The notes beneath the pieces were generated by a model. That model was not told where the DNA came from, made no database searches, and was given only the letters and a program-made list of their open reading frames with translations. From positions 215,159-279,158 of the forward strand of contig JAGWAR010000001.1 of assembly GCA_021296325.1 (NCBI GenBank): DNA of 64,000 bases. The letters are read 5' to 3'. This DNA is from Alphaproteobacteria bacterium (lineage in GTDB: Bacteria > Pseudomonadota > Alphaproteobacteria > GCA-2746255). Shown here one piece after another: positions 1-64,000 of this stretch (the stretch's first letter is position 1; each line of letters opens with the position of its first letter). Made by a program: the position numbers and the translations under genes.

Positions 1-72
1 AACGCCGGCGATAGCGCCGGTGACGACGAGGCTTGCGGCAAGCAGGACAAGAAGGAGAAGGGATTCCGGCAT
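1..72 (-). CDS. N-terminal fragment of a membrane protein (possible TauE/SafE-type permease)
   Basis: Reading leftward from an ATG at 72, 24 codons stay open to the window edge. They encode a very hydrophobic stretch beginning MPESLLLLVLLAAS and ending TGAIAGV, which looks like a first transmembrane helix. The start of TauE/SafE sulfite-exporter-like permeases often looks like this, but only 24 residues are visible, so the family is a guess. It would lie downstream of, and on the same strand as, the EamA exporter gene. Confidence 0.35.
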   Translation of the reverse strand, partial: MPESLLLLVLLAASLVVTGAIAGV

Positions 73-142
73 CCCGGGGTTTCCGTTTTGAAGGCGCTTC
101 ACTTTAGAAGGTGATGGCACGCCGCGCCAGTCGGGAGGGGAC

Positions 143-1054
143 TTACGCCTTCACCCTTGGCGGCGCGGTTGCCAGCCAGATGCCATAGAAGACAAGCGGA
201 ATGCCGAAATAGTGATAGCCGTACAAATTCTCTCCCAGAAACAGCATCGCCTGAAACAGCGCAAAGACCGGCACCAGGTTGAAAAGGACACCGGTCCGGT
301 TGGGGCCGAGTTTGGCGACGCCATAGTTCCAGCAGAGGTAACCGATGGCGGCGCAGAAGATGCCGACATAAAGAAGAGTGACGATGGTGAAGCCGTCGAG
401 CGGCATGGTTTTGCCGCTTGCCATCTCAAGACCGTAAAGCGGAAGCAGCATCACCAACCCGAAGCCGATCACCGCCGTCAACACGGCCGTTGTGTTGAGT
501 CCTTCGGGCAATCGTTTCAGCAAGACGGAATAAAACGCCCAGAAGAAAGTCGCAGACAGGATCATCGGATCCCCCCAACTTAGGTCAAATTCGCCAAGCA
601 AACGCAAATCTCCACGCAACACGATGATGACAACGCCGATCATCGTAAGCGCAATGCCGAGCGCTTGCCGGGTGGTGACGCGATCCGAAAACATCAACCA
701 GGCAATCACCGGAATCACCGCTGGCACGGCGGCGTTGATCAGGCTCGCATTGATGGCCGTCGTCCACTGGAGCGCTGCGTATACGATGACGAAGAAACCG
801 GTGATCCCGAAGAAGCCAAGCAGGGTAAGCAGTTTCCACGCGTTCAACAGCGTGCGGTACTGCATGCGAAGGGCCGGCCACGCAAAGGGAAGCAAGAAGA
901 AAAACGCGATCGTCCACCGCCAGAAGCAAAGGGCCACCGGCGGGATCTCGCCAGCCACTGCCCGACCGACGATCAGGTTCGAGGCCGAGAGAAACATCGC
1001 AAACGCGACCAGGAAATAAGGCGAGCGACAGAAAGAAAGCAGCTGGGTTGGCAT
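143..1054 (-). CDS. DMT-superfamily EamA-type exporter
   Basis: A 303-residue integral membrane protein with about ten hydrophobic helices in two EamA repeats, residues roughly 12-145 and 160-298, the usual length of the drug/metabolite transporter family. Conserved-looking pieces include an early SNLIVGRAVAGEIPP segment and a FWAFYSVLLKR segment opening the second half. Members export amino acids or small metabolites across the inner membrane; the substrate cannot be read from sequence. It is divergent from the acyl-CoA synthetase at 1240, and nothing ties it functionally to its neighbours. Confidence 0.85.
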   Translation of the reverse strand: MPTQLLSFCRSPYFLVAFAMFLSASNLIVGRAVAGEIPPVALCFWRWTIAFFFLLPFAWPALRMQYRTLLNAWKLLTLLGFFGITGFFVIVYAALQWTTAINASLINAAVPAVIPVIAWLMFSDRVTTRQALGIALTMIGVVIIVLRGDLRLLGEFDLSWGDPMILSATFFWAFYSVLLKRLPEGLNTTAVLTAVIGFGLVMLLPLYGLEMASGKTMPLDGFTIVTLLYVGIFCAAIGYLCWNYGVAKLGPNRTGVLFNLVPVFALFQAMLFLGENLYGYHYFGIPLVFYGIWLATAPPRVKA

Positions 1055-1163
1055 CGGCTTAGTTTATAGAAAATAAGGGCCATTTCAGAAAAACCATGTG
1101 GGCCCGTCAACCTCTCCCGCCCCGGTCGATACCAGAAAGCGGCACGTTCCGGAGCGAAGGCTC

Positions 1164-1191
1164 TTGACGAGGTCGGCTAGCGGGGTAGCAT
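1164..1191 (+). promoter_or_regulatory. Candidate sigma-70 promoter for the acyl-CoA synthetase gene
   Basis: TTGACG at 1164-1169 and TAGCAT at 1186-1191 are separated by 16 bases, giving an expected start near 1198 and a leader of about 42 bases before the ATG at 1240. A GGGGAGG ribosome binding site follows at about 1221-1227. The assignment rests on hexamer match and spacing only. Confidence 0.45.
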
Positions 1192-1239
1192 GAATAAAAA
1201 AATAAGCGAATGTCCGCGTTTGGGGAGGACCGCCGCACA

Positions 1240-2889
1240 ATGAAATTCGATCCGATATTGCCGCAAGCACGTCTTGATTCAGAGGACGCGAAGAAGCATT
1301 GGCCGGACAAGCTTTTCTGCGATTACGTGGACGAAGCGGCGGCGGCCATGCCGGACAAAACCGCCTGGTCGAACTTCAATTCCATGACCGGGGTTCAGGC
1401 AACCCTTTCCTTCAAGGAATTTCAAACGCTTTCGGACCGTATCGCGCTTGGGCTGGTTGCCCACGGCGTTGAAAAGGACGACGTCGTTTCGATTCAACTT
1501 CCGAATTGGTGGGAATTCGCCGCCCTCTATGCGGCGACGTCGCGCATCGGTGCCGTCATCAATCCCTTGATGCCGATTTTCCGGCAACGGGAAATTTCCT
1601 ACATGACGGGCTTTGCGGAATCGAAGGTGATGGTTGTTCCGCGCAATTTCCGGAAGTTCGACTACCCGGAAATGATGGAAGAGTTGCGTTCCGAATTGCC
1701 GAAGCTCGAGCACGTGATCGTCATTGGGGGCGAGGGCGAAACGAGTTTCGAGCGGGCGTTGCTGGACCCGGCGCTGGAAGAAAAATTCGACAAGGAAGCG
1801 CTCTTCAAGGAGCGGCGCCCCGGTCCGAACGACGTCAGCCTTCTTATGTATACGTCGGGAACGACGGGCCAGCCGAAAGGCGCCATGCACACCGCCAACA
1901 CGCTGGTGGCAGGCGTCAAGACCTATGCGGAACTGTTGGAGCTTACGGAGAAGGACGTCGTGCTGATGCCGTCCCCCTTTGCTCATCTGACCGGCTTTCT
2001 CTATGGCCTGATGCTGCCGGTCTATCTGAAGGCGACGGGGGTGCCCCAGGACATCTGGAATGCCGAGACTTACGCACAGCTGATCGAGAAGGAAGGCGCG
2101 ACTTTTTCCATGGGCGCAACGCCTTTTCTTGCCGATTTCACGAACACGGCGGAAGTCGATAAATACGACGTCAGCACATTCAAGCAATTCATCTGCGCCG
2201 GCGCGCCGATTCCTGCCGTGCTGGTTCGGGACGCCAAGAAGAAACGCAACCTTCGCGTAATCTCGGCGTGGGGCATGACGGAGCTGGGCGTGGCGACGGC
2301 GGTGCCGCCCTGGGCCGACGTCGAGAAATCCGCCACCACGGACGGCCTTGCCCTTGATGGCTATGAGGTGAAAATCGTCGATGCCGAGACCGGCGAGACA
2401 GCGGCACCGAAGCAACAGGGATTTTTAAAGGCGCGCGGCGTTGGCGCCTTTGTCGGCTATTTGAAGAAGCCCGACAAGTACGGCACCGACGAAGAAGGCT
2501 GGTTCGATACCGGCGACATCGCCTACATGGACGAAGAGGGTTATATCCGGATTGCCGGCCGCGCCAAGGACATCATCATCCGCGGGGGCGAAAACATTCC
2601 CGTCGCCGAGGTCGAGCAGGCGCTTTATCGCCACCCGGCGATTCAAGAAGTGGCCATTGTCGCCATGCCGGACGCAAGGATGGGCGAGCTGGGCTGCGCC
2701 TTCGCCACGCTGAAGGAAGGCACCAGCCTGAATTTTGAGGAAATGGTCGCCTTTCTGGAAAAACAGAAGATGGCAAAACAGTACATGCCCGAGCGCCTCG
2801 AGCTCATGGATGCCATGCCTCACACGCCAAGCGGCAAGATTCAGAAATTCAAGCTGCGCGAGATCGCCCAAGGCCTCACGAAGCAATAA
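1240..2889 (+). CDS. Class I adenylate-forming acyl-CoA synthetase, cyclohexanecarboxylate-CoA-ligase-like
   Basis: Activates a carboxylic acid to its CoA thioester through an acyl-adenylate. The phosphate-binding loop YTSGTTGQPKGA lies near residue 204. It is followed by WGMTELG, a GWFDTGDIAYMDEEGY hinge with the RAKDIIIRGGENI segment, and the C-terminal catalytic lysine in TPSGKIQKFK. The open frame extends to 1210, but ATG 1240 follows a GGGGAGG motif and starts MKFDPILPQARL, as in alicyclic/aromatic acid CoA ligases; this gives 549 residues. The substrate is inferred only from overall similarity; a short- or medium-chain acid is equally possible. It stands alone, 140 bases before the Lon-like protease gene. 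Confidence 0.85.
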   Translation: MKFDPILPQARLDSEDAKKHWPDKLFCDYVDEAAAAMPDKTAWSNFNSMTGVQATLSFKEFQTLSDRIALGLVAHGVEKDDVVSIQLPNWWEFAALYAATSRIGAVINPLMPIFRQREISYMTGFAESKVMVVPRNFRKFDYPEMMEELRSELPKLEHVIVIGGEGETSFERALLDPALEEKFDKEALFKERRPGPNDVSLLMYTSGTTGQPKGAMHTANTLVAGVKTYAELLELTEKDVVLMPSPFAHLTGFLYGLMLPVYLKATGVPQDIWNAETYAQLIEKEGATFSMGATPFLADFTNTAEVDKYDVSTFKQFICAGAPIPAVLVRDAKKKRNLRVISAWGMTELGVATAVPPWADVEKSATTDGLALDGYEVKIVDAETGETAAPKQQGFLKARGVGAFVGYLKKPDKYGTDEEGWFDTGDIAYMDEEGYIRIAGRAKDIIIRGGENIPVAEVEQALYRHPAIQEVAIVAMPDARMGELGCAFATLKEGTSLNFEEMVAFLEKQKMAKQYMPERLELMDAMPHTPSGKIQKFKLREIAQGLTKQ

Positions 2890-3027
2890 GAAGAAGGCCG
2901 GCAACCGCCCGGGAGCGGCCGAAGGCCGGCGCGGCGACCGCCCTCTTTCGGGTTTTTCCGCCTCTCCTTGATCCGGATCGCAAGGCCCGCCATGATCGAC
3001 GGCGAAAACGGTGGGAGGAGGGTTTCA

Positions 3028-5403
3028 GTGGCGGCAAAGTCGATCGACGGCAAGGCGTGCTGCTTCCCCAGTTTCAAGATCGGCAAAGACACGGAAGGTG
3101 ACGTCTTTAAGCTTTCCAGTCACCTGCGCGCGCGGGAAGCCATCGAGCTTAGCTTGTCCACGAACGATTCCGGCTTCAACGCTTTCGTCATCGGCGCCGA
3201 TCGCAGTGGCCGCATGTCGGCGACGATTCCTTTCCTCAAGGACTTCGTGGCCGGTCGGCCGACGCCGGACGACTGGATCTATCTGAACAATTTTCGAAAG
3301 CCCGAACGGCCAAAGCCCTATCGTTTGTCGGCCGGAGTCGGGCGGACGTTCCGCAACCGGATGAACGCATTGCTGCCGCAATTGCGCGACGCCCTTTCGA
3401 CGGCGTTCGGCAGTGAAGAATACGAAGCGGAAGCGAACAAACGGCGCAACCAGGTCGGACAGGAAATTTCCAAGCTGGTTGAAGTCCTTCGGGAAGACGC
3501 CAAGCAGGCCGGCCTCACCATCATACAAACCCCTCAAGGCATGGCCGTCGTTGCCCTGGATGCAGCCGGCGAACCGCTGGCGATCGAATCCATTCCGGAG
3601 GACAAGCGTCAGGCGCTGCGCGATGCGGGGGACCGCATCAGCGAGCAGTTACAGGGGATCAACCGCGAAGCGGCGCGTTTGAAACGCGTGCTGGAAGACG
3701 AGCTTCGCGAATTCAACCGCAAGATCGGGGATAACGCCATCAGCGGCATTCTGGACGATCTGGTCGGCCAGTTCTCGGACTATCCCGATCTTGCCCAATG
3801 GCTCGTCGAGATGCGCGGTGATGTGCTCGACAACCTCGATCTTTTCCGCGTTCCGCCACCGGATGGCTTGCCGCCCGGCACGCTGCCGCCGGAACAGCGC
3901 TACGCGGTGAACCTGCTTGTCGACAATGGGGATTCGAAAGGGCCGGCCGTCCTGCTGGAGCCAAACCCCTCTTATGAAAACCTGTTTGGCCAGATCGAAT
4001 ACCGCCCGGTTCCCGGCGGCATCGTCGAGACGGATTTGACCCTGATTCGCGCCGGGGCGCTGCACCGGGCAAATGGCGGCGTTCTGGTCCTTCGCGCCGA
4101 GTCGCTGGCACGGCATGCCTATGCCTGGGACCTGCTAAAAGGGGCACTTCGCGACCGGGAAATCCGCATTGAGGAATTGCACCGGATGGGGGCGCTTCCC
4201 ATCGCCGCCGCACCGAAGCCAGAACCAATCCCGCTTTCCGTTCGCGTCATCATCGTTGGCGCGCCCTTCTGGTATCACGCCTATTCCTACGACCCCGACC
4301 TTCGGACCTATTTCAAGATCAAGGCGGACATCGATCCGGACATGGACGCAACACCGGAAAACCTGGCCGGTTACGTCGGCCTGATTCGGAAAATGGCGGC
4401 GAATCTGGACGGCGCCACCTGCGAGGACGATACCCTTCGCCTGTTGCTTGGCCTCGCTTCGCGCTGGGCCGGCAACCGGGAGAAGCTTAGTTCCCAATAC
4501 GAGAACGTCCAGGACATGCTGGCCGAGGCCATTCAGGTCAACAAGCAATCCGGCCGGCGGGTCGTTACGAAGAATGACATTCTTGCCGTGATTCAACGCA
4601 AGCGCCGCCGCAATGCCCGGGTTGAAGACCGGATGCAGGAAAACATCGCCAAGGGACTCCTGATGATCGACACGGCCGGCGAGGCGGTCGGTCAGGTCAA
4701 CGCGCTTTCCGTGCTCGACCTTGGCGATCACGCCTTCGGGGTGCCGTCGCGGATCACCGCGCGGGCGTCCGCCGGGCGAAGCGGCGTCATCAACATCGAA
4801 CGCGAAGTCGAGCTTGGCGGCCCAATCCAGCAAAAGGGCGCCATGGTGTTGCAGGGCTATCTCACCGGCCGTTTTGCAAAGCAATTCCCGCTTTCCTTCA
4901 ACTGCTCGATTACCTTCGAGCAGAACTATGGCGGCGTCGAAGGGGACAGCGCTTCGCTTGCCGAACTTCTGGCCATCCTTTCCGATCTTTCTGGCGTGAA
5001 GTTGCGTCAGGACCTGGCGATCACCGGCTCCGTCAACCAGCATGGCTTCGCCCAGGCCATCGGCGGCGTGCACCACAAGATCGAAGGATTTTACCGTGCG
5101 TGCGTCGAAGGGAGCGGGCTTACCGGCAACCAGGGTGTTGTCATCCCGGCGGCGAACGAGCCGCACCTTCTCCTTCGTGATGAAGTCACCGAAGCGATCG
5201 AGAAGAAGAAGTTTCATCTGTGGAGCGTGAAGACGATCGAGGAAGCGATCGAGCTTTTCACCGGCGTCCCGGCCGGCACGCCCGACGGCAAGGGGAACTA
5301 TCCGCCGGATACGGTCTTCGGCAAGGTCATGACCCAGCTCAAAGCCTTCGACCGCACGCTCTCGGCCCGCGCCGTCGGTGCGGCGAACCGGGACACGCAG
5401 TAA
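3028..5403 (+). CDS. Lon-family (LonB/YcbZ-like) ATP-dependent protease
   Basis: A cytosolic Lon-type protease lacking the N-terminal LAN domain of classical Lon. From the GTG at 3028, preceded by GGGAGGAGGG six bases upstream, it has 791 residues; the frame is open to 2968 but has no comparable ribosome site. The AAA_32-type ATPase has a degenerate Walker A (GADRSGRMSAT, residues 56-66) where arginine replaces the usual lysine. A helical insert follows, and then the protease domain. The catalytic Ser641 (GDSAS) and Lys684 (VHHKIEGF) are 43 residues apart, the same spacing as in E. coli Lon. Unfolded-protein turnover is the family role; ATPase activity is uncertain given the altered loop. Confidence 0.88.
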   Translation: MAAKSIDGKACCFPSFKIGKDTEGDVFKLSSHLRAREAIELSLSTNDSGFNAFVIGADRSGRMSATIPFLKDFVAGRPTPDDWIYLNNFRKPERPKPYRLSAGVGRTFRNRMNALLPQLRDALSTAFGSEEYEAEANKRRNQVGQEISKLVEVLREDAKQAGLTIIQTPQGMAVVALDAAGEPLAIESIPEDKRQALRDAGDRISEQLQGINREAARLKRVLEDELREFNRKIGDNAISGILDDLVGQFSDYPDLAQWLVEMRGDVLDNLDLFRVPPPDGLPPGTLPPEQRYAVNLLVDNGDSKGPAVLLEPNPSYENLFGQIEYRPVPGGIVETDLTLIRAGALHRANGGVLVLRAESLARHAYAWDLLKGALRDREIRIEELHRMGALPIAAAPKPEPIPLSVRVIIVGAPFWYHAYSYDPDLRTYFKIKADIDPDMDATPENLAGYVGLIRKMAANLDGATCEDDTLRLLLGLASRWAGNREKLSSQYENVQDMLAEAIQVNKQSGRRVVTKNDILAVIQRKRRRNARVEDRMQENIAKGLLMIDTAGEAVGQVNALSVLDLGDHAFGVPSRITARASAGRSGVINIEREVELGGPIQQKGAMVLQGYLTGRFAKQFPLSFNCSITFEQNYGGVEGDSASLAELLAILSDLSGVKLRQDLAITGSVNQHGFAQAIGGVHHKIEGFYRACVEGSGLTGNQGVVIPAANEPHLLLRDEVTEAIEKKKFHLWSVKTIEEAIELFTGVPAGTPDGKGNYPPDTVFGKVMTQLKAFDRTLSARAVGAANRDTQ

Positions 5404-5485
5404 AACAGGGAAGTCCTTGTCGCATCGGCGGCACGCCCGGTGTCGACCGAGGATTGCGCGTGTTATGCTGCGGGTGAGGTGCCCC

Positions 5486-6496
5486 ATGTTGCATGCGCCT
5501 TTCCAGGGTCTTCGGCGGGCTTTGTTCGCCATACCGGTTGCCTTTCTTCTGATGGTGGGTGCCGATTTCCGGCCTGCCGCCGCCGAGGAAGCAAGCCCGC
5601 TTGATTCGATCGTCGGCATTCGCGCGCACATCCCCGTCGATGCGCGCACGGCGGCGCATCTTGGCACGGAGCGCATGGGCTCGGGCATCGTCATCGGCAA
5701 AGGCGGGCTTGTGCTTACCATCGGCTATCTCATTCTCGAGGCCGATCGGGTCGAGCTTGTGCTGCCGGGGGCCGAGCGGATTCCGGCCACGACAGTCGCT
5801 TTCGATTACGAAACCGGTTTCGGCCTCGTGCGGTCGCTGCTGCCGCTGAACCTGCCGCCTATTGCCTTCGGAGAATCTTCCGGGTTGAAGGTGAACGCGC
5901 CGGTGCTGGTTGCCGGGTACAGCAATCCGCAACGCTTTCTCGAGGCGAAAGTCGTTTCGCGCCGCAGCTTCGCGGGCTATTGGGAATATTTGCTGCCGGA
6001 TGCGATTTTCACATCACCGCCTCACCCGCAATTCGGCGGCGCCTCGCTTTTCGGGCCGGACGGGAAATTGCTTGGCATCGGTTCGCTGATCGTGGGCGGT
6101 GCGGCGTCCGAAGATTCGTACGAACCCGGCAACATGTTCGTTCCCATCGACGCCCTGAAGCCGATTCTGGAAACCCTGCTTGAACAGGGCCGAAGCGACC
6201 AGCGGGCGAAGCCCTGGATTGGCGTCTACAGCGAAGAATATCAGGGCCACGTCATCGTCACGGAGGTGGCGAAGGGCGGGCCGGCCGATCAGGCGGGAAT
6301 CAAGCCGAGTGATATCATCCTCTCGGTGGCGGGCGCACCGGTGAAAGGCCAGGCCGATTTCTATCGCAAGCTTTGGGCGCTGGGGGATGCCGGTACGGAA
6401 GTGCCGTTGACCCTGCTTGGCAAGCGCGGCATGCAGGAAGTCACCGTCACCTCCGCCGACCGTTACGACTGGCTGAAGCTCGACCCCAGCTATTAG
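5486..6496 (+). CDS. HtrA/DegP-like PDZ protein lacking the catalytic triad (predicted pseudoprotease)
   Basis: A 336-residue exported protein: signal peptide about 1-33 ending RPAAA, a trypsin-like domain about 38-230 and one PDZ domain about 243-325. ATG 5486 follows GGTGAGG by seven bases; the frame is open upstream but lacks a signal. Compared with HtrA motifs, TNAHV reads TIGYL (His to Tyr81), DPxTDLAV reads DYETGFGL (Asp to Gly111), and GNSGGP reads QFGGAS (Ser to Gly184). It is therefore predicted to have a protease fold without activity, probably acting as a periplasmic binding or scaffold protein. It lies 82 bases after the Lon-like gene on the same strand, and its stop overlaps the convergent amidase stop by four bases. 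Confidence 0.85.
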   Translation: MLHAPFQGLRRALFAIPVAFLLMVGADFRPAAAEEASPLDSIVGIRAHIPVDARTAAHLGTERMGSGIVIGKGGLVLTIGYLILEADRVELVLPGAERIPATTVAFDYETGFGLVRSLLPLNLPPIAFGESSGLKVNAPVLVAGYSNPQRFLEAKVVSRRSFAGYWEYLLPDAIFTSPPHPQFGGASLFGPDGKLLGIGSLIVGGAASEDSYEPGNMFVPIDALKPILETLLEQGRSDQRAKPWIGVYSEEYQGHVIVTEVAKGGPADQAGIKPSDIILSVAGAPVKGQADFYRKLWALGDAGTEVPLTLLGKRGMQEVTVTSADRYDWLKLDPSY

Positions 6497-8016
6497 CGTT
6501 TCTTCCAGTCCCCGGTTGCGGCGAAGGCATCGGCCGCGCGGATCAGCGTCGCCTCGTCGAAATGCTTGCCGACCAGCATCAACCCGATCGGAAGACCCTT
6601 GACCATGCCGCAGGGCACCGTGAAGGCGGGGTTTCCGGCCACGTCGATGGGGCAGGTGTTCTGCTGCATGTTAAGCGCTAGCCGGATCACTTCCTCGCGT
6701 GAGGCATCCGGCGGCGGCAGTTTCGTCGCCGGGAAGGGGATCGTCGGCATGGCAATAACGTCGTATTTTTCCAGCACGTCGTCATAGGCCTTGCGCACGA
6801 CGGGTTTCAGGTTCTGGCCCTTGGCGTGGTAGCGGCCGTGGTAATGACGATTCAAATACTCACCGAGCAGCAACACCAGCTTGCAGGTTTCCGAAAGATC
6901 GTCGGGACGCGAGCGCCAGCCATGGGCAAAGGCGTCGATCAGTGACGTTGCGTAATAACCGTTCCAGTTGTTGCCGAGCGCGTTGCCCTTGATCATCATC
7001 TCGGCCGCGCCTTCCGTGATGATGGCGCCCCAGATGTGGGGCGCGTCCAGGTGCATCGGGATCGAGACGTCTTCGACGCTGGCCCCTTCGCGGCCTAGGG
7101 TATCGATCGCGGCGCGCACCTTGCGGTCCGTCTCGGAGTCACTGTCCGGATGGCCAAAGCCTTCCTTTAGGACCGCGATCTTCAAGCCCTTCACGCCCTT
7201 GCCAAGCGCGCCCATGTAATCGCCGGTGACGGCGATCGTCGTTCTGGGATCCAAAGGGTCGCGCCCGGCAATGGCCGTCAGTAACCGGGCGACGTTTTCC
7301 GGGCTTGAGCAGATCGGCCCGCAATGATCCAGCGCGTAAGCTATCGGCATGGCGCCGGTCAGCGGCACCAGCCCCCAGGTCGGTTTCAACCCATAGGCCC
7401 CGCACCAGCAGGAAGGCGTTCGGATAGAGCCGCCCTGGTCGCCGCCAAGGGTCATTTCGACGTCGCCGGCGGCGATCAGCGCGGCGCTGCCGCTGGACGA
7501 GCCGCCGGCCGAATGTTCCGGATTGTGGGGATTGCGGATGGGGCCGGTGGCGCAGGTGTGGCTTCCGGCCGAGAAACAGAGGTCTTCGCAGGCGGCCTTG
7601 CCGGCGATGACGCCGCCATGGTCGAGGATGCGGGTGACGACGGTCGCGTCCACGTCCGGCACATAGCCTTCCAGGAGGCGCGAGCCGTTCATCATCGGCA
7701 CGCCGGCGACGCAGATATTGTCCTTGATGGCGATGCGCTTGCCTTGAAGGATGCCGTCGGACGCGCCCTTGATCTCGGTCCTCCAGTACCAGGCGTTGAA
7801 GGGGTTTTCGTCCGGGTTCGGGCGGTAGCCGGGCGTGCGGGGGTATTTGACCTGCGGGGTCGGCTCGGAGAGTTCATCAACCCTGGCGTAGGAACCGACG
7901 AACCCGCCGATGATCTGCTGGAACGACTCGGCATCGGCGACGCTGAAACTAAGCCCGTAACTGTCGGCGATCTCGAAGATCTGCTCGACGGTTGGCGGCC
8001 GCACGGAAATGGTCAT
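6493..8016 (-). CDS. Amidase of the nitrile-hydratase-associated type (amidase signature family)
   Basis: Hydrolyses an amide to the acid and ammonia. The 507-residue enzyme carries the amidase-signature triad: Lys98 (RIAIKDN), cis-Ser173 (AGGSSSGS) and nucleophile Ser197 (GGDQGGSIRTPS). The 75- and 24-residue spacings match the family. An N-terminal helical region of about 90 residues and the PMMNGSR and EDLCFSAGS segments are typical of the Rhodococcus amidase linked to nitrile hydratase. ATG 8016 follows an exceptionally strong GGGGGGAGG; codons upstream are not needed. It is divergent from the nitrile hydratase operon 115 bases away, so it is inferred to take the amide made by that enzyme. 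Confidence 0.92.
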   Translation of the reverse strand: MTISVRPPTVEQIFEIADSYGLSFSVADAESFQQIIGGFVGSYARVDELSEPTPQVKYPRTPGYRPNPDENPFNAWYWRTEIKGASDGILQGKRIAIKDNICVAGVPMMNGSRLLEGYVPDVDATVVTRILDHGGVIAGKAACEDLCFSAGSHTCATGPIRNPHNPEHSAGGSSSGSAALIAAGDVEMTLGGDQGGSIRTPSCWCGAYGLKPTWGLVPLTGAMPIAYALDHCGPICSSPENVARLLTAIAGRDPLDPRTTIAVTGDYMGALGKGVKGLKIAVLKEGFGHPDSDSETDRKVRAAIDTLGREGASVEDVSIPMHLDAPHIWGAIITEGAAEMMIKGNALGNNWNGYYATSLIDAFAHGWRSRPDDLSETCKLVLLLGEYLNRHYHGRYHAKGQNLKPVVRKAYDDVLEKYDVIAMPTIPFPATKLPPPDASREEVIRLALNMQQNTCPIDVAGNPAFTVPCGMVKGLPIGLMLVGKHFDEATLIRAADAFAATGDWKKR

Positions 8017-8052
8017 TGGAACCTCCCCCCGCTTTTCCTTCGGAGCCCGACC

Positions 8053-8082
8053 TTGACTCCTTTTCTTATTCCTTAACACTAT
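8053..8082 (+). promoter_or_regulatory. Possible promoter of the nitrile hydratase operon
   Basis: TTGACT at 8053-8058 is followed, after 17-18 bases, by ACACTAT at 8076-8082, a weak -10 match. A second TACAAT-like hexamer lies at 8101-8106. The 115-base gap between the divergent amidase and hydratase genes must hold both promoters, but no clear operator palindrome was seen. Confidence 0.3.
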
Positions 8083-8131
8083 TGGATCGGCGGAGAGGCG
8101 TACAATCCTTTCCGGATAAAGGGGGGAAGCG

Positions 8132-8746
8132 ATGGGCGATCATGACCACACGGCGCCGCTGCCGGATGTCGTCCTTCGCGTGAAAACGCTGGAGTCCCTG
8201 CTGGTCGAGAAGAAGCTTGTCGACCCAGAAGCCCTCGATGCGCTGATCGATCTTTACGAAAACCAGATCGGGCCGAAGAACGGGGCGCGCGTCGTCGCGC
8301 GGGCCTGGGTGGACCCCGAATTCAAGGCGTGGCTGTTGAAGGACGCGACAGGGGCCGTCGCCTCTTTCGGGTTCGCCAGCGACAAGGGCAAGACGCTGGT
8401 TGCCGTCGAAAACACGCCGAAGGTGCACAACCTTGTCGTCTGCACGCTTTGTTCCTGCTACCCCTGGGCGACGCTTGGTCTGCCGCCGGTCTGGTACAAA
8501 TCCGCCCCCTATCGCGCCCGAGCCGCAAAGGAACCGCGCAGCGTACTCCACGAATTCGGCACCGAATTGGACGACGACGTCGAAATCCGGATCTGGGATA
8601 GCAACGCCGAGGTGCGTTACTTCGTGCTGCCCGAGCGCCCCGAAGGCACGGAGGGCCTGTCGGAAGAAGAGCTGGTGGAACTTGTGACGCGGGATGCGAT
8701 GCTCGGCGTTTCGAAGGTGAGCGCACCGAAAGGCAGGGATGCATGA
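8132..8746 (+). CDS. nthA: Cobalt-type nitrile hydratase alpha subunit
   Basis: Metal-carrying subunit of nitrile hydratase, which hydrates nitriles to amides in the cytosol. The 204-residue length is normal. The claw motif is C104-T-L-C107-S-C109 followed by YPW; threonine after the first cysteine indicates the Co(III) type rather than the Fe type, and Cys107 and Cys109 would be the oxidised ligands. [15 protein letters not shown] and a late [15 protein letters not shown] segment are family hallmarks. AAGGGGGGAAGCG precedes the ATG. It overlaps the next gene by ATGA. The gamma subunit of thiocyanate hydrolase is the main alternative because the beta part is split, but the adjacent amidase favours a nitrile substrate. 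Confidence 0.93.
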
Positions 8747-9057
8747 GTGGCGTTCACGACCTGGCCGGGCGTCCCGGCTTTGGGCCCGTCGTTCGGGAAG
8801 CGGCCGAACCTGTCTTTCACGAGGAATGGGAGCGGCGCATGTTCGCGCTGATGGTGGCGACCTTCGCCGGCGGCGAATTCAATCTGGACGAGTTTCGTTA
8901 CGCGATCGAGCGGATGGAACCGAAGGAATACCTTGAAGGAAGCTATTACGAGCACTGGCTCTTCGCCGTCGAACAGTTGCTGATCGAAAAAGGATTGATC
9001 TCGGAAGCGGAACTTCGCGTGATGCGCGAAAGGATCGAAAAAAGGAAAAGTCCATGA
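8743..9057 (+). CDS. Nitrile hydratase beta subunit, N-terminal half as a separate protein
   Basis: A 104-residue protein matching the N-terminal half of nitrile hydratase beta. It opens with a [16 protein letters not shown] signature and continues with [27 protein letters not shown] and [17 protein letters not shown]. The arginine in EFRYAIER corresponds to the beta arginine that contacts the oxidised cysteine claw. The protein stops after KRKSP, where the normal beta subunit runs on. Both ends are ATGA overlaps, so it is translationally coupled to alpha and to the C-terminal half. Similar splits are known in thiocyanate hydrolase and in three-subunit nitrile hydratases. Confidence 0.9.
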
Positions 9058-9407
9058 CGGTCCTGAAGGCAAAGGACGTCGAGCGCGTCGTGAAGTTGAG
9101 CGGTTCGGGCCGGATCGAAAAGGACGTGCCACCAAAATTCAAGCCGGGGGACCGGATCGTCGCCCGCAATTTCGAGTCGAAGGGGCACACGCGCCTTCCC
9201 CGTTACGTGCGCGGCAAGCGGGGCGTCGTCGAACGCGACCACGGGGTCTACGTCTTTCCGGACACGAACGCGCTGGGCGGGCCTCAAAATCCGCAACACG
9301 TTTACAACGTGCGTTTCGATTTCAGGGAAATCTGGGGAGAAGACGCCGAGGCGAACGCCGTCCTTCACATCGACCTTTGGGACGACTACATGGAGCCGGC
9401 CGAATGA
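9054..9407 (+). CDS. Nitrile hydratase beta subunit, C-terminal half as a separate protein
   Basis: A 117-residue protein equal to the C-terminal beta-barrel half of nitrile hydratase beta. Markers are FKPGDRIVARN, GHTRLPRYVRGKRG (with the second claw-contacting arginine), a HGVYVFPDTNALG segment, NPQHVYNVRF and LWDDYMEPAE at the very end. Together with the preceding gene the total is 221 residues, the usual length of one beta subunit. The ATG overlaps the previous stop, and its own stop overlaps the activator start, so a balanced three-subunit complex is likely. Confidence 0.92.
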   Translation: MTVLKAKDVERVVKLSGSGRIEKDVPPKFKPGDRIVARNFESKGHTRLPRYVRGKRGVVERDHGVYVFPDTNALGGPQNPQHVYNVRFDFREIWGEDAEANAVLHIDLWDDYMEPAE

Positions 9408-9766
9408 CCCGCCTCGATGCACTCGTCCATCTGCCCCGCAACGAAGAAGGGCCCGTCTTCCGGGAACCCTGGGAGGCGTCGGCTTTCGCGATGGCCGTGA
9501 AGCTTTCCGAGGAGGGGCATTTCACCTGGAAGGAGTGGGCGGCCGTCTTGGCCGAAGAGATCGAGGCGGCCCAAAGGGATGGCGATCCCGACCTCGGTGA
9601 CACTTATTACCGGCACTGGTTGCGGGCGCTGGAACGGCTCGTCGCCGAAAAGGAGCTTGCGACGGAGGCCGAGCTTGTCACCCGCAAGCAGGAATGGGTG
9701 GAGGCGGTGGCGGCAACGCCCCACGGTCAGCCGATTGCGCTGCAACCCAAAGGAAAACAGCCCTGA
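9404..9766 (+). CDS. Nitrile hydratase activator / accessory protein (P14K-like)
   Basis: A 120-residue homologue of the nitrile hydratase beta N-terminal domain (EEGPVFREPWEASAFAMAV, FTWKEWAAVL, YYRHWLRALERLVAEK). This is characteristic of the small activators that deliver cobalt-loaded alpha subunit by subunit exchange in Co-type enzymes. ATG 9404 overlaps the preceding stop (ATGA); a longer frame to 9377 is not needed. CbtB begins four bases after its stop. The assignment to the activator family is firm; the exchange mechanism is inferred from characterised relatives. Confidence 0.88.
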   Translation: MTRLDALVHLPRNEEGPVFREPWEASAFAMAVKLSEEGHFTWKEWAAVLAEEIEAAQRDGDPDLGDTYYRHWLRALERLVAEKELATEAELVTRKQEWVEAVAATPHGQPIALQPKGKQP

Positions 9767-9770
9767 CGTC

Positions 9771-9959
9771 ATGACATTTGCGGGTACAAAAATGACGACC
9801 GGGTCGGCGCCGGCGGCGAGGCAAAAAATCCTTGGCCCCGCGCTGGTGGCCGCGTTGCTGGGCTTTTTCCTGTTGTTCGGCGCGGGCTTCGCGCCGTTGG
9901 CCGCCCTTCACAACGCGGCGCACGATACGCGCCACACCTTCAGCTTCCCCTGTCATTAG
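9771..9959 (+). CDS. cbtB: Cobalt transporter subunit CbtB
   Basis: A 62-residue protein with one transmembrane helix (about 20-46) and the diagnostic CbtB C-terminus HNAAHDTRHTFSFPCH, rich in histidine with a final cysteine and a likely metal-binding site. CbtB and CbtA are proposed cobalt importers, known mostly from genomics near cobalamin genes. Here it sits four bases after the nitrile hydratase activator, implying cobalt supply to that enzyme. ATG 9792 in the same frame is an alternative start; AAAGGA lies somewhat far upstream of 9771. Confidence 0.85.
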   Translation: MTFAGTKMTTGSAPAARQKILGPALVAALLGFFLLFGAGFAPLAALHNAAHDTRHTFSFPCH

Positions 9960-9968
9960 GGGGCATTC

Positions 9969-10625
9969 GTGTATTTCCGATTGGGCATAGTGGCGCTACT
10001 GGCCGGCATCATCGGCGGAAGCGTACTTTCCGCCGTGCAGCTTCCGTTCGTGACGCCCTTGATCTTGGAGGCGGAACGTTACGAAGAAACCGGAACGCAA
10101 AACCATGCCCATGAAGAAGGGGAAGCCAGCGCGCCTTCCCAGCGGACCTTTCTTACTCTTGCCGCAAATTTTCTGACCGCCATTGCCTTCGCGCTGCTTC
10201 TGAACGCAGGCCTCGGGCTTGCGGGGGAAAGCGGCTGGCGGGCCGGGCTGCTTTGGGGGCTCGGCGGCTTTACCGCCTTCAGCCTGGCGCCTTCCGTCGG
10301 GCTGCCACCGGAATTGCCGGGCACGCCCGCGGGCGATCTTTTCGAACGCCAAGTCTGGTGGTTCGGCACGGCGGCGGCCACGGGGGCCGCGCTTTTTCTT
10401 TTCGGGCGGTTCCGTAAACCCCTTTGGGTGCTGCTTGGCGTCGTCCTCGTGGCACTTCCCCATGCCATCGGCGCTCCGGATGCGCGCGGGCCGGGGACGG
10501 CGCCCGATAGCCTTGCCAGGACGTTCGTTGCCATGACGTTGTTTGCGAATCTGCTGTTCTGGGTCACCCTTGGCGTGGCGAGCGGTGTTCTGCAGGCGCG
10601 CTTCGTTCGGGGGGGGAAATGCTGA
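9969..10625 (+). CDS. cbtA: Cobalt transporter subunit CbtA
   Basis: A 218-residue inner-membrane protein with about five to six helices and a histidine/glutamate loop (NHAHEEGE, near residue 45) between helices one and two, as expected for CbtA. Conserved-looking segments are GGFTAFSLAPSVGLPPELPG, which follows helix 3, and FERQVWWFGTA. The start is a GTG nine bases after the cbtB stop, with AGGGGG just upstream. Its end overlaps the next acyl-CoA synthetase start. It is predicted to form the cobalt uptake system with CbtB; transport has been inferred for the family, not shown here. Confidence 0.88.
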   Translation: MYFRLGIVALLAGIIGGSVLSAVQLPFVTPLILEAERYEETGTQNHAHEEGEASAPSQRTFLTLAANFLTAIAFALLLNAGLGLAGESGWRAGLLWGLGGFTAFSLAPSVGLPPELPGTPAGDLFERQVWWFGTAAATGAALFLFGRFRKPLWVLLGVVLVALPHAIGAPDARGPGTAPDSLARTFVAMTLFANLLFWVTLGVASGVLQARFVRGGKC

Positions 10626-12226
10626 AACCCGGCAAAACCTACGAGGAAATCCGCAAGGCCTTCCGCTGGGAAGTGCCGGAAAATTACAACATCGGCGTCG
10701 ACGTTTGCGACCGTCAGCCGGCGGATACGCGCGCCCTTATCTATGAAGACGAAAGCGGCAAGGTCACCACCTACACTTTCGGCCAGCTACGCCGGCTTTC
10801 CAATCAATTCGCCAACGTGCTTCAAGGCCTCGGCGTGCAACGTGGCGAGCGCATCGGCATTCTGCTCGCCCAATCGCCCGAGGCGGCGATTGCCCATCTC
10901 GGCGTTTACAAGATGGGCGGCGTGGCCGTACCGCTTTTCACGCTGTTCGGGCCGGACGCCATCGAATACCGGCTTGCCAACAGCGATGCGCGTCTGGTCG
11001 TGACGGACAGCAAGAGTGTTGAAAAAGTGCACGCCATCCGCGACCGACTTCCCAACCTTGCCGCCGTGCTGGTGACGGATGGCAAGACGGAAGACACCGC
11101 TAATTTCTGGACGCTGCTGGAAAAGGCCTCGGGTGACTTCCATCCCGTTCCCACCCGCGCCGACGATCCGGCGCTCATCATCTACACTTCCGGCACGACG
11201 GGCCCGCCGAAAGGCGCTGTTCATGCGCATCGCGTTCTGCTTGGCCATCTGCCGGGGGTCGAATTTCCCCACAATCTTTTTCCGAAGGCGGGCGATCTTT
11301 TCTGGACGCCGGCGGATTGGGCGTGGATCGGAGGCTTGCTCGACGTGTTGTTGCCAAGCTGGCATCACGGCGTGCCGGTGCTGGCCCACCGCGCCAGCAA
11401 ATTCGATCCGGAACGCGCCTTTGCGTTGATGGTGCGGCACGACGTTCGCAACGCCTTTCTGCCGCCGACCGCGCTCAAGCTCATGCGTCAGGTGAAAGAA
11501 CCACAAACGCGACACGCCTTTCGTTTACGAAGCGTAGGCAGTGGCGGCGAAACCATGGGCGAGGCGTTGCTTGCCTGGGGAAAAGAAGTCTTCGGGCTTA
11601 CCATCAACGAATTTTACGGTCAGACGGAGGTCAATCTGGTGCTCGGCAATTGCACGGACGTCATGGCCGTGCGCGCGGGCTCGATGGGGCGCCCCGTGCC
11701 GGGGCACGACGTTGCGATTGTCGATGAAGAAGGAAGCCCCGTTGCCCTCGGCGTCGTCGGCCAGGTTGCCATTCGCCGTCCGGACCCGGTCATGTTCCTC
11801 GAATACTGGCGAAACCCGGAAGCGACGAAGAAGAAATTCATCGGCGATTGGTGTCTCACCGGCGATCTGGCGAGCCAAGATGACGACGGTTACTTCTGGT
11901 ACAAAAGCCGCGACGACGACCTGATTACGAGTTCCGGTTACCGCATCGGCCCCGGCGAAGTTGAGGAGTGCATTTTAAAACATCCGGCCGTCGCCCTGGT
12001 CGGCGTTGTCGGCGTGCCCGATCCGGTGCGAACCGAAATCATCAAGGCGTTCGTCGTGCCAAAATCGGAACACACGCCCAGCGATGCACTGGCCAAGGAA
12101 ATCCAGACCTTCGGGAAGACGCGTCTCGCCGCCCATGAATATCCGCGCGAGATTGCCTTCGTTGCGGAGCTTCCGATGACGGCGACCGGCAAGATCATGC
12201 GCCGCAAATTGCGGGAGCAGGGCTAA
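10619..12226 (+). CDS. Acyl-CoA synthetase (medium-chain/acetyl-CoA-synthetase-like)
   Basis: A 535-residue ATP-dependent acid:CoA ligase. Motifs are YTSGTTGPPKGAVHAH near residue 187, the FWTPADWAWIGG segment typical of acetyl/medium-chain ligases, FYGQTEVN, GDWCLTGDLASQDDDGYFWY, the SRDDDLITSSGYRIGPGEVE hinge and the catalytic lysine in MTATGKIMRRKLR. The ATG overlaps the cbtA stop (ATGCTGA), making it the seventh gene of the nitrile hydratase operon. It would convert the acid released by the amidase to acyl-CoA for catabolism. Exact chain length is unknown. Confidence 0.88.
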   Translation: MLKPGKTYEEIRKAFRWEVPENYNIGVDVCDRQPADTRALIYEDESGKVTTYTFGQLRRLSNQFANVLQGLGVQRGERIGILLAQSPEAAIAHLGVYKMGGVAVPLFTLFGPDAIEYRLANSDARLVVTDSKSVEKVHAIRDRLPNLAAVLVTDGKTEDTANFWTLLEKASGDFHPVPTRADDPALIIYTSGTTGPPKGAVHAHRVLLGHLPGVEFPHNLFPKAGDLFWTPADWAWIGGLLDVLLPSWHHGVPVLAHRASKFDPERAFALMVRHDVRNAFLPPTALKLMRQVKEPQTRHAFRLRSVGSGGETMGEALLAWGKEVFGLTINEFYGQTEVNLVLGNCTDVMAVRAGSMGRPVPGHDVAIVDEEGSPVALGVVGQVAIRRPDPVMFLEYWRNPEATKKKFIGDWCLTGDLASQDDDGYFWYKSRDDDLITSSGYRIGPGEVEECILKHPAVALVGVVGVPDPVRTEIIKAFVVPKSEHTPSDALAKEIQTFGKTRLAAHEYPREIAFVAELPMTATGKIMRRKLREQG

Positions 12227-12346
12227 GTCTTCCCCAGTGCGTCACGAATTCCGCCCAAAAGATGGCCGGTTGCCAAGTCGTGAAATTCTACCCAAGATAA
12301 CCCAGGCTTTGCCCTTGCTTCCCTAAGGGTTTCCTTGGAAGACTTG

Positions 12347-13663
12347 ATGGATCTAAGCATCGTTACGCAACTGGCAGAAACCGTTCGGGTCTGGCTTTTC
12401 GATCACGTCTTTGTTCTTGCGACCCTTGTTCAGGCGGGCGTCGGCTTGGCGATCTTTCTGCTCGCCTATTTCCTGGCCAGGCATATGCGGGCCTGGGTAG
12501 ACGCCCGCCTCGGCGAAGGCGTACTGGAAACCTGGCCCTCGCGCTTTACGGCGTCGCTTCGTCAACTGACCCTTCCGCTTGTCTGGCTTGGCCTGCAGGG
12601 CCTGGCGGTGTTGATCAGCATCGAAGCCGGCGTCGGTCACGGTCTGACAGACATCGTTCTCAAGCTTCTGGTGGCATGGGTCGTCATCCGGCTGGGCGTT
12701 CTCATGATTGCCCAAAAGGCGCTGGCGAACGTCCTGGCCTTTTTCGTCTGGGGCATCGTGGCCCTGGACGTGCTCGGCTTTTTGCAGCCGACGATCGTCT
12801 TGCTGGATGCTGCGGCGATCAACATTGGCCAGGATGTTCGCATCTCGCTGTTGATGATCGTCGAGGCGATGATCACGCTGGCCGTTCTGTTGTGGCTGGC
12901 TGCGTTCGTATCAAACCTTCTGGCGCGCCGCCTCCAGCGCGCCGAAGGCCTTACCCCCGCCATCCGGGTGCTGATCGGCAAGCTCTTGAAGATCCTTTTC
13001 TTCACGATCGCCATTCTGGCGGGACTCAACACGCTTGGCATCGATCTCACCGCGCTCACCGTGTTCGGCGGCGCCGTCGGTGTCGGCCTTGGCTTCGGCC
13101 TGCAGAAGGTGGTTTCGAATTTCGTAAGCGGCCTGATCCTGCTGCTGGACAAGTCCGTCAAGCCGGGCGACGTGATTGCCATCGGCAACACCTATGGCTG
13201 GATCAATTCGTTAAGCGGGCGTTATGTCTCGGTCCTGACGCGGGATGGCATCGAACATCTGATCCCGAACGAGGAACTGATCACCCAGCGGGTGGAGAAC
13301 TGGTCGCATTCGCACAATTTGGTGCGGCAACGCATTTCCATCGGCATTTCCTATCGTTCCGATCCGCACAAAGCGATCGAGTTGTGCCTCAAGGCGGTCA
13401 GGGAAACCGAGCGGGTGCTGGACGATCCGGCCCCGGTTTGCCTGTTGACCGGTTTCGGGGACAGTTCCGTCGATCTTGAGTTGCGTTTCTGGATTGGCGA
13501 TCCGACGCAGGGCATCGGAAACGTGAAAAGCGAGGTTCTGCTGCATGTATGGGACGAATTCAAGGAACACGGAATCGAAATTCCTTTCCCGCAACGGGAT
13601 CTTCATTTAAAGCCGGTCGAGGGTGCCATCCCGGTCGAAATCCGCGAGCCAAAGAAAAGCTAG
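12347..13663 (+). CDS. MscS-family mechanosensitive ion channel
   Basis: A 438-residue inner-membrane channel that releases solutes on osmotic downshock. Several N-terminal helices precede the pore-lining helix (GVGLGFGLQKVVSNFVSG) and the cytoplasmic beta domain (KPGDVIAIGNTYGWI, then LIPNEELITQRVENW), with a C-terminal alpha/beta region ending FPQRDLHLKP. The frame opens with TTG at 12335, but ATG 12347 just after GGAAGA is preferred. The 120 bases upstream hold only a weak CCCTT/AAGGG hairpin near 12310-12330. It is unlinked in function to the nitrile genes before it. Confidence 0.9.
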   Translation: MDLSIVTQLAETVRVWLFDHVFVLATLVQAGVGLAIFLLAYFLARHMRAWVDARLGEGVLETWPSRFTASLRQLTLPLVWLGLQGLAVLISIEAGVGHGLTDIVLKLLVAWVVIRLGVLMIAQKALANVLAFFVWGIVALDVLGFLQPTIVLLDAAAINIGQDVRISLLMIVEAMITLAVLLWLAAFVSNLLARRLQRAEGLTPAIRVLIGKLLKILFFTIAILAGLNTLGIDLTALTVFGGAVGVGLGFGLQKVVSNFVSGLILLLDKSVKPGDVIAIGNTYGWINSLSGRYVSVLTRDGIEHLIPNEELITQRVENWSHSHNLVRQRISIGISYRSDPHKAIELCLKAVRETERVLDDPAPVCLLTGFGDSSVDLELRFWIGDPTQGIGNVKSEVLLHVWDEFKEHGIEIPFPQRDLHLKPVEGAIPVEIREPKKS

Positions 13664-13680
13664 CCACAACCGTACCCGGC

Positions 13681-14598
13681 CTATTCCGGAAGCGGGATGA
13701 ACTCTTCCGCATCACCGGGAACGGTGCCAAAGCGGCCTTCCTTCCAGTCTTTTTTTGCCCGTTCGATGCGGGCTTCGGAGCTGGACACGAAATTCCACCA
13801 TAGAAAACGGGGACCGTCCGGCGCCGTGCCGCCGATGAGCAAGAGGCGGCTTGGCGCCTTGGCGCGGATGGAAAGCGCATCCCGGGTGCACAGTACGAGC
13901 AGGCCGTCATCGGCGAAATTTTCGCCGCCGATCTCGATCTCGCCCGAGGCAAGGTAAATGCCACGCTCCTCATTTTCGGCCGGAAAGATGAGGGTCGCGC
14001 CGCTCTCGAGGGAAACATCTGCGTAAAGCGTTTCGGACAAGGTCTTCACCGGCGAGGTCTTGCCGTAAAGCGAACCCAGAAGCAGACGCAGGCAAATGCC
14101 GTCTTCTTCGATGCGGGGCAGCGTCGCCTTCGGATGATGAAAAAAGCCGGGCGCCGTTTCTTCCATCGCCTTCGGCAGAGCGACCCAGGTCTGGATGCCG
14201 GAAAGCGGAGATGTTTTTTCCCGCGCTTCGGGGGTCGAGCGTTCGGAATGCACGATTCCCGACCCCGCCGTCATCCAGTTGATGTCGCCGGGGCGGATCA
14301 CCTGGGCCGAGCCTAGATTGTCGCGGTGCAGGAGTTCGCCCTCGAACAGATAGGTGACGGTGGCAAGGCCAATATGGGGATGGGGGCGAACGTCGATCGC
14401 CTGGCCGGGGCCGAGTTCGGCCGGGCCGGCCTGGTCGAAGAAGATAAAGGGGCCGACCGTTCGCCGCTTCGACGAGGGCAGCACGCGCCGGACCGTAAAC
14501 CCGCCGAGATCGCGGGGGCGGCCCCGGATCACCTGCTCAAGCCAGTCGCAGCCTTGCACCTCGCCCGCATTCGGTTCGGCCGAGGGCTGCCAGCTCAC
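13681..14598 (-). CDS. Pirin-family cupin protein
   Basis: A 305-residue bicupin. The N-terminal metal site is visible as HPHIGLATVTYLFEGE, HRDNLG and IVHSE, the last after PGDINWMTAGSG; these are the three histidines and glutamate of pirin/YhaK quercetin-dioxygenase-like proteins. The chosen start is a GTG at 14598, which overlaps the stop of the upstream ferritin gene (GTGA) and has AGGAAG nearby; the open frame extends to 14694 within that gene. Cellular role is unknown; redox sensing or flavonoid dioxygenation are family possibilities. Confidence 0.88.
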   Translation of the reverse strand: MSWQPSAEPNAGEVQGCDWLEQVIRGRPRDLGGFTVRRVLPSSKRRTVGPFIFFDQAGPAELGPGQAIDVRPHPHIGLATVTYLFEGELLHRDNLGSAQVIRPGDINWMTAGSGIVHSERSTPEAREKTSPLSGIQTWVALPKAMEETAPGFFHHPKATLPRIEEDGICLRLLLGSLYGKTSPVKTLSETLYADVSLESGATLIFPAENEERGIYLASGEIEIGGENFADDGLLVLCTRDALSIRAKAPSRLLLIGGTAPDGPRFLWWNFVSSSEARIERAKKDWKEGRFGTVPGDAEEFIPLPE

Positions 14599-14900
14599 GA
14601 AGTGGCTTCCTCTTCCAGGTGCGCGATCTCGCCTTCCGAGAAGAGGTAGGTCTTGAACTCCTTCTCGAAATGGGGACTGGCGCGCCTCAGCCATTCCAGT
14701 CCCATCGAGGCGTGCTCGATCTCTTCGCGCATGTTGTGGAGCAGGATGGCCTTCAACGCCGGATCGTCACAGTCGTCGGCCCGCTGGCGGTACCAGTCGA
14801 CGGCCTCCAGCTCCTCGATGACGGACTGGATTGCCTGGTGCAGGGCGATCGTCTCTTTCGTTAGCCGCTCGCGCGGGGCATGCAGGTCTTCGCTGGACAT
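14595..14900 (-). CDS. Encapsulated-ferritin-like (EncFtn-type) protein without visible shell-targeting tail
   Basis: A 101-residue two-helix ferritin-like protein strongly resembling the EncFtn cargo of encapsulins, for instance in the IEELEAVDWYRQRADD and REEIEHASMGLEWLRR segments. The expected ferroxidase ligands align as Glu30, Glu60 and His63. EncFtn dimers oxidise iron inside an encapsulin shell. Here the chain ends LFSEGEIAHLEEEATS, without the hydrophobic GSL-type targeting peptide, and no encapsulin gene follows; pirin does. AAAGGAGGAAGC precedes the ATG. It lies 25 bases after tRNA-Ser on the same strand, so co-transcription is likely. Confidence 0.82.
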   Translation of the reverse strand: MSSEDLHAPRERLTKETIALHQAIQSVIEELEAVDWYRQRADDCDDPALKAILLHNMREEIEHASMGLEWLRRASPHFEKEFKTYLFSEGEIAHLEEEATS

Positions 14901-14925
14901 GCTTCCTCCTTTTCCTTTGGCGATT

Positions 14926-15015
14926 TGGCGGAGGGGGTGGGATTCGAACCCACGGTACCCGCAAGGGTACAACGGTTTTCGAGACCGCCCCGTTCGACCA
15001 CTCCGGCACCCCTCC
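14926..15015 (-). tRNA. tRNA-Ser (anticodon CGA)
   Basis: A 90-base class II tRNA on the minus strand. The acceptor stem GGAGGGG/CCCCTCC pairs perfectly, followed by discriminator G and an encoded CCA. The anticodon loop reads CTCGAAA, giving CGA for codon UCG. A long variable arm (GTACCCTTGCGGGTAC) and T-arm GTGGGTTCGAATCCCAC are present. Confidence 0.95.
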
Positions 15016-15025
15016 GGGGGGGCAG

Positions 15026-15054
15026 AGCCTACCTATGCCAGGGCGGCCCTGCAA
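15026..15054 (-). promoter_or_regulatory. Candidate promoter for tRNA-Ser and the ferritin-pirin genes
   Basis: On the minus strand TTGCAG (15054-15049) and TAGGCT (15031-15026) are 17 bases apart, placing transcription start a few bases before the tRNA 5' end at 15015. It lies back to back with the rplU promoter. Sequence match only. Confidence 0.4.
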
Positions 15055-15076
15055 GCCGGGGAATGCCCTCAAACGA

Positions 15077-15104
15077 TTGACAATCCGGACCTTATGGGTA
15101 TATT
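15077..15104 (+). promoter_or_regulatory. Sigma-70 promoter for rplU-rpmA
   Basis: A perfect TTGACA at 15077-15082 and TATATT at 15099-15104 with a 16-base spacer. The start is expected near 15111, giving a leader of about 40 bases before rplU at 15150. This is the strongest -35/-10 pair noticed in the window, in keeping with a ribosomal protein operon. Confidence 0.7.
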
Positions 15105-15149
15105 TCCGGCCCTTCCCTTCACGCCATCGCCCGAGAGAACAGGTCTCCC

Positions 15150-15719
15150 ATGTATGCGATCATGCGGTCCGGCGGAAAGCAATACCGGGTCTCAACCGAC
15201 GACGTGATTACCGTCGAGCGCCTGCCCGGCGCTCCGGGCTCGCTCGTCGAGTTCGGGGAAGTCCTGATGATCGGAGATGGCAAGGCAGCGACGCTGGGAA
15301 CCCCGTTGCTGGAAGGCGCGGTGGTGACGGCGACCATCCTGGAACAGACTCGCGCCGACAAGGTCCTCGTCTTCAAGAAGAAGCGCCGTCAAAATTACCG
15401 CCGCCTGCGCGGCCATCGTCAGGCCGGTACGGTGCTTCGGATCGACGAGGTGTTGATGCCGGGCGCTTCGCGTAAGCCACGCAAGACGGTGGAAACGCCG
15501 AAGCCGGCCGTGGCGAAGGCGGAGCAGAAAGCACCGGCAAAGCCGGTCGCGGAGAAGAAGGCGCCGGAGAAGAAGGCCGAGGCAAAACCGGCGCCGAAAG
15601 CCGCCGCAAAGAAGCCGGCCGCCAAGAAGAAGGCGGCGCCGCAGAAGACAACGGCGAAGAAGCCAGCCGCCAAGAAGAAAGCGACACCGAAGAAGAAGGC
15701 AACGGCGAAGAAGAAGTAG
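15150..15719 (+). CDS. rplU: 50S ribosomal protein L21 with long basic C-terminal tail
   Basis: The normal L21 fold occupies about residues 1-103: [14 protein letters not shown] start, then [17 protein letters not shown], the rRNA-binding basic segment. A further 86 residues consist almost wholly of Ala, Lys, Pro and Glu, becoming [10 protein letters not shown]-type repeats near the end. L21 contacts 23S rRNA domains in the large subunit. Extended alanine/lysine-rich L21 tails occur in some Alphaproteobacteria, but this is long. It is followed 11 bases later by rpmA, the usual pair. Confidence 0.95.
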
Positions 15720-15730
15720 GGAAGCAGGCA

Positions 15731-15985
15731 ATGGCACACAAGAAAGCAGGTGGTAGTTCCCGCAACGGTCGCGATTCGGCCGGACGGCGTCTCGGTCTCA
15801 AGAAGACCGGTGGCCAGGCCGTGCTTGCCGGCAACATTCTGGTTCGCCAGCGCGGCACGAAGATTCATGCCGGCGAGAACGTCGGCATGGGCAAGGACCA
15901 CACGCTTTTCGCCACCAGCGAGGGCCGCGTGCGCTTTTACGACAGTGGCCAGCGTACCTACGTTTCCGTGGAGCCGCTTGGCTGA
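15731..15985 (+). CDS. rpmA: 50S ribosomal protein L27
   Basis: A complete 84-residue L27 beginning [16 protein letters not shown], followed by GVKxxGG-like [29 protein letters not shown] and [11 protein letters not shown]. The N-terminal tail reaches the peptidyl transferase centre; no cleavable prepeptide of the Firmicutes type is present. It is co-transcribed with rplU and closed by the terminator at 16013. Confidence 0.98.
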
Positions 15986-16012
15986 CGTCACCCCGCGGGA
16001 TGCGCACGACCG

Positions 16013-16040
16013 GGGGAATGGGCTACCATTCCCCTTTTTT
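16013..16040 (+). terminator. Rho-independent terminator after rplU-rpmA
   Basis: A 9-bp perfect stem GGGGAATGG / CCATTCCCC with loop GCTA is followed directly by six T residues (16035-16040). It separates the ribosomal protein pair from obgE, so obgE must either use read-through or its own promoter in the short gap to 16080. Confidence 0.92.
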
Positions 16041-16070
16041 AATGCCTGCGTTTCCGCATCCTAGATTTAA

Positions 16071-18250
<2,180 letters not shown>

Positions 18251-18270
18251 GGCGGAAAGGGACGCGTGCA

Positions 18271-19557
18271 TTGAGCGTAGCGGAATCCAAAACGAACGAC
18301 GGTTTACGGCTTCAGATGCAAAAACTGGGCGCCGATGCGCGCCTGGCCGCGGGGACGCTTGCCCACGCCTCGGCAAAAGCCAAGAACGCCGCGCTCCTTG
18401 CCGCCGCCGCCGCCCTTCGTGCCGACAAGGCGGCGATCCTGGAAGCGAACGCGAAGGACGTTGCCGAAACAAAACAAGCGGGCGATGCGACGGCTGCCTT
18501 TCTGGACCGGTTGACCCTCGACGAGGCGCGCATCGAGGCCATGGCCAGCGGGCTTGAGACGGTGGCCGGACTTCCCGACCCGGTCGGTGAAATCATGGCG
18601 GAATGGAGCCGGCCGAACGGGCTTCGCATCCGGCGCGTTCGCGTGCCGCTTGGCGTCATCGGCGTGATTTTCGAAGCCCGCCCGAACGTGACGGCAGACG
18701 CCGGCGGGCTTTGCCTGAAGGCAGGCAATCCGGTCATTCTTCGCCCCGGATCCGAATGTTTTCATTCGGCGCACGCCGTGTTGGAACGGTTGCGGCATGG
18801 GTTGAAACTTGCCGACCTTCCGGAAACGGTCGTGCAGATCGTCCCGACCCGGGACCGGGCCGCCGTCGGCGAAATGCTGAAGATGACGGACAGCATCGAC
18901 ATCATCGTGCCGCGTGGCGGCAAGTCCTTGATTGAACGCGTGATTCAGGAAAGCCAGATTCCGGTTCTCCGGCATCTCGATGGCATCTGCCACGTCTATG
19001 CCGATCGCGCCGCCGACTTGGAGAAGGCGCAGAAGATTGCCCTAAACGCAAAGATGCGCCGTCCCGGCATCTGCGGCGCGATGGAAACCCTGCTGGTCGA
19101 TGCGGCGATTGCCGAACGTTTCCTTCCCGCCGCCCTTCGGGCATTGGCGGAAGCGGGGTGTGAAATTCGCGGCGACGAAAAAACACGCAGCCTTTATCCG
19201 GATGCGAAGGCGGCAACGGAAGCGGATTGGTCGACGGAATATCTGGACGCCATTCTTTCGGTGCGCGTCGTCGACGGCCTGAACGACGCCATTGCGCACA
19301 TCAACCGTTATGGGTCTCACCATACGGATTCGATCGTGACGGAAGACGAAGCGGCTGCGAAAATTTTTCTCGATCACGTGGACAGCGCCATTGTCGTGCA
19401 AAACGCCTCGACCCAATTTGCCGATGGCGGCGAGTTCGGTATGGGGGCCGAGATCGGTATTTCAACCGGCCGTTTGCATGCGCGCGGTCCGGTCGGCGTC
19501 GAGCAATTGACGACCTACAAATACCTTGTTCTTGGTGACGGTCAGGTGCGCCCCTGA
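18271..19557 (+). CDS. proA: Gamma-glutamyl phosphate reductase
   Basis: Second step of proline synthesis, NADPH reduction of gamma-glutamyl phosphate to glutamate semialdehyde. About 428 residues in an aldehyde-dehydrogenase fold: [19 protein letters not shown], the [10 protein letters not shown] nucleotide region, the catalytic cysteine in [13 protein letters not shown] and [20 protein letters not shown]. The start is a TTG; TTG 18271 has GAAAGGGA about nine bases upstream, while TTG 18247 overlaps the proB stop. Which is used cannot be decided from sequence. Confidence 0.95.
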
Positions 19558-19592
19558 AGACGCGAAACGGAAACGCCGTTCTTGTCCCGGCT

Positions 19593-20243
19593 GTGCGTCG
19601 CCCCAATTTGCGCATTGGTCTTCTTGGTGGCTCTTTCAACCCGGCGCATGACGGGCATCGTCACGTGAGTCTGCTGGCGCTTCGAAAGTTGGGCCTGGAT
19701 GAAGTGTGGTGGCTGGTGTCACCGCAGAATCCATTGAAGCCCGAAAAAGGCATGGCGCCGTTGAAGGCACGCCTTCGTCAGGCGGAAGCCGTCGCGCGGC
19801 ACCCGCGCATTCGCGTGACCGACCTCGAGTCGCAATTCGGAACCCGCTACACGATCGACACGCTGCGCACCCTTTTTCGCGCCTTTCCGGGATGCCATTT
19901 CGTCTGGCTGATGGGGGCAGACAACCTGGCACAGATTTCCAAATGGCGGGACTGGACATCCATTTTCAGGACCGTACCCATTGCAGTTTTCGACCGTCCT
20001 TCTTATGCTTTTTCCGCATCAACGGGTCTTGCATCGCGGCGATATGGGCTTTCCTGTCTTCCGGAACGGTTTGCAAAAAAATTGGTGACCATGAAGCCAC
20101 CGGTATGGGTGTTTTTCCGGACGGCGCTTAGCCCGGTTTCGGCGACGCGCATCCGTCGGCAGAGCAGCGGTTCCGGCGTACGCGGCCTTGTTCGTCGGCC
20201 CGCAATCGGTTCTTTTTGGCGGCCAGGGGGGACAGCGCGCTGA
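19593..20243 (+). CDS. nadD: Nicotinate-nucleotide adenylyltransferase
   Basis: Adenylates nicotinate mononucleotide in NAD synthesis. A 216-residue nucleotidyltransferase with GLLGGSFNPAHDGHRHVS near the N-terminus, WWLVSPQNPLK, FVWLMGADNLAQISKW and the closing SPVSATRIR motif. The start is a GTG with no clear ribosome site close by, and it lies 35 bases after proA. The C-terminal 40 residues are arginine/glycine-rich beyond the normal end. Its stop lies inside the next gene's frame. Confidence 0.93.
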   Translation: MRRPNLRIGLLGGSFNPAHDGHRHVSLLALRKLGLDEVWWLVSPQNPLKPEKGMAPLKARLRQAEAVARHPRIRVTDLESQFGTRYTIDTLRTLFRAFPGCHFVWLMGADNLAQISKWRDWTSIFRTVPIAVFDRPSYAFSASTGLASRRYGLSCLPERFAKKLVTMKPPVWVFFRTALSPVSATRIRRQSSGSGVRGLVRRPAIGSFWRPGGTAR

Positions 20244-20626
20244 GCACGAAGAAACGGCTCACTTCAAGGAAGCTTGGGGAATTGATTCAAGCCTCCCTGG
20301 AAGACGACAAGGCGGAAGACATCGTCGTCATCGATCTCAAGGGAAAATCCGACATTGCCGATAGCATGTTGATCGCAACCGGCCGTTCCTCGCGCCAGGT
20401 CGTGGCCATGGCCCAGCACGTGATCGAGCGGCTGAAGGCGTACGGCCTTGTCAGCGTGCCGACCGAGGGGATCCAGCACGGGGACTGGGTTTTGATCGAT
20501 GCGGGCGATGCGATCGTCCATCTTTTCCGGCCGGAAGTGCGTGCCTTCTACAATCTGGAAAAAATGTGGGACATGCCGTTGCCGGATTCAGATCGTCCCG
20601 CCGATGCGATAAGTCCCGGCGGCTGA
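20216..20626 (+). CDS. rsfS: Ribosomal silencing factor RsfS
   Basis: About 136 residues of the RsfS/Iojap family, which binds L14 and blocks subunit joining in starved cells. The core LIQASLEDDKAEDIVVIDL, the DSMLIATGRSSRQV segment, GDWVLIDAGDAIVHLF and YNLEKMWDM are diagnostic. The start is not an ATG: TTG 20216 opens the frame, but a GGGGGGA site sits just ahead of CTG 20240, which overlaps the nadD stop (CTGA). Either start leaves the conserved domain whole. It is followed ten bases later by rlmH. Confidence 0.94.
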   Translation: MAARGDSALSTKKRLTSRKLGELIQASLEDDKAEDIVVIDLKGKSDIADSMLIATGRSSRQVVAMAQHVIERLKAYGLVSVPTEGIQHGDWVLIDAGDAIVHLFRPEVRAFYNLEKMWDMPLPDSDRPADAISPGG

Positions 20627-20636
20627 CGGGCGTAGC

Positions 20637-21101
20637 GTGGCCTTCACCATCTGGATGATTGCTGTCGGACGCCTTCGGGACGGACCGGAACGCGCGCTTT
20701 TCGAGGCTTACGCCGGGCGCCTGCAATGGCCGGTCCGGGTCGAGGAAATCACGCTGAAGCCCAACCTGTCGCCCGCCGCGCAGAAGGCGCAGGCGACCCA
20801 AAAGCTTTTCGATCTGGTGCCGGAGGGGGCGGTACGGCTGGCCCTGGACGGGGGCGGCAAGACGGTTTCCAGCGCGGATTTCGCGGCCCGCATCGGCCAA
20901 TGGCGGGACGAGGGCCGGGCCGGGCTCTGCTTTTTGATCGGCGGCGCCGAAGGATTGGACAGGGTCGCCCTTGAACGGGCCGATCTCGTGCTTTCCCTTG
21001 GCGCCATGACCTGGCCGCATCTTCTGGTCCGGGGCCTGCTGGCCGAACAGCTCTACCGGGCACAACAGATCCTGACCGGGCATCCCTATCACCGGGCCTG
21101 A
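20637..21101 (+). CDS. rlmH: 23S rRNA pseudouridine-1915 N3-methyltransferase
   Basis: A 154-residue SPOUT methyltransferase that modifies pseudouridine 1915 in helix 69 of 70S ribosomes. Family signatures are MIAVGRLRDGPERALFEAYAG at the N-terminal end, an ALDGGGKTVSSADFA segment, CFLIGGAEGLD and the C-terminal MTWPHLLVRGLLAEQLYRA knot with HPYHRA at the end. The start is GTG 20637. The rsfS-rlmH pairing is common across Proteobacteria. Confidence 0.96.
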   Translation: MAFTIWMIAVGRLRDGPERALFEAYAGRLQWPVRVEEITLKPNLSPAAQKAQATQKLFDLVPEGAVRLALDGGGKTVSSADFAARIGQWRDEGRAGLCFLIGGAEGLDRVALERADLVLSLGAMTWPHLLVRGLLAEQLYRAQQILTGHPYHRA

Positions 21102-21151
21102 ATAGGGGCGCGGGCTACCGCAAGGGCAAGATTTCCCCTATATAACCTCCC

Positions 21152-22732
21152 ATGACCACGGCAAGGAAATGGCGTCCCGTCGTGCTTTGCATCCTGGATG
21201 GATGGGGGCACCGCGAGGCGCGCGAGATGAACGCGATTGCGCAGGCCAGGACGCCGAACTGGGACCGGTTCATGGCGGAATGCCCCCATGCGCTTCTCTC
21301 GGCCTCGGAAGACAAGGTGGGACTGCCCGCCGGCCAGATGGGCAATTCCGAAGTGGGCCACATGAATCTGGGTGCCGGGCGGGTCGTCCTTCAGGATTTG
21401 CCGCGTATCGATGCGGCGATCGCCGACGGCAGCCTTGCCGCGAACCCGACGCTCGGGGATTTCATCGCCAGGCTCAAGGTAAGCGGCGGCACCTGTCATT
21501 TGATGGGCCTTCTGTCGCCGGGCGGCGTGCATTCCCATCAGGCTCATATCGCCGCTCTTTGCCGCCTGTTCGCCGGGGCGGGCGTGCCGGTCGCCCTGCA
21601 CGCCTTTCTCGACGGTCGTGATACGCCGCCCAAAAGCGCAAAAGGCTATCTTGCGGCCTTTCTCGAAGAAATCGCGGGCCTGCACGGCCTGCGCGTCGCC
21701 TCCGTGATGGGGCGTTATTACGCGATGGACCGTGACAACCGCTGGGAGCGAACGAAACGGGCCTACCGCGTCCTCGCCATGGGCGAGGGGGAAAAGGCGC
21801 CGGATCCGGCGGCGGCGATCGCGGCAAGCTATGGGGAAGACGTGACGGACGAGTTCATGCTGCCGGTTGCCGTGGAAGGCTATGCCGGCATGAAGGACGG
21901 GGACGGCGTTTTCATGGCGAATTTTCGCGCCGACCGGGTTCGCCAGATTCTGGCCGCCTTGCTCGATCCCGACTTCGACGCCTTCCAACGCCCGCAACCG
22001 GTGAAGTTTGCCGCCGCCACGGGCATGACGGAATATTCGAAGAAACTTACTCCCTTTCATACCGTTCTTTTCCCCGACATCGAGCATAGGGAAATCCTGG
22101 GCGAGATCGTGGCGCGGGCCGGCAAGACGCAGCTTCGCATCGCCGAGACGGAGAAATATGCCCACGTCACTTTCTTCCTGAACGGCGGGCGGGAGGCCAG
22201 CTTTCCCGGCGAAGAGCGCATCCTGGTGCCTTCCCCTAGGGTGGCCACCTATGATTTGAAGCCGGAAATGTCCGCCTTCGAGGTGACGGACCGGCTGGTC
22301 GAGGCCGTATCAGGCGATCGCTTCGACCTGATCGTCGTGAATTATGCGAACGGCGACATGGTCGGCCACACGGGCAAGCTTGAGGCGGCAATGCAGGCGG
22401 TCGAAGCGATTGACACCTGCCTGGGCCGTCTTGCTGCCGCCGTGACGGATGCCGGCGGCGCGCTGCTGATCACCGCCGATCACGGCAACGCCGAACGGAT
22501 GGAAGATCACGCTACCGGCGAGCCGCATACGGCGCATACGCTTGACCTTGTTCCTGCCGTGCTGGTGAACGGACCCGACGCGGGCCTCAAGGACGGCGTG
22601 CTTGCGGACGTGGCGCCCACCTTGCTTGAACTTCTTGATCTGCCGCAGCCTATGGAGATGACCGGCCATTCGCTTCTTGTTTCCGGCCCTGCTTCCGAGC
22701 GGGCGAAGCCCGAAAAGCGCGCAACGACTTAA
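21152..22732 (+). CDS. gpmI: 2,3-bisphosphoglycerate-independent phosphoglycerate mutase
   Basis: Interconverts 3- and 2-phosphoglycerate in glycolysis/gluconeogenesis using two Mn ions. The 526-residue alkaline-phosphatase-superfamily enzyme shows CILDGWGHRE, GQMGNSEVGHMNLGAGR, LHAFLDGRDTPPKSA, RYYAMDRDNRW, NFRADRVRQI, VVNYANGDMVGHTG and TADHGNAERM. The Ser in GNSEVGH is the expected nucleophile. No obvious ribosome site precedes the ATG. The envC-like frame begins inside its last 56 bases. Confidence 0.96.
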   Translation: MTTARKWRPVVLCILDGWGHREAREMNAIAQARTPNWDRFMAECPHALLSASEDKVGLPAGQMGNSEVGHMNLGAGRVVLQDLPRIDAAIADGSLAANPTLGDFIARLKVSGGTCHLMGLLSPGGVHSHQAHIAALCRLFAGAGVPVALHAFLDGRDTPPKSAKGYLAAFLEEIAGLHGLRVASVMGRYYAMDRDNRWERTKRAYRVLAMGEGEKAPDPAAAIAASYGEDVTDEFMLPVAVEGYAGMKDGDGVFMANFRADRVRQILAALLDPDFDAFQRPQPVKFAAATGMTEYSKKLTPFHTVLFPDIEHREILGEIVARAGKTQLRIAETEKYAHVTFFLNGGREASFPGEERILVPSPRVATYDLKPEMSAFEVTDRLVEAVSGDRFDLIVVNYANGDMVGHTGKLEAAMQAVEAIDTCLGRLAAAVTDAGGALLITADHGNAERMEDHATGEPHTAHTLDLVPAVLVNGPDAGLKDGVLADVAPTLLELLDLPQPMEMTGHSLLVSGPASERAKPEKRATT

Positions 22733-23882
22733 TACGCGCTATTTCTTCGCCGCTCTGCTCTTGCTGACGGGCGTCTCGGCCTTTCCGGCCCATGGCGAAG
22801 ATCCCGATCGGGAACTGCGCGACGTCGAACGGGCGATCGAGGAAGGAAAGGGCCGCAAGGCGACCCTTGAAAAAAAAGCGGCATCCCTTGCGCGAAATAT
22901 CCGCGGCATTCGCAAGGAGATGATCAAGGCCGCGCGCAACACCCAGGAACGTGAAGAGGTTGTCGTCTCGCTGAAGGAACACCTCGATACGCTTGAACAA
23001 AGACTGGATGAAAAACGCCAGGCACTTAGAAAAAAGCATTACCAATTTGGAAACGTGCTTGCCGCTCTTGAGCGGCTCGCCGTGATTCCGGAGGAAATCC
23101 TTCTCGTCTTACCGGCGCGTCCCGTCGATACTATCCGTAGCATCAACCTTATCCGTTTCGCCGTTCCGAAGATCGAATCGAAGGCGGAAGAACTTCGCCG
23201 GGAACTTACGGTGTTTTCGAGCTTAAGGGCGGAGATGGTACGTCGACGGGGAGACTATTTGCAGGAAACAAAGGCGCTTGATAAGGAGCGTCGGCAGCTT
23301 GGCCAGTTGCTGAAACAAAAACAGCAACTCGAATCGAAGACGCGGGCGGAAAGCAAGAAAGAACAGGAACGGCTTCGCAAGCTCGGCACCCAGGCGAAAA
23401 ACCTTCGTGAGCTTCTGGCCCGGCTGGAGCATTCCCAGGTCGCTCTCAAGCCCCCGATCGAGGGCATTTCCTCTTTCCGCGCGGCCCGCGGCACCCTGCC
23501 ACTGCCGGCGCGCGGGCGGCTTATCCGCCGGTACGGCGAGGAAACGGAGTTCGGCGTGCCGAGCAAGGGGCTCTATATCGAGACCCTGAAATCCGCCCAG
23601 GTCGTCGCCCCCTTCGATGGCCAGATCGTTTTTGCGGGGCCTTTCCGGGGCTACGGGCTGCTCTTGATCATTCGCCACAGCGAGGGCTATCATACTCTAT
23701 TGGCAGGATTATTTCGGATTGATGGTGCCGTCGGCCAATGGGTTCTCGCCGGTGAACCGGTGGGCGCCATGGGCAGACCCGCCGCCGGAAATCCGACGCT
23801 TTATGTTGAGCTACGCCGTGAAGGCCAGGCCATAAACCTGCTACCATGGCTGGCAACGGGCAGGGAAAAGGTTAGCGGATAA
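22677..23882 (+). CDS. EnvC-like murein hydrolase activator with degenerate LytM domain
   Basis: A 401-residue periplasmic protein: an N-terminal hydrophobic export signal (YFFAALLLLTGVSAFPAHG, about residues 22-41), a long coiled coil (about 45-250, many Lys/Glu/Arg heptads) and a C-terminal M23/LytM domain. The zinc ligands of active M23 peptidases are not present: the usual HxxxD site reads SKGLYIET, and the HxH region reads YHTLLAGLF. As with E. coli EnvC it would activate a cell-division amidase rather than cut peptidoglycan. The start is TTG 22677 within gpmI. Its stop overlaps the ctpA start. Confidence 0.87.
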   Translation: MFPALLPSGRSPKSAQRLNTRYFFAALLLLTGVSAFPAHGEDPDRELRDVERAIEEGKGRKATLEKKAASLARNIRGIRKEMIKAARNTQEREEVVVSLKEHLDTLEQRLDEKRQALRKKHYQFGNVLAALERLAVIPEEILLVLPARPVDTIRSINLIRFAVPKIESKAEELRRELTVFSSLRAEMVRRRGDYLQETKALDKERRQLGQLLKQKQQLESKTRAESKKEQERLRKLGTQAKNLRELLARLEHSQVALKPPIEGISSFRAARGTLPLPARGRLIRRYGEETEFGVPSKGLYIETLKSAQVVAPFDGQIVFAGPFRGYGLLLIIRHSEGYHTLLAGLFRIDGAVGQWVLAGEPVGAMGRPAAGNPTLYVELRREGQAINLLPWLATGREKVSG

Positions 23883-25015
23883 TGCGCATCTTCGTTTCGA
23901 CGGCCATCGTCCTGGTGGGGCTTTTATTTTCCGGTCCACTCGCGGCGGTAGAAAAAGATCCGACCGAGACGTATCAGCAATTGCACTTGCTGGGCGAAGT
24001 CTTCGAACGGGTCCGGATGAACTATGTCGACGAAGTCGAAGATGCGGCGCTGATCGAAGCCGCCATCAACGGCATGCTGATCTCGCTCGACCCGCATTCC
24101 GGCTATCTTAATCCGAAAGCCTTTGAAGACATGCAGGTTCGCACGAAGGGCGAATTTGGCGGCCTTGGCATCGAAGTAACGATGGAAAACGGATTTGTAA
24201 AAGTCGTCTCGCCGATCGACGATACGCCCGCCCATCGTGCCGGGCTGCAGACCGGCGATTACATCACCCACCTGGACGGCAAGCCGGTGTTGGGTCTGAC
24301 CTTGCCGCAGGCGGTCGAGCTGATGCGCGGTGACATCGGAACAAACATCAAGCTCACCATCCGCCGCGAGGGAAGCGACCTGATCGAAGTCACGATTACC
24401 CGTGCGAAGATCAAGATTCGGTCCGTGCGTTCCCGTCTGGAAGAAAACGTCGGCTATGTACGTATCACCTCGTTCAACGAGCAGACGCAAAGCGCCGTTC
24501 GGGACGCCATTCGGGCTTTCGAGAAAAAGAAAGGCAAGAACCTACAAGGGATCGTGCTGGACCTGCGGAACAATCCCGGTGGCCTGCTGGATCAGGCCAT
24601 TGCGGTGACCGACACCTTTCTGGAGAAGGGCGAGATCGTCTCGACCCGCGGCCGTTCGGCGGACGACGCGCAACGCTTTAACGCCAATACCGGCGATCTG
24701 CTGCACGGCCTTCCGGTCGTCGTTCTAATCAATGGCGGCTCGGCTTCGGCTTCCGAGATCGTGGCGGGCGCGTTGCAGGATCACCATCGCGCCATCGTGC
24801 TTGGTACGCGTTCCTTCGGAAAGGGGTCCGTGCAGACGATTATCCCGCTTGGCAAATATGGAGCGATGCGCCTGACGACGGCGCGCTACTACACGCCTTC
24901 CGGCCGTTCCATCCAGGCCAAGGGCATCGATCCGGACATCTGGTTGAACAGGCGCGGATCGAAAAAATGGACGGTTTTGGCCGCACCCGCGAAGAAGATT
25001 TGCACGGCGCCCTGA
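23882..25015 (+). CDS. ctpA: C-terminal processing peptidase (S41), apparently frameshifted near its C-terminus
   Basis: A periplasmic tail-specific protease: signal peptide about 1-22, PDZ about 88-165, and an S41 core with Ser289 (GGSASASE) and Lys314 (SFGKGSV), 25 residues apart as in the Prc family. The frame reads KGIDPDIWLNRRGSKKW and stops at 25015. Another frame from about 24943 continues VEQARIEKMDGFGRTREEDL and ends with a RALDLIRG segment, the expected end of alphaproteobacterial CtpA. One missing base at about 24940 explains this. The core is intact, so the truncated 377-residue protein might still work. It sits in an envC-ctpA-deacetylase arrangement typical of the class. Confidence 0.9.
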   Translation: MRIFVSTAIVLVGLLFSGPLAAVEKDPTETYQQLHLLGEVFERVRMNYVDEVEDAALIEAAINGMLISLDPHSGYLNPKAFEDMQVRTKGEFGGLGIEVTMENGFVKVVSPIDDTPAHRAGLQTGDYITHLDGKPVLGLTLPQAVELMRGDIGTNIKLTIRREGSDLIEVTITRAKIKIRSVRSRLEENVGYVRITSFNEQTQSAVRDAIRAFEKKKGKNLQGIVLDLRNNPGGLLDQAIAVTDTFLEKGEIVSTRGRSADDAQRFNANTGDLLHGLPVVVLINGGSASASEIVAGALQDHHRAIVLGTRSFGKGSVQTIIPLGKYGAMRLTTARYYTPSGRSIQAKGIDPDIWLNRRGSKKWTVLAAPAKKICTAP

Positions 25016-25173
25016 CGAATGAAGAGCAGAAAGCGGCGCGCGCAAAACGGATGAAGGGTAACGAGGAAGGCGGCGCGGAAGAAGAAACGAAGGATTATCA
25101 ATTGCTTCGTGCGCTAGATCTGATCCGGGGCGTTTCCCTCTATTCCGCCCGACTGCAACGTCCGCCATCCTGA
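24943..25173 (+). pseudogene. Displaced C-terminal end of ctpA (out of frame)
   Basis: About 76 codons in the frame one base away from the main ctpA frame. It encodes VEQARIEKMDGFGRTREEDL, a charged linker, then DYQLLRALDLIRGVSLYSA. This is what normally follows KGIDPDI in CtpA homologues of Alphaproteobacteria. There is no ribosome site suggesting separate translation, so it is taken as the detached tail of ctpA. Confidence 0.75.
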
Positions 25174-25191
25174 ACGTAAGCCCGTTAGCCA

Positions 25192-26406
25192 ATGGCAGCA
25201 AAGGAACCACGTAACCCGCCGGTGAAGTCTGCCAGTGGGGGAGGTCTGCTGACGGTAAGCTGGCTGGTTCTGGTCTTGCTGATCGGCGGCGCCGTCGGCT
25301 GGCTTTTGGTCGCGGGCGAGGTGACGGATACGGAGCGGGAAAGTATCGCCGCAAGTGTCGTCGTCAAGCTGCCCCCACCCATCGTAACGGAGGCGCCCGC
25401 GGCGGAAGTTGCCACGGAACCGCCGGAAATTGCCGTCGAAGAACAGGCGAAAGAAACGGTGGAGACGCCCACGGCACCGGCCGCGTCCGCGCCCCCGGCC
25501 AAACCGGATGAGCCCGCCGAATGGGCCGAACCTGCTGAACAAACCGCCGTCCTTGTTCCGCCGCCCATCCCGCCGGCCGCGCTTTCGTTGCCGCCAGCCC
25601 CCGATCCGGCCCTCGTCGAGGAAAGCCAGAAGGGTCCCTTGCCCGCCATCGGCCAGGACGGGCGGGAACCCTGGCAGGTCTATGCCCGGCCCTTCGATGG
25701 AACGGATACGCGGCCCAAGATCGCCATCGTCGTCAACTGGCTGGGCCTAAGCGACGCGGCGACGGAGGCCGCCATCCAGGAATTGCCGGGCGGCGTGACC
25801 CTTGCCTTCGCGCCCTATGCGGAGAATTTGACGAATTGGGTGCGCCTCGCCCGCGCCGCGGGGCATGAGGTGCTGCTCAACCTGCCCATGGAGCCGCTCA
25901 ACTATCCGACGAACGATCCAGGCCCGCAGACATTGCTTACGAGTTTAAGCCCGGCCCGCAATCTCGACCGCCTTGAATGGACGCTTTCGCGGGTAACCGG
26001 CTATGTAGGGGTTACGAACTACATGGGATCGCGCTTCACGACCTCGTCGGCCTCGTTGAAACCGGTGCTGAAGGCGCTAAAGGGCCGCGGCCTGCTTTTC
26101 CTCGACAGCCGCTCCTCCTCGCGAAGCCTGGTGTCGGAGGTGGCAGGCGAGATGGCCTTGCCCTGGGTGGCGAACAACCGGTTCCTCGATAATCAGGCCT
26201 CGCGCGTGGCTATCGACGCCGAACTCGAGGCGCTCGAGGCCGTGGCCCGTAGCCAGGGCCATGCGGTTGGCATCGGCTTTCCCTATCCGGTGACGCTTGA
26301 ACGCCTTGCCGCCTGGATACCGACCCTGCAGAAAAAAGGCTTCGTCCTGGCGCCAATCAGCGCCATCGCCCAAGCGGTACCCGCAAAGCCAGAAAAATCG
26401 GAATGA
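25192..26406 (+). CDS. Divergent polysaccharide deacetylase family protein (YibQ-like)
   Basis: A 404-residue protein with one N-terminal membrane anchor (residues about 20-42, LLTVSWLVLVLLIGGAVGWL), a Pro/Ala/Glu-rich linker of about 100 residues and a C-terminal DUF610-type carbohydrate-esterase fold. Visible are RPKIAIVVNWLGLSD, the LNLPMEPLNYP segment, a GVTNYMGSRFT region, a LLFLDSRSSSRS region and VGIGFPYPVTLERL. It probably acts in the periplasm; activity in the family is poorly defined. The ctpA-deacetylase-rppH order is common in Alphaproteobacteria. It overlaps rppH by four bases. Confidence 0.88.
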   Translation: MAAKEPRNPPVKSASGGGLLTVSWLVLVLLIGGAVGWLLVAGEVTDTERESIAASVVVKLPPPIVTEAPAAEVATEPPEIAVEEQAKETVETPTAPAASAPPAKPDEPAEWAEPAEQTAVLVPPPIPPAALSLPPAPDPALVEESQKGPLPAIGQDGREPWQVYARPFDGTDTRPKIAIVVNWLGLSDAATEAAIQELPGGVTLAFAPYAENLTNWVRLARAAGHEVLLNLPMEPLNYPTNDPGPQTLLTSLSPARNLDRLEWTLSRVTGYVGVTNYMGSRFTTSSASLKPVLKALKGRGLLFLDSRSSSRSLVSEVAGEMALPWVANNRFLDNQASRVAIDAELEALEAVARSQGHAVGIGFPYPVTLERLAAWIPTLQKKGFVLAPISAIAQAVPAKPEKSE

Positions 26407-26900
26407 AAAAAGTCACCGCCGAAACCCTTCCCTACCGTCCCGGGGTCGGCATTCTGTTGTTGAACCGGGAGGGCAAGGTCTTTGTCGGCAGTCGCATTGA
26501 TACGCGCACAGACGCCTGGCAGATGCCCCAGGGCGGCATCGATCCCGGCGAAACGCCCGAAGAAGCCGCCCTTCGCGAGTGTTTGGAGGAGGTTGGCACG
26601 AACAAGGTGGAAATCACGGCCGAGAGTTCGGGCTGGTACGTTTACGACCTGCCGGACGAGCTGCTGGGGAAGATCTGGGGCGGTAAGTATCGCGGCCAGA
26701 AACAGAGATGGTTCGTATTCCGCTTTCTAGGCGAGGATACGGACATTCAGATCGACGGAGAGCATCCGGAATTTCACGATTGGCGGTGGGTCGATCTTGA
26801 GGAAATCCCCGACCTTGCCATTTACTTCAAGCGTCGGATGTACGAGGGCCTGCTTGAAGAGTTCCGCCCCGTCGTCGCGGCGTTTTTAAAACGTTCCTAA
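26403..26900 (+). CDS. rppH: RNA pyrophosphohydrolase (Nudix)
   Basis: Removes pyrophosphate from 5'-triphosphate mRNA, priming decay. A 165-residue Nudix enzyme: YRPGVGILLLNREGKVFVG, the Nudix box starting GGIDPGETPEEAALRE and ending LEEVGT, then WGGKYRGQKQRWFVFRF and PEFHDWRWVDLEEIP. These are standard for RppH/NudH. The ATG overlaps the deacetylase stop. It ends the plus-strand series; the next gene is convergent. Confidence 0.95.
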   Translation: MKKVTAETLPYRPGVGILLLNREGKVFVGSRIDTRTDAWQMPQGGIDPGETPEEAALRECLEEVGTNKVEITAESSGWYVYDLPDELLGKIWGGKYRGQKQRWFVFRFLGEDTDIQIDGEHPEFHDWRWVDLEEIPDLAIYFKRRMYEGLLEEFRPVVAAFLKRS

Positions 26901-26914
26901 AAAACGGTGGAAGG

Positions 26915-27724
26915 TTACGCGGCGATCCTGCGCAGGCGCCAGCGCAAGAGGCGGTGCGCACCCTTCGCCAGCCGCTGAACGTTGCGATCGCTCAGGCGGA
27001 TTGTCGCCGCCTTCATCGTCATCGCAACGGCACGTTCCAGATGACGCAGCCGATAGTGACGGTAGGCCCGTTGCAGGTATTCGGCGCTGCTTTTTTTACG
27101 AACGTAAGGTTCACGTTCGTCGTTGGCACAGAAATAGGCAAAAGAAAGTTCGTCGTCTTCCGATTCGATGATGCGGCCAAGCGCAATCCGGAGACGCTTC
27201 AGAACGTTCAGCCGGTCCTTCGGGTAGTAACGCTTCATGTGTGTATAGAAAAGCTTGTAATGGCGAAATTCATCCCCCGCGATGTTTCGGCAAATCGCCT
27301 TCAACACCGGTTCCTCCGACGCATCGGCCAGAGCGGAATAATACGAACTGGTTCCCACTTCGACGACGCAGCGTGAAATCAATTCACCGGTGCGCGAACC
27401 GCGCACCGAAAGAAGGGATTCGACCGGAATTTGGAAACCATCCGTGAAACGGCGAAAGCTTTTCTTGAAGTCGAAACTTGAATCCGCAAGTTCCGCCCAG
27501 CGGCGCAACGCTTCGCCGTGTTGCTCCTCTTCCTGCGCCCAGGTCCGGGCCGCTTCCTGAAATTCCGAATCGTCGTGGAAAATGTTGCAGAGGTAGATCG
27601 CATAATCGTTGGCGTTGCGCTCGACCATGCTGGCGGCCTTGGCGATGCGAAGCAGGTCCGGGTCGACCTTTGTCGCATCGAATGCGTCCCAAGGAATGTC
27701 GTCAAGAGTCCAGTGCTTGGACAT
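26915..27724 (-). CDS. Ferritin-like di-iron domain protein of unknown function
   Basis: A 269-residue helical protein with two Glu...Glu-x-x-His pairs: ASMVERNANDY with EEEQHGEALRRW, then VVEVGTSSYYSAL with AGDEFRHYKLF. This is the arrangement of a four-helix di-iron site. The last 60 residues are very rich in arginine. ATG 27724 follows AGGTAGGTG; a GTG three codons upstream is possible. It is related to uncharacterised alphaproteobacterial ferritin-like or acyl-ACP-desaturase-like proteins. No partner gene reveals its role, and it has its own good promoter. Confidence 0.75.
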   Translation of the reverse strand: MSKHWTLDDIPWDAFDATKVDPDLLRIAKAASMVERNANDYAIYLCNIFHDDSEFQEAARTWAQEEEQHGEALRRWAELADSSFDFKKSFRRFTDGFQIPVESLLSVRGSRTGELISRCVVEVGTSSYYSALADASEEPVLKAICRNIAGDEFRHYKLFYTHMKRYYPKDRLNVLKRLRIALGRIIESEDDELSFAYFCANDEREPYVRKKSSAEYLQRAYRHYRLRHLERAVAMTMKAATIRLSDRNVQRLAKGAHRLLRWRLRRIAA

Positions 27725-27750
27725 GCGTATCACCTACCTACCCCTGGAAA

Positions 27751-27779
27751 AGTATAGGTGCCCGTTTCAGGCCTGCCAA
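27751..27779 (-). promoter_or_regulatory. Sigma-70 promoter for the ferritin-like gene
   Basis: On the minus strand TTGGCA (27779-27774) and TATACT (27756-27751) are exactly 17 bases apart. The start would fall near 27744, about 20 bases before the ATG at 27724, with AGGTAGGTG between. It lies in the short gap after atpC, separating this gene from the ATP synthase operon. Confidence 0.65.
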
Positions 27780-27808
27780 GAAGTTGGAAGGGGGTGGTGG
27801 GCCCGGTT

Positions 27809-28216
27809 TTATGCCTTGCCCCAGCCGTCCAGCGCGGCGAGCATTGCTTCCGCGGTGGCGAGTTCCGCCTTTGCCGCGTCATCGTCGGGGTGGGCCTGAA
27901 GGTCTTCCTTCGCATTCGACTGGCGCCGTTCGATCCCGGAACGGTCCAGATCGGCAACGGGGATGGCTTCGTTCGCCAGCACCGTGCAGCGTTCCGGCGT
28001 TGCCTCCGCAAAGCCGCCGGCGACGAAGAGGCCGGTCGTTTCGTTGCCCTCTTCATGGATTTCGATGATGCCGGGCCGGAGGCTCGAAAGAAACGGCGCA
28101 TGGCCCGGCAAGACGGCAAAATCGCCTTCCGCCCCCGGCACGACGACGAAGTCGACGTCGCGGGAGAGGAGCAGCTTTTCCGGAGAAACGAGTTCAAAGG
28201 CGACCTTGTCGGCCAT
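27809..28216 (-). CDS. atpC: ATP synthase F1 epsilon subunit
   Basis: A 135-residue epsilon subunit: beta-sandwich (FELVSPEKLLLSRDVDFVVV, GAEGDFAVLPGHAPFLSSL, LFVAGGFAEATPERCTVLA) followed by a short helical C-terminus. It is part of the central stalk, couples gamma rotation and can inhibit hydrolysis. It is the last gene of the five-gene F1 operon, ten bases after atpD. No T-run terminator was seen after it. Confidence 0.97.
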   Translation of the reverse strand: MADKVAFELVSPEKLLLSRDVDFVVVPGAEGDFAVLPGHAPFLSSLRPGIIEIHEEGNETTGLFVAGGFAEATPERCTVLANEAIPVADLDRSGIERRQSNAKEDLQAHPDDDAAKAELATAEAMLAALDGWGKA

Positions 28217-28225
28217 GATTCTCCC

Positions 28226-29686
<1,461 letters not shown>

Positions 29687-30574
29687 CTATAACGCCTCGG
29701 CGCCGGATACGATTTCGATCAGTTCTTTCGTGATGTACGCCTGACGCGTGCGGTTATAGTTCAGCGTAAGCTTGTCGATCAGTTCGCCGGCGTTGCGCGT
29801 GGCGTTGTCCATCGCCGTCATACGTGCGCCTTGTTCGCTTGCCGCGTTTTCAAGCAAGGCCCGATAGATCTGCACCGTAAAATTCCGGGGTAGGAGCTGC
29901 CCGAGCAGCTCCTCTTCCTCCGGTTCGTATTCGTAAATTGCCGAGAGACCCGGTTCCGTTTTCTGTTCTTCCGCTTCCGGCACGGAAAGGGGGATCAGCT
30001 GGCGTTCCGTAATCACCTGCGAAATGGGCGATTCGAAATGGTTGTAGATCACCGTGCAGACGTCGAACTCGTCCTGTTCGAACAAGGCGAGGATGCGGCT
30101 GGTAATGTCCTCCGCATCGTTGAAAGAAAGCCGGCGTTTGCTGATCTCGTCGATCCGGTCGACGATCAGCCTGCCGTAATCCCGCTTGAGCTGCAGTTGG
30201 CCCTTGCGGCCGACGCAGAGGATCTTCACGTTCTTGCCGTCGTTCTGAAGCGCGCGGATCCGCCGTCTGGCGGCGCGCACGATCGAGGAATTGAAGGCGC
30301 CGCAAAGACCCCGGTCCGAGGTGGCAACCACGAGAAGGTGCGTTTCTTCCTTGCCGGTGCCGACGAGCAGTTTCGGCGCCGCCTCGAAATTCTCCAGGCT
30401 TTGGGCCAGCGAACCGACCATCCGGTCCATCCGGTCCGCGTAAGGCCGTCCCGCTTCTGCCTGTTCCTGGGCGCGCCGCAGCTTGGAGGCAGCCACCATC
30501 TTCATCGCAGATGTGATTTTCTGCGTGGACCGGACGGAATTGATCCGAATACGTAGATCCTTGAGACTGGGCAT
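29687..30574 (-). CDS. atpG: ATP synthase F1 gamma subunit
   Basis: Central rotor stalk, 295 residues. The N-terminal helix [19 protein letters not shown] with [17 protein letters not shown], a [12 protein letters not shown] segment, and the C-terminal helix ([20 protein letters not shown], then [24 protein letters not shown]) form the coiled coil inside the alpha3beta3 ring. Typical length. Confidence 0.98.
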
Positions 30575-30598
30575 GCGGTGCGATCCGGTGTTGGCGGT

Positions 30599-32128
30599 TT
30601 AGGCGAAGGTTTTGGTGAAATTGTCCATGAAAGCCTTGAGCTTCGCTTCCGTTTCGTCGGAGATTTTTTTCTCGTCCCGAATCGTCTCCAGGATTTTTTG
30701 TTCTTTTGCCCGGACTTCGGAAAGCAGCGATTCGGCGAAACGGGTTACGTCCGAAGTGGCGATGTTGTCGAGGTAGCCTTTAACGCCGGCAAAGATGACA
30801 ACCACCTGTTCTTCGGCCGCCAGTGGCGTGTACTGATCCTGTTTCAGCAATTCGGTCAGGCGCTGGCCGCGGTTAAGCAGGCGCTGGGTCGCCGCGTCCA
30901 GGTCGGAGCCAAACTGGGCGAAGGCTTCCATTTCACGGTACTGGGCAAGTTCCAGCTTGATCGTGCCGGCAACCTGCTTCATCGCCTTGATCTGAGCGGC
31001 GGAACCGACGCGGCTCACCGAAAGGCCGACGTTCACCGCCGGCCGGATGCCGCGATAGAAAAGATCCGTCTCCAGGAAGATCTGGCCGTCCGTGATCGAA
31101 ATCACGTTTGTCGGAATGTAGGCGGAAACGTCACCGGCCTGGGTTTCGATGATGGGAAGTGCCGTCAGCGAACCGCTGCCGTTTTCCTCGTTCATCTTCG
31201 CCGCGCGTTCCAGCAGGCGGGAGTGCAGGTAGAAGACGTCGCCCGGATAGGCTTCGCGCCCCGGCGGGCGGCGAAGCAGGAGGGACATTTGCCGATAGGC
31301 GACGGCCTGTTTCGAAAGATCGTCGTAAATGATCAGCGCGTGCATCCCGTTGTCGCGGAAATATTCGCCCATCGTGCAGCCCGCGTAAGGGGCCAGAAAT
31401 TGCAACGGCGCCGGTTCCGAGGCCGTGGCGGCGACGATGATCGAATAGTCGAGCGCCCCGTTATCGGCGAGCGTCTTGGCGACGCGGGCCACGGTCGAGC
31501 GCTTCTGGCCGACGGCGACGTAAACGCAGTAGAGTTTCTTGGATTCGTCGTCACCGGCGTTGACGGTTTTCTGATTGAGGATCGTATCGATGGCGATGGC
31601 CGTCTTTCCCGTCTGGCGGTCGCCGATGATGAGTTCGCGCTGTCCCCGGCCGACCGGGATCAACGCGTCGATCGCCTTGAGGCCGGTCTGCATGGGTTCA
31701 TGCACGGAGCGGCGCGGAATGATGCCGGGCGCCTTCACGTCGACACGCTGCTTGGCCTCCGCCTGAATCGGGCCCTTGCCGTCCAGCGGATTGCCCAGGG
31801 GATCAACGACACGGCCCAGCAATCCCTTGCCGACCGGTACCTCGACGATCTGGCCGGTGCGCTTGACGGTGTCGCCTTCGCGGATGTTCCGGTCGTCCCC
31901 GAAGATGACGACGCCGACATTGTCCGATTCAAGGTTCAGCGCCATGCCGCGAATGCCACCCGGGAACTCGACCATTTCGCCGGCCTGGACCTGATCGAGA
32001 CCGTAAACGCGCGCGATACCGTCGCCGACGGACAACACCTGCCCGACTTCGCTAACCACGGCTTCGGTGCCGAAATCGGCAATTTCCTTCTTCAGGATGG
32101 CGGAGATTTCCGAGGCCCCGATGTCCAT
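30599..32128 (-). CDS. atpA: ATP synthase F1 alpha subunit
   Basis: Non-catalytic nucleotide-binding subunit, 509 residues. It has the Walker A segment [13 protein letters not shown] near residue 170, [35 protein letters not shown] and the [17 protein letters not shown] segment. Its start overlaps the atpH stop by one base. Order atpH-A-G-D-C without F0 genes indicates, as usual in Alphaproteobacteria, that atpIBEF lie elsewhere. Confidence 0.99.
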
Positions 32129-32688
32129 TACGCAGTTCCCTTCATGGCAATTTTCAAACGTTCAAGTTGCGAGCGAAGCGAGTTGTCCATCATCCGCGAG
32201 CCAACCCGGACGATCAGCCCGCCGAGCAGGCCGGGCTCGACCTTGGGATGGATAGAAACGTCGCTGCCGATGGCCGTCTTCAGGGCCTGTCGGATGGCGT
32301 TTAGTTGGGCGTCGCTCAAGGCCTTCGCCGAGGTCACCTCGGCCGTTACCTCGCCGCGATGGGCGGCAAGGCGTTCGCCGACCGCCCGGATGATGGCAGG
32401 CAGGACGAAATGCCGGCGGTTTCTGGCAAGCAGCCCCAAAAACTTGCCAGTCAGCCCGGAAAGCCCGCCCGCCGTGGCGATGGCGGCGCACGCTTGCATA
32501 TGGGCGTCGCGGGAAAGAACGGGGCTTCGAATCATCCGGCGAAAATCGGCGTTTTCCTCAACCATTGCCTGCAGGCCGTCCAGGTCGGCCGCTACCGAAT
32601 CCAGCGATTGCTGCTCGTCGGCAAGCTCGAAGAGCGCGGTAGCGTAGCGATTGGCGAGACCGGAAACACCGGCAGCTTCGGATGACAC
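32128..32688 (-). CDS. atpH: ATP synthase F1 delta subunit
   Basis: Peripheral-stalk subunit joining F1 to the b subunits, 186 residues. Features are an N-terminal helical domain ([19 protein letters not shown]) and the C-terminal motif [20 protein letters not shown] with [12 protein letters not shown]. The start codon is GTG at 32688. It is the first gene of the F1 operon and follows priA on the same strand with a 173-base gap. Confidence 0.97.
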
Positions 32689-32781
32689 CTTTGCGATCCC
32701 TTAAAGTGTCTGTCGAGGGTGAAACCGATCGTTGGGGTGAACCCCGAAACGCGAGGATCGGGCCCGTGAAAAACCAGCGGA

Positions 32782-32810
32782 TACCTAGCATAGGGGCTTG
32801 TGCGTTGCAA
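32782..32810 (-). promoter_or_regulatory. Candidate promoter for the atpHAGDC operon
   Basis: On the minus strand TTGCAA (32810-32805) and TAGGTA (32787-32782) are 17 bases apart in the 173-base gap upstream of atpH, leaving a leader of about 90 bases. The rest of the gap shows no other clear feature. Confidence 0.4.
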
Positions 32811-32861
32811 CCGGATGAAGGCCGTGTTTTTCCCCGTTTCCTAGGCGGTTTCGCAATCCGT

Positions 32862-35078
32862 TCAGAGGAAGCTATAGGGGTCGATGTCGACCTGCAGCTT
32901 GACGCCGTTTGGCGGTGGTGACGCCTCGAGCCAGCCATGCAGGGTCTTCTGGAGAAGGGTGTCGGGCCCGGTCTTCACGAGCAGGCGCACGCGGTGCTTG
33001 CCGCGCAGCATGGCAAGCGGCGCCGGCGCCGGGCCAAGTACTCGCGCCGCCTTCTCTTCCGGGGCGGTCTGGCGCAGGCGCTGGGCGTAGCGCGCAACGG
33101 CGGTTTCGTCCACGCCGGAGACGATCAGGGCGGCCAGCCGGCCGAAAGGCGGCATGGCCTCCGCCTCGCGGGATCGCGCCTCCGCTTCCAGAAAGGCGTC
33201 GCGCCGGCCCTGGGCCAGGGCCTGCATGACGGGCGTTTCCGGCAGGTAGGTCTGGAGATAGGCGGTGCCCGGCTGGGCCTCCCGGCCCGCCCGCCCGGCC
33301 ACCTGGTGAAGCATCTGGTAGCACCGCTCTCCGGCCCTGAGGTCGCCGCCGGCCAGCCCCAGATCCGCGTCGACGACGCCGACCAGGGTGAGCTTCGGAA
33401 AGTGGTAGCCCTTCGCCATCACCTGGGTACCGACGAGAAGGTCGATCTCGCCCGCCTGCATGCGGTGCACGAGGTCGGCGGCGGCGCCGGCGGTGCCGAT
33501 GGTGTCACTCGTCATGATGGCAATGCGGGCCTCGGGAAAGTCGGCCCTTGCTTCTTCCGCCAGGCGCTCGACGCCGGGGCCGCAGGGCACGAGCCGGCCC
33601 TCGGCCCCGCAGGCCGGACAGGCCGCCGGCTCCGGCTCCGAAAAGCCGCAATGATGGCAAAGCAGATGACCGGCCTGGCGGTGTTCGACCAGCCACGCCG
33701 TGCAGGCCGGGCAACGGAAGCGGTGGCCGCAGTTCCGGCAAAGGGTCAGCGGCGCATAGCCGCGCCGGTTCAGGAACAGCATGGTCTGTTCGCCGGCCTT
33801 GAGGGTTTGTTCAAGCGCGGCGCGCAGGGTCGGCGAAAGCCAGCGACCGCGGGGCGGCGGATCCTTGCGAAGATCAATCAGCCGGACCGTCGGCAGATCG
33901 GCGCCGGCGTGTCGGTCCGGCAGGTGGAGATGCGCGTAACGGCCTCCCTCCGCGTTGCGCATCGTCTCGAGCGAAGGCGTTGCGGAAGCCAGCACGATCG
34001 GAAATTCGCCGAGCTTCGCCCGCACGATCGCCATGTCCCGGGCCTGGTAGATGACGCCTTCTTCCTGCTTGTAGGAAGCGTCGTGCTCTTCGTCGACGAC
34101 GATCAGGCCAAGTTCCGGGAAGGGAAGGAACAGGGCGGAACGGGCACCGACGACGATGCGGGCTTCCCCTTCCGCGACGGCGCGCCAGTTGCGCCGGCGT
34201 TCAGCCCGGCCAAGCTCGGAATGCCAGACGGCGGGGCGCGTCCCGAAACGTTCCTCGAAGCGCATCAGCCACTGGATGCCAAGCGCGATCTCGGGCAGGA
34301 GGACGAGAACCTGCCTGCCGAGACGAAGCGCATGGGCGATGGCCTCGAAATAAACTTCCGTCTTGCCGGAACCCGTCACGCCATCCAGGAGGCTTGGCTG
34401 AAAGCCGCCTTCCGTGATGGCAAGCTTGAGGGCGTCGGCCGCGCTTTGTTGCGGCGGGGAAAGTTCGGGCGCCTGGCGTTCCGTATCGGGCTGGACGAAG
34501 GGGGGCGGCGGCAACGCCACCGTTTCAAGAAGGCCCGCCTTGCGCGCCCCTTCGATGACGGCGGGCGTCACGCCCGAGGCGCGAGCGAGGGCGGCCTTCA
34601 TTCGCGGCGCGTTGCCGGAATCAACAAGAAAATCAACAAGTTGCTTTCGCTTCGGGGACAGGCCCTCCGGCCCTGCCAGACTCTCCTGGCTTAGGCGAAG
34701 GCCTTCGGCGAGCTTGGGCGCCACCAACGCCTCGGGGATGTTCATGGTCATCCGCAGCACCAGCCCCATCGGCGTCATCGTGTAGGCCGCCACCCATTCG
34801 ACGAAGCGGCGAAGGACCTCCGGCATGCGGGGCGCCGGCATCGCTTCGACGATCGCCTTCAGCCGGATCCCGGCGTTGTGCGGCGGCGGCTTTCCTTCGT
34901 CCCAGACGACGCCGATCGCCTCGCGCCGGCCAAGGGGCACGCGCACGTAATCGCCGGGGCAAAGGCTCGCGTCGGGGGTTGCGACGTAGTCGTAGGGGTG
35001 CGCAAGCCGATAGGGCAACAGAACCGGAAGACGGACTTCCATTTCGGACGTTCGGACGTTGGCACAGGCCAATGGCAT
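32862..35078 (-). CDS. priA: Primosomal protein N' (replication restart helicase PriA)
   Basis: A 738-residue superfamily 2 DNA helicase that reloads the replisome at stalled forks. The N-terminal 3'-end-binding region comes first, then Walker A ([16 protein letters not shown], near residue 235), [13 protein letters not shown] (Walker B) and the zinc-binding cysteine insert [13 protein letters not shown] and CHHCG...CPACG. A helicase motif, [19 protein letters not shown], follows. A Met at 35042 starts MEVRLPV and could be the true start. It is divergent from the transaldolase gene. Confidence 0.96.
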
Positions 35079-35153
35079 AGACTACACTCTAGTCAAGGCG
35101 CGAAGCCGGGGCCAGCGACCCTATTATTCCTTCGGCAGCACACGGAAATTGCG

Positions 35154-35810
35154 ATGAAATTCTTTGTTGATACCGCCGATCTTGAAGAAATTCGCGATCT
35201 TGCGGCAAGCGGTCTGCTCGACGGCGTGACGACGAACCCTTCGCTGGTGGCCAAGACTGGCCAGAACTTCATCGACGTCGTGAAACAGATCTGCGAAGTC
35301 GTTTCGGGGCCGGTCAGCGCCGAGGTAACGGCCACGGATCATGCAACGATGATCCAGGAAGGCCGCAAGCTTGCAAAGATCGCCAAGAACGTCACCGTGA
35401 AGGTGCCGCTGACGCCGGACGGGCTGCGCGCCTGCCGGACGTTGCGCGACGACGGCACGATGGTGAACGTGACGCTTTGTTTTTCGCCGGCCCAGGCGAT
35501 CCTGGCGGCGAAGGCGGGGGCGAGCTTCGTTTCCCCTTTCGTCGGCCGTCTTGACGACATCGGCGAGGATGGCATGGCGTTGATCGGGGACATTTGCCAG
35601 ATCTACCGGCACTACGATGCCTTCACGACGGAGGTGCTGGTCGCTTCCATCCGTCATCCCGGTCATGTGATCGAGGCGGCAAAAATGGGCGCCCATGTCG
35701 CCACCCTGCCGCCGAAAGTCCTGCGGCAGCTGTTCCAGCATCCCCTGACCGACAAGGGGTTGGCCGCTTTCCTCGCCGACTGGCAGAAGACGGGCCAGTC
35801 CATCCTCTAG
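35154..35810 (+). CDS. Transaldolase of the fructose-6-phosphate-aldolase subfamily
   Basis: A 218-residue small TIM-barrel transaldolase (TalC/Fsa type) of the pentose phosphate pathway. [14 protein letters not shown] opens the protein, with DGVTTNPSL, the Schiff-base Lys83 in NVTVKVPLT, the [16 protein letters not shown] segment and [17 protein letters not shown]. The frame is open upstream to 34878, antisense to priA, but the family start is ATG 35154. Transaldolase activity is usual for bacterial members of this length; aldolase activity cannot be excluded. xerC follows eight bases later. Confidence 0.94.
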
Positions 35811-35818
35811 AGGGACCA

Positions 35819-36757
35819 ATGGGGGCATTCTCTCCACTGCCGGCCGAGCCAGAACTCGAAGCCGCTGTTGGCGAGTGGGAAGCCTGGCTTACTTCCGAGC
35901 GGCGTTATTCCATCCATACGGTGAAGGCCTATCGGCGGGATCTGGCCGCCTTCCTGGCGTTTCTCACCGATCATCTCGGCCGGGTGCCGGGGCTGGCCGC
36001 CCTTGCGGCGCTGAAGCCCGCCGATTTCCGGGGCTGGCTGGCGGTTCAGGCCCGGACGGGCAAGGCGAAAGTTTCGACCGCAAGGGCCATTTCCGTCCTG
36101 CGCGGGTTTTTCCGTTTTCTCGATCAGCTGGGGCTTTGCCACAACCCGGCCATCGCCACCATGCGCACGCCCCGCCTTCCCCATGCCGTGCCGCGGCCGC
36201 TTGCGGCAAGCGAGGCGGCGGGCGCCATCGCGGCGGCGGGAGAAAGTTCGGCGAAGCCCTGGATCGTGAAACGCAACGTCGCGGTCTTCACGCTGCTTTA
36301 CGGCTGCGGCCTTCGGATCGGCGAGGCGTTGGGGCTCAACCGCGGGCAGGCGCCGAAGGGCAACGAGCTGCTCGTCTTCGGCAAGGGCGGCAAGGAGCGG
36401 ATCGTGCCGGTCCTGGCCGTCGTCCGCGAGGCGGTGACGGACTATCTGACGGCCTGTCCTTTCGAGCTGGAGGCGGACGGCCCCCTTTTCGTAGGGGCCC
36501 GTGGGCGGCGGTTGCAGCCGGCCATCGTCCAGAAGGAAATGCGGGATTTAAGGGCGCGTCTGGGCCTGCCGGAGACCGCGACCCCGCATGCGCTTCGCCA
36601 CAGCTTCGCCACCCACCTGCTGGCCGGGGGCGATCTCAGGGCCATTCAGGAATTGTTGGGCCATGCCTCGCTTTCCACGACCCAGCGCTACACGGAAGTG
36701 GACGAGGAAAAGCTCGTGCAGGCTTATGCGAAGGCCCATCCCCGCGCCCGGGGATAG
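35819..36757 (+). CDS. xerC: Tyrosine recombinase XerC
   Basis: A 312-residue site-specific recombinase that, with XerD, resolves chromosome dimers at dif. N-terminal SAM-like core-binding domain about 12-115 (SIHTVKAYRRDLAAFLAFL); catalytic domain with Arg166, Lys189, His257, Arg260, His282 and Tyr291 all present. ATG 35819 follows AGAGGGACCA; the open frame runs on upstream inside the transaldolase gene. The priA/fsa/xerC neighbourhood is conserved in many Rhodospirillales, which argues for chromosomal XerC rather than an integrase. Confidence 0.93.
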   Translation: MGAFSPLPAEPELEAAVGEWEAWLTSERRYSIHTVKAYRRDLAAFLAFLTDHLGRVPGLAALAALKPADFRGWLAVQARTGKAKVSTARAISVLRGFFRFLDQLGLCHNPAIATMRTPRLPHAVPRPLAASEAAGAIAAAGESSAKPWIVKRNVAVFTLLYGCGLRIGEALGLNRGQAPKGNELLVFGKGGKERIVPVLAVVREAVTDYLTACPFELEADGPLFVGARGRRLQPAIVQKEMRDLRARLGLPETATPHALRHSFATHLLAGGDLRAIQELLGHASLSTTQRYTEVDEEKLVQAYAKAHPRARG

Positions 36758-36766
36758 GGGGCCGCC

Positions 36767-37027
36767 CTACTTTTTCCGTTTTTTCCTTTGGAATTTTTTC
36801 CGCCAACGCCGGAAGGTCGCGTAGGCCTCGGGGTAACGCGTGCCAAGACCTGCGATTTTTCGCCGCACCCAGATCGACTCGCCGGCCAGAAGCAGGGTGC
36901 CGATCAACAGGAACAGGATGCCCTGAAGGATAGGAAGAAAAAGACCGGCGACGCCGGCAATCAGGAAAAGAACGCCAAGGCCCCGCCGGACCCAGCGGCC
37001 GATCGTGTCGTTGATGCGGTTTGCCAA
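36767..37027 (-). CDS. Small two-helix membrane protein of unknown function
   Basis: An 86-residue protein with two adjacent hydrophobic helices (about 15-32 and 34-50; VLFLIAGVAGLFLPILQGIL) and a strongly basic C-terminus ending RKKFQRKKRKK, probably cytoplasmic. It resembles PGPGW/DUF454-type small membrane proteins, but the family is not certain. It starts ten bases after the lpdA stop, so it may be the last gene of the TCA operon; it is convergent with xerC. Confidence 0.7.
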   Translation of the reverse strand: MANRINDTIGRWVRRGLGVLFLIAGVAGLFLPILQGILFLLIGTLLLAGESIWVRRKIAGLGTRYPEAYATFRRWRKKFQRKKRKK

Positions 37028-37036
37028 GGGAAGCGG

Positions 37037-38443
37037 TTAGAAGTGGATGGGGCGGTTGGCGACGGCGAGCGCCGCTTCCTTGACGGCCTCTCCGAAACCG
37101 GGATGCGAGTGGCAGGTCCGCGCGATGTCCTCGGCCGAACTGCCAAACTCGATGGCGAGGCAGGCTTCGGCGATCAACTCGCCCGCCACGGGACCGACGA
37201 TGTGCACGCCAAGCACGCGGTCCGTCGTTTTGTCTGCGAGAATCTTCACCATCCCGTCCGTGTCCGCGTTCGTGCGCGCCCGGCTGTTCGCCAAGAAGGG
37301 AAACTTGCCGACCTTGTAGGCGACGTTGTCGGCCTTCAGCTCCTCTTCGGTTTTGCCGACGGCGGCGATCTCGGGCCAAGTGTAAACGACGGCAGGGATC
37401 GCGTCGTAGTTCACGTGGCCGGACTGGCCGGCGATGATTTCGGCGACGGCGATGCCTTCGTCCTCTGCCTTGTGGGCGAGCATCGCGCCCCGGACGACGT
37501 CGCCGATTGCGTAAACGTTCTTCACGTTCGTGCGGAAATGATCGTCGATCTTGACGCGCCCCTTCTCGTCCGTCTCGATCTTTGCCGCATCCAAGCCCAA
37601 CCCTTCCGTGTAGGGCGTGCGCCCGATCGAGACGAGAACGACGTCGGCCGAAAGCGTTTCCGCCTTGCCGCCCTTGGCCGGTTCATAGGTCAAGGTGACG
37701 TCGTTCTTCGTCGTTTTTGCGCCGGTGACCTTGACGCCGAGCTTGAACTCAATCCCTTGTTTTTTAAGTATTTTTTGTGATTCCTGGGCAAGCCCGGAAT
37801 CCATCGGCGTCAAAATCCGGTCGAGATATTCAAGCACGGTCACCTTCGCGCCGAGACGTCGCCAGACGGATCCCAGTTCAAGCCCGATGACGCCCGCGCC
37901 GATGACGGCGAGATGTTTCGGCACCTTCGGCAGGGAAAGTGCGCCGGTCGAGGTGACGATTCGTTTCTCGTCCGTTTCGACGCCGGGCAGCGGAGCCGAG
38001 TCGGAACCGGTGGCGATGACGATGTGTTTCGCCTTCAGCTTCTTTTCTTTGCCGTCCTTCTGCACGGCCACCGTATCGGCGCTCAGGATGCGGCCCGTTC
38101 CCTCAAAATGGGTGACCTTGTTTTTCTTGAAGAGGAACCCGATGCCCTTCGTCAAATCCTCGACGACCTTTTCCTTGCGGGCCATCATGGCGGCAAGGTC
38201 GAGCTCGACCTTGTTCACCTTGATGCCGTGGCTGGCGAAATCGTGGCCGGCCATTTCGAAATGATGGCTGGAATGCAGCAACGCCTTCGAGGGAATGCAG
38301 CCCACGTTCAGGCAGGTGCCGCCAAGCGGACCCCGCTTGTCGATGCAAGCCGTGTTCAACCCAAGCTGGGCCGAGCGAATCGCGGCGACGTAACCACCGG
38401 GTCCGCCGCCGATCACAACCACGTCGAATGCTTTATCGCTCAT
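37037..38443 (-). CDS. lpdA: Dihydrolipoyl dehydrogenase (E3)
   Basis: FAD enzyme reoxidising the lipoyl groups of the 2-oxoglutarate dehydrogenase complex. 468 residues: FAD motif VVIGGGPGGYVAAIRSAQLG, redox disulfide GGTCLNVGCIPSK, NAD motif VIGAGVIGLELGSVW, YAIGDVVRGAMLAHKA and the C-terminal active-site HSHPGFGEAVKEAAL. It is the last enzyme gene of the mdh-sucCDAB-lpd operon, 36 bases after sucB. Confidence 0.97.
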   Translation of the reverse strand: MSDKAFDVVVIGGGPGGYVAAIRSAQLGLNTACIDKRGPLGGTCLNVGCIPSKALLHSSHHFEMAGHDFASHGIKVNKVELDLAAMMARKEKVVEDLTKGIGFLFKKNKVTHFEGTGRILSADTVAVQKDGKEKKLKAKHIVIATGSDSAPLPGVETDEKRIVTSTGALSLPKVPKHLAVIGAGVIGLELGSVWRRLGAKVTVLEYLDRILTPMDSGLAQESQKILKKQGIEFKLGVKVTGAKTTKNDVTLTYEPAKGGKAETLSADVVLVSIGRTPYTEGLGLDAAKIETDEKGRVKIDDHFRTNVKNVYAIGDVVRGAMLAHKAEDEGIAVAEIIAGQSGHVNYDAIPAVVYTWPEIAAVGKTEEELKADNVAYKVGKFPFLANSRARTNADTDGMVKILADKTTDRVLGVHIVGPVAGELIAEACLAIEFGSSAEDIARTCHSHPGFGEAVKEAALAVANRPIHF

Positions 38444-38479
38444 GAACGCGTTCCCTGAAGTGCCGGCAAGAAATTTCGT

Positions 38480-39718
38480 TCAGATGTCGAGCAGAATGCG
38501 TTTCGGATCTTCGATGCATTCCTTGATGCGAACCAGGAAGGTAACCGCCTCGCGCCCGTCGACCAGTCGGTGATCGTAGGTAAGGGCAAGGTACATCATC
38601 GGCCGTACCTCGACCTTGCCGTCGATGACGACGGCGCGGTCCTGGATTTTGTGCATGCCGAGGATGGCGGATTGCGGCGGGTTGATGATCGGCGTTGAAA
38701 GCAGGGAGCCGAAGACGCCGCCATTGGAAATGGTGAAGGTGCCGCCGGTAAGCTCTTCCATGGTGAGCTTGCCGTCGCGCGCACGGGTTCCGAATTCGCC
38801 GATCTGTTTTTCGATGTCCGCAAAATCCATTTGATCGACGTCGCGCAGGACCGGCACGACCAGGCCCTGGGGCGAGCCGACGGCAACGCCGATGTCGTAA
38901 TGGTTCTTGTAGACGATTTCCTCGCCCTCGATCTGGGCGTTGACCTCGGGCAGCTCCTTCAGTGCGACGATCGCGGCTTTGACGAAGAAGGACATGTAGC
39001 CGAGGCGCACGCCGTATTTCTTTTCGAAACCGTCCCGGTATTCGGTGCGCGCGGATTTCAGCGCGCTCATATCCACCTCGTTGAAGGTGGTGAGCATGGC
39101 GGCCGTGTTCTGGGCCTCCTTCAGACGCTCGGCGACGCGCTTGCGTAACCGGGACATGCGGACCCGTTCTTCCCGCGCGCCGGGAGCCGTGGCGCGGGCG
39201 TCGGCGGGCGGGGCAGCTTGATCGCCCTCGAGATGGGCGAGCACGTCACCCTTCGTCAGCCTGCCGTCCTTGCCGGTGGCGGCGATGGCGGAAGGATCGA
39301 GGCGGTTTTCCTCGACGAGCTTGCGAACGGCGGGCGAGAGGGGCTGGTCCGCGGCCTTGGCAGGCGCCGCCGGTGCCGGTTGCGGAGCCGGTTTTTCGGC
39401 CGGCTTCGGCGCCGCGGCGGGCGCGCTTTCGGCGGGTTTCGGCTTGTCAGCCGGCTTCGATGGCGCGGCAGCGCTCCCGGCGCCTTCCTCGATGCGGCCC
39501 AGCAGGGCGCCGACCTCGACGTCGGCACCGCTTTCCACGGCGATTTCGGTGAGCTTGCCGGCGGCCGGCGCCGGCACTTCGAGGGTGACCTTGTCGGTTT
39601 CCAGCTCGACCAGCGGTTCGTCGGCTGCGACCGTGTCGCCCACCGCCTTGAACCACTGCGCCACGGTTGCTTCCGTTACCGATTCACCCAGTTCGGGTAC
39701 TACGATTTCCCGTGCCAT
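38480..39718 (-). CDS. sucB: 2-oxoglutarate dehydrogenase E2 (dihydrolipoyl succinyltransferase)
   Basis: A 412-residue E2: lipoyl domain 1-76 with the lipoylated lysine in [14 protein letters not shown], a long Ala/Pro/Lys linker about 78-122, the peripheral subunit-binding domain ([19 protein letters not shown]) and the catalytic acyltransferase domain with [12 protein letters not shown] near the end. The core assembles into a 24-mer that receives E1 (sucA) and E3 (lpdA). It is eight bases from sucA. GAGG precedes the ATG. Confidence 0.97.
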
Positions 39719-39725
39719 TTTTTCC

Positions 39726-42569
39726 TCACCCCACCGTCAATGCTGCGTCCACAAGTTCCGCCTGTTCCTGGTTGTGCTTGCGCAGAAGGCCCGTCGCCGG
39801 CGAGGCAGCCTCCTTGCGCCCGACATATACCGCCTGCGCGGTTTTATGTTTGATCTCGACCAGCACCTCTTCGAGGCGGCGATCGAGGAAGGTCCAGGCA
39901 CCCATGTTCTTCGGTTCTTCCTGACACCAGACCACGTCGGCGTTCGGGTATTTCTGAAATTCCTCGGCCAGGGTGTCGGCCGGAAACGGATAGACCTGTT
40001 CGACCCGAATGAGGGCAACGTCCTTCAGGCTACGCTTTTCCCGTTCCTCTTCAAGGTCGTAATAGACCTTGCCGCTGCAAAGAACGATCCGCTTTACCTT
40101 GTTGCCGGCGACCAGTTTCGCGTCATCGGTCAGCACGCGGTGAAACGTCGAATCGGGGCCCATGTCTTCCAGCGTGGAAACGGCCTTCTTGTGACGCAGC
40201 AACGACTTCGGCGTCATGAGAATCAGAGGCTTGCGGAAATTCCGGTGAATTTGCCGCCGCAGAACATGAAAATAGTTTGCCGGTGTTGTGCAATTCGCAA
40301 CCTGAAGATTGTCTTCGGCGCAAAGCTGCAGGTAACGCTCGAGTCGGGCAGAGGAATGTTCCGGTCCCTGGCCTTCGAAGCCGTGCGGCAGCAGCAGGAC
40401 AAGCCCGGACATCCGCATCCACTTGCTTTCGGCTGAGGCGATGAACTGGTCGATGACGACCTGGGCGCCGTTTGCGAAATCACCGAACTGGGCCTCCCAA
40501 AGGACCAACGCGTTCGGCTCGGCCATCGTGTAGCCATATTCGAATCCAAGCACGCCGGCTTCCGACAGGGGGCTGTCGAGCACCTCGAAGGGAGCCTGAC
40601 CTTCCTTCAGGTGGTCGAGAGGATAGTATTTCGCCTCCGTTTCCTGATCGACGAAGGCCGCGTGACGCTGGGAGAAGGTTCCGCGGGTGCAGTCCTGGCC
40701 GCTGAGTCGAACCGGAATGCCTTCGCGCAGCAACGAACCGAAAGCAAGCGCCTCGGCCGTTGCCCAGTCGATGCCTTCGCCGCTTTCGAACATCTTTTGT
40801 TTCGTTTTCAGCTGGCGGAGAAGCTTGCGGTTGACGTTGATCTCTTCCGGCGCGCTCGACAGCACCTTGCCGATTTCGCGAAGCGTTTCCAGCGGGATAC
40901 CCGTGTTGCCACGCCGCTTGCCGCTCGTCGCAAGGCCAAGGCCCGTCCAGGCGCCTTCGAGCCAGTCCGCCTTGTTCGGCTTGTAGTGCTGGGCGGCCTC
41001 GAAATCCGCCTCGAGAGTCTGCATGCAGGAATCGTGAATGTCCTGCACCTCTTTCTCCGTGAGTTCGCCCTCCGCGACAAGTTTCTTGGCATAGACTTCA
41101 TAGGTCGTCGGGTGATTGGCGATCGCCTTGTACATCAGGGGCTGGGTAAAGGCCGGCTCGTCGCCTTCGTTATGACCGAAACGGCGGTAACAGAACATGT
41201 CGATGATGACGTCCTTGTGGAATTCCTGCCGGAATTCCGTGGCGATCTTTGCGACGTGTACGACGGCTTCCGGATCGTCGCCGTTGACGTGGAAGATGGG
41301 CGCCTGGATTCCCTTGGCGATATCGGAGGGGTAGAGCGTGCCGCGGGCAAATTTCGGAGAGGTCGTGAAACCGATCTGGTTGTTGACGATGAAATGGATG
41401 GTGCCGCCGCAGCGATAGCCCTGAAGGTCGCCAAGCTCGAGGCTTTCCGGTACCAATCCCTGGCCGGCGAAGGCGGCGTCGCCATGCATGAGGACGCTTA
41501 AGACCTGATCCCGCACCTCGTTCTTGCGCTGGGCCTGTTTGGCCCGCGTCTTCCCCAACACCACCGGGTCGACGATCTCGAGGTGGGAGGGGTTCGAGGT
41601 GAGGGAGAGGTGGACGTTCTGTTCGTCAAACTCCCGGTCGGCCGAGGCGCCGAGATGGTATTTGACGTCGCCGGATCCCTGGAAGTCGTCCGTATGGGCG
41701 GCGTTTCCCTGAAATTCCGAAAAGATGGCCGTGAACGGCTTCTTCATGACGTTGGCCAATACGTTTAGCCGTCCCCGATGGGACATGCCGATGACGACTT
41801 CCTTGACGCCAAGCTGGCTGCCCCGCTTCAGCACCTGCTCGATGGCCGGGACCAGGCTTTCGCCGCCATCCAGCCCGAAACGCTTCGTGCCCGGATGCTT
41901 GACGTGGAGGAAGCGCTCAAACGTTTCCGCCTCCGAAAGTCGTTCCAGGATCGTTCGCTTGCCAAGGGAGGTGAAAACCGGTTGGTTGCGTCCGCTCTCA
42001 ACCCGGATCTGGAGCCAGGCTTTCTGGTCGGGGTCCTGCATGTGCATGAATTCGACCCCGATATTCCCGCAATAGGTCTGATGCAGGGCGTCGAGGATTT
42101 CCCGCATTGTTGCCCGTTCCATGCCAAGCACGTTGTCGATGAAAATCGGGCGGTTGTAATCGGCTTCTGTAAACCCGTAGGATTCCGGGTCCAGCTCGGG
42201 ATGGTATTTTTCCTGGTGAAGCCCGAGCGGGTCGAAATTCGCAATCAGATGACCACGCACCCGATAGGCGCGGATCATCATCAGCGCCCGGATGCTGTCG
42301 AGGGTGGCAGTGTGAACCGCATCTTCGCCAATCGGGGCCGCGGGGGCCTTGGACGTGGCTTCTTCCTCGTCGAAGGCGCGGGCCCGCTTCGGCGCCCAGC
42401 TGGCGCCGCCAAGATCGCTTGCCGAGGCGCCGTCCCGCATTTCGGCGAAGAAGGACTGCCAGCTGGGGTCTACGGAACCCGGGCTTTCCAAGTAGCGACG
42501 GAACAATTCTTCGACGAAAGCAGCGTTCGCGCCGGAGAGAATGGTGGATTCGATGGGACGATTCGCCAT
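39726..42569 (-). CDS. sucA: 2-oxoglutarate dehydrogenase E1 component
   Basis: Thiamine-diphosphate decarboxylase of the TCA cycle, 947 residues. Markers are the N-terminal [21 protein letters not shown]2-binding helix, [30 protein letters not shown] (ThDP-binding region), [18 protein letters not shown] and the C-terminal [17 protein letters not shown] 9-bp hairpin lies ten bases before the ATG, and no clear ribosome site is seen outside it. It lies between sucD and sucB. Confidence 0.97.
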
Positions 42570-42578
42570 GAACGGACA

Positions 42579-42600
42579 AGATGCTGGTGGTCCAGCATCT
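42579..42600 (-). other. Hairpin in the sucD-sucA gap next to the sucA start
   Basis: AGATGCTGG / CCAGCATCT form a perfect 9-bp stem with a four-base loop. Its 3' edge on the minus strand ends ten bases before the sucA ATG (42569). There is no T-run, so it is less likely to be a terminator than an mRNA processing or translation-control element. The rest of the 81-base gap is AT-rich. Confidence 0.6.
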
Positions 42601-42650
42601 TCTGATAGTTAAGTTTGGTTAACGTTTCGCTAAATATATGAGACGGCGGG

Positions 42651-43525
<875 letters not shown>

Positions 43526-43526
<1 letters not shown>

Positions 43527-44695
43527 CAGCTTGCCTCTTTTACTGCCCGGACGATTTTCTCGGCGGCGTCCCCAAGGTTGTCTGCCGATTCGATCAGCAA
43601 TTTGGAACGCTCAAGAATTTCCTTGCCAAGGTCGACGTTCGTGCCTTCGAGGCGAACGACCAGCGGCACGTTCAGGCTGACCTCGCGCGCCGCAGCGACA
43701 ACGCCTTCGGCAATGACATCGCAACGCATGATGCCGCCAAAGATGTTGACGAGAATGCCTTCGACGTTTGGATCCGAGAGAATGAGCTTGAAGGCGGTCG
43801 TCACGCGCTCGCGGGTGGCGCCGCCGCCGACATCAAGAAAGTTGGCCGGATCGCCGCCGTGAAGTTTGATGATGTCCATCGTCGCCATGGCAAGGCCGGC
43901 GCCGTTCACCATGCAGCCAACGCTGCCGTCGAGCTTGATGTAATTCAAATTGTGGCGTGCCGCCTCGATTTCAGAAGGATCTTCCTCGTGCTCGTCGCGC
44001 AGTTCTTCGATATCCCTATGACGGAATAGCGCGTTGTCGTCGAAATTCATTTTTGCATCCAGGGCGACGACATCGCCGGTCCCCGTCACGACCAATGGAT
44101 TGATTTCGACGAGGCTTGCGTCGAGTTCCGTGAACGCCTTGTACATGGAAAGGATAAATTTCTGGGCGGAGCTCACCTGCTTGTCACGCAGACCAAGGCT
44201 GAAGGCCAGGTTGCGCGCGTGGTAAGGCTGAATGCCGGTTGCCGGGTCGATCCACACTTTATGAATTTTCTCCGGCGTTTTTGCCGCGACTTCTTCGATG
44301 TCCATGCCCCCTTCGGTGGAGGCCATGATCGTCAGCCGCCCCTTGGCGCGGTCGATCAGCATACCGAGATACAGTTCCCGGGCGATGTCGCATCCTTCTT
44401 CAATATAGACGCGCTTGACTTCCTTGCCTTCGGGGCCGGTTTGATGGGTGACAAGCTGCATGCCCAGCATGTTCTTGGCGGCGTCTTTGACGTCCTTCTC
44501 GGATTTGACGACCTTGACGCCGCCGCCCTTGCCGCGTCCGCCGGCATGGATCTGGGCCTTGACGACCCAGACCGGCCCGCCCAGCTCATGAGCGACGGTC
44601 TCCGCTTCCTGGGGTGTGTAGGCAACGCCGCCGCGCGGTACCGCAACGCCATAGCGCGCAAGCAGGCCTTTTGCCTGATATTCATGAATGTTCAT
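43526..44695 (-). CDS. sucC: Succinyl-CoA ligase beta subunit
   Basis: A 389-residue beta subunit with the ATP-grasp fold: [20 protein letters not shown] start, [16 protein letters not shown] nucleotide region, [20 protein letters not shown] (metal site) and [18 protein letters not shown]. The ATG at 44695 matches the family start; the open frame extends 21 codons upstream without support. Three strong hairpins lie between it and the mdh-fused tail upstream. Confidence 0.97.
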
Positions 44696-44766
44696 GTCGC
44701 GTGTCTGCTTAAGAGGCTCTCGATGTGCCCCGATATCGGTCGGGGGCGGGGGAACCAAGGAGGGGC

Positions 44767-44855
44767 CGAGAGACGCGAAAACGCCTCTCGACCCTACCCT
44801 GGCGGATAACCGCCACAGGCGGTTAACCCATGCGTTCCGGCGGGAAAACCCGCCG
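44767..44855 (-). other. Three consecutive hairpins between mdh and sucC
   Basis: Three short palindromes stand in a row. CGAGAG/CTCTCG encloses ACGCGAAAACGC (44767-44790). TAACCGCC-ACA-GGCGGTTA is at 44807-44825. CGGCGGG-AAAA-CCCGCCG is at 44838-44855. None is followed by a T-run on the minus strand. They could stabilise or process the mdh-suc transcript, or partly attenuate it after mdh. Confidence 0.65.
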
Positions 44856-44869
44856 AGACCGTAAGGCTA

Positions 44870-46339
<1,470 letters not shown>

Positions 46340-46354
46340 TCATTACAATGTTGG

Positions 46355-46383
46355 GATTTAGCGCGAACTGCAAATTTCTGCAA
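46355..46383 (-). promoter_or_regulatory. Candidate promoter and TTGCA repeats upstream of mdh
   Basis: On the minus strand TTGCAG (46383-46378) and TAAATC (46360-46355) are 17 bases apart. The -35 lies in a cluster of three TTGCA elements within 46366-46396, a layout reminiscent of direct operator repeats. A TCCGAAA/TTTCGGA hairpin sits at 46401-46418 after nadC. This roughly 190-base gap is AT-rich compared with its surroundings. No strong regulator match can be claimed. Confidence 0.35.
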
Positions 46384-46444
46384 GCATTTGTGCAAGTGTT
46401 TCCGAAATTCGTTTCGGATTTATTTACGGGAATTGTCGGCAATA

Positions 46445-47278
46445 CTACGAGTCGAGATCGAGTCCGACGTCAATTGCGGGTGCGGAATGCGTAATTTTGC
46501 CAACCGAAATAAAGTCGACTCCGGTTTCTGCGATGGCGCGAATCTTGTCGAGTGAAACGCCACCGGAAGCCTCCAGTTTGACTTGCCCGGAAACGTTGGA
46601 AACCGCGGTACGCAAGGCTTTCAGGCTCATGTTGTCAAGCAGCAAAATGTCGGCGCCGGCGGTCATTGCTTCGTGTATTTGATCCAGATTTTCGCACTCG
46701 ACTTCGATCGGAGCGAGATTTGCGCGCTTGGCACGGCGCACCGCTTCTGCGAGTCCGCCGGCGGCGGTCAGGTGGTTGTCTTTGATCAAGGCCCCGCTGG
46801 CGAGATCCGGGCGGTGATTTTGGGCGCCACCGAGGCTGGAAGCGTATTTTTCGAGCCGACGCAGGCCAGGCAGCGTTTTGCGGGTATCGCGAAGAACGGC
46901 GCCCGTGCCTTCGATTTGGCGCACATAAGCGCGGGTGAGCGTGGCGATGCCGGAAAGGTGCTGAACGACGTTGAGAGCGGCCCGCTCCGCGGCCAGCAAC
47001 CCGTGTGCGGCGCCGTAAAACCGGGCCAGCACGGTACCGGCGTCGACTTCTTCTCCGTCTTTAATAAGAAGGTCGATGTTTGCCTGGGGGGTCATCCGAC
47101 GGACGATTGCCGCCGCGACGGGAAGGCCGGCAATAACGGCCAGTTGGCGAGTCGCCATGCGAAGGCGGAGTTCCGCGTCTTTCGGGACGATGGCCTGGGT
47201 CGTGACGTCGCGTAAGGCGGCGTCTTCCTCGAGGACGCGCCCAACAATTTCCTCGATTTCCTGATCGGTCAGCTGCAT
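46445..47278 (-). CDS. nadC: Nicotinate-nucleotide pyrophosphorylase (carboxylating)
   Basis: Quinolinate phosphoribosyltransferase of de novo NAD synthesis, 277 residues. LRDVTTQAIVPKDAEL, ERAALNVVQHLSGIATLT, RDTRKTLPGLRRLEKYA, a GGAQNHRPDL segment, KDNHLTAAGG, ECENLDQIHEA and LEASGGVSLDKI are all present. It follows nadA by 21 bases. nadB, often between them, is absent. Confidence 0.96.
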   Translation of the reverse strand: MQLTDQEIEEIVGRVLEEDAALRDVTTQAIVPKDAELRLRMATRQLAVIAGLPVAAAIVRRMTPQANIDLLIKDGEEVDAGTVLARFYGAAHGLLAAERAALNVVQHLSGIATLTRAYVRQIEGTGAVLRDTRKTLPGLRRLEKYASSLGGAQNHRPDLASGALIKDNHLTAAGGLAEAVRRAKRANLAPIEVECENLDQIHEAMTAGADILLLDNMSLKALRTAVSNVSGQVKLEASGGVSLDKIRAIAETGVDFISVGKITHSAPAIDVGLDLDS

Positions 47279-47299
47279 CGGAGAGGCCGGGCGACGGGG

Positions 47300-48319
47300 T
47301 TAGCCGGCCGCGCGGAGTTTTGCCGGTTCGGGCTGGGGGGACATCTCGAGCATCCGCTCGATCGGCTTGAGGGCGGCCAGACGCAGCGCGTCGGGAACTT
47401 CCACGGCGGGCGCCAGATTTGCCAGCGCCAGGTAAAGCTTTTCCATCGTGTTCAGCTCCATGAACGGGCAGGTCGAGCACGAGCAGCTTTCGTCCATGCC
47501 GGGCGCCGGCAGGAAACGCTTGTTGGGAGCCAATTTTTCCATCTGGTGGATGATCCCGGGCTCCGTTGCGATGACGAATTCCTGGGCCGTCGAATCAAGG
47601 ACGAAGCGGATCAGTGAAGAGGTCGAACCCACGTGATCCGCGTGATTAAGGATTGCTTCCGGGCATTCCGGGTGGGCCGCCACCAGCGCCTTCGGGTGCC
47701 GAACCTTGAGCCGCACCAGCTCGCGCTCGGAAAACTGCTCGTGGACGATGCAGGTGCCCGGCCAGAGCAGCAAATCCCGGCCAGTCTTGCGGGCGAGATA
47801 GGCCCCGAGATGGCGGTCCGGGGCAAACAGAATCGGCTGGTCATCCGGCAATTGCCGGATGATGGATTCGGCGTTCGAGGAGGTGACGATAATGTCGGAA
47901 AGCGCCTTCACCTCGACGGAACAGTTGATATAGGTCAGCGCCATGTGGTCCGGGTGGGCCTCCCGGAAGGCGCGGAAGCGGTCCGGCGGGCAGGAGGATT
48001 CCAGCGAACAGCCGGCCTCTGCGTCCGGCAGCAGGACGCGCTTGCCGGGATTCAGAATCTTGGCGGTTTCGGCCATGAACCGCACTCCGCAAAACGCGAT
48101 CACGTCGGCGTCCGTTTCGGCGGCGCGCCGGGAGAGGTCCAGGCTATCGCCCACGAAGTCAGCGATGTCCTGGATTGCAGCCTCCTGGTAGTAGTGGGCC
48201 AGGATGACGGCGTTCCGCTGGCGGCGCAGACGATCGATCTCCGCCTCGAGGTCGAGGCCGGGATCGAGGTCTCTTTCGGTTGGCGCGCCCGGCGCCGGAA
48301 GCACGATGCTTTCGATCAT
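47300..48319 (-). CDS. nadA: Quinolinate synthase
   Basis: A [4Fe-4S] enzyme condensing iminoaspartate with dihydroxyacetone phosphate, about 339 residues. The three cluster cysteines are visible in [21 protein letters not shown] and [13 protein letters not shown]. Other marks are [20 protein letters not shown] and [20 protein letters not shown] 48319 ([11 protein letters not shown]) follows AGTGAGGAAA; the frame is open to 48445, which is not needed. Paired with nadC. Confidence 0.96.
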
Positions 48320-48419
48320 TTTCCTCACTGCCGGTCTGACCCGGCCGGAAATCCACACGCGGTTAAATCGGCTGGGAGGCGTTGCCTTGTGCTTGCCCTT
48401 GCCGCCTCTACCCTTAAAC

Positions 48420-49634
48420 CTAGGAAGGTGGCGCTCCGGTTTCACTATTTTTCAGGAGATTGCCGGTTTCCGCAAGGTTTTCCAAGGTGTTCGCGTGGCT
48501 TTCCTCCACCGTGGTGGGCTCGGCAAGGACAAGGTGAGCCTTGGCGAAATACGCCTCCGATTGCATCTCCAGCAATCGGGAAACCGTGCGCCGGAATTCC
48601 ATGGCCCCTTCGCCGGACGGGTAAAGGGCTTCCGGGGCGGCTTCGGCGCTGGCAATCAGCTTCACCTTGTGCTCGTAAAGGGCGTCGATCAGGGTGACGA
48701 AACGCTTCGCTTCGTTGCGTTTCTCCGGGCTCAGGCAGGGGATCCGGTCAAGCAGGACGGTATGAAACTGGTTGGCGATCTCGAGGTAATCGGCGGCGCC
48801 TAGGGGCCGTTCGCAAAGCTCGGCGAAGGAGAAACGGGCGACCCCACGGGCCGCCTTCAGGATGGCCAGCTTGCGGCCCTGCACCAGCAGCGTGCAGGGC
48901 TTGGGCGGGCTTCCCATCGTCAAGCGCTCGAAGGCGCGATCAAGCGCGGCGTCCGCGCCCTCTCCCGTCCGGTAGACGCTTAAATCCCGCAGCAGCCGCA
49001 GCCGGTAATCCTGATCGCCGGCCAGTTCGACGACGTGGAGCTTTTCCTTCATCAGCGCGATGAAGGGGAGAAATCTCTCCCGCTGAAGCCCGTCCTTGTA
49101 GAGATCGTCCGGCGGGCGGTTCGAGGTGGCGACCACGACAACCCCCTCTTTGAACAGCGATGCGAACAGCCGCCCCAGAATCATGGCGTCGGCGATGTCG
49201 AGGACCTGCAGCTCGTCGAAACAAAGCAGCCATGCATCGCGGGCCAGATCGGCCGCGACAAGGGGCAACGGGTCTGCCACCTTGCGGCCGGCCTTGCCGT
49301 CCCGCCGCCATGCGTGGAGGCGGGCATGGACTTCCAGCATGAATTCGTGAAAGTGAACGCGGCGCTTGCGATGGACCGGGGCGTGCTCGAAAAAAAGATC
49401 CATCAGCATCGATTTTCCCCGCCCGACATCGCCATGGAGATAAATCCCCCTGGGCGGCGGCAGGGTGTGCGCCACTGGCAGGAATCGCCGCCACCAGCCG
49501 CGCCGCGGGCGGTAATGGCCGAGCGAATCGTAGAGCGTGTCCAGATATTGAAGCGCGGCAAGCTGCGCGGGGTCCGGCGTGATCTTGCCGGCCTCCGTCT
49601 GCTGGTGATAGTCGGCGAGCGGCCCGGCTTTCAT
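48420..49634 (-). CDS. zapE: Cell division protein ZapE (AFG1-like ATPase)
   Basis: A 404-residue AAA-type ATPase associated with late division in E. coli and with mitochondrial quality control in eukaryotes (AFG1/LACE1). It shows [20 protein letters not shown] (Walker A), [35 protein letters not shown] (Walker B), [19 protein letters not shown] and [15 protein letters not shown]. Starts at 49664 (TTG), 49652 and 49634 (ATG) are possible; 49634 has GAGG about ten bases upstream. It lies just downstream of sdhB on the same strand. Confidence 0.93.
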
Positions 49635-49673
49635 CTCGAGGAAGCCTCGCATTGCAACTTGCAAAGGGGAATG

Positions 49674-50453
49674 CTAGCGGCGCGCCACCAACAGTTTCTT
49701 AATCTCGGCAATCGATTTCGCCGGATTGAGGCCCTTCGGGCAGGTCTTCGTGCAATTCATGATCGTGTGGCAGCGATAAAGGCGGAACGGGTCCTCCAGA
49801 TTGTCGAGACGCTTACCCGTCGCCTCGTCCCGGCTGTCGACGATCCAGCGATAGGCGCTAAGCAGCACGGCCGGGCCCAGGTAGCGATCCTCGTTCCACC
49901 AGTAGCTCGGGCAGCTCGTCGAACAGCAGAAGCAAAGAACGCATTCCCAAAGGCCGTCGAGCTTGGCCCGGTCCTCGCGGCTCTGGAGACGTTCTTCGTT
50001 CGGCGGCGACGTCGTATCGGCCTGCAGCCAGGGTTCCACGGAGGCGTACTGGGCAAAGATGTGGGTGAGGTCCGGCACCAGATCCTTCACGACTTCCATG
50101 TGGGGCAGCGGATAGACCTTCGCATCGCCCTTGATGTCCTCGATCGGGCAGAGGCAGGCCAGCGTGTTGACGCCGTCGATGTTCATCGAGCAGCTGCCAC
50201 AGATGCCTTCGCGGCAGGAGCGGCGGAAAGTGAGCGAGGAATCGATCTCGTTCTTGATCTTGATCAGCGCGTCCAGAACCATCGGCCCGCAATTGTCGAG
50301 GTCCACTTCGTAAGTGTCGAGACGGGGGTTTTCCTCCTTCTCGGGCTGCCAGCGATAGACGTGGAAATTCTTGACGCGCTTGGCACTGGCAGGCGCCTCG
50401 TAAGTCTTGCCCTTCTTGATCCTAGAATTTTTCGGCAGCGTGAATTCCACCAT
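49674..50453 (-). CDS. sdhB: Succinate dehydrogenase iron-sulfur subunit
   Basis: A 259-residue SdhB carrying three clusters: [2Fe-2S] [15 protein letters not shown]...C, [4Fe-4S] [15 protein letters not shown] and [3Fe-4S] [17 protein letters not shown]. It relays electrons from FAD in SdhA to ubiquinone. About 25 bases separate it from sdhA, completing sdhCDAB. Confidence 0.98.
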
Positions 50454-50477
50454 CGTCGATTCCTTAAAGCCTAAGCC

Positions 50478-52265
50478 TTAATAAACCCGCTTCTTCGGCG
50501 GGATCGTCTCGATTTCGTCCGTCAACGTGTCCAGATGCACCGGCCGGTAGTCAAGATGGATCTTTCCGTCCGGGCCGGTTTTGGCAAGCGTGTGCTTCAT
50601 CCAGTTTGCATCGTCGCGGTCCGGGTAATCCTCCCGCGCGTGTGCGCCGCGGCTTTCGTGACGGGCCTCGGCGCCGCACATGGCCATGCGGGCCTGGATA
50701 AGCAGGTTCTCCAGTTCCAGGGTTTCGACCAGGTCCGAGTTCCAGACGAGCGAACGATCCTCAACGGAAACGTCCGCAAGCGTCGCGGCCACCTGATCGA
50801 TTTTCGTGACGCCTTCCTTCAACACGTCGGCGTTGCGGAACACGGCGCAGTTGGCCTGCATCGTTTTTTGCATGTTGAGGCGGATGTCGGCGGTACGGAG
50901 CGAGCCTTTCGCGTGACGAAAACGGTCGAGCCGTGCGAGCCATTCTTCCCCCGCGTCCTTGGCAAGAGGAGGGTGGGCTGCGCCTTTCGTCACGGTCTCG
51001 GCGGCGCGAAGGGCTGCGGCACGCCCGAAGACGACGATATCGACCAGCGAATTGCAGCCCAGGCGATTGGCGCCATGCACGGAAACCGAAGCCGTTTCGC
51101 CGATGGCCATCAGGCCCGGGCACACCGCGTCCGGGTTCTCCTTGGTCGGGCGCAGCACCTCGCCATGATAGTTCGTCGGGATGCCGCCCATGTTGTAGTG
51201 GACGGTCGGCAGGACCGGGATTGGCTCTTTCGTCACGTCAACGCCGGAAAAGACCTTTGCCGTTTCGGAGATGCCGGGAAGCCGCTCGTGCAGCATGGCC
51301 GGTTCCAGATGTTCGAGGTGGAGGTAGATATGGTCCTTCTCGGGCCCGACGCCACGGCCTTCACGGATTTCGACCGTCATCGACCGGCTTACGACGTCGC
51401 GGGAGGCAAGGTCCTTGGCGCTCGGCGCGTAGCGTTCCATGAACCGTTCGCCTTCCGCGTTCGTCAAATAGCCGCCCTCGCCACGCGCCCCTTCCGTGAT
51501 CAGGCAGCCCGCCCCGTAGATGCCGGTCGGGTGAAACTGGATGAATTCCATGTCCTGAAGCGGCAACCCGCTTTGGGCGGCCATGGCGTTGCCGTCGCCC
51601 GTGCAGGTATGGGCCGAAGTGCAGGAAAAATAGGCGCGCCCGTACCCGCCCGTCGCCAGCACGGTGGTGTGGGCGCGGAAACGGTGGATCGTGCCGTCAT
51701 CCAAGCACCAGGCCAGCACGCCCCGGCAAGCACCTTCCGCGTCCATCAGCAGGCCAAGGGCGAAATACTCGTTGTAGAACTCGGCCTGGTGCTTGAGGCA
51801 TTGCTGATAGAGCGTGTGCAAGATGGCATGGCCCGTCCGGTCGGCGGCGGCGCAGGCACGGTGCGCCATCTTTTCGCCGTAATTCAGTGTGTGCCCGCCA
51901 AAAGGGCGCTGGTAGATCTTGCCTTCCGGCGTGCGCGAGAAGGGCACGCCGAGATGCTCAAGCTCCAGCACGGCCGGAATGGCGTTGCGACACATGTATT
52001 CGATGGCGTCCTGATCGCCCAGCCAGTCGGACCCTTTTACCGTGTCGTACATATGAAAGCGCCAGTCGTCCTCCATGACGTTGCCGAGTGCCGCTCCGAT
52101 ACCGCCCTGGGCGGCGACGGTGTGGCTGCGGGTCGGATAGACCTTCGTCACGCAGGCCGTCTTGAAACCGGCCGCCGTCATGCCGAGCGTGGCGCGCAAG
52201 CCGGCGCCGCCGGCGCCGACGACAACCGCGTCATAAGTGTGATCGATGATTTCGTAAGCCGCCAT
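50478..52265 (-). CDS. sdhA: Succinate dehydrogenase flavoprotein subunit
   Basis: A 595-residue SdhA with covalent [19 protein letters not shown], the flavinylation His in [16 protein letters not shown], active-site [27 protein letters not shown]-like segment and [16 protein letters not shown]. It oxidises succinate to fumarate in the TCA cycle and respiratory complex II. It follows sdhD by five bases. Confidence 0.99.
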
Positions 52266-52270
52266 TTTTC

Positions 52271-52651
52271 CTATCCCTGAAACGCGATTTTCAGAACCCC
52301 GAAAACGGCGGCCAGTCCGAGCACGAGACAGGCGAACTTGACCAGCAGAATGGCGGCAAGCTTCAGGCCCTCGTTATGGACGTAATCCTCAAGCACGACC
52401 TGAAGGCCAAGCTGGGCGTGGTAGAAGGTCGCGGTCAGCAGAAGAATCAGCAACACCGCCGGCACCGGCATGCCGATCCAGGCGGTCGTCGTCGCGTAAT
52501 CGGCGCCGATCAGGGAAAGGATGGAGGCAACAAACCAAAGCGCCAGAGGCACAAGCGCGATCGCCGTGACGCGCTGGGCCCACCAATGGGCCGTACCTTC
52601 CTTTGCCGATCCAAGGCCGCGCACCCGGCCCAAGGGGGAGCGCAGGCTCAT
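52271..52651 (-). CDS. sdhD: Succinate dehydrogenase membrane anchor subunit
   Basis: A 126-residue hydrophobic anchor with three helices (about 28-50, 57-80, 92-115). The heme-ligand-type histidine is in [12 protein letters not shown], and [10 protein letters not shown] follows. ATG 52651 overlaps the sdhC stop (ATGA); an open frame to 52777 lies inside sdhC. The N-terminal segment [20 protein letters not shown] is usual for alphaproteobacterial SdhD. Confidence 0.95.
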
Positions 52652-53046
52652 GAGCCGCTCCCGATGAAGCCATACCCCGCCATCCAGGCAAGCAGCGTCA
52701 AAACGCCCGTTGCGACAAGCACGCCGATACCTCCCAACGTCACCTGGCGAAGCTCGAAACCAAGGCCGGCGTCCCACAAGAGATGCCGGATGCCGTTTGC
52801 CAAGTGGTAAAAAAGGGCGACGGTCCAGCCGAAAAGCAAAAACCGGCCCAGCCAGGAGGCCGTGAAGGCCTGGGCGGCCGCAAAACTTTCCGGACCTTGG
52901 GCCGCTGCCACGATCCAGTAGACAAGATGCAGCGTGCCAACCGCCAGCACGATGCCGGTGAAGCGGTGGAGAATCGAAAGGACCGACGTGATTTGAGGCC
53001 GGTAGACCTGTAAATGGGGTGAAAGGGGCCGTTTCCCCGTGGACAT
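52648..53046 (-). CDS. sdhC: Succinate dehydrogenase cytochrome b556 subunit
   Basis: A 132-residue quinone/heme-binding subunit: RPLSPHLQVYRPQITSVLS signature, HRFTGIVLAVGTLHLVYW first helix, FYHLANGIRHLLWDAG with the heme histidine, and a third helix near the end. ATG 53046 follows GAGG by five bases; an ATG five codons upstream is less well placed. It is the first gene of sdhCDAB. Confidence 0.95.
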   Translation of the reverse strand: MSTGKRPLSPHLQVYRPQITSVLSILHRFTGIVLAVGTLHLVYWIVAAAQGPESFAAAQAFTASWLGRFLLFGWTVALFYHLANGIRHLLWDAGLGFELRQVTLGGIGVLVATGVLTLLAWMAGYGFIGSGS

Positions 53047-53078
53047 CGTGGCCTCATGCATGAATGAGCGGAACCGCA

Positions 53079-53107
53079 GATTTAACCTGCCGCCCCGGTG
53101 GGGTCAA
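53079..53107 (-). promoter_or_regulatory. Candidate promoter of sdhCDAB
   Basis: On the minus strand TTGACC (53107-53102) and TAAATC (53084-53079) are 17 bases apart, about 33 bases before the sdhC ATG. The -10 is the same hexamer as in the proposed mdh promoter. No operator was recognised. Confidence 0.5.
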
Positions 53108-53136
53108 TGTTGGTTCGAAGGGCGTCGTGGAAAGAT

Positions 53137-54186
53137 CTAGCGCGGCAGAAGGACCGTGTAATCCAGGTCGAGGATAACCGCCGGGTCGTAATTGCCGTCC
53201 TTGCCCTTGTAGGGAAAATCCGCGCACGCCCGGTCTTTCGTCGCCACCGTCCGGAGCCGGAGCGCGCCCAGGGATTCGAGGCCCGAAATTTCTTCTTTTT
53301 CCAAAATTTCGGTCCACGCATAGACCGTGTCGCCGGCGAAACAGGGCGCCACGTGACTGCCGGCGTTAATCGCAGCAATGCGAAAGGCGTTGCCAAGGCC
53401 GTTGAAGCTTAGAGAGCGCGCCAGACTGATGACGTGACCGCCATAAACGATGCGTCGGCCGAAACGGCCTTCGCGTTCCGTGTGCAGGTTGAAATGCACC
53501 TTTGCCGTATTTTGGTACAGTCGCGTCGCGAGCGCATGCTCGGCCTCTTCGACCGTCATGCCGTCGACGTGGTCGATCTTTTCGCCGACTTTGTAATTCC
53601 CGAAACGGTAGGGCGAACCGGCCAGCCGGTCGTCGTAAAGGTTGAGTTTGATTTCCGCCGGCAGCGCCAGCCTCGTCAGCATCACTTTCTCCGGCAGGTC
53701 GGGCACCGTTGCCTTTGGCGTAGGTGCGTTTGCGTCGCCCTTGCCGACCATTACCCAGCGAACGAATTCGAGAACGGTCAGGTGACGCTGGTTGACGCCC
53801 TTCGAGCGCACATAAACGACGCCGGTTTTCCCGTTCGAGTTTTCCTTGACCCCGATGATGGTCGAGCGCGTGGAAAGCGTGTCGTCGGGAAAGACTGGAA
53901 CGCCGAAGCGGCAATCCGCGTAGCCGAGATTGGCAACCGCGTTCAGCGAAATGTCCGGGACGGTTTTTCCGAAGACGACATGAAAGACGAGAAGATCATC
54001 CACCGGTGCAAGCGAATAACCGATGCTGCGGGCGAATTGATCCGAGGACTGCACGGCGAAACGGGGGCCGTAAAGCGCCGTGTAAAGGGCGACATCGCCG
54101 GACGTAACGGTTCTGGGCGTTGCGTGGACGATCTCCTGCCCGACTTCGAAATCCTCGAAGAAATTTCCGGCGTTCGTTTTCGTCAC
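53137..54186 (-). CDS. mch: Mesaconyl-CoA hydratase (MaoC family)
   Basis: A 349-residue double-hotdog dehydratase of the ethylmalonyl-CoA pathway, interconverting mesaconyl-CoA and beta-methylmalyl-CoA. It opens GNFFEDFEVGQEIVHATPRT and contains ALYTALYGPRFAVQSSDQFA, FHVVFGKTVPDISLNAVANL, NSNGKTGVVYVRSKG and the second-half FGRRIVYGGHVISLARSLS. Length and motifs match Rhodobacter Mch as remembered. It overlaps the upstream lyase gene by ATGA. Confidence 0.88.
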   Translation of the reverse strand: MTKTNAGNFFEDFEVGQEIVHATPRTVTSGDVALYTALYGPRFAVQSSDQFARSIGYSLAPVDDLLVFHVVFGKTVPDISLNAVANLGYADCRFGVPVFPDDTLSTRSTIIGVKENSNGKTGVVYVRSKGVNQRHLTVLEFVRWVMVGKGDANAPTPKATVPDLPEKVMLTRLALPAEIKLNLYDDRLAGSPYRFGNYKVGEKIDHVDGMTVEEAEHALATRLYQNTAKVHFNLHTEREGRFGRRIVYGGHVISLARSLSFNGLGNAFRIAAINAGSHVAPCFAGDTVYAWTEILEKEEISGLESLGALRLRTVATKDRACADFPYKGKDGNYDPAVILDLDYTVLLPR

Positions 54187-55070
54187 GATGCCGCTTCCTT
54201 TTCCATTTCGGTAATAGCTTCCGACATCTGCACAATGCGCTCGGCATTCAGAACGTGCAGGTTCTCGATCAGCTTGCCATCGACGACGACGACACCCTTG
54301 CCTTCCGTCGCTGCCGCCTTGTGGGCGTCGATGACCTTGCGGGAGAAGGCGATTTCATCTTCCGAGGGTGCAAAAACCTCGTTCGCCGGTCCGACCTGTT
54401 TGGGGTGGATCAGCGTCTTGCCGTCGAAACCAAGCTCGACACCCTGGCGGCAGGAATCCCGAAACCCTTCCTCATCGTTGAGGTCGAGGTAAACGCCGTC
54501 GACGATGGCCAGATCCGAGGCGCGGGCAGCCAACAGGCAGATCCCCAGGCTCGTCAGCATCGGCAGCCGCATCGGCGTGTGAGCCGCCTGCAAATCCTTC
54601 GTCAGGTCGGACGTGCCCATGACAAAACCGCCAAGCCGGGGGCTTGCCTGAGCGATCTCTTCGGCGTGCAGGATGCCAGCCGGCGTTTCCATCATGCACC
54701 AGATGGCGAGGCTTTCCGGCGCGCCGTTCGCCTTGAGCACCGCTTCCGCTTCGCGGACCTGCTCGGCGCTGCCCACCTTCGGCAGCAGCACGGCGTCCGC
54801 GCCGCTGGTGGCGGCGGCAACCAGGTCTTCCGCGCCCCAAGGTGTGTCGGCCCCGTTCACCCGAAGCAGGATTTCGCGCTTCCCGTAGCCGCCGGCCTTC
54901 AGCGCGTCCGTCACCATCCGGCGCGCCTCTTCCTTGGCATCCGGGGCGACGGCGTCCTCGAGATCGAGAATCAGCCCATCGGCGGGCAGGCCGCGCGCCT
55001 TCTCGAGCGCCCGGGCGTTCGAGCCCGGCATGTATAGGACACTGCGGCGGGGGCGGGCGGTTTTCGGCAT
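54183..55070 (-). CDS. HpcH/HpaI-family CoA-ester lyase (malyl-CoA lyase/thioesterase-like)
   Basis: A 295-residue CitE-like TIM barrel: RRSVLYMPGSNARALEKARG, LPADGLILDLEDAVAPDAK (metal Asp/Glu), LLPKVGSAEQV, ETPAGILHAEEIA, GTSDLTKDL and GKTLIHPKQVGPANEVF. Its sequence looks closer to (3S)-malyl-CoA thioesterase (Mcl2) than to the longer Mcl1 lyase, but the two cannot be separated reliably by eye. Coupling to mch supports a role with malyl- or methylmalyl-CoA in acetate/C2 assimilation. Confidence 0.82.
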   Translation of the reverse strand: MPKTARPRRSVLYMPGSNARALEKARGLPADGLILDLEDAVAPDAKEEARRMVTDALKAGGYGKREILLRVNGADTPWGAEDLVAAATSGADAVLLPKVGSAEQVREAEAVLKANGAPESLAIWCMMETPAGILHAEEIAQASPRLGGFVMGTSDLTKDLQAAHTPMRLPMLTSLGICLLAARASDLAIVDGVYLDLNDEEGFRDSCRQGVELGFDGKTLIHPKQVGPANEVFAPSEDEIAFSRKVIDAHKAAATEGKGVVVVDGKLIENLHVLNAERIVQMSEAITEMEKEAAS

Positions 55071-55163
55071 GCTGGAGACTTCCCTGAAGGCCTAAAGAGG
55101 GCCCGAGACTATCGAAAAGGCTTCGGTCCCGGCAACCCTGCCCGCAATGCGGCAAGCGGGCGA

Positions 55164-56180
55164 TCAGCCAATATAGTCGGAAATCAGCGTTTCGGCGATC
55201 TGAACCGCGTTCAGGGCGGCACCCTTGCGCAGATTGTCAGCGACGATCCAGAGATTGAGGCCATGGGGCCGGGTCGGGTCCTTCCGCACGCGGGAGACGT
55301 AGACCTTGTCCTCTCCGGCACATTCCTGCGGGGTCACGTAACCTTCCTCGGCCCGGTAGTCGATGACGGAAATGCCCGGAAAGGCATTCATGGCGTCGCG
55401 CGCGGCCTCCACCGAGATCGACTTTTCGAACTCGACGTTGACGGCCTCGGCATGGCCGATAAAAACCGGCACCCGCACGCAAGTGGCGGTGACCTGGATG
55501 TCGGGATCCAGAATTTTCCGGGTCTCGGCGTCCATCTTCCATTCTTCCTTCGTCGAGCCGTCGTCGAGGAAAACGTCGATCTGCGGGATCACGTTGAAAG
55601 CGATCTGCTTCGGAAACGCTTCCTTCTTGACCGGATCGTTGACGTAGATTGCGCGCGTCTGGTCGAAGAGTTCGTCCATCGCTTCGCGGCCCGCGCCCGA
55701 AACGGACTGATAGGTAGAGACCACAACGCGGCGCGCGCGCGCCAGATCGTGAAGGGGCTTCAGCGCCAGCACCATCTGTATCGTCGAACAGTTTGGGTTG
55801 GCAATGATCTTGCGGGTCTGGTAGCCGGCGATTGCCTGCCCGTTCACCTCGGGCACGACGAGAGGCACGTCCGGTTCCATCCGGAAGTGCGAGGTGTTGT
55901 CGATGACGATAGCGCCGGCCTCGGCCGCCCGCGGGGCATGCTTGGCCGAGACCGCGGCGCCCGGCGAGAAAAGCGCGATATCGATGCCGGCAAAATCGCA
56001 CTTATCGAGGGCGCGGACCTCGAGCTCCTTCTTCTCCCCAAAAGAGACCATGCGGCCTTCGGAATCGCCGGAGGCAAGGGCCACCACCTCGTCGGCGGGG
56101 AAGTCCCGCTCGGCAAGAATCTGCAGTATTTCGTGGCCGACGGCACCGGTCGCGCCGGCGACGGCAATGCGATATCCCAT
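55164..56180 (-). CDS. asd: Aspartate-semialdehyde dehydrogenase
   Basis: A 338-residue NADPH enzyme of the Lys/Thr/Met branch. NADP loop VAGATGAVGHEILQIL at the N-terminus, FSPGAAVSAKHAPRA, the DNTSHFRM segment, catalytic Cys131 in ANPNCSTIQMV, the QSVSGAGREAMDEL loop and the HAEAVNVEFEK region are present. It lies between leuB and the lyase gene, all on the minus strand. Confidence 0.97.
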   Translation of the reverse strand: MGYRIAVAGATGAVGHEILQILAERDFPADEVVALASGDSEGRMVSFGEKKELEVRALDKCDFAGIDIALFSPGAAVSAKHAPRAAEAGAIVIDNTSHFRMEPDVPLVVPEVNGQAIAGYQTRKIIANPNCSTIQMVLALKPLHDLARARRVVVSTYQSVSGAGREAMDELFDQTRAIYVNDPVKKEAFPKQIAFNVIPQIDVFLDDGSTKEEWKMDAETRKILDPDIQVTATCVRVPVFIGHAEAVNVEFEKSISVEAARDAMNAFPGISVIDYRAEEGYVTPQECAGEDKVYVSRVRKDPTRPHGLNLWIVADNLRKGAALNAVQIAETLISDYIG

Positions 56181-56253
56181 CGTTCCTATGGTCCGTTCCG
56201 TTGGGGGGCGGAAAGCAGGCCTAGATACGCCCCCAACCCCCTTTTTTCAAGCG

Positions 56254-57366
56254 CTAGCCCTCGAGCTTGTCGAGCTCGCGAACCAGCGCCTCGCCCATCA
56301 CCGAGGTCGAGACCTTGGCCTTGCCCGGTTGCATGATGTCGGCCGTGCGAAGCCCGCCGCCGAGGACGCGGCGGACCGCCTCTTCGATGAGGCCCGCCTC
56401 CTTCTCCCGATCGAAGGAATAGCGAAGCAGCATCGCAAAACTCAGGATCGTGGCAAGCGGGTTGGCGAGGTCCTTGCCCGCAATGTCCGGTGCGCTGCCG
56501 TGCACGGGTTCGTAAAGGGCAGAGCGCCGACCTGCCGCATCCTCGGCGCCGATGGAGGCCGACGGCAGCATGCCGAGCGAGCCGGTCAGCATCGCCGCCT
56601 CGTCCGACAGCATGTCGCCGAACAGATTGTCCGTCACGATGACATCGAACTGCTTTGGCTGGCGGACGAGCTGCATGGCGCAATTGTCCGCGTACATGTG
56701 CGAAAGCTCGACGTCGCTATACTCCGCCGCGTGCAGCGTCGTCACTTCTTCCCGCCACAAAAGCCCGCTTTCCATGACGTTGCTTTTTTCAACAGAACAG
56801 ACACGCTTTTCACGCTTTCTCGACAGTTCGAAGGCGACGCGCGCGACGCGGTGAATTTCTTCCGTCGTATAGACCTGGGTGTTCACGCCGCGGCGCGCGC
56901 CATTGCCGATATCTTCGATGCCTTTCGGTTCGCCGAAATAAATGCCGCCAGTCAATTCGCGCACGATCAGGATGTCGAGCCCTTCGACGAGTTCGGGTTT
57001 CAGGGACGAGGCTTCGGCCAAGGCATCGAAGACGAGGGCCGGCCTTAAATTCGCAAACAGCCCCATTTCCTTGCGGATGCGCAGCAGGCCGCGTTCCGGT
57101 TTCTTGTCGAAGGGAAGCGTGTCCCATTTCGGTCCGCCGACGGCGCCCAGCAAAACCGCGTCCGCCGCCATCGCCGCCGCCATCGTGTCGTTAGAAAGCG
57201 GCGTACCGTGTGCCTCGTAGGAGGCGCCGCCGATGAGACCTTCCTCGAGCGTGAATGCGACGCCACGCCGTGTTTCCAGCCAGTGCAGCAAGCGGCGAAC
57301 CTCGGCCATGACTTCCGGGCCGATGCCGTCGCCCGGCAATAAAAGAATCTTTCCGATCGCGGTCAT
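56254..57366 (-). CDS. leuB: 3-isopropylmalate dehydrogenase
   Basis: A 370-residue leucine biosynthesis enzyme: [77 protein letters not shown] (catalytic Lys region replaced as KSNVM), [20 protein letters not shown] and [17 protein letters not shown]. Gene order leuC-leuD-leuB. Confidence 0.98.
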
Positions 57367-57396
57367 GACGTTGGGCTCTCGATGACGAAGGTGGGA

Positions 57397-58008
57397 TTAA
57401 CGGTAAAGCCAGGGTTGCGCGTCGCGCTGCTTTGCCTCGAAGGCGGAAATTTTTGCTTCTTTCTGAAGGGTCAACGCGATGTCGTCCAGTCCCTCGAGCA
57501 GGCAATGCTTGAGGAAGGGATCGATGGTGAAGGCAAGCGTCGAGCCGTCGGCGCGGGTGATGGTCTGCCCGTCCAGATCGATCTTGAGCGCGCCTTTCTC
57601 GCCTTCTTCGGCGGCCTGCATCAATACGTTCACCGTTTCCTCGTCCAGCCGGATCGGCAGGATGCCGTTCTTGAAGCAGTTGCCGTAAAAAATGTCGGCG
57701 AAGGAAGGCGCGATCACGCAGCGGATTCCAAAGTCGCGGATTGCCCAGACGGCATGTTCGCGGCTGGAACCGCAGCCGAAATTCAAGCCCGCCACCAGGA
57801 TTTTTGCCTCGGTCCAGGGCGGCTGGTTCAGTACGAAGTCGGTCTTTTGCTCGCCTTCCGGCGTGCAGCGCATGTCGTAAAACAGATTTTTGCCAAGCCC
57901 GGTCCGCTTGATCGTTTTCAGGAACTGCTTCGGGATGATCATGTCCGTATCGACGTTGATCATTGGAAGGGCGGCCGCGATGCCTTCGAAGTTTTCGAAT
58001 TTTTCCAT
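57397..58008 (-). CDS. leuD: 3-isopropylmalate dehydratase small subunit
   Basis: A 203-residue swivelling-domain subunit that completes isopropylmalate isomerase with Leu[37 protein letters not shown] (substrate loop), [19 protein letters not shown] and the TFTIDPFLK-like [18 protein letters not shown] region are standard. It lies 12 bases after leuC. Confidence 0.97.
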
Positions 58009-58020
58009 GATCCTGCCGTC

Positions 58021-59427
58021 CTAGTCGAGTTCGCGGACGTCGGCCAGATGGCCGGCAATCGCCGCCGCCGCCGCCATTTCCGGGCTCATCAAATGGGTGC
58101 GCCCGCCGCGGCCCTGACGGCCTTCAAAATTGCGGTTCGAGGTCGAGGCGCAACGTTCGCCCGGCTTCAGCTTGTCCGCGTTCATGGCGAGGCACATCGA
58201 ACAGCCCGGTTCGCGCCATTCGAAACCGGCCTCGATGAAGACCCGGTCCAGCCCTTCGCTTTCGGCCGCTTCCTTCACCAGCCCCGATCCCGGCACGACC
58301 ATCGCGCCGACATGGGAGGAAACTTTCCTGCCCTTCACGATGGCTGCCGCCGCGCGCAAATCCTCGATGCGGGCGTTCGTGCAGGAACCGATAAAAACGC
58401 GATCGACCTTGATGTCGCGCAGGCGCGTTCCAGGCTTCAATCCCATGTAATCGAGCGCGCGTTCCATCGCACGCCGGCGATTCGGGTCCTGCTCCTTTGC
58501 CGGGTCCGGCACGGCGCCGGTAATCGGTAACACGTCCTGAGGGCTGGTGCCCCAGGTGACCTGCGGCGCGATGGCCTCGGCGGCGAGCGCGATCTCGCGA
58601 TCATAGAGTGCGCCGTCGTCGGAAGGCAGCGCCCGCCACGCCTCGACCGCCTGTTCCCAGGCTGCCCCTTTCGGCACGAAGCTGCGTCCCTTCAAATACT
58701 CGAAGGTCGTTTCGTCCGGCGCGATCAGACCGGCGCGCGCGCCTGCCTCGATCGTCATGTTGCAGAGGGTCATCCGCCCTTCCATCGTGAGACCGCGGAT
58801 GGCGGAGCCGGCATATTCGATGACGTATCCGGTGCCGCCGGCCGTGCCGATGGTGCCGATGATGGCAAGGGCGATGTCCTTCGCCGTGATGCCGGGGCCA
58901 AGCTCGCCGTCTACCGTGATCCGCATGTTTTCGGCGGGCTTCTGGATCAGCGTCTGGGTGGCCAGGACGTGCTCGACCTCCGACGTGCCGATCCCGAAAG
59001 CCAGTGCCCCGAAGGCGCCATGGGTCGAGGTGTGGCTGTCGCCGCAGACGATCGTCATCCCGGGCTGGGTGAAGCCCTGTTCCGGCCCGATGACGTGGAC
59101 GATTCCCTGACGGATGTCCGACATCGAAAGGTAGGGAATGCCGAATTCCTCGCAGTTCTTCTGCAGGGTTTCGATCTGAAGGCGGGATTCGGGATCCGCG
59201 ATGCCGTGGGAACGGTCCGTCGTCGGCACGTTATGGTCGGCGACGGCCAGCGTCGCTTCCGCGTGACGAATTTTACGATGGTTGAGGCGAAGTCCCTCGA
59301 AGGCCTGGGGGCTGGTTACTTCGTGAACGAGGTGCCGGTCGATGTAGAGCAGGCACGTACCGTCCTCGGCAACGTCCACCAGATGGAATTGCCAAATCTT
59401 GTCGAACAGTGTCCTTGGTCGTGCCAT
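58021..59427 (-). CDS. leuC: 3-isopropylmalate dehydratase large subunit
   Basis: A 468-residue aconitase-family subunit with a [4Fe-4S] cluster: [12 protein letters not shown] start, [52 protein letters not shown] and [15 protein letters not shown] giving the three cysteines. Isomerises 2- to 3-isopropylmalate. It follows rplS by four bases, linking the ribosomal and leucine genes. Confidence 0.98.
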
Positions 59428-59431
59428 TTTC

Positions 59432-59902
59432 CTATTCAGTTTCCGCGCCCGGCGCTTCTACCTTCGCCTTTTGTTTTTTCTTCGATTTCTTTTTGGGTGC
59501 CTTGACTTCGACCGTCGCTTCGGCCTCGCGGGCCGATATGCGACGCGACGCGTCTTCGGTAATGCGTGCGCTGCGCCCTGAACGTTCCCGTAGGTAGTAA
59601 AGTTTTGCCCGGCGGACGGCACCGTAACGCATCACCTCGATTCCGGCGATGCGCGGCGAATAGATGGGAAAGACGCGTTCGACGCCTTCGCCATAGGAAA
59701 TTTTGCGCACCGTGAAGGAGGAATTCACTCCCCGGTTCGAACGGGCGATGCAAACGCCTTCGAAGGCCTGAATGCGCTCGCGCGATCCTTCGACCACCTT
59801 GACGTCCACCCGCACCGTGTCTCCGGGTCCGAACTTCGGAACGGGCCGCTCGGCGTCTATTTTCTCGATCGCTTCTTTTTCCAGTTCTTCGATGATGTTC
59901 AT
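59432..59902 (-). CDS. rplS: 50S ribosomal protein L19 with charged tail
   Basis: 156 residues; the L19 core ends near residue 125 ([74 protein letters not shown]). The last 30 residues form a Lys/Ala/Glu tail ([18 protein letters not shown]). AAGGAAAAAGGCC precedes ATG 59902. It sits at the bridge-forming interface of the large subunit. Follows trmD as in most bacteria. Confidence 0.97.
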
Positions 59903-59919
59903 GGCCTTTTTCCTTGCAG

Positions 59920-60627
59920 TCATTTTTCCCGGACGTAACGGGCCCACAGGTCCGGACGTCGCTTCCGCGTAATCTCTTCCGCCTTGGCAAGCCGCCAGTC
60001 GCGGATCTTCTCGTGGTGGCCGGAGAGCAACACCTCCGGCACTTCTCGGCCCTGCCAGTTTTGCGGCCGGGTATAATGTGGGTATTCCAGGAGACCGCGC
60101 TCGAAACTTTCCTCGATGAGCGCGTCCGGACACCCAATCACCCCCGGCAGCAGCCGCACGCAGGCATCGATCAGCGCGATGGCGGCCGGTTCGCCCCCGG
60201 AGAGGATGAAATCGCCAAGACTGACTTCCTCCATCTCCCAGGCCTCCAGCACGCGCTCATCGACGCCTTCAAAGCGCCCACAAAGGAGGGTTACGCCTTC
60301 TCCCTCCGCCAGGCGGCGTATGTAGGGCTGATCCAGCGGCCGACCCCGTGGAGAGAGGTAAAGAGCCGGCTTTTGCCGGGTCGCGTTCGCTCGAAGGGCT
60401 GCGTCGATGACGTCCGGCCTCAGGACCATGCCCGCCCCGCCGCCGAAGGGCGTATCGTCGACGGAGCGGTGTTTATCGCTCGCAAAATGGCGAATGTCCA
60501 CCGTTTCCAGGGCCCAGACCCCTTCCTTCAGCGCCTTGCCGGGCAGCGAGGCGCCAAGCGGCCCCGGAAACATTTCCGGGTAAAGCGTCAGGACACGGAC
60601 CTGCCAGGGGGTGGTTGCCTTAGCCAT
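59920..60627 (-). CDS. trmD: tRNA (guanine-N1)-methyltransferase
   Basis: A 235-residue SPOUT enzyme making m1G37 in t[92 protein letters not shown] and [23 protein letters not shown] 60627 lies within the end of rimM (8-base overlap). Essential for frame maintenance in most bacteria. Confidence 0.98.
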
Positions 60628-61198
60628 GTTTCCCGTTCCCCGTGGACAGGTCGGCCCCTTCTTCCGCAAGGCCGCCGGCCGTTAGGTCGACGGTCACCCG
60701 GCCGCCTTCCAGATCGACCTCGGGCACCGCCGCTTGGGTGAAAGGCACCATGACGGTGGCCCCGCTTTCGGCGCCGATTTCCAGAATGTCGCCGGCGCCG
60801 AAATTGTGAACGCCGCGCACAATACCGAGCGAATGACCATCCATAGCCTCGGCCGCAAGTCCGATGAGGTCGCCGTGATAATATTCGTCTTCCTCTGTCT
60901 CCGGCAGGGCCGCCCTCGGCACATAAAGTAACGTGCCCTTGAGGGCGAGCGCCGCGTCGCGGTCCTCGACGCCGGCGGCACGAACCAGCAGGGCATCCTT
61001 CACGCTTCCTTCGACGACGAGGTCGAGGACGCGCCCGCCTTCTTCATACGAAACGGGACCATAGGCCGCCAGATCGACCGGGTTCTCGGTGAAGCTGCGA
61101 ACGCGAAGCATCCCCTTCACGCCATGGGCGCCGGTGACGACACCGACGCAGACGCGGCTCGCTTGCGCTTCGTTCCGATGGTTTTTCTGAGCGGCCAT
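60620..61198 (-). CDS. rimM: Ribosome maturation factor RimM
   Basis: A 192-residue two-domain factor for 30S head assembly: N-terminal barrel ([33 protein letters not shown]) and PRC-barrel C-terminal domain ([51 protein letters not shown]). ATG 61198 is preferred, with GAAGG upstream; the frame opens two codons earlier with TTG. Between rpsP and trmD. Confidence 0.97.
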
Positions 61199-61235
61199 TT
61201 GCAACCTTCCTTCAGGACGGCGCCGTCCGGATTCC

Positions 61236-61811
61236 CTACGCGTCCTCTTTCGGCCCTTCTTTTGGCGCGTCGGCCGGCGTTTCTTCCGCCTTTGCCTCTT
61301 CGGCGGGCGCTTCCTCCTTCGCTTCCTCGACCGGCGATTCTTCCGCCTTTGCCTCTTCGGCGGGCGCTTCTTCCTTCGCTTCCTCGGCCGGCGCTTCCTC
61401 CGCCTTTACTTCCTCGGCGGGCGCTTCCGTTTCGGGGGCGGCTTCCGTTTTTGCTTTCTCGGCACCGGCTTCCGCCTTTGCCTCGCCCTTGCCCTCTTCG
61501 GCCTGCTTGCGCTCCTTCTTCGGGATCGCCTTCTGAGGATTGTTCCGTTGCGGCGGCGTCGGCGCGAGACCGGCCTCGCCCAGGAAACGTGCCACCCGGT
61601 CACTCGGCAGGGCGCCGACGGAAAGCCAGTGCTTGATCCGTTCCGGGTTCAGCTTGACGCGGTCCGGATGGTCTTTCGCCACCATCGGGTTGTAGGTGCC
61701 GACGCGTTCGATGAAACGGCCATCGCGCGGGTTGCGCGTGTCCGTCACGACGATGCGGTAGAAAGGACGCTTTTTCGCGCCACCACGGGACATTCGAATT
61801 TTTACACTCAT
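61236..61811 (-). CDS. rpsP: 30S ribosomal protein S16 with long acidic tail
   Basis: The S16 core is normal for about 80 residues ([54 protein letters not shown]). A linker [18 protein letters not shown] then leads into some 88 residues of Glu/Ala/Lys/Pro ([18 protein letters not shown] type) organised as 19-residue repeats. Such extensions occur in alphaproteobacterial S16 but this one doubles the protein. The tail is strongly acidic, opposite in charge to the L21 tail. Confidence 0.95.
61275..61432 (-). repeat. 57-bp tandem repeat in the rpsP tail
   Basis: Copies beginning CGGCG at about 61275, 61332 and 61389 are spaced exactly 57 bases (19 codons); the last is partial. Each encodes an [16 protein letters not shown] block. 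Differences between copies are mostly single substitutions, some synonymous. Confidence 0.8.
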
Positions 61812-61827
61812 GAGCCTTCGTCTTTCC

Positions 61828-63173
61828 TTACGAGTTGCGGGGATGCATTGGATTAAAGGAAGGCAGGCCAAGACCGGGTTTGCCTTGTCCCATCTTTTCC
61901 AGTTTTTTCATCTTCTTCATCATGGTCTGCATGTCGCGGAACTGCTTGAGCAGGCGGTTGATGTCGCGCACGCTGGTGCCCGATCCTGCCGCGATGCGCT
62001 GTTTGCGCGAGGCATGCAACAGTTTTGGATTGCGTCTTTCGATGGGCGTCATCGAACAGATGATCGCTTCCTGCTGCTGGATCAGCTTCGCATCGACCTT
62101 CGATGCCGCCGCTTCCTTCTGCATCTTGTTGAGGCCCGGCAGCAGTGAAACGAGTTCGCCGATGCCACCCATCTTCCGGAGTTGGCGAAACTGCTGCGCC
62201 ATGTCGTCGAGATCGAATTTTCCCTTCTCGAGCTTTTTCGTCAGCCGTTCGATGTCCCGTTCATCCGCGGTGGCCTGGGCCTTCTCGACCAGGCTGACGA
62301 CGTCGCCCATGCCAAGAATGCGCCCGGCGATCCGTTCCGGGTGAAAGACATCCAGGGCGTCGAGCTTTTCGCGGATGCCGACGAACTTGATTGGACTACC
62401 GGTCGGCCGCGCGCATCGCCATCGAGACGGGTCAGCACGATGCCGCTAAGTCCAATGCGTTTCGAAAAAGCTTCGGCGACGTTCAGCGCATCCTGTCCGG
62501 TCATGGCATCGGCCACCAGCAGGGTTTCGACCGGTTGCGCCACATCGCGCACGGCTTCCGCCTCGGCCATCATGTCGTCGTCAACGTGCAGGCGCCCGGC
62601 GGTGTCGAGGAGGACGGTGTCAAAGCCTTCGCTTGCGGCGTGGGCGAGGGCGCGTTTTGCGATCGCGACTGGCGTTTCGTTCGGAACGATGGGAAGAACG
62701 GTGATCTTCGCCTGCTGACCGAGGATGGCGAGCTGTTCCTGGGCGGCCGGGCGCACGACGTCGAGGGAGGCCATCAGGACGTTTCGGTTTTCCTTGTCGG
62801 TCAGGCGGCGGGCGACCTTCGCCACCGTCGTCGTCTTGCCCGAGCCCTGCAGGCCGACGAACAGAATCGAAACGGGCGGTTTGCCGTCAAGCGCGAGGGG
62901 GGGCGCCTCCTGGCCCAGCATGTCGACCAGCGCGTCGTGGACGATTTTCACGACCATCTGGCCCGGGGCGACGGCGCGGATGATGGCCTCGCCGGTTGCC
63001 TCGGCCTCGACCTTGGCGAGGAAGTCCTTCGCAACCGGAAGGGCGACGTCCGCTTCCAGCAGGGCGATGCGGATTTCCCGGAGCGCCGCCTTTACGTCGT
63101 CGGCCGACAGCGTGCCCCGTTTCCGGAGCCCGTCAAAGACCTCGCCAAGCCGCGACGACAGGTTTTCGAACAT
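61828..63173 (-). pseudogene. ffh: Signal recognition particle protein Ffh, disrupted by an apparent 25-base deletion
   Basis: The N domain and most of the GTPase domain are intact from ATG 63173: GLQGSGKTTTVAKVARRL (G1), DVVRPAAQEQL, LLDTAGRLHVDDD (G3) and TRLDGDARG (G4). Directly after DARG at about 62404 the expected GGAALSMRAVTG reduces to two bases, and the reading frame changes. TGSPIKFVGIREKLDALDVF continues one frame over, then the linker and the methionine-rich M domain ([17 protein letters not shown]) to 61828. About nine residues are missing. Since ffh is normally essential, an assembly or sequencing fault is a serious alternative to a real mutation. It heads the rpsP-rimM-trmD-rplS group. 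Confidence 0.85.
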
Positions 63174-63278
63174 GGTTTTCCTTGCCTTTCCAACACGCAA
63201 AACGCGCCAGCGCGCGAAACTCGCGGGCTGGCGGACCCCCTCAAGAGCGAAACGGCCGCCTTTCTGAAAAGGTGGGGC

Positions 63279-63308
63279 ATGCTAGGGGCGCAGGCGGTAA
63301 AAAGTCAA
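63279..63308 (-). promoter_or_regulatory. Candidate promoter for ffh and the downstream ribosomal genes
   Basis: On the minus strand TTGACT (63308-63303) and TAGCAT (63284-63279) have an 18-base spacer, giving a leader of about 100 bases before ATG 63173. The 186-base gap to the divergent ferredoxin gene otherwise shows no clear structure. Confidence 0.5.
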
Positions 63309-63359
63309 GACTTTCAAGGGATTCGTAAACCGCGCCGGGGCTTGGGGTAAGATGACCCG

Positions 63360-64000
63360 ATGACGCAATATGGGGACATTGGCAAGGCCCTGCGGCCTCT
63401 CGGACTGCTTCTGCGGGGTGGTTTCCACCCCGAGGCGGCCGACGGCGTGCCGCCGCTTGCAAGCGGCGCGCCGGCCGCGACCTTGCTACTGGCCGGCAAT
63501 GCCGGGCCCGCCATGTGGACGGTCTTCGCGGCCTCGGCCGAGGCCGGGGACGGGGGGGCCGACCCGCTCGACCGCTGGTCGCGGCGGGTCCTGACGGCGG
63601 TGGCGGAAAGCTGCGGGGCCGAGCCCTTTTTTCCCTTCGGCACGCCAAGCCACCCTTTCATCGGCTGGGCGATGCGGGCGGAGCCGGTGGCGCCGTCCCC
63701 GATCGGGCCCCTGATTCACCCGGAATACGGCCTCTGGCACGCCTATCGCGGCGCGCTCGCCTTTGCCGAACGCCTGGAATTGCCGGTCCGGGCCGAACGG
63801 CCGAGGCCGTGCGATACCTGCGAGGCGAAACCCTGCCTTCACACCTGTCCGGTCGCCGCCTTCGCCGGCGGCAGCTATGACGTGCCCCGCTGCATGGGCC
63901 ATCTGGAGACGCCGGCCGGCAGGGACTGTGTCGAGGGAGGCTGCCTCGCGCGCCGCGCCTGCCCCGTGGGCGAAGCCTACGCGCCGCCCCAGGCGGCCTT
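63360..64000 (+). CDS. Ferredoxin-like dicluster iron-sulfur protein (C-terminus beyond window)
   Basis: From ATG 63360 the frame stays open for 213 codons to the window end. The first 145 residues lack motifs I can name but include DPLDRWSRRVL, FFPFGTPSHPFIGWAMRAEP and GLWHAYRGALAF, as in uncharacterised alphaproteobacterial proteins annotated ferredoxin. Cys151, 154, 159 and 163 (CDTCEAKPCLHTCP) and Cys178, 190, 195 and 201 (ending CLARRACPVG) would bind two [4Fe-4S] clusters. The electron partner is unknown. Divergent from ffh. Confidence 0.8.
   Translation, partial: MTQYGDIGKALRPLGLLLRGGFHPEAADGVPPLASGAPAATLLLAGNAGPAMWTVFAASAEAGDGGADPLDRWSRRVLTAVAESCGAEPFFPFGTPSHPFIGWAMRAEPVAPSPIGPLIHPEYGLWHAYRGALAFAERLELPVRAERPRPCDTCEAKPCLHTCPVAAFAGGSYDVPRCMGHLETPAGRDCVEGGCLARRACPVGEAYAPPQAA

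Follow-up and report, generated by a model that had tools for sequence, protein, structure and literature searches.

The window analysed here, a 64,000-nucleotide stretch of contig JAGWAR010000001.1 from an alphaproteobacterial genome, harbours an intact open reading frame for a 336-residue HtrA-like protein, whose coordinates and residues agree exactly with those of an earlier, sequence-only description of the locus (the first-pass annotation). The gene starts 82 bp after the stop codon of a gene for a LonB-like protease, which matches the close spacing behind a Lon-like gene that had been reported. The locus comprises the following features:

2968–5403, + strand: LonB-like protease (AAA_32, LonC_helical and Lon_C domains), listed as context and lying outside the system
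5486–6496, + strand: HtrA-like pseudoprotease gene, 336 aa (exact ORF; homologues 38–58% identical)
5486–5584, + strand: putative Sec signal peptide, approximately residues 1–33, ending in RPAAA (by hydropathy heuristic only)
5678–6079, + strand: Trypsin_2 (HtrA protease-fold) domain, residues 65–198 (Pfam, E 3e-12)
5726–5728, + strand: Tyr81 at the catalytic His position (Tyr in 88 and Phe in 1 of 89 homologues; His in 21/21 HtrAs)
5816–5818, + strand: Gly111 at the catalytic Asp position (Gly in 89/89 homologues; Asp in 21/21 HtrAs)
5969–5995, + strand: L3-loop region F162-A-G-Y-W-E-Y168-L-L170 (F162 for the activation-cluster Arg, L170 for the Gln of 'IQTD')
6035–6037, + strand: Gly184 at the catalytic Ser position (Gly 66, Ser 13, Ala 4, Gln 4 and Asn 2 of 89 homologues)
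6209–6226, + strand: PDZ carboxylate-binding loop K-P-W-I-G-V, residues 242–247, kept (P243, W244 and G246 in 89/89)
6215–6448, + strand: PDZ domain (PDZ_2), residues 244–321 (Pfam, E 3.5e-12)

Both domain matches exceed the Pfam cut-offs, and the protein possesses the chymotrypsin-like fold with a C-terminal PDZ domain that characterizes the S1C HtrA proteins. Its N-terminal hydrophobic segment, followed by AAA, has a Kyte-Doolittle mean of 2.74, a heuristic sign of a signal peptide, and the single-chain AlphaFold2 model (pLDDT 91.5, pTM 0.86) forms a helix at residues 7–23 of the same region, with low pLDDT there. Foldseek comparison of this model with the PDB returned DegP, DegQ, Deg1 and related HtrAs as top matches (E ~1e-20), with TM-scores of only ~0.5 and rmsd values of 6–10 over both domains, i.e. 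without a tight superposition, which may reflect a domain arrangement different from that of the solved HtrAs. All these matches were ordinary HtrAs, and no solved structure close to the present family was found in the PDB. In the alignment to DegP-like PDB chains, LTIGYLI corresponds to VTNNHVI, ETGFGLV to ESDLAVI and HPQFGGASL to NPGNSGGAL; at the motif level, the TNNHV, SDLAV and GNSGG of solved HtrAs are replaced by TIGYL, TGFGL and QFGGA, respectively. Because these motifs align, Tyr81, Gly111 and Gly184 can be assigned to the positions of the catalytic His, Asp and Ser, as the first-pass annotation had placed them, and the protein lacks the His-Asp-Ser triad of active S1C HtrAs. The fold motifs, signal peptide, PDZ domain and full-length frame described there were likewise recovered, as Pfam domains, an intact ORF and, heuristically, a hydrophobic N-terminus.

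The loss is fixed across the homologues. The His position is occupied by Tyr or Phe and the Asp position by Gly in all 89 homologues aligned, and Ser survives at position 184 in 13 of them, without His and Asp, whereas the 21 alphaproteobacterial HtrAs in the same alignment all keep His, Asp and Ser. Since the replacements at positions 81 and 111 recur in every one of the 89 homologues, chance or sequencing error is ruled out. No His, Lys or Cys column approaches invariance in the protease domain of these sequences, the best-conserved His being H180 (50/89), and for this reason a displaced triad or dyad is excluded; Ser200, present in 88/89, aligns to an ordinary Ser/Thr column of the HtrAs. 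An intact Ser-His-Asp elsewhere in the domain, which the first-pass annotation had named as contrary evidence, was thus not found, no His being conserved in the family. In the phylogenetic tree, the homologues form one side of a branch opposite the 21 HtrAs (SH-aLRT 100), for which the simplest reading would be a single loss of the triad before the family radiated. The dN/dS values (NG86) range from 0.09 to 0.22 in ten pairs of close homologues, indicating purifying selection; these pairs are relatives, since nothing closely related to the window's own copy turned up. The catalytic residues have thus been lost in a conserved manner and under purifying selection, and the family to which the gene belongs is a selected pseudoprotease family and not a product of decay, the loss of cutting being predicted from sequence. 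This agrees with the initial proposal, for which an alignment of orthologues and dN/dS had been suggested as checks: both support it, as do the single clade and the confident HtrA fold.

Comparison of columns that are conserved in both groups (89 family members and 21 HtrAs) but hold different residues revealed that the switched positions cluster at the old active site and the activation cluster, with the PDZ loop unchanged. From HtrAs to the family, the switches are N-to-I79, H-to-Y81, D-to-G111, A-to-G113, R-to-F162, F-to-Y168, Q-to-L170, N-to-G199, A-to-L201, G-to-N216 and F-to-M217, the last of which probably corresponds to Phe220 of DegS. In place of the activation-cluster residues of DegP (PMC11642142), Arg187 and Gln200, whose equivalents were assigned from motifs rather than from a structure, the family has Phe162 in 88/89 and Leu, Ile or Val170 in 89/89; the larger sample was picked by the motifs F[AT]G[YFS]WEY[LM] and GNM[FI][VI]P[ITV], and conservation at positions 162–169 and 215–224 is inflated to that extent. 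The triad columns fall outside both motifs, and nine members aligned by whole-protein similarity, i.e. not picked by motif, carry the same residues. The GNSG loop, which forms the oxyanion hole, is also lost, while the PDZ loop (R/K)-P-W-(L/I)-G is retained with invariant P243, W244 and G246. The site for cutting is thus gone, as is the relay for activating it, and the PDZ grip remains. The residues that pass a signal from the PDZ domain to the active site have been exchanged, as has the active site itself, and a sensor role of the DegS type is therefore unlikely, even though the PDZ carboxylate loop is kept. A shortened L3 loop was also considered and dropped, since the loop lengths are equal.

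When 59 genomes of the class were searched, close homologues (41–54% identity) turned up in eight other genomes, with a clear score gap between them (E ≤1e-66) and ordinary HtrAs (E ≥1e-18). The gene was missing from three same-genus genomes in this search, so members of its own genus can do without it. Public genomes scanned with a profile yielded at least 577 places, and the best 80, which were retained, belong to alpha-, beta-, gamma- and 'delta'-proteobacterial records. Of 385 alphaproteobacterial genomes drawn evenly from the class, 95 were carriers, many with two copies, and in an even draw of the phylum 35 of 398 genomes carried the gene, all but two of them from the same class; the family is mainly one of Alphaproteobacteria and sporadic elsewhere. 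Two streamlined, one-contig genomes of 1.2 Mb retain it (G100, 100% complete, and G374, 99%), and it also occurs in plasmid records of Rhizobium, Neorhizobium, Azospirillum, Phyllobacterium and Pararhizobium, where annotated copies are labelled 'S1C family serine protease' (RefSeq) or 'signal protein PDZ'. Judged by its residues, the database label 'serine protease' is probably wrong for the family. All 13 carriers tested, including the two 1.2-Mb genomes, also encode a canonical HtrA above the TIGR02037 cut-off. No entry in Pfam, NCBIfam or the PDB separates the family. The literature searched on HtrA pseudoproteases deals with MamO, plant Degs and reviews and not with this family, which may be noted elsewhere, as subscription papers lay mostly outside the search. 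A 2008 survey of 91 genomes listed 42 inactive homologues of serine proteases among five families, and the passages of it that were consulted hold no description of the present one (PMC2605481).

About 20–23 sequences have non-hydrophobic N-termini (e.g. MSDE..WEIP..QPKPEE..FDLD) and mostly the motif DAFTA or DGYTA. They group together and are nested among the exported members (SH-aLRT 91), which suggests that export was lost once, in this branch, if location follows the N-terminus. Since start codons were set by rule, single N-terminus cases may be wrong. In several genomes with two copies, one copy matches the query from approximately residue 10 and the other only from approximately residue 38. 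The AlphaFold2 model of a non-exported member (pLDDT 91.8, pTM 0.89) is as confident as that of the window protein. Two further members (L083 and L096) appear lipoprotein-like by the N-terminus heuristic.

The genomic surroundings of the gene vary. The LonB-like protein scores 108 bits against a curated LonB cut-off of 517, which makes it a divergent Lon type. The hint in the first-pass annotation that this neighbour matters did not hold, and a LonB partnership was rejected: no LonB was found beside the other family members, and two congeners carry LonB (71–74% identity) without the pseudoprotease gene, the stretch from this gene to ~14,600 being absent from them. The missing block of ~9.2 kb (5404–14600), replaced at the same site by other DNA after LonB, contains the pseudoprotease, amidase, nitrile hydratase, CbtBA, AMP ligase, MscS and pirin genes; MscS sits ~40 kb away in one of the two congeners. 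In a congener, the gene that follows LonB (L133:4607-5434) encodes, by motif only, an M48-type metalloprotease lipoprotein (HEVGH) in place of the pseudoprotease. Within the block, positions 6493–10625 hold a compact nitrile-degradation and cobalt-uptake set composed of an amidase, a nitrile hydratase alpha subunit, assigned to the cobalt type by its motif CTLCSC, and the cobalt transporter genes CbtB/CbtA; the nitrile hydratase beta subunit is split into ORFs 8743–9057 and 9054–9407, with an NHase_beta_N-like activator at 9377–9766. Among the best 80 of at least 577 loci, the genes seen repeatedly near the pseudoprotease are a divergent uvrD (17/80, with prmA in 12/80) and a CLC channel (9/80). 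In Rhodospirillales-like genomes (L033–L112), the exported pseudoprotease and uvrD are frequently oriented divergently, with prmA on the far side of uvrD. A functional link to uvrD or prmA was not inferred, as the orientation of the flanking genes is close to random. A MlaC-like gene follows the pseudoprotease on the same strand at four loci (L055, L069, L077 and L104), a possible link to envelope lipid transport that concerns this small group. No conserved operon partner was detected across the 80 loci, which makes it probable that the protein works by itself or with partners whose genes lie elsewhere.

Drawing on comparison and prediction for the fold, the triad loss, conservation, selection and the retention of the PDZ loop, we infer that the protein is an ancient selected pseudoprotease which serves as a non-catalytic, PDZ-based peptide-binding adaptor or chaperone, a role to which we assign a probability of roughly one half. 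The intact PDZ loop makes an adaptor or sensor of peptides plausible. As the comparisons indicate, the ancestor was an exported single-PDZ HtrA that lost its triad, oxyanion loop and allosteric activation cluster before the family radiated, after which selection held the rebuilt cleft fixed. In the periplasm, the PDZ domain may capture the exposed C-termini or unfolded segments of clients through its carboxylate-binding loop. A second segment or a ligand may be bound in the remodelled cleft (T78-I-G-Y81, E85, Y-D-x-x-T-G-F-G and F-A-G-Y-W-E-Y), so that clients would be held or presented uncut while one or more active HtrAs operate in the same cell. More tentatively, this widespread, undescribed family could constitute an envelope peptide-holding system of its own, one branch of which, having no signal peptide, would have become a cytoplasmic HtrA-derived chaperone or adaptor.

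Other readings of the same data appear less likely. The rebuilt cleft may have acquired a new function, with Tyr81, Glu85, Asp107, Trp166-Glu167-Tyr168 and Asn216 binding a small ligand, a metal or a piece of peptidoglycan, or catalysing a different reaction; invariant polar and aromatic residues do gather in the old active-site motifs and MamO was repurposed for transition-metal binding, yet the family has no conserved His or Cys for a metal and no pathway context, and its WEY and GNM conservation stems partly from motif-based sampling, which makes this option unlikely. Somewhat more doubtful is a regulatory role in which the pseudoprotease is built into the trimers of active HtrA (DegP), or caps them, and so modulates their activity. 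The canonical HtrA found in 13/13 tested carriers, even in the two 1.2-Mb genomes, and the non-catalytic activation of MamE by MamO (PMC4794232) are in line with such mixed oligomers, but a canonical HtrA is near-universal, and its co-occurrence is weak evidence. Moreover, the gene is unlinked to htrA except at one locus (L072), where an HtrA-like gene lies ~4 kb upstream, and the subclade without a signal peptide should not meet a periplasmic HtrA, a loss of export in this nested branch, if location follows the N-terminus, arguing against a function that depends only on that partner.

That the protein still cuts, through a rearranged catalytic centre, is highly improbable: the Ser retained at 184 in some members and the nearly constant Ser200 could be cited in its favour, but neither is accompanied by a conserved His, Lys or Cys, and Ser200 occupies an unremarkable column. 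Most remote is a pseudogene, an assembly error or a binning contaminant, a reading already refuted for the family. It could draw on the absence of the gene from the three same-genus genomes and on its location inside a variable 9-kb block; against it stand the intact frame, the same losses in hundreds of places and purifying selection among relatives. Contamination of the bin was likewise rejected, given that the flanking genes are 71–79% identical to those of congeners and the base composition matches.

About a quarter of the sampled alphaproteobacterial genomes, including rhizobia and azospirilla, carry one or two copies of a gene whose products are labelled serine proteases though predicted not to cut. 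With the triad and the allosteric relay lost and the PDZ grip kept, the family offers a natural experiment on the functions that an HtrA scaffold can have when it no longer cuts, which bears on the long-standing question of the chaperone role of DegP, and its carriers include tractable hosts in which simple knock-outs are feasible.

Among known systems, DegP, DegQ and DegS (HtrA, MEROPS S1C; TIGR02037/TIGR02038) are the best profile and fold matches of the window protein and share with it the chymotrypsin-like domain followed by PDZ, the signal peptide and the PDZ carboxylate loop. The family differs from them in having lost His, Asp and mostly Ser, with Phe and Leu in place of the activation-cluster Arg and Gln, and the window protein scores 70 bits against TIGR02037, for which the cut-off is 416. 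HtrA pseudoproteases as such are a known kind, represented by MamO and plant Degs (PMC3473262). MamO of Magnetospirillum, which is needed for MamE-dependent proteolysis and activates MamE non-catalytically (PMC4794232), is, like the present family, a proteobacterial HtrA-family pseudoprotease repurposed to a non-catalytic role. It differs in that its catalytic residues are properly placed, with Thr for Ser, a surface di-His binds metal and a TauE-like domain is present (PMC4794232), whereas the present family, compared with MamO by features, loses His and Asp, has a PDZ domain and lacks the di-His; no column of the 89 sequences holds a conserved His for a surface di-His or H-D metal motif of that type. 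AtDeg16 and the second domain of AtDeg7 are likewise HtrA domains with broken triads that are kept in genomes, the inactive domain of AtDeg7 serving trimerisation (PMC3473262). In the plant Degs, however, the losses concern single residues or internal domains and are scattered, while the family described here forms one clade with a fixed set of replacements.
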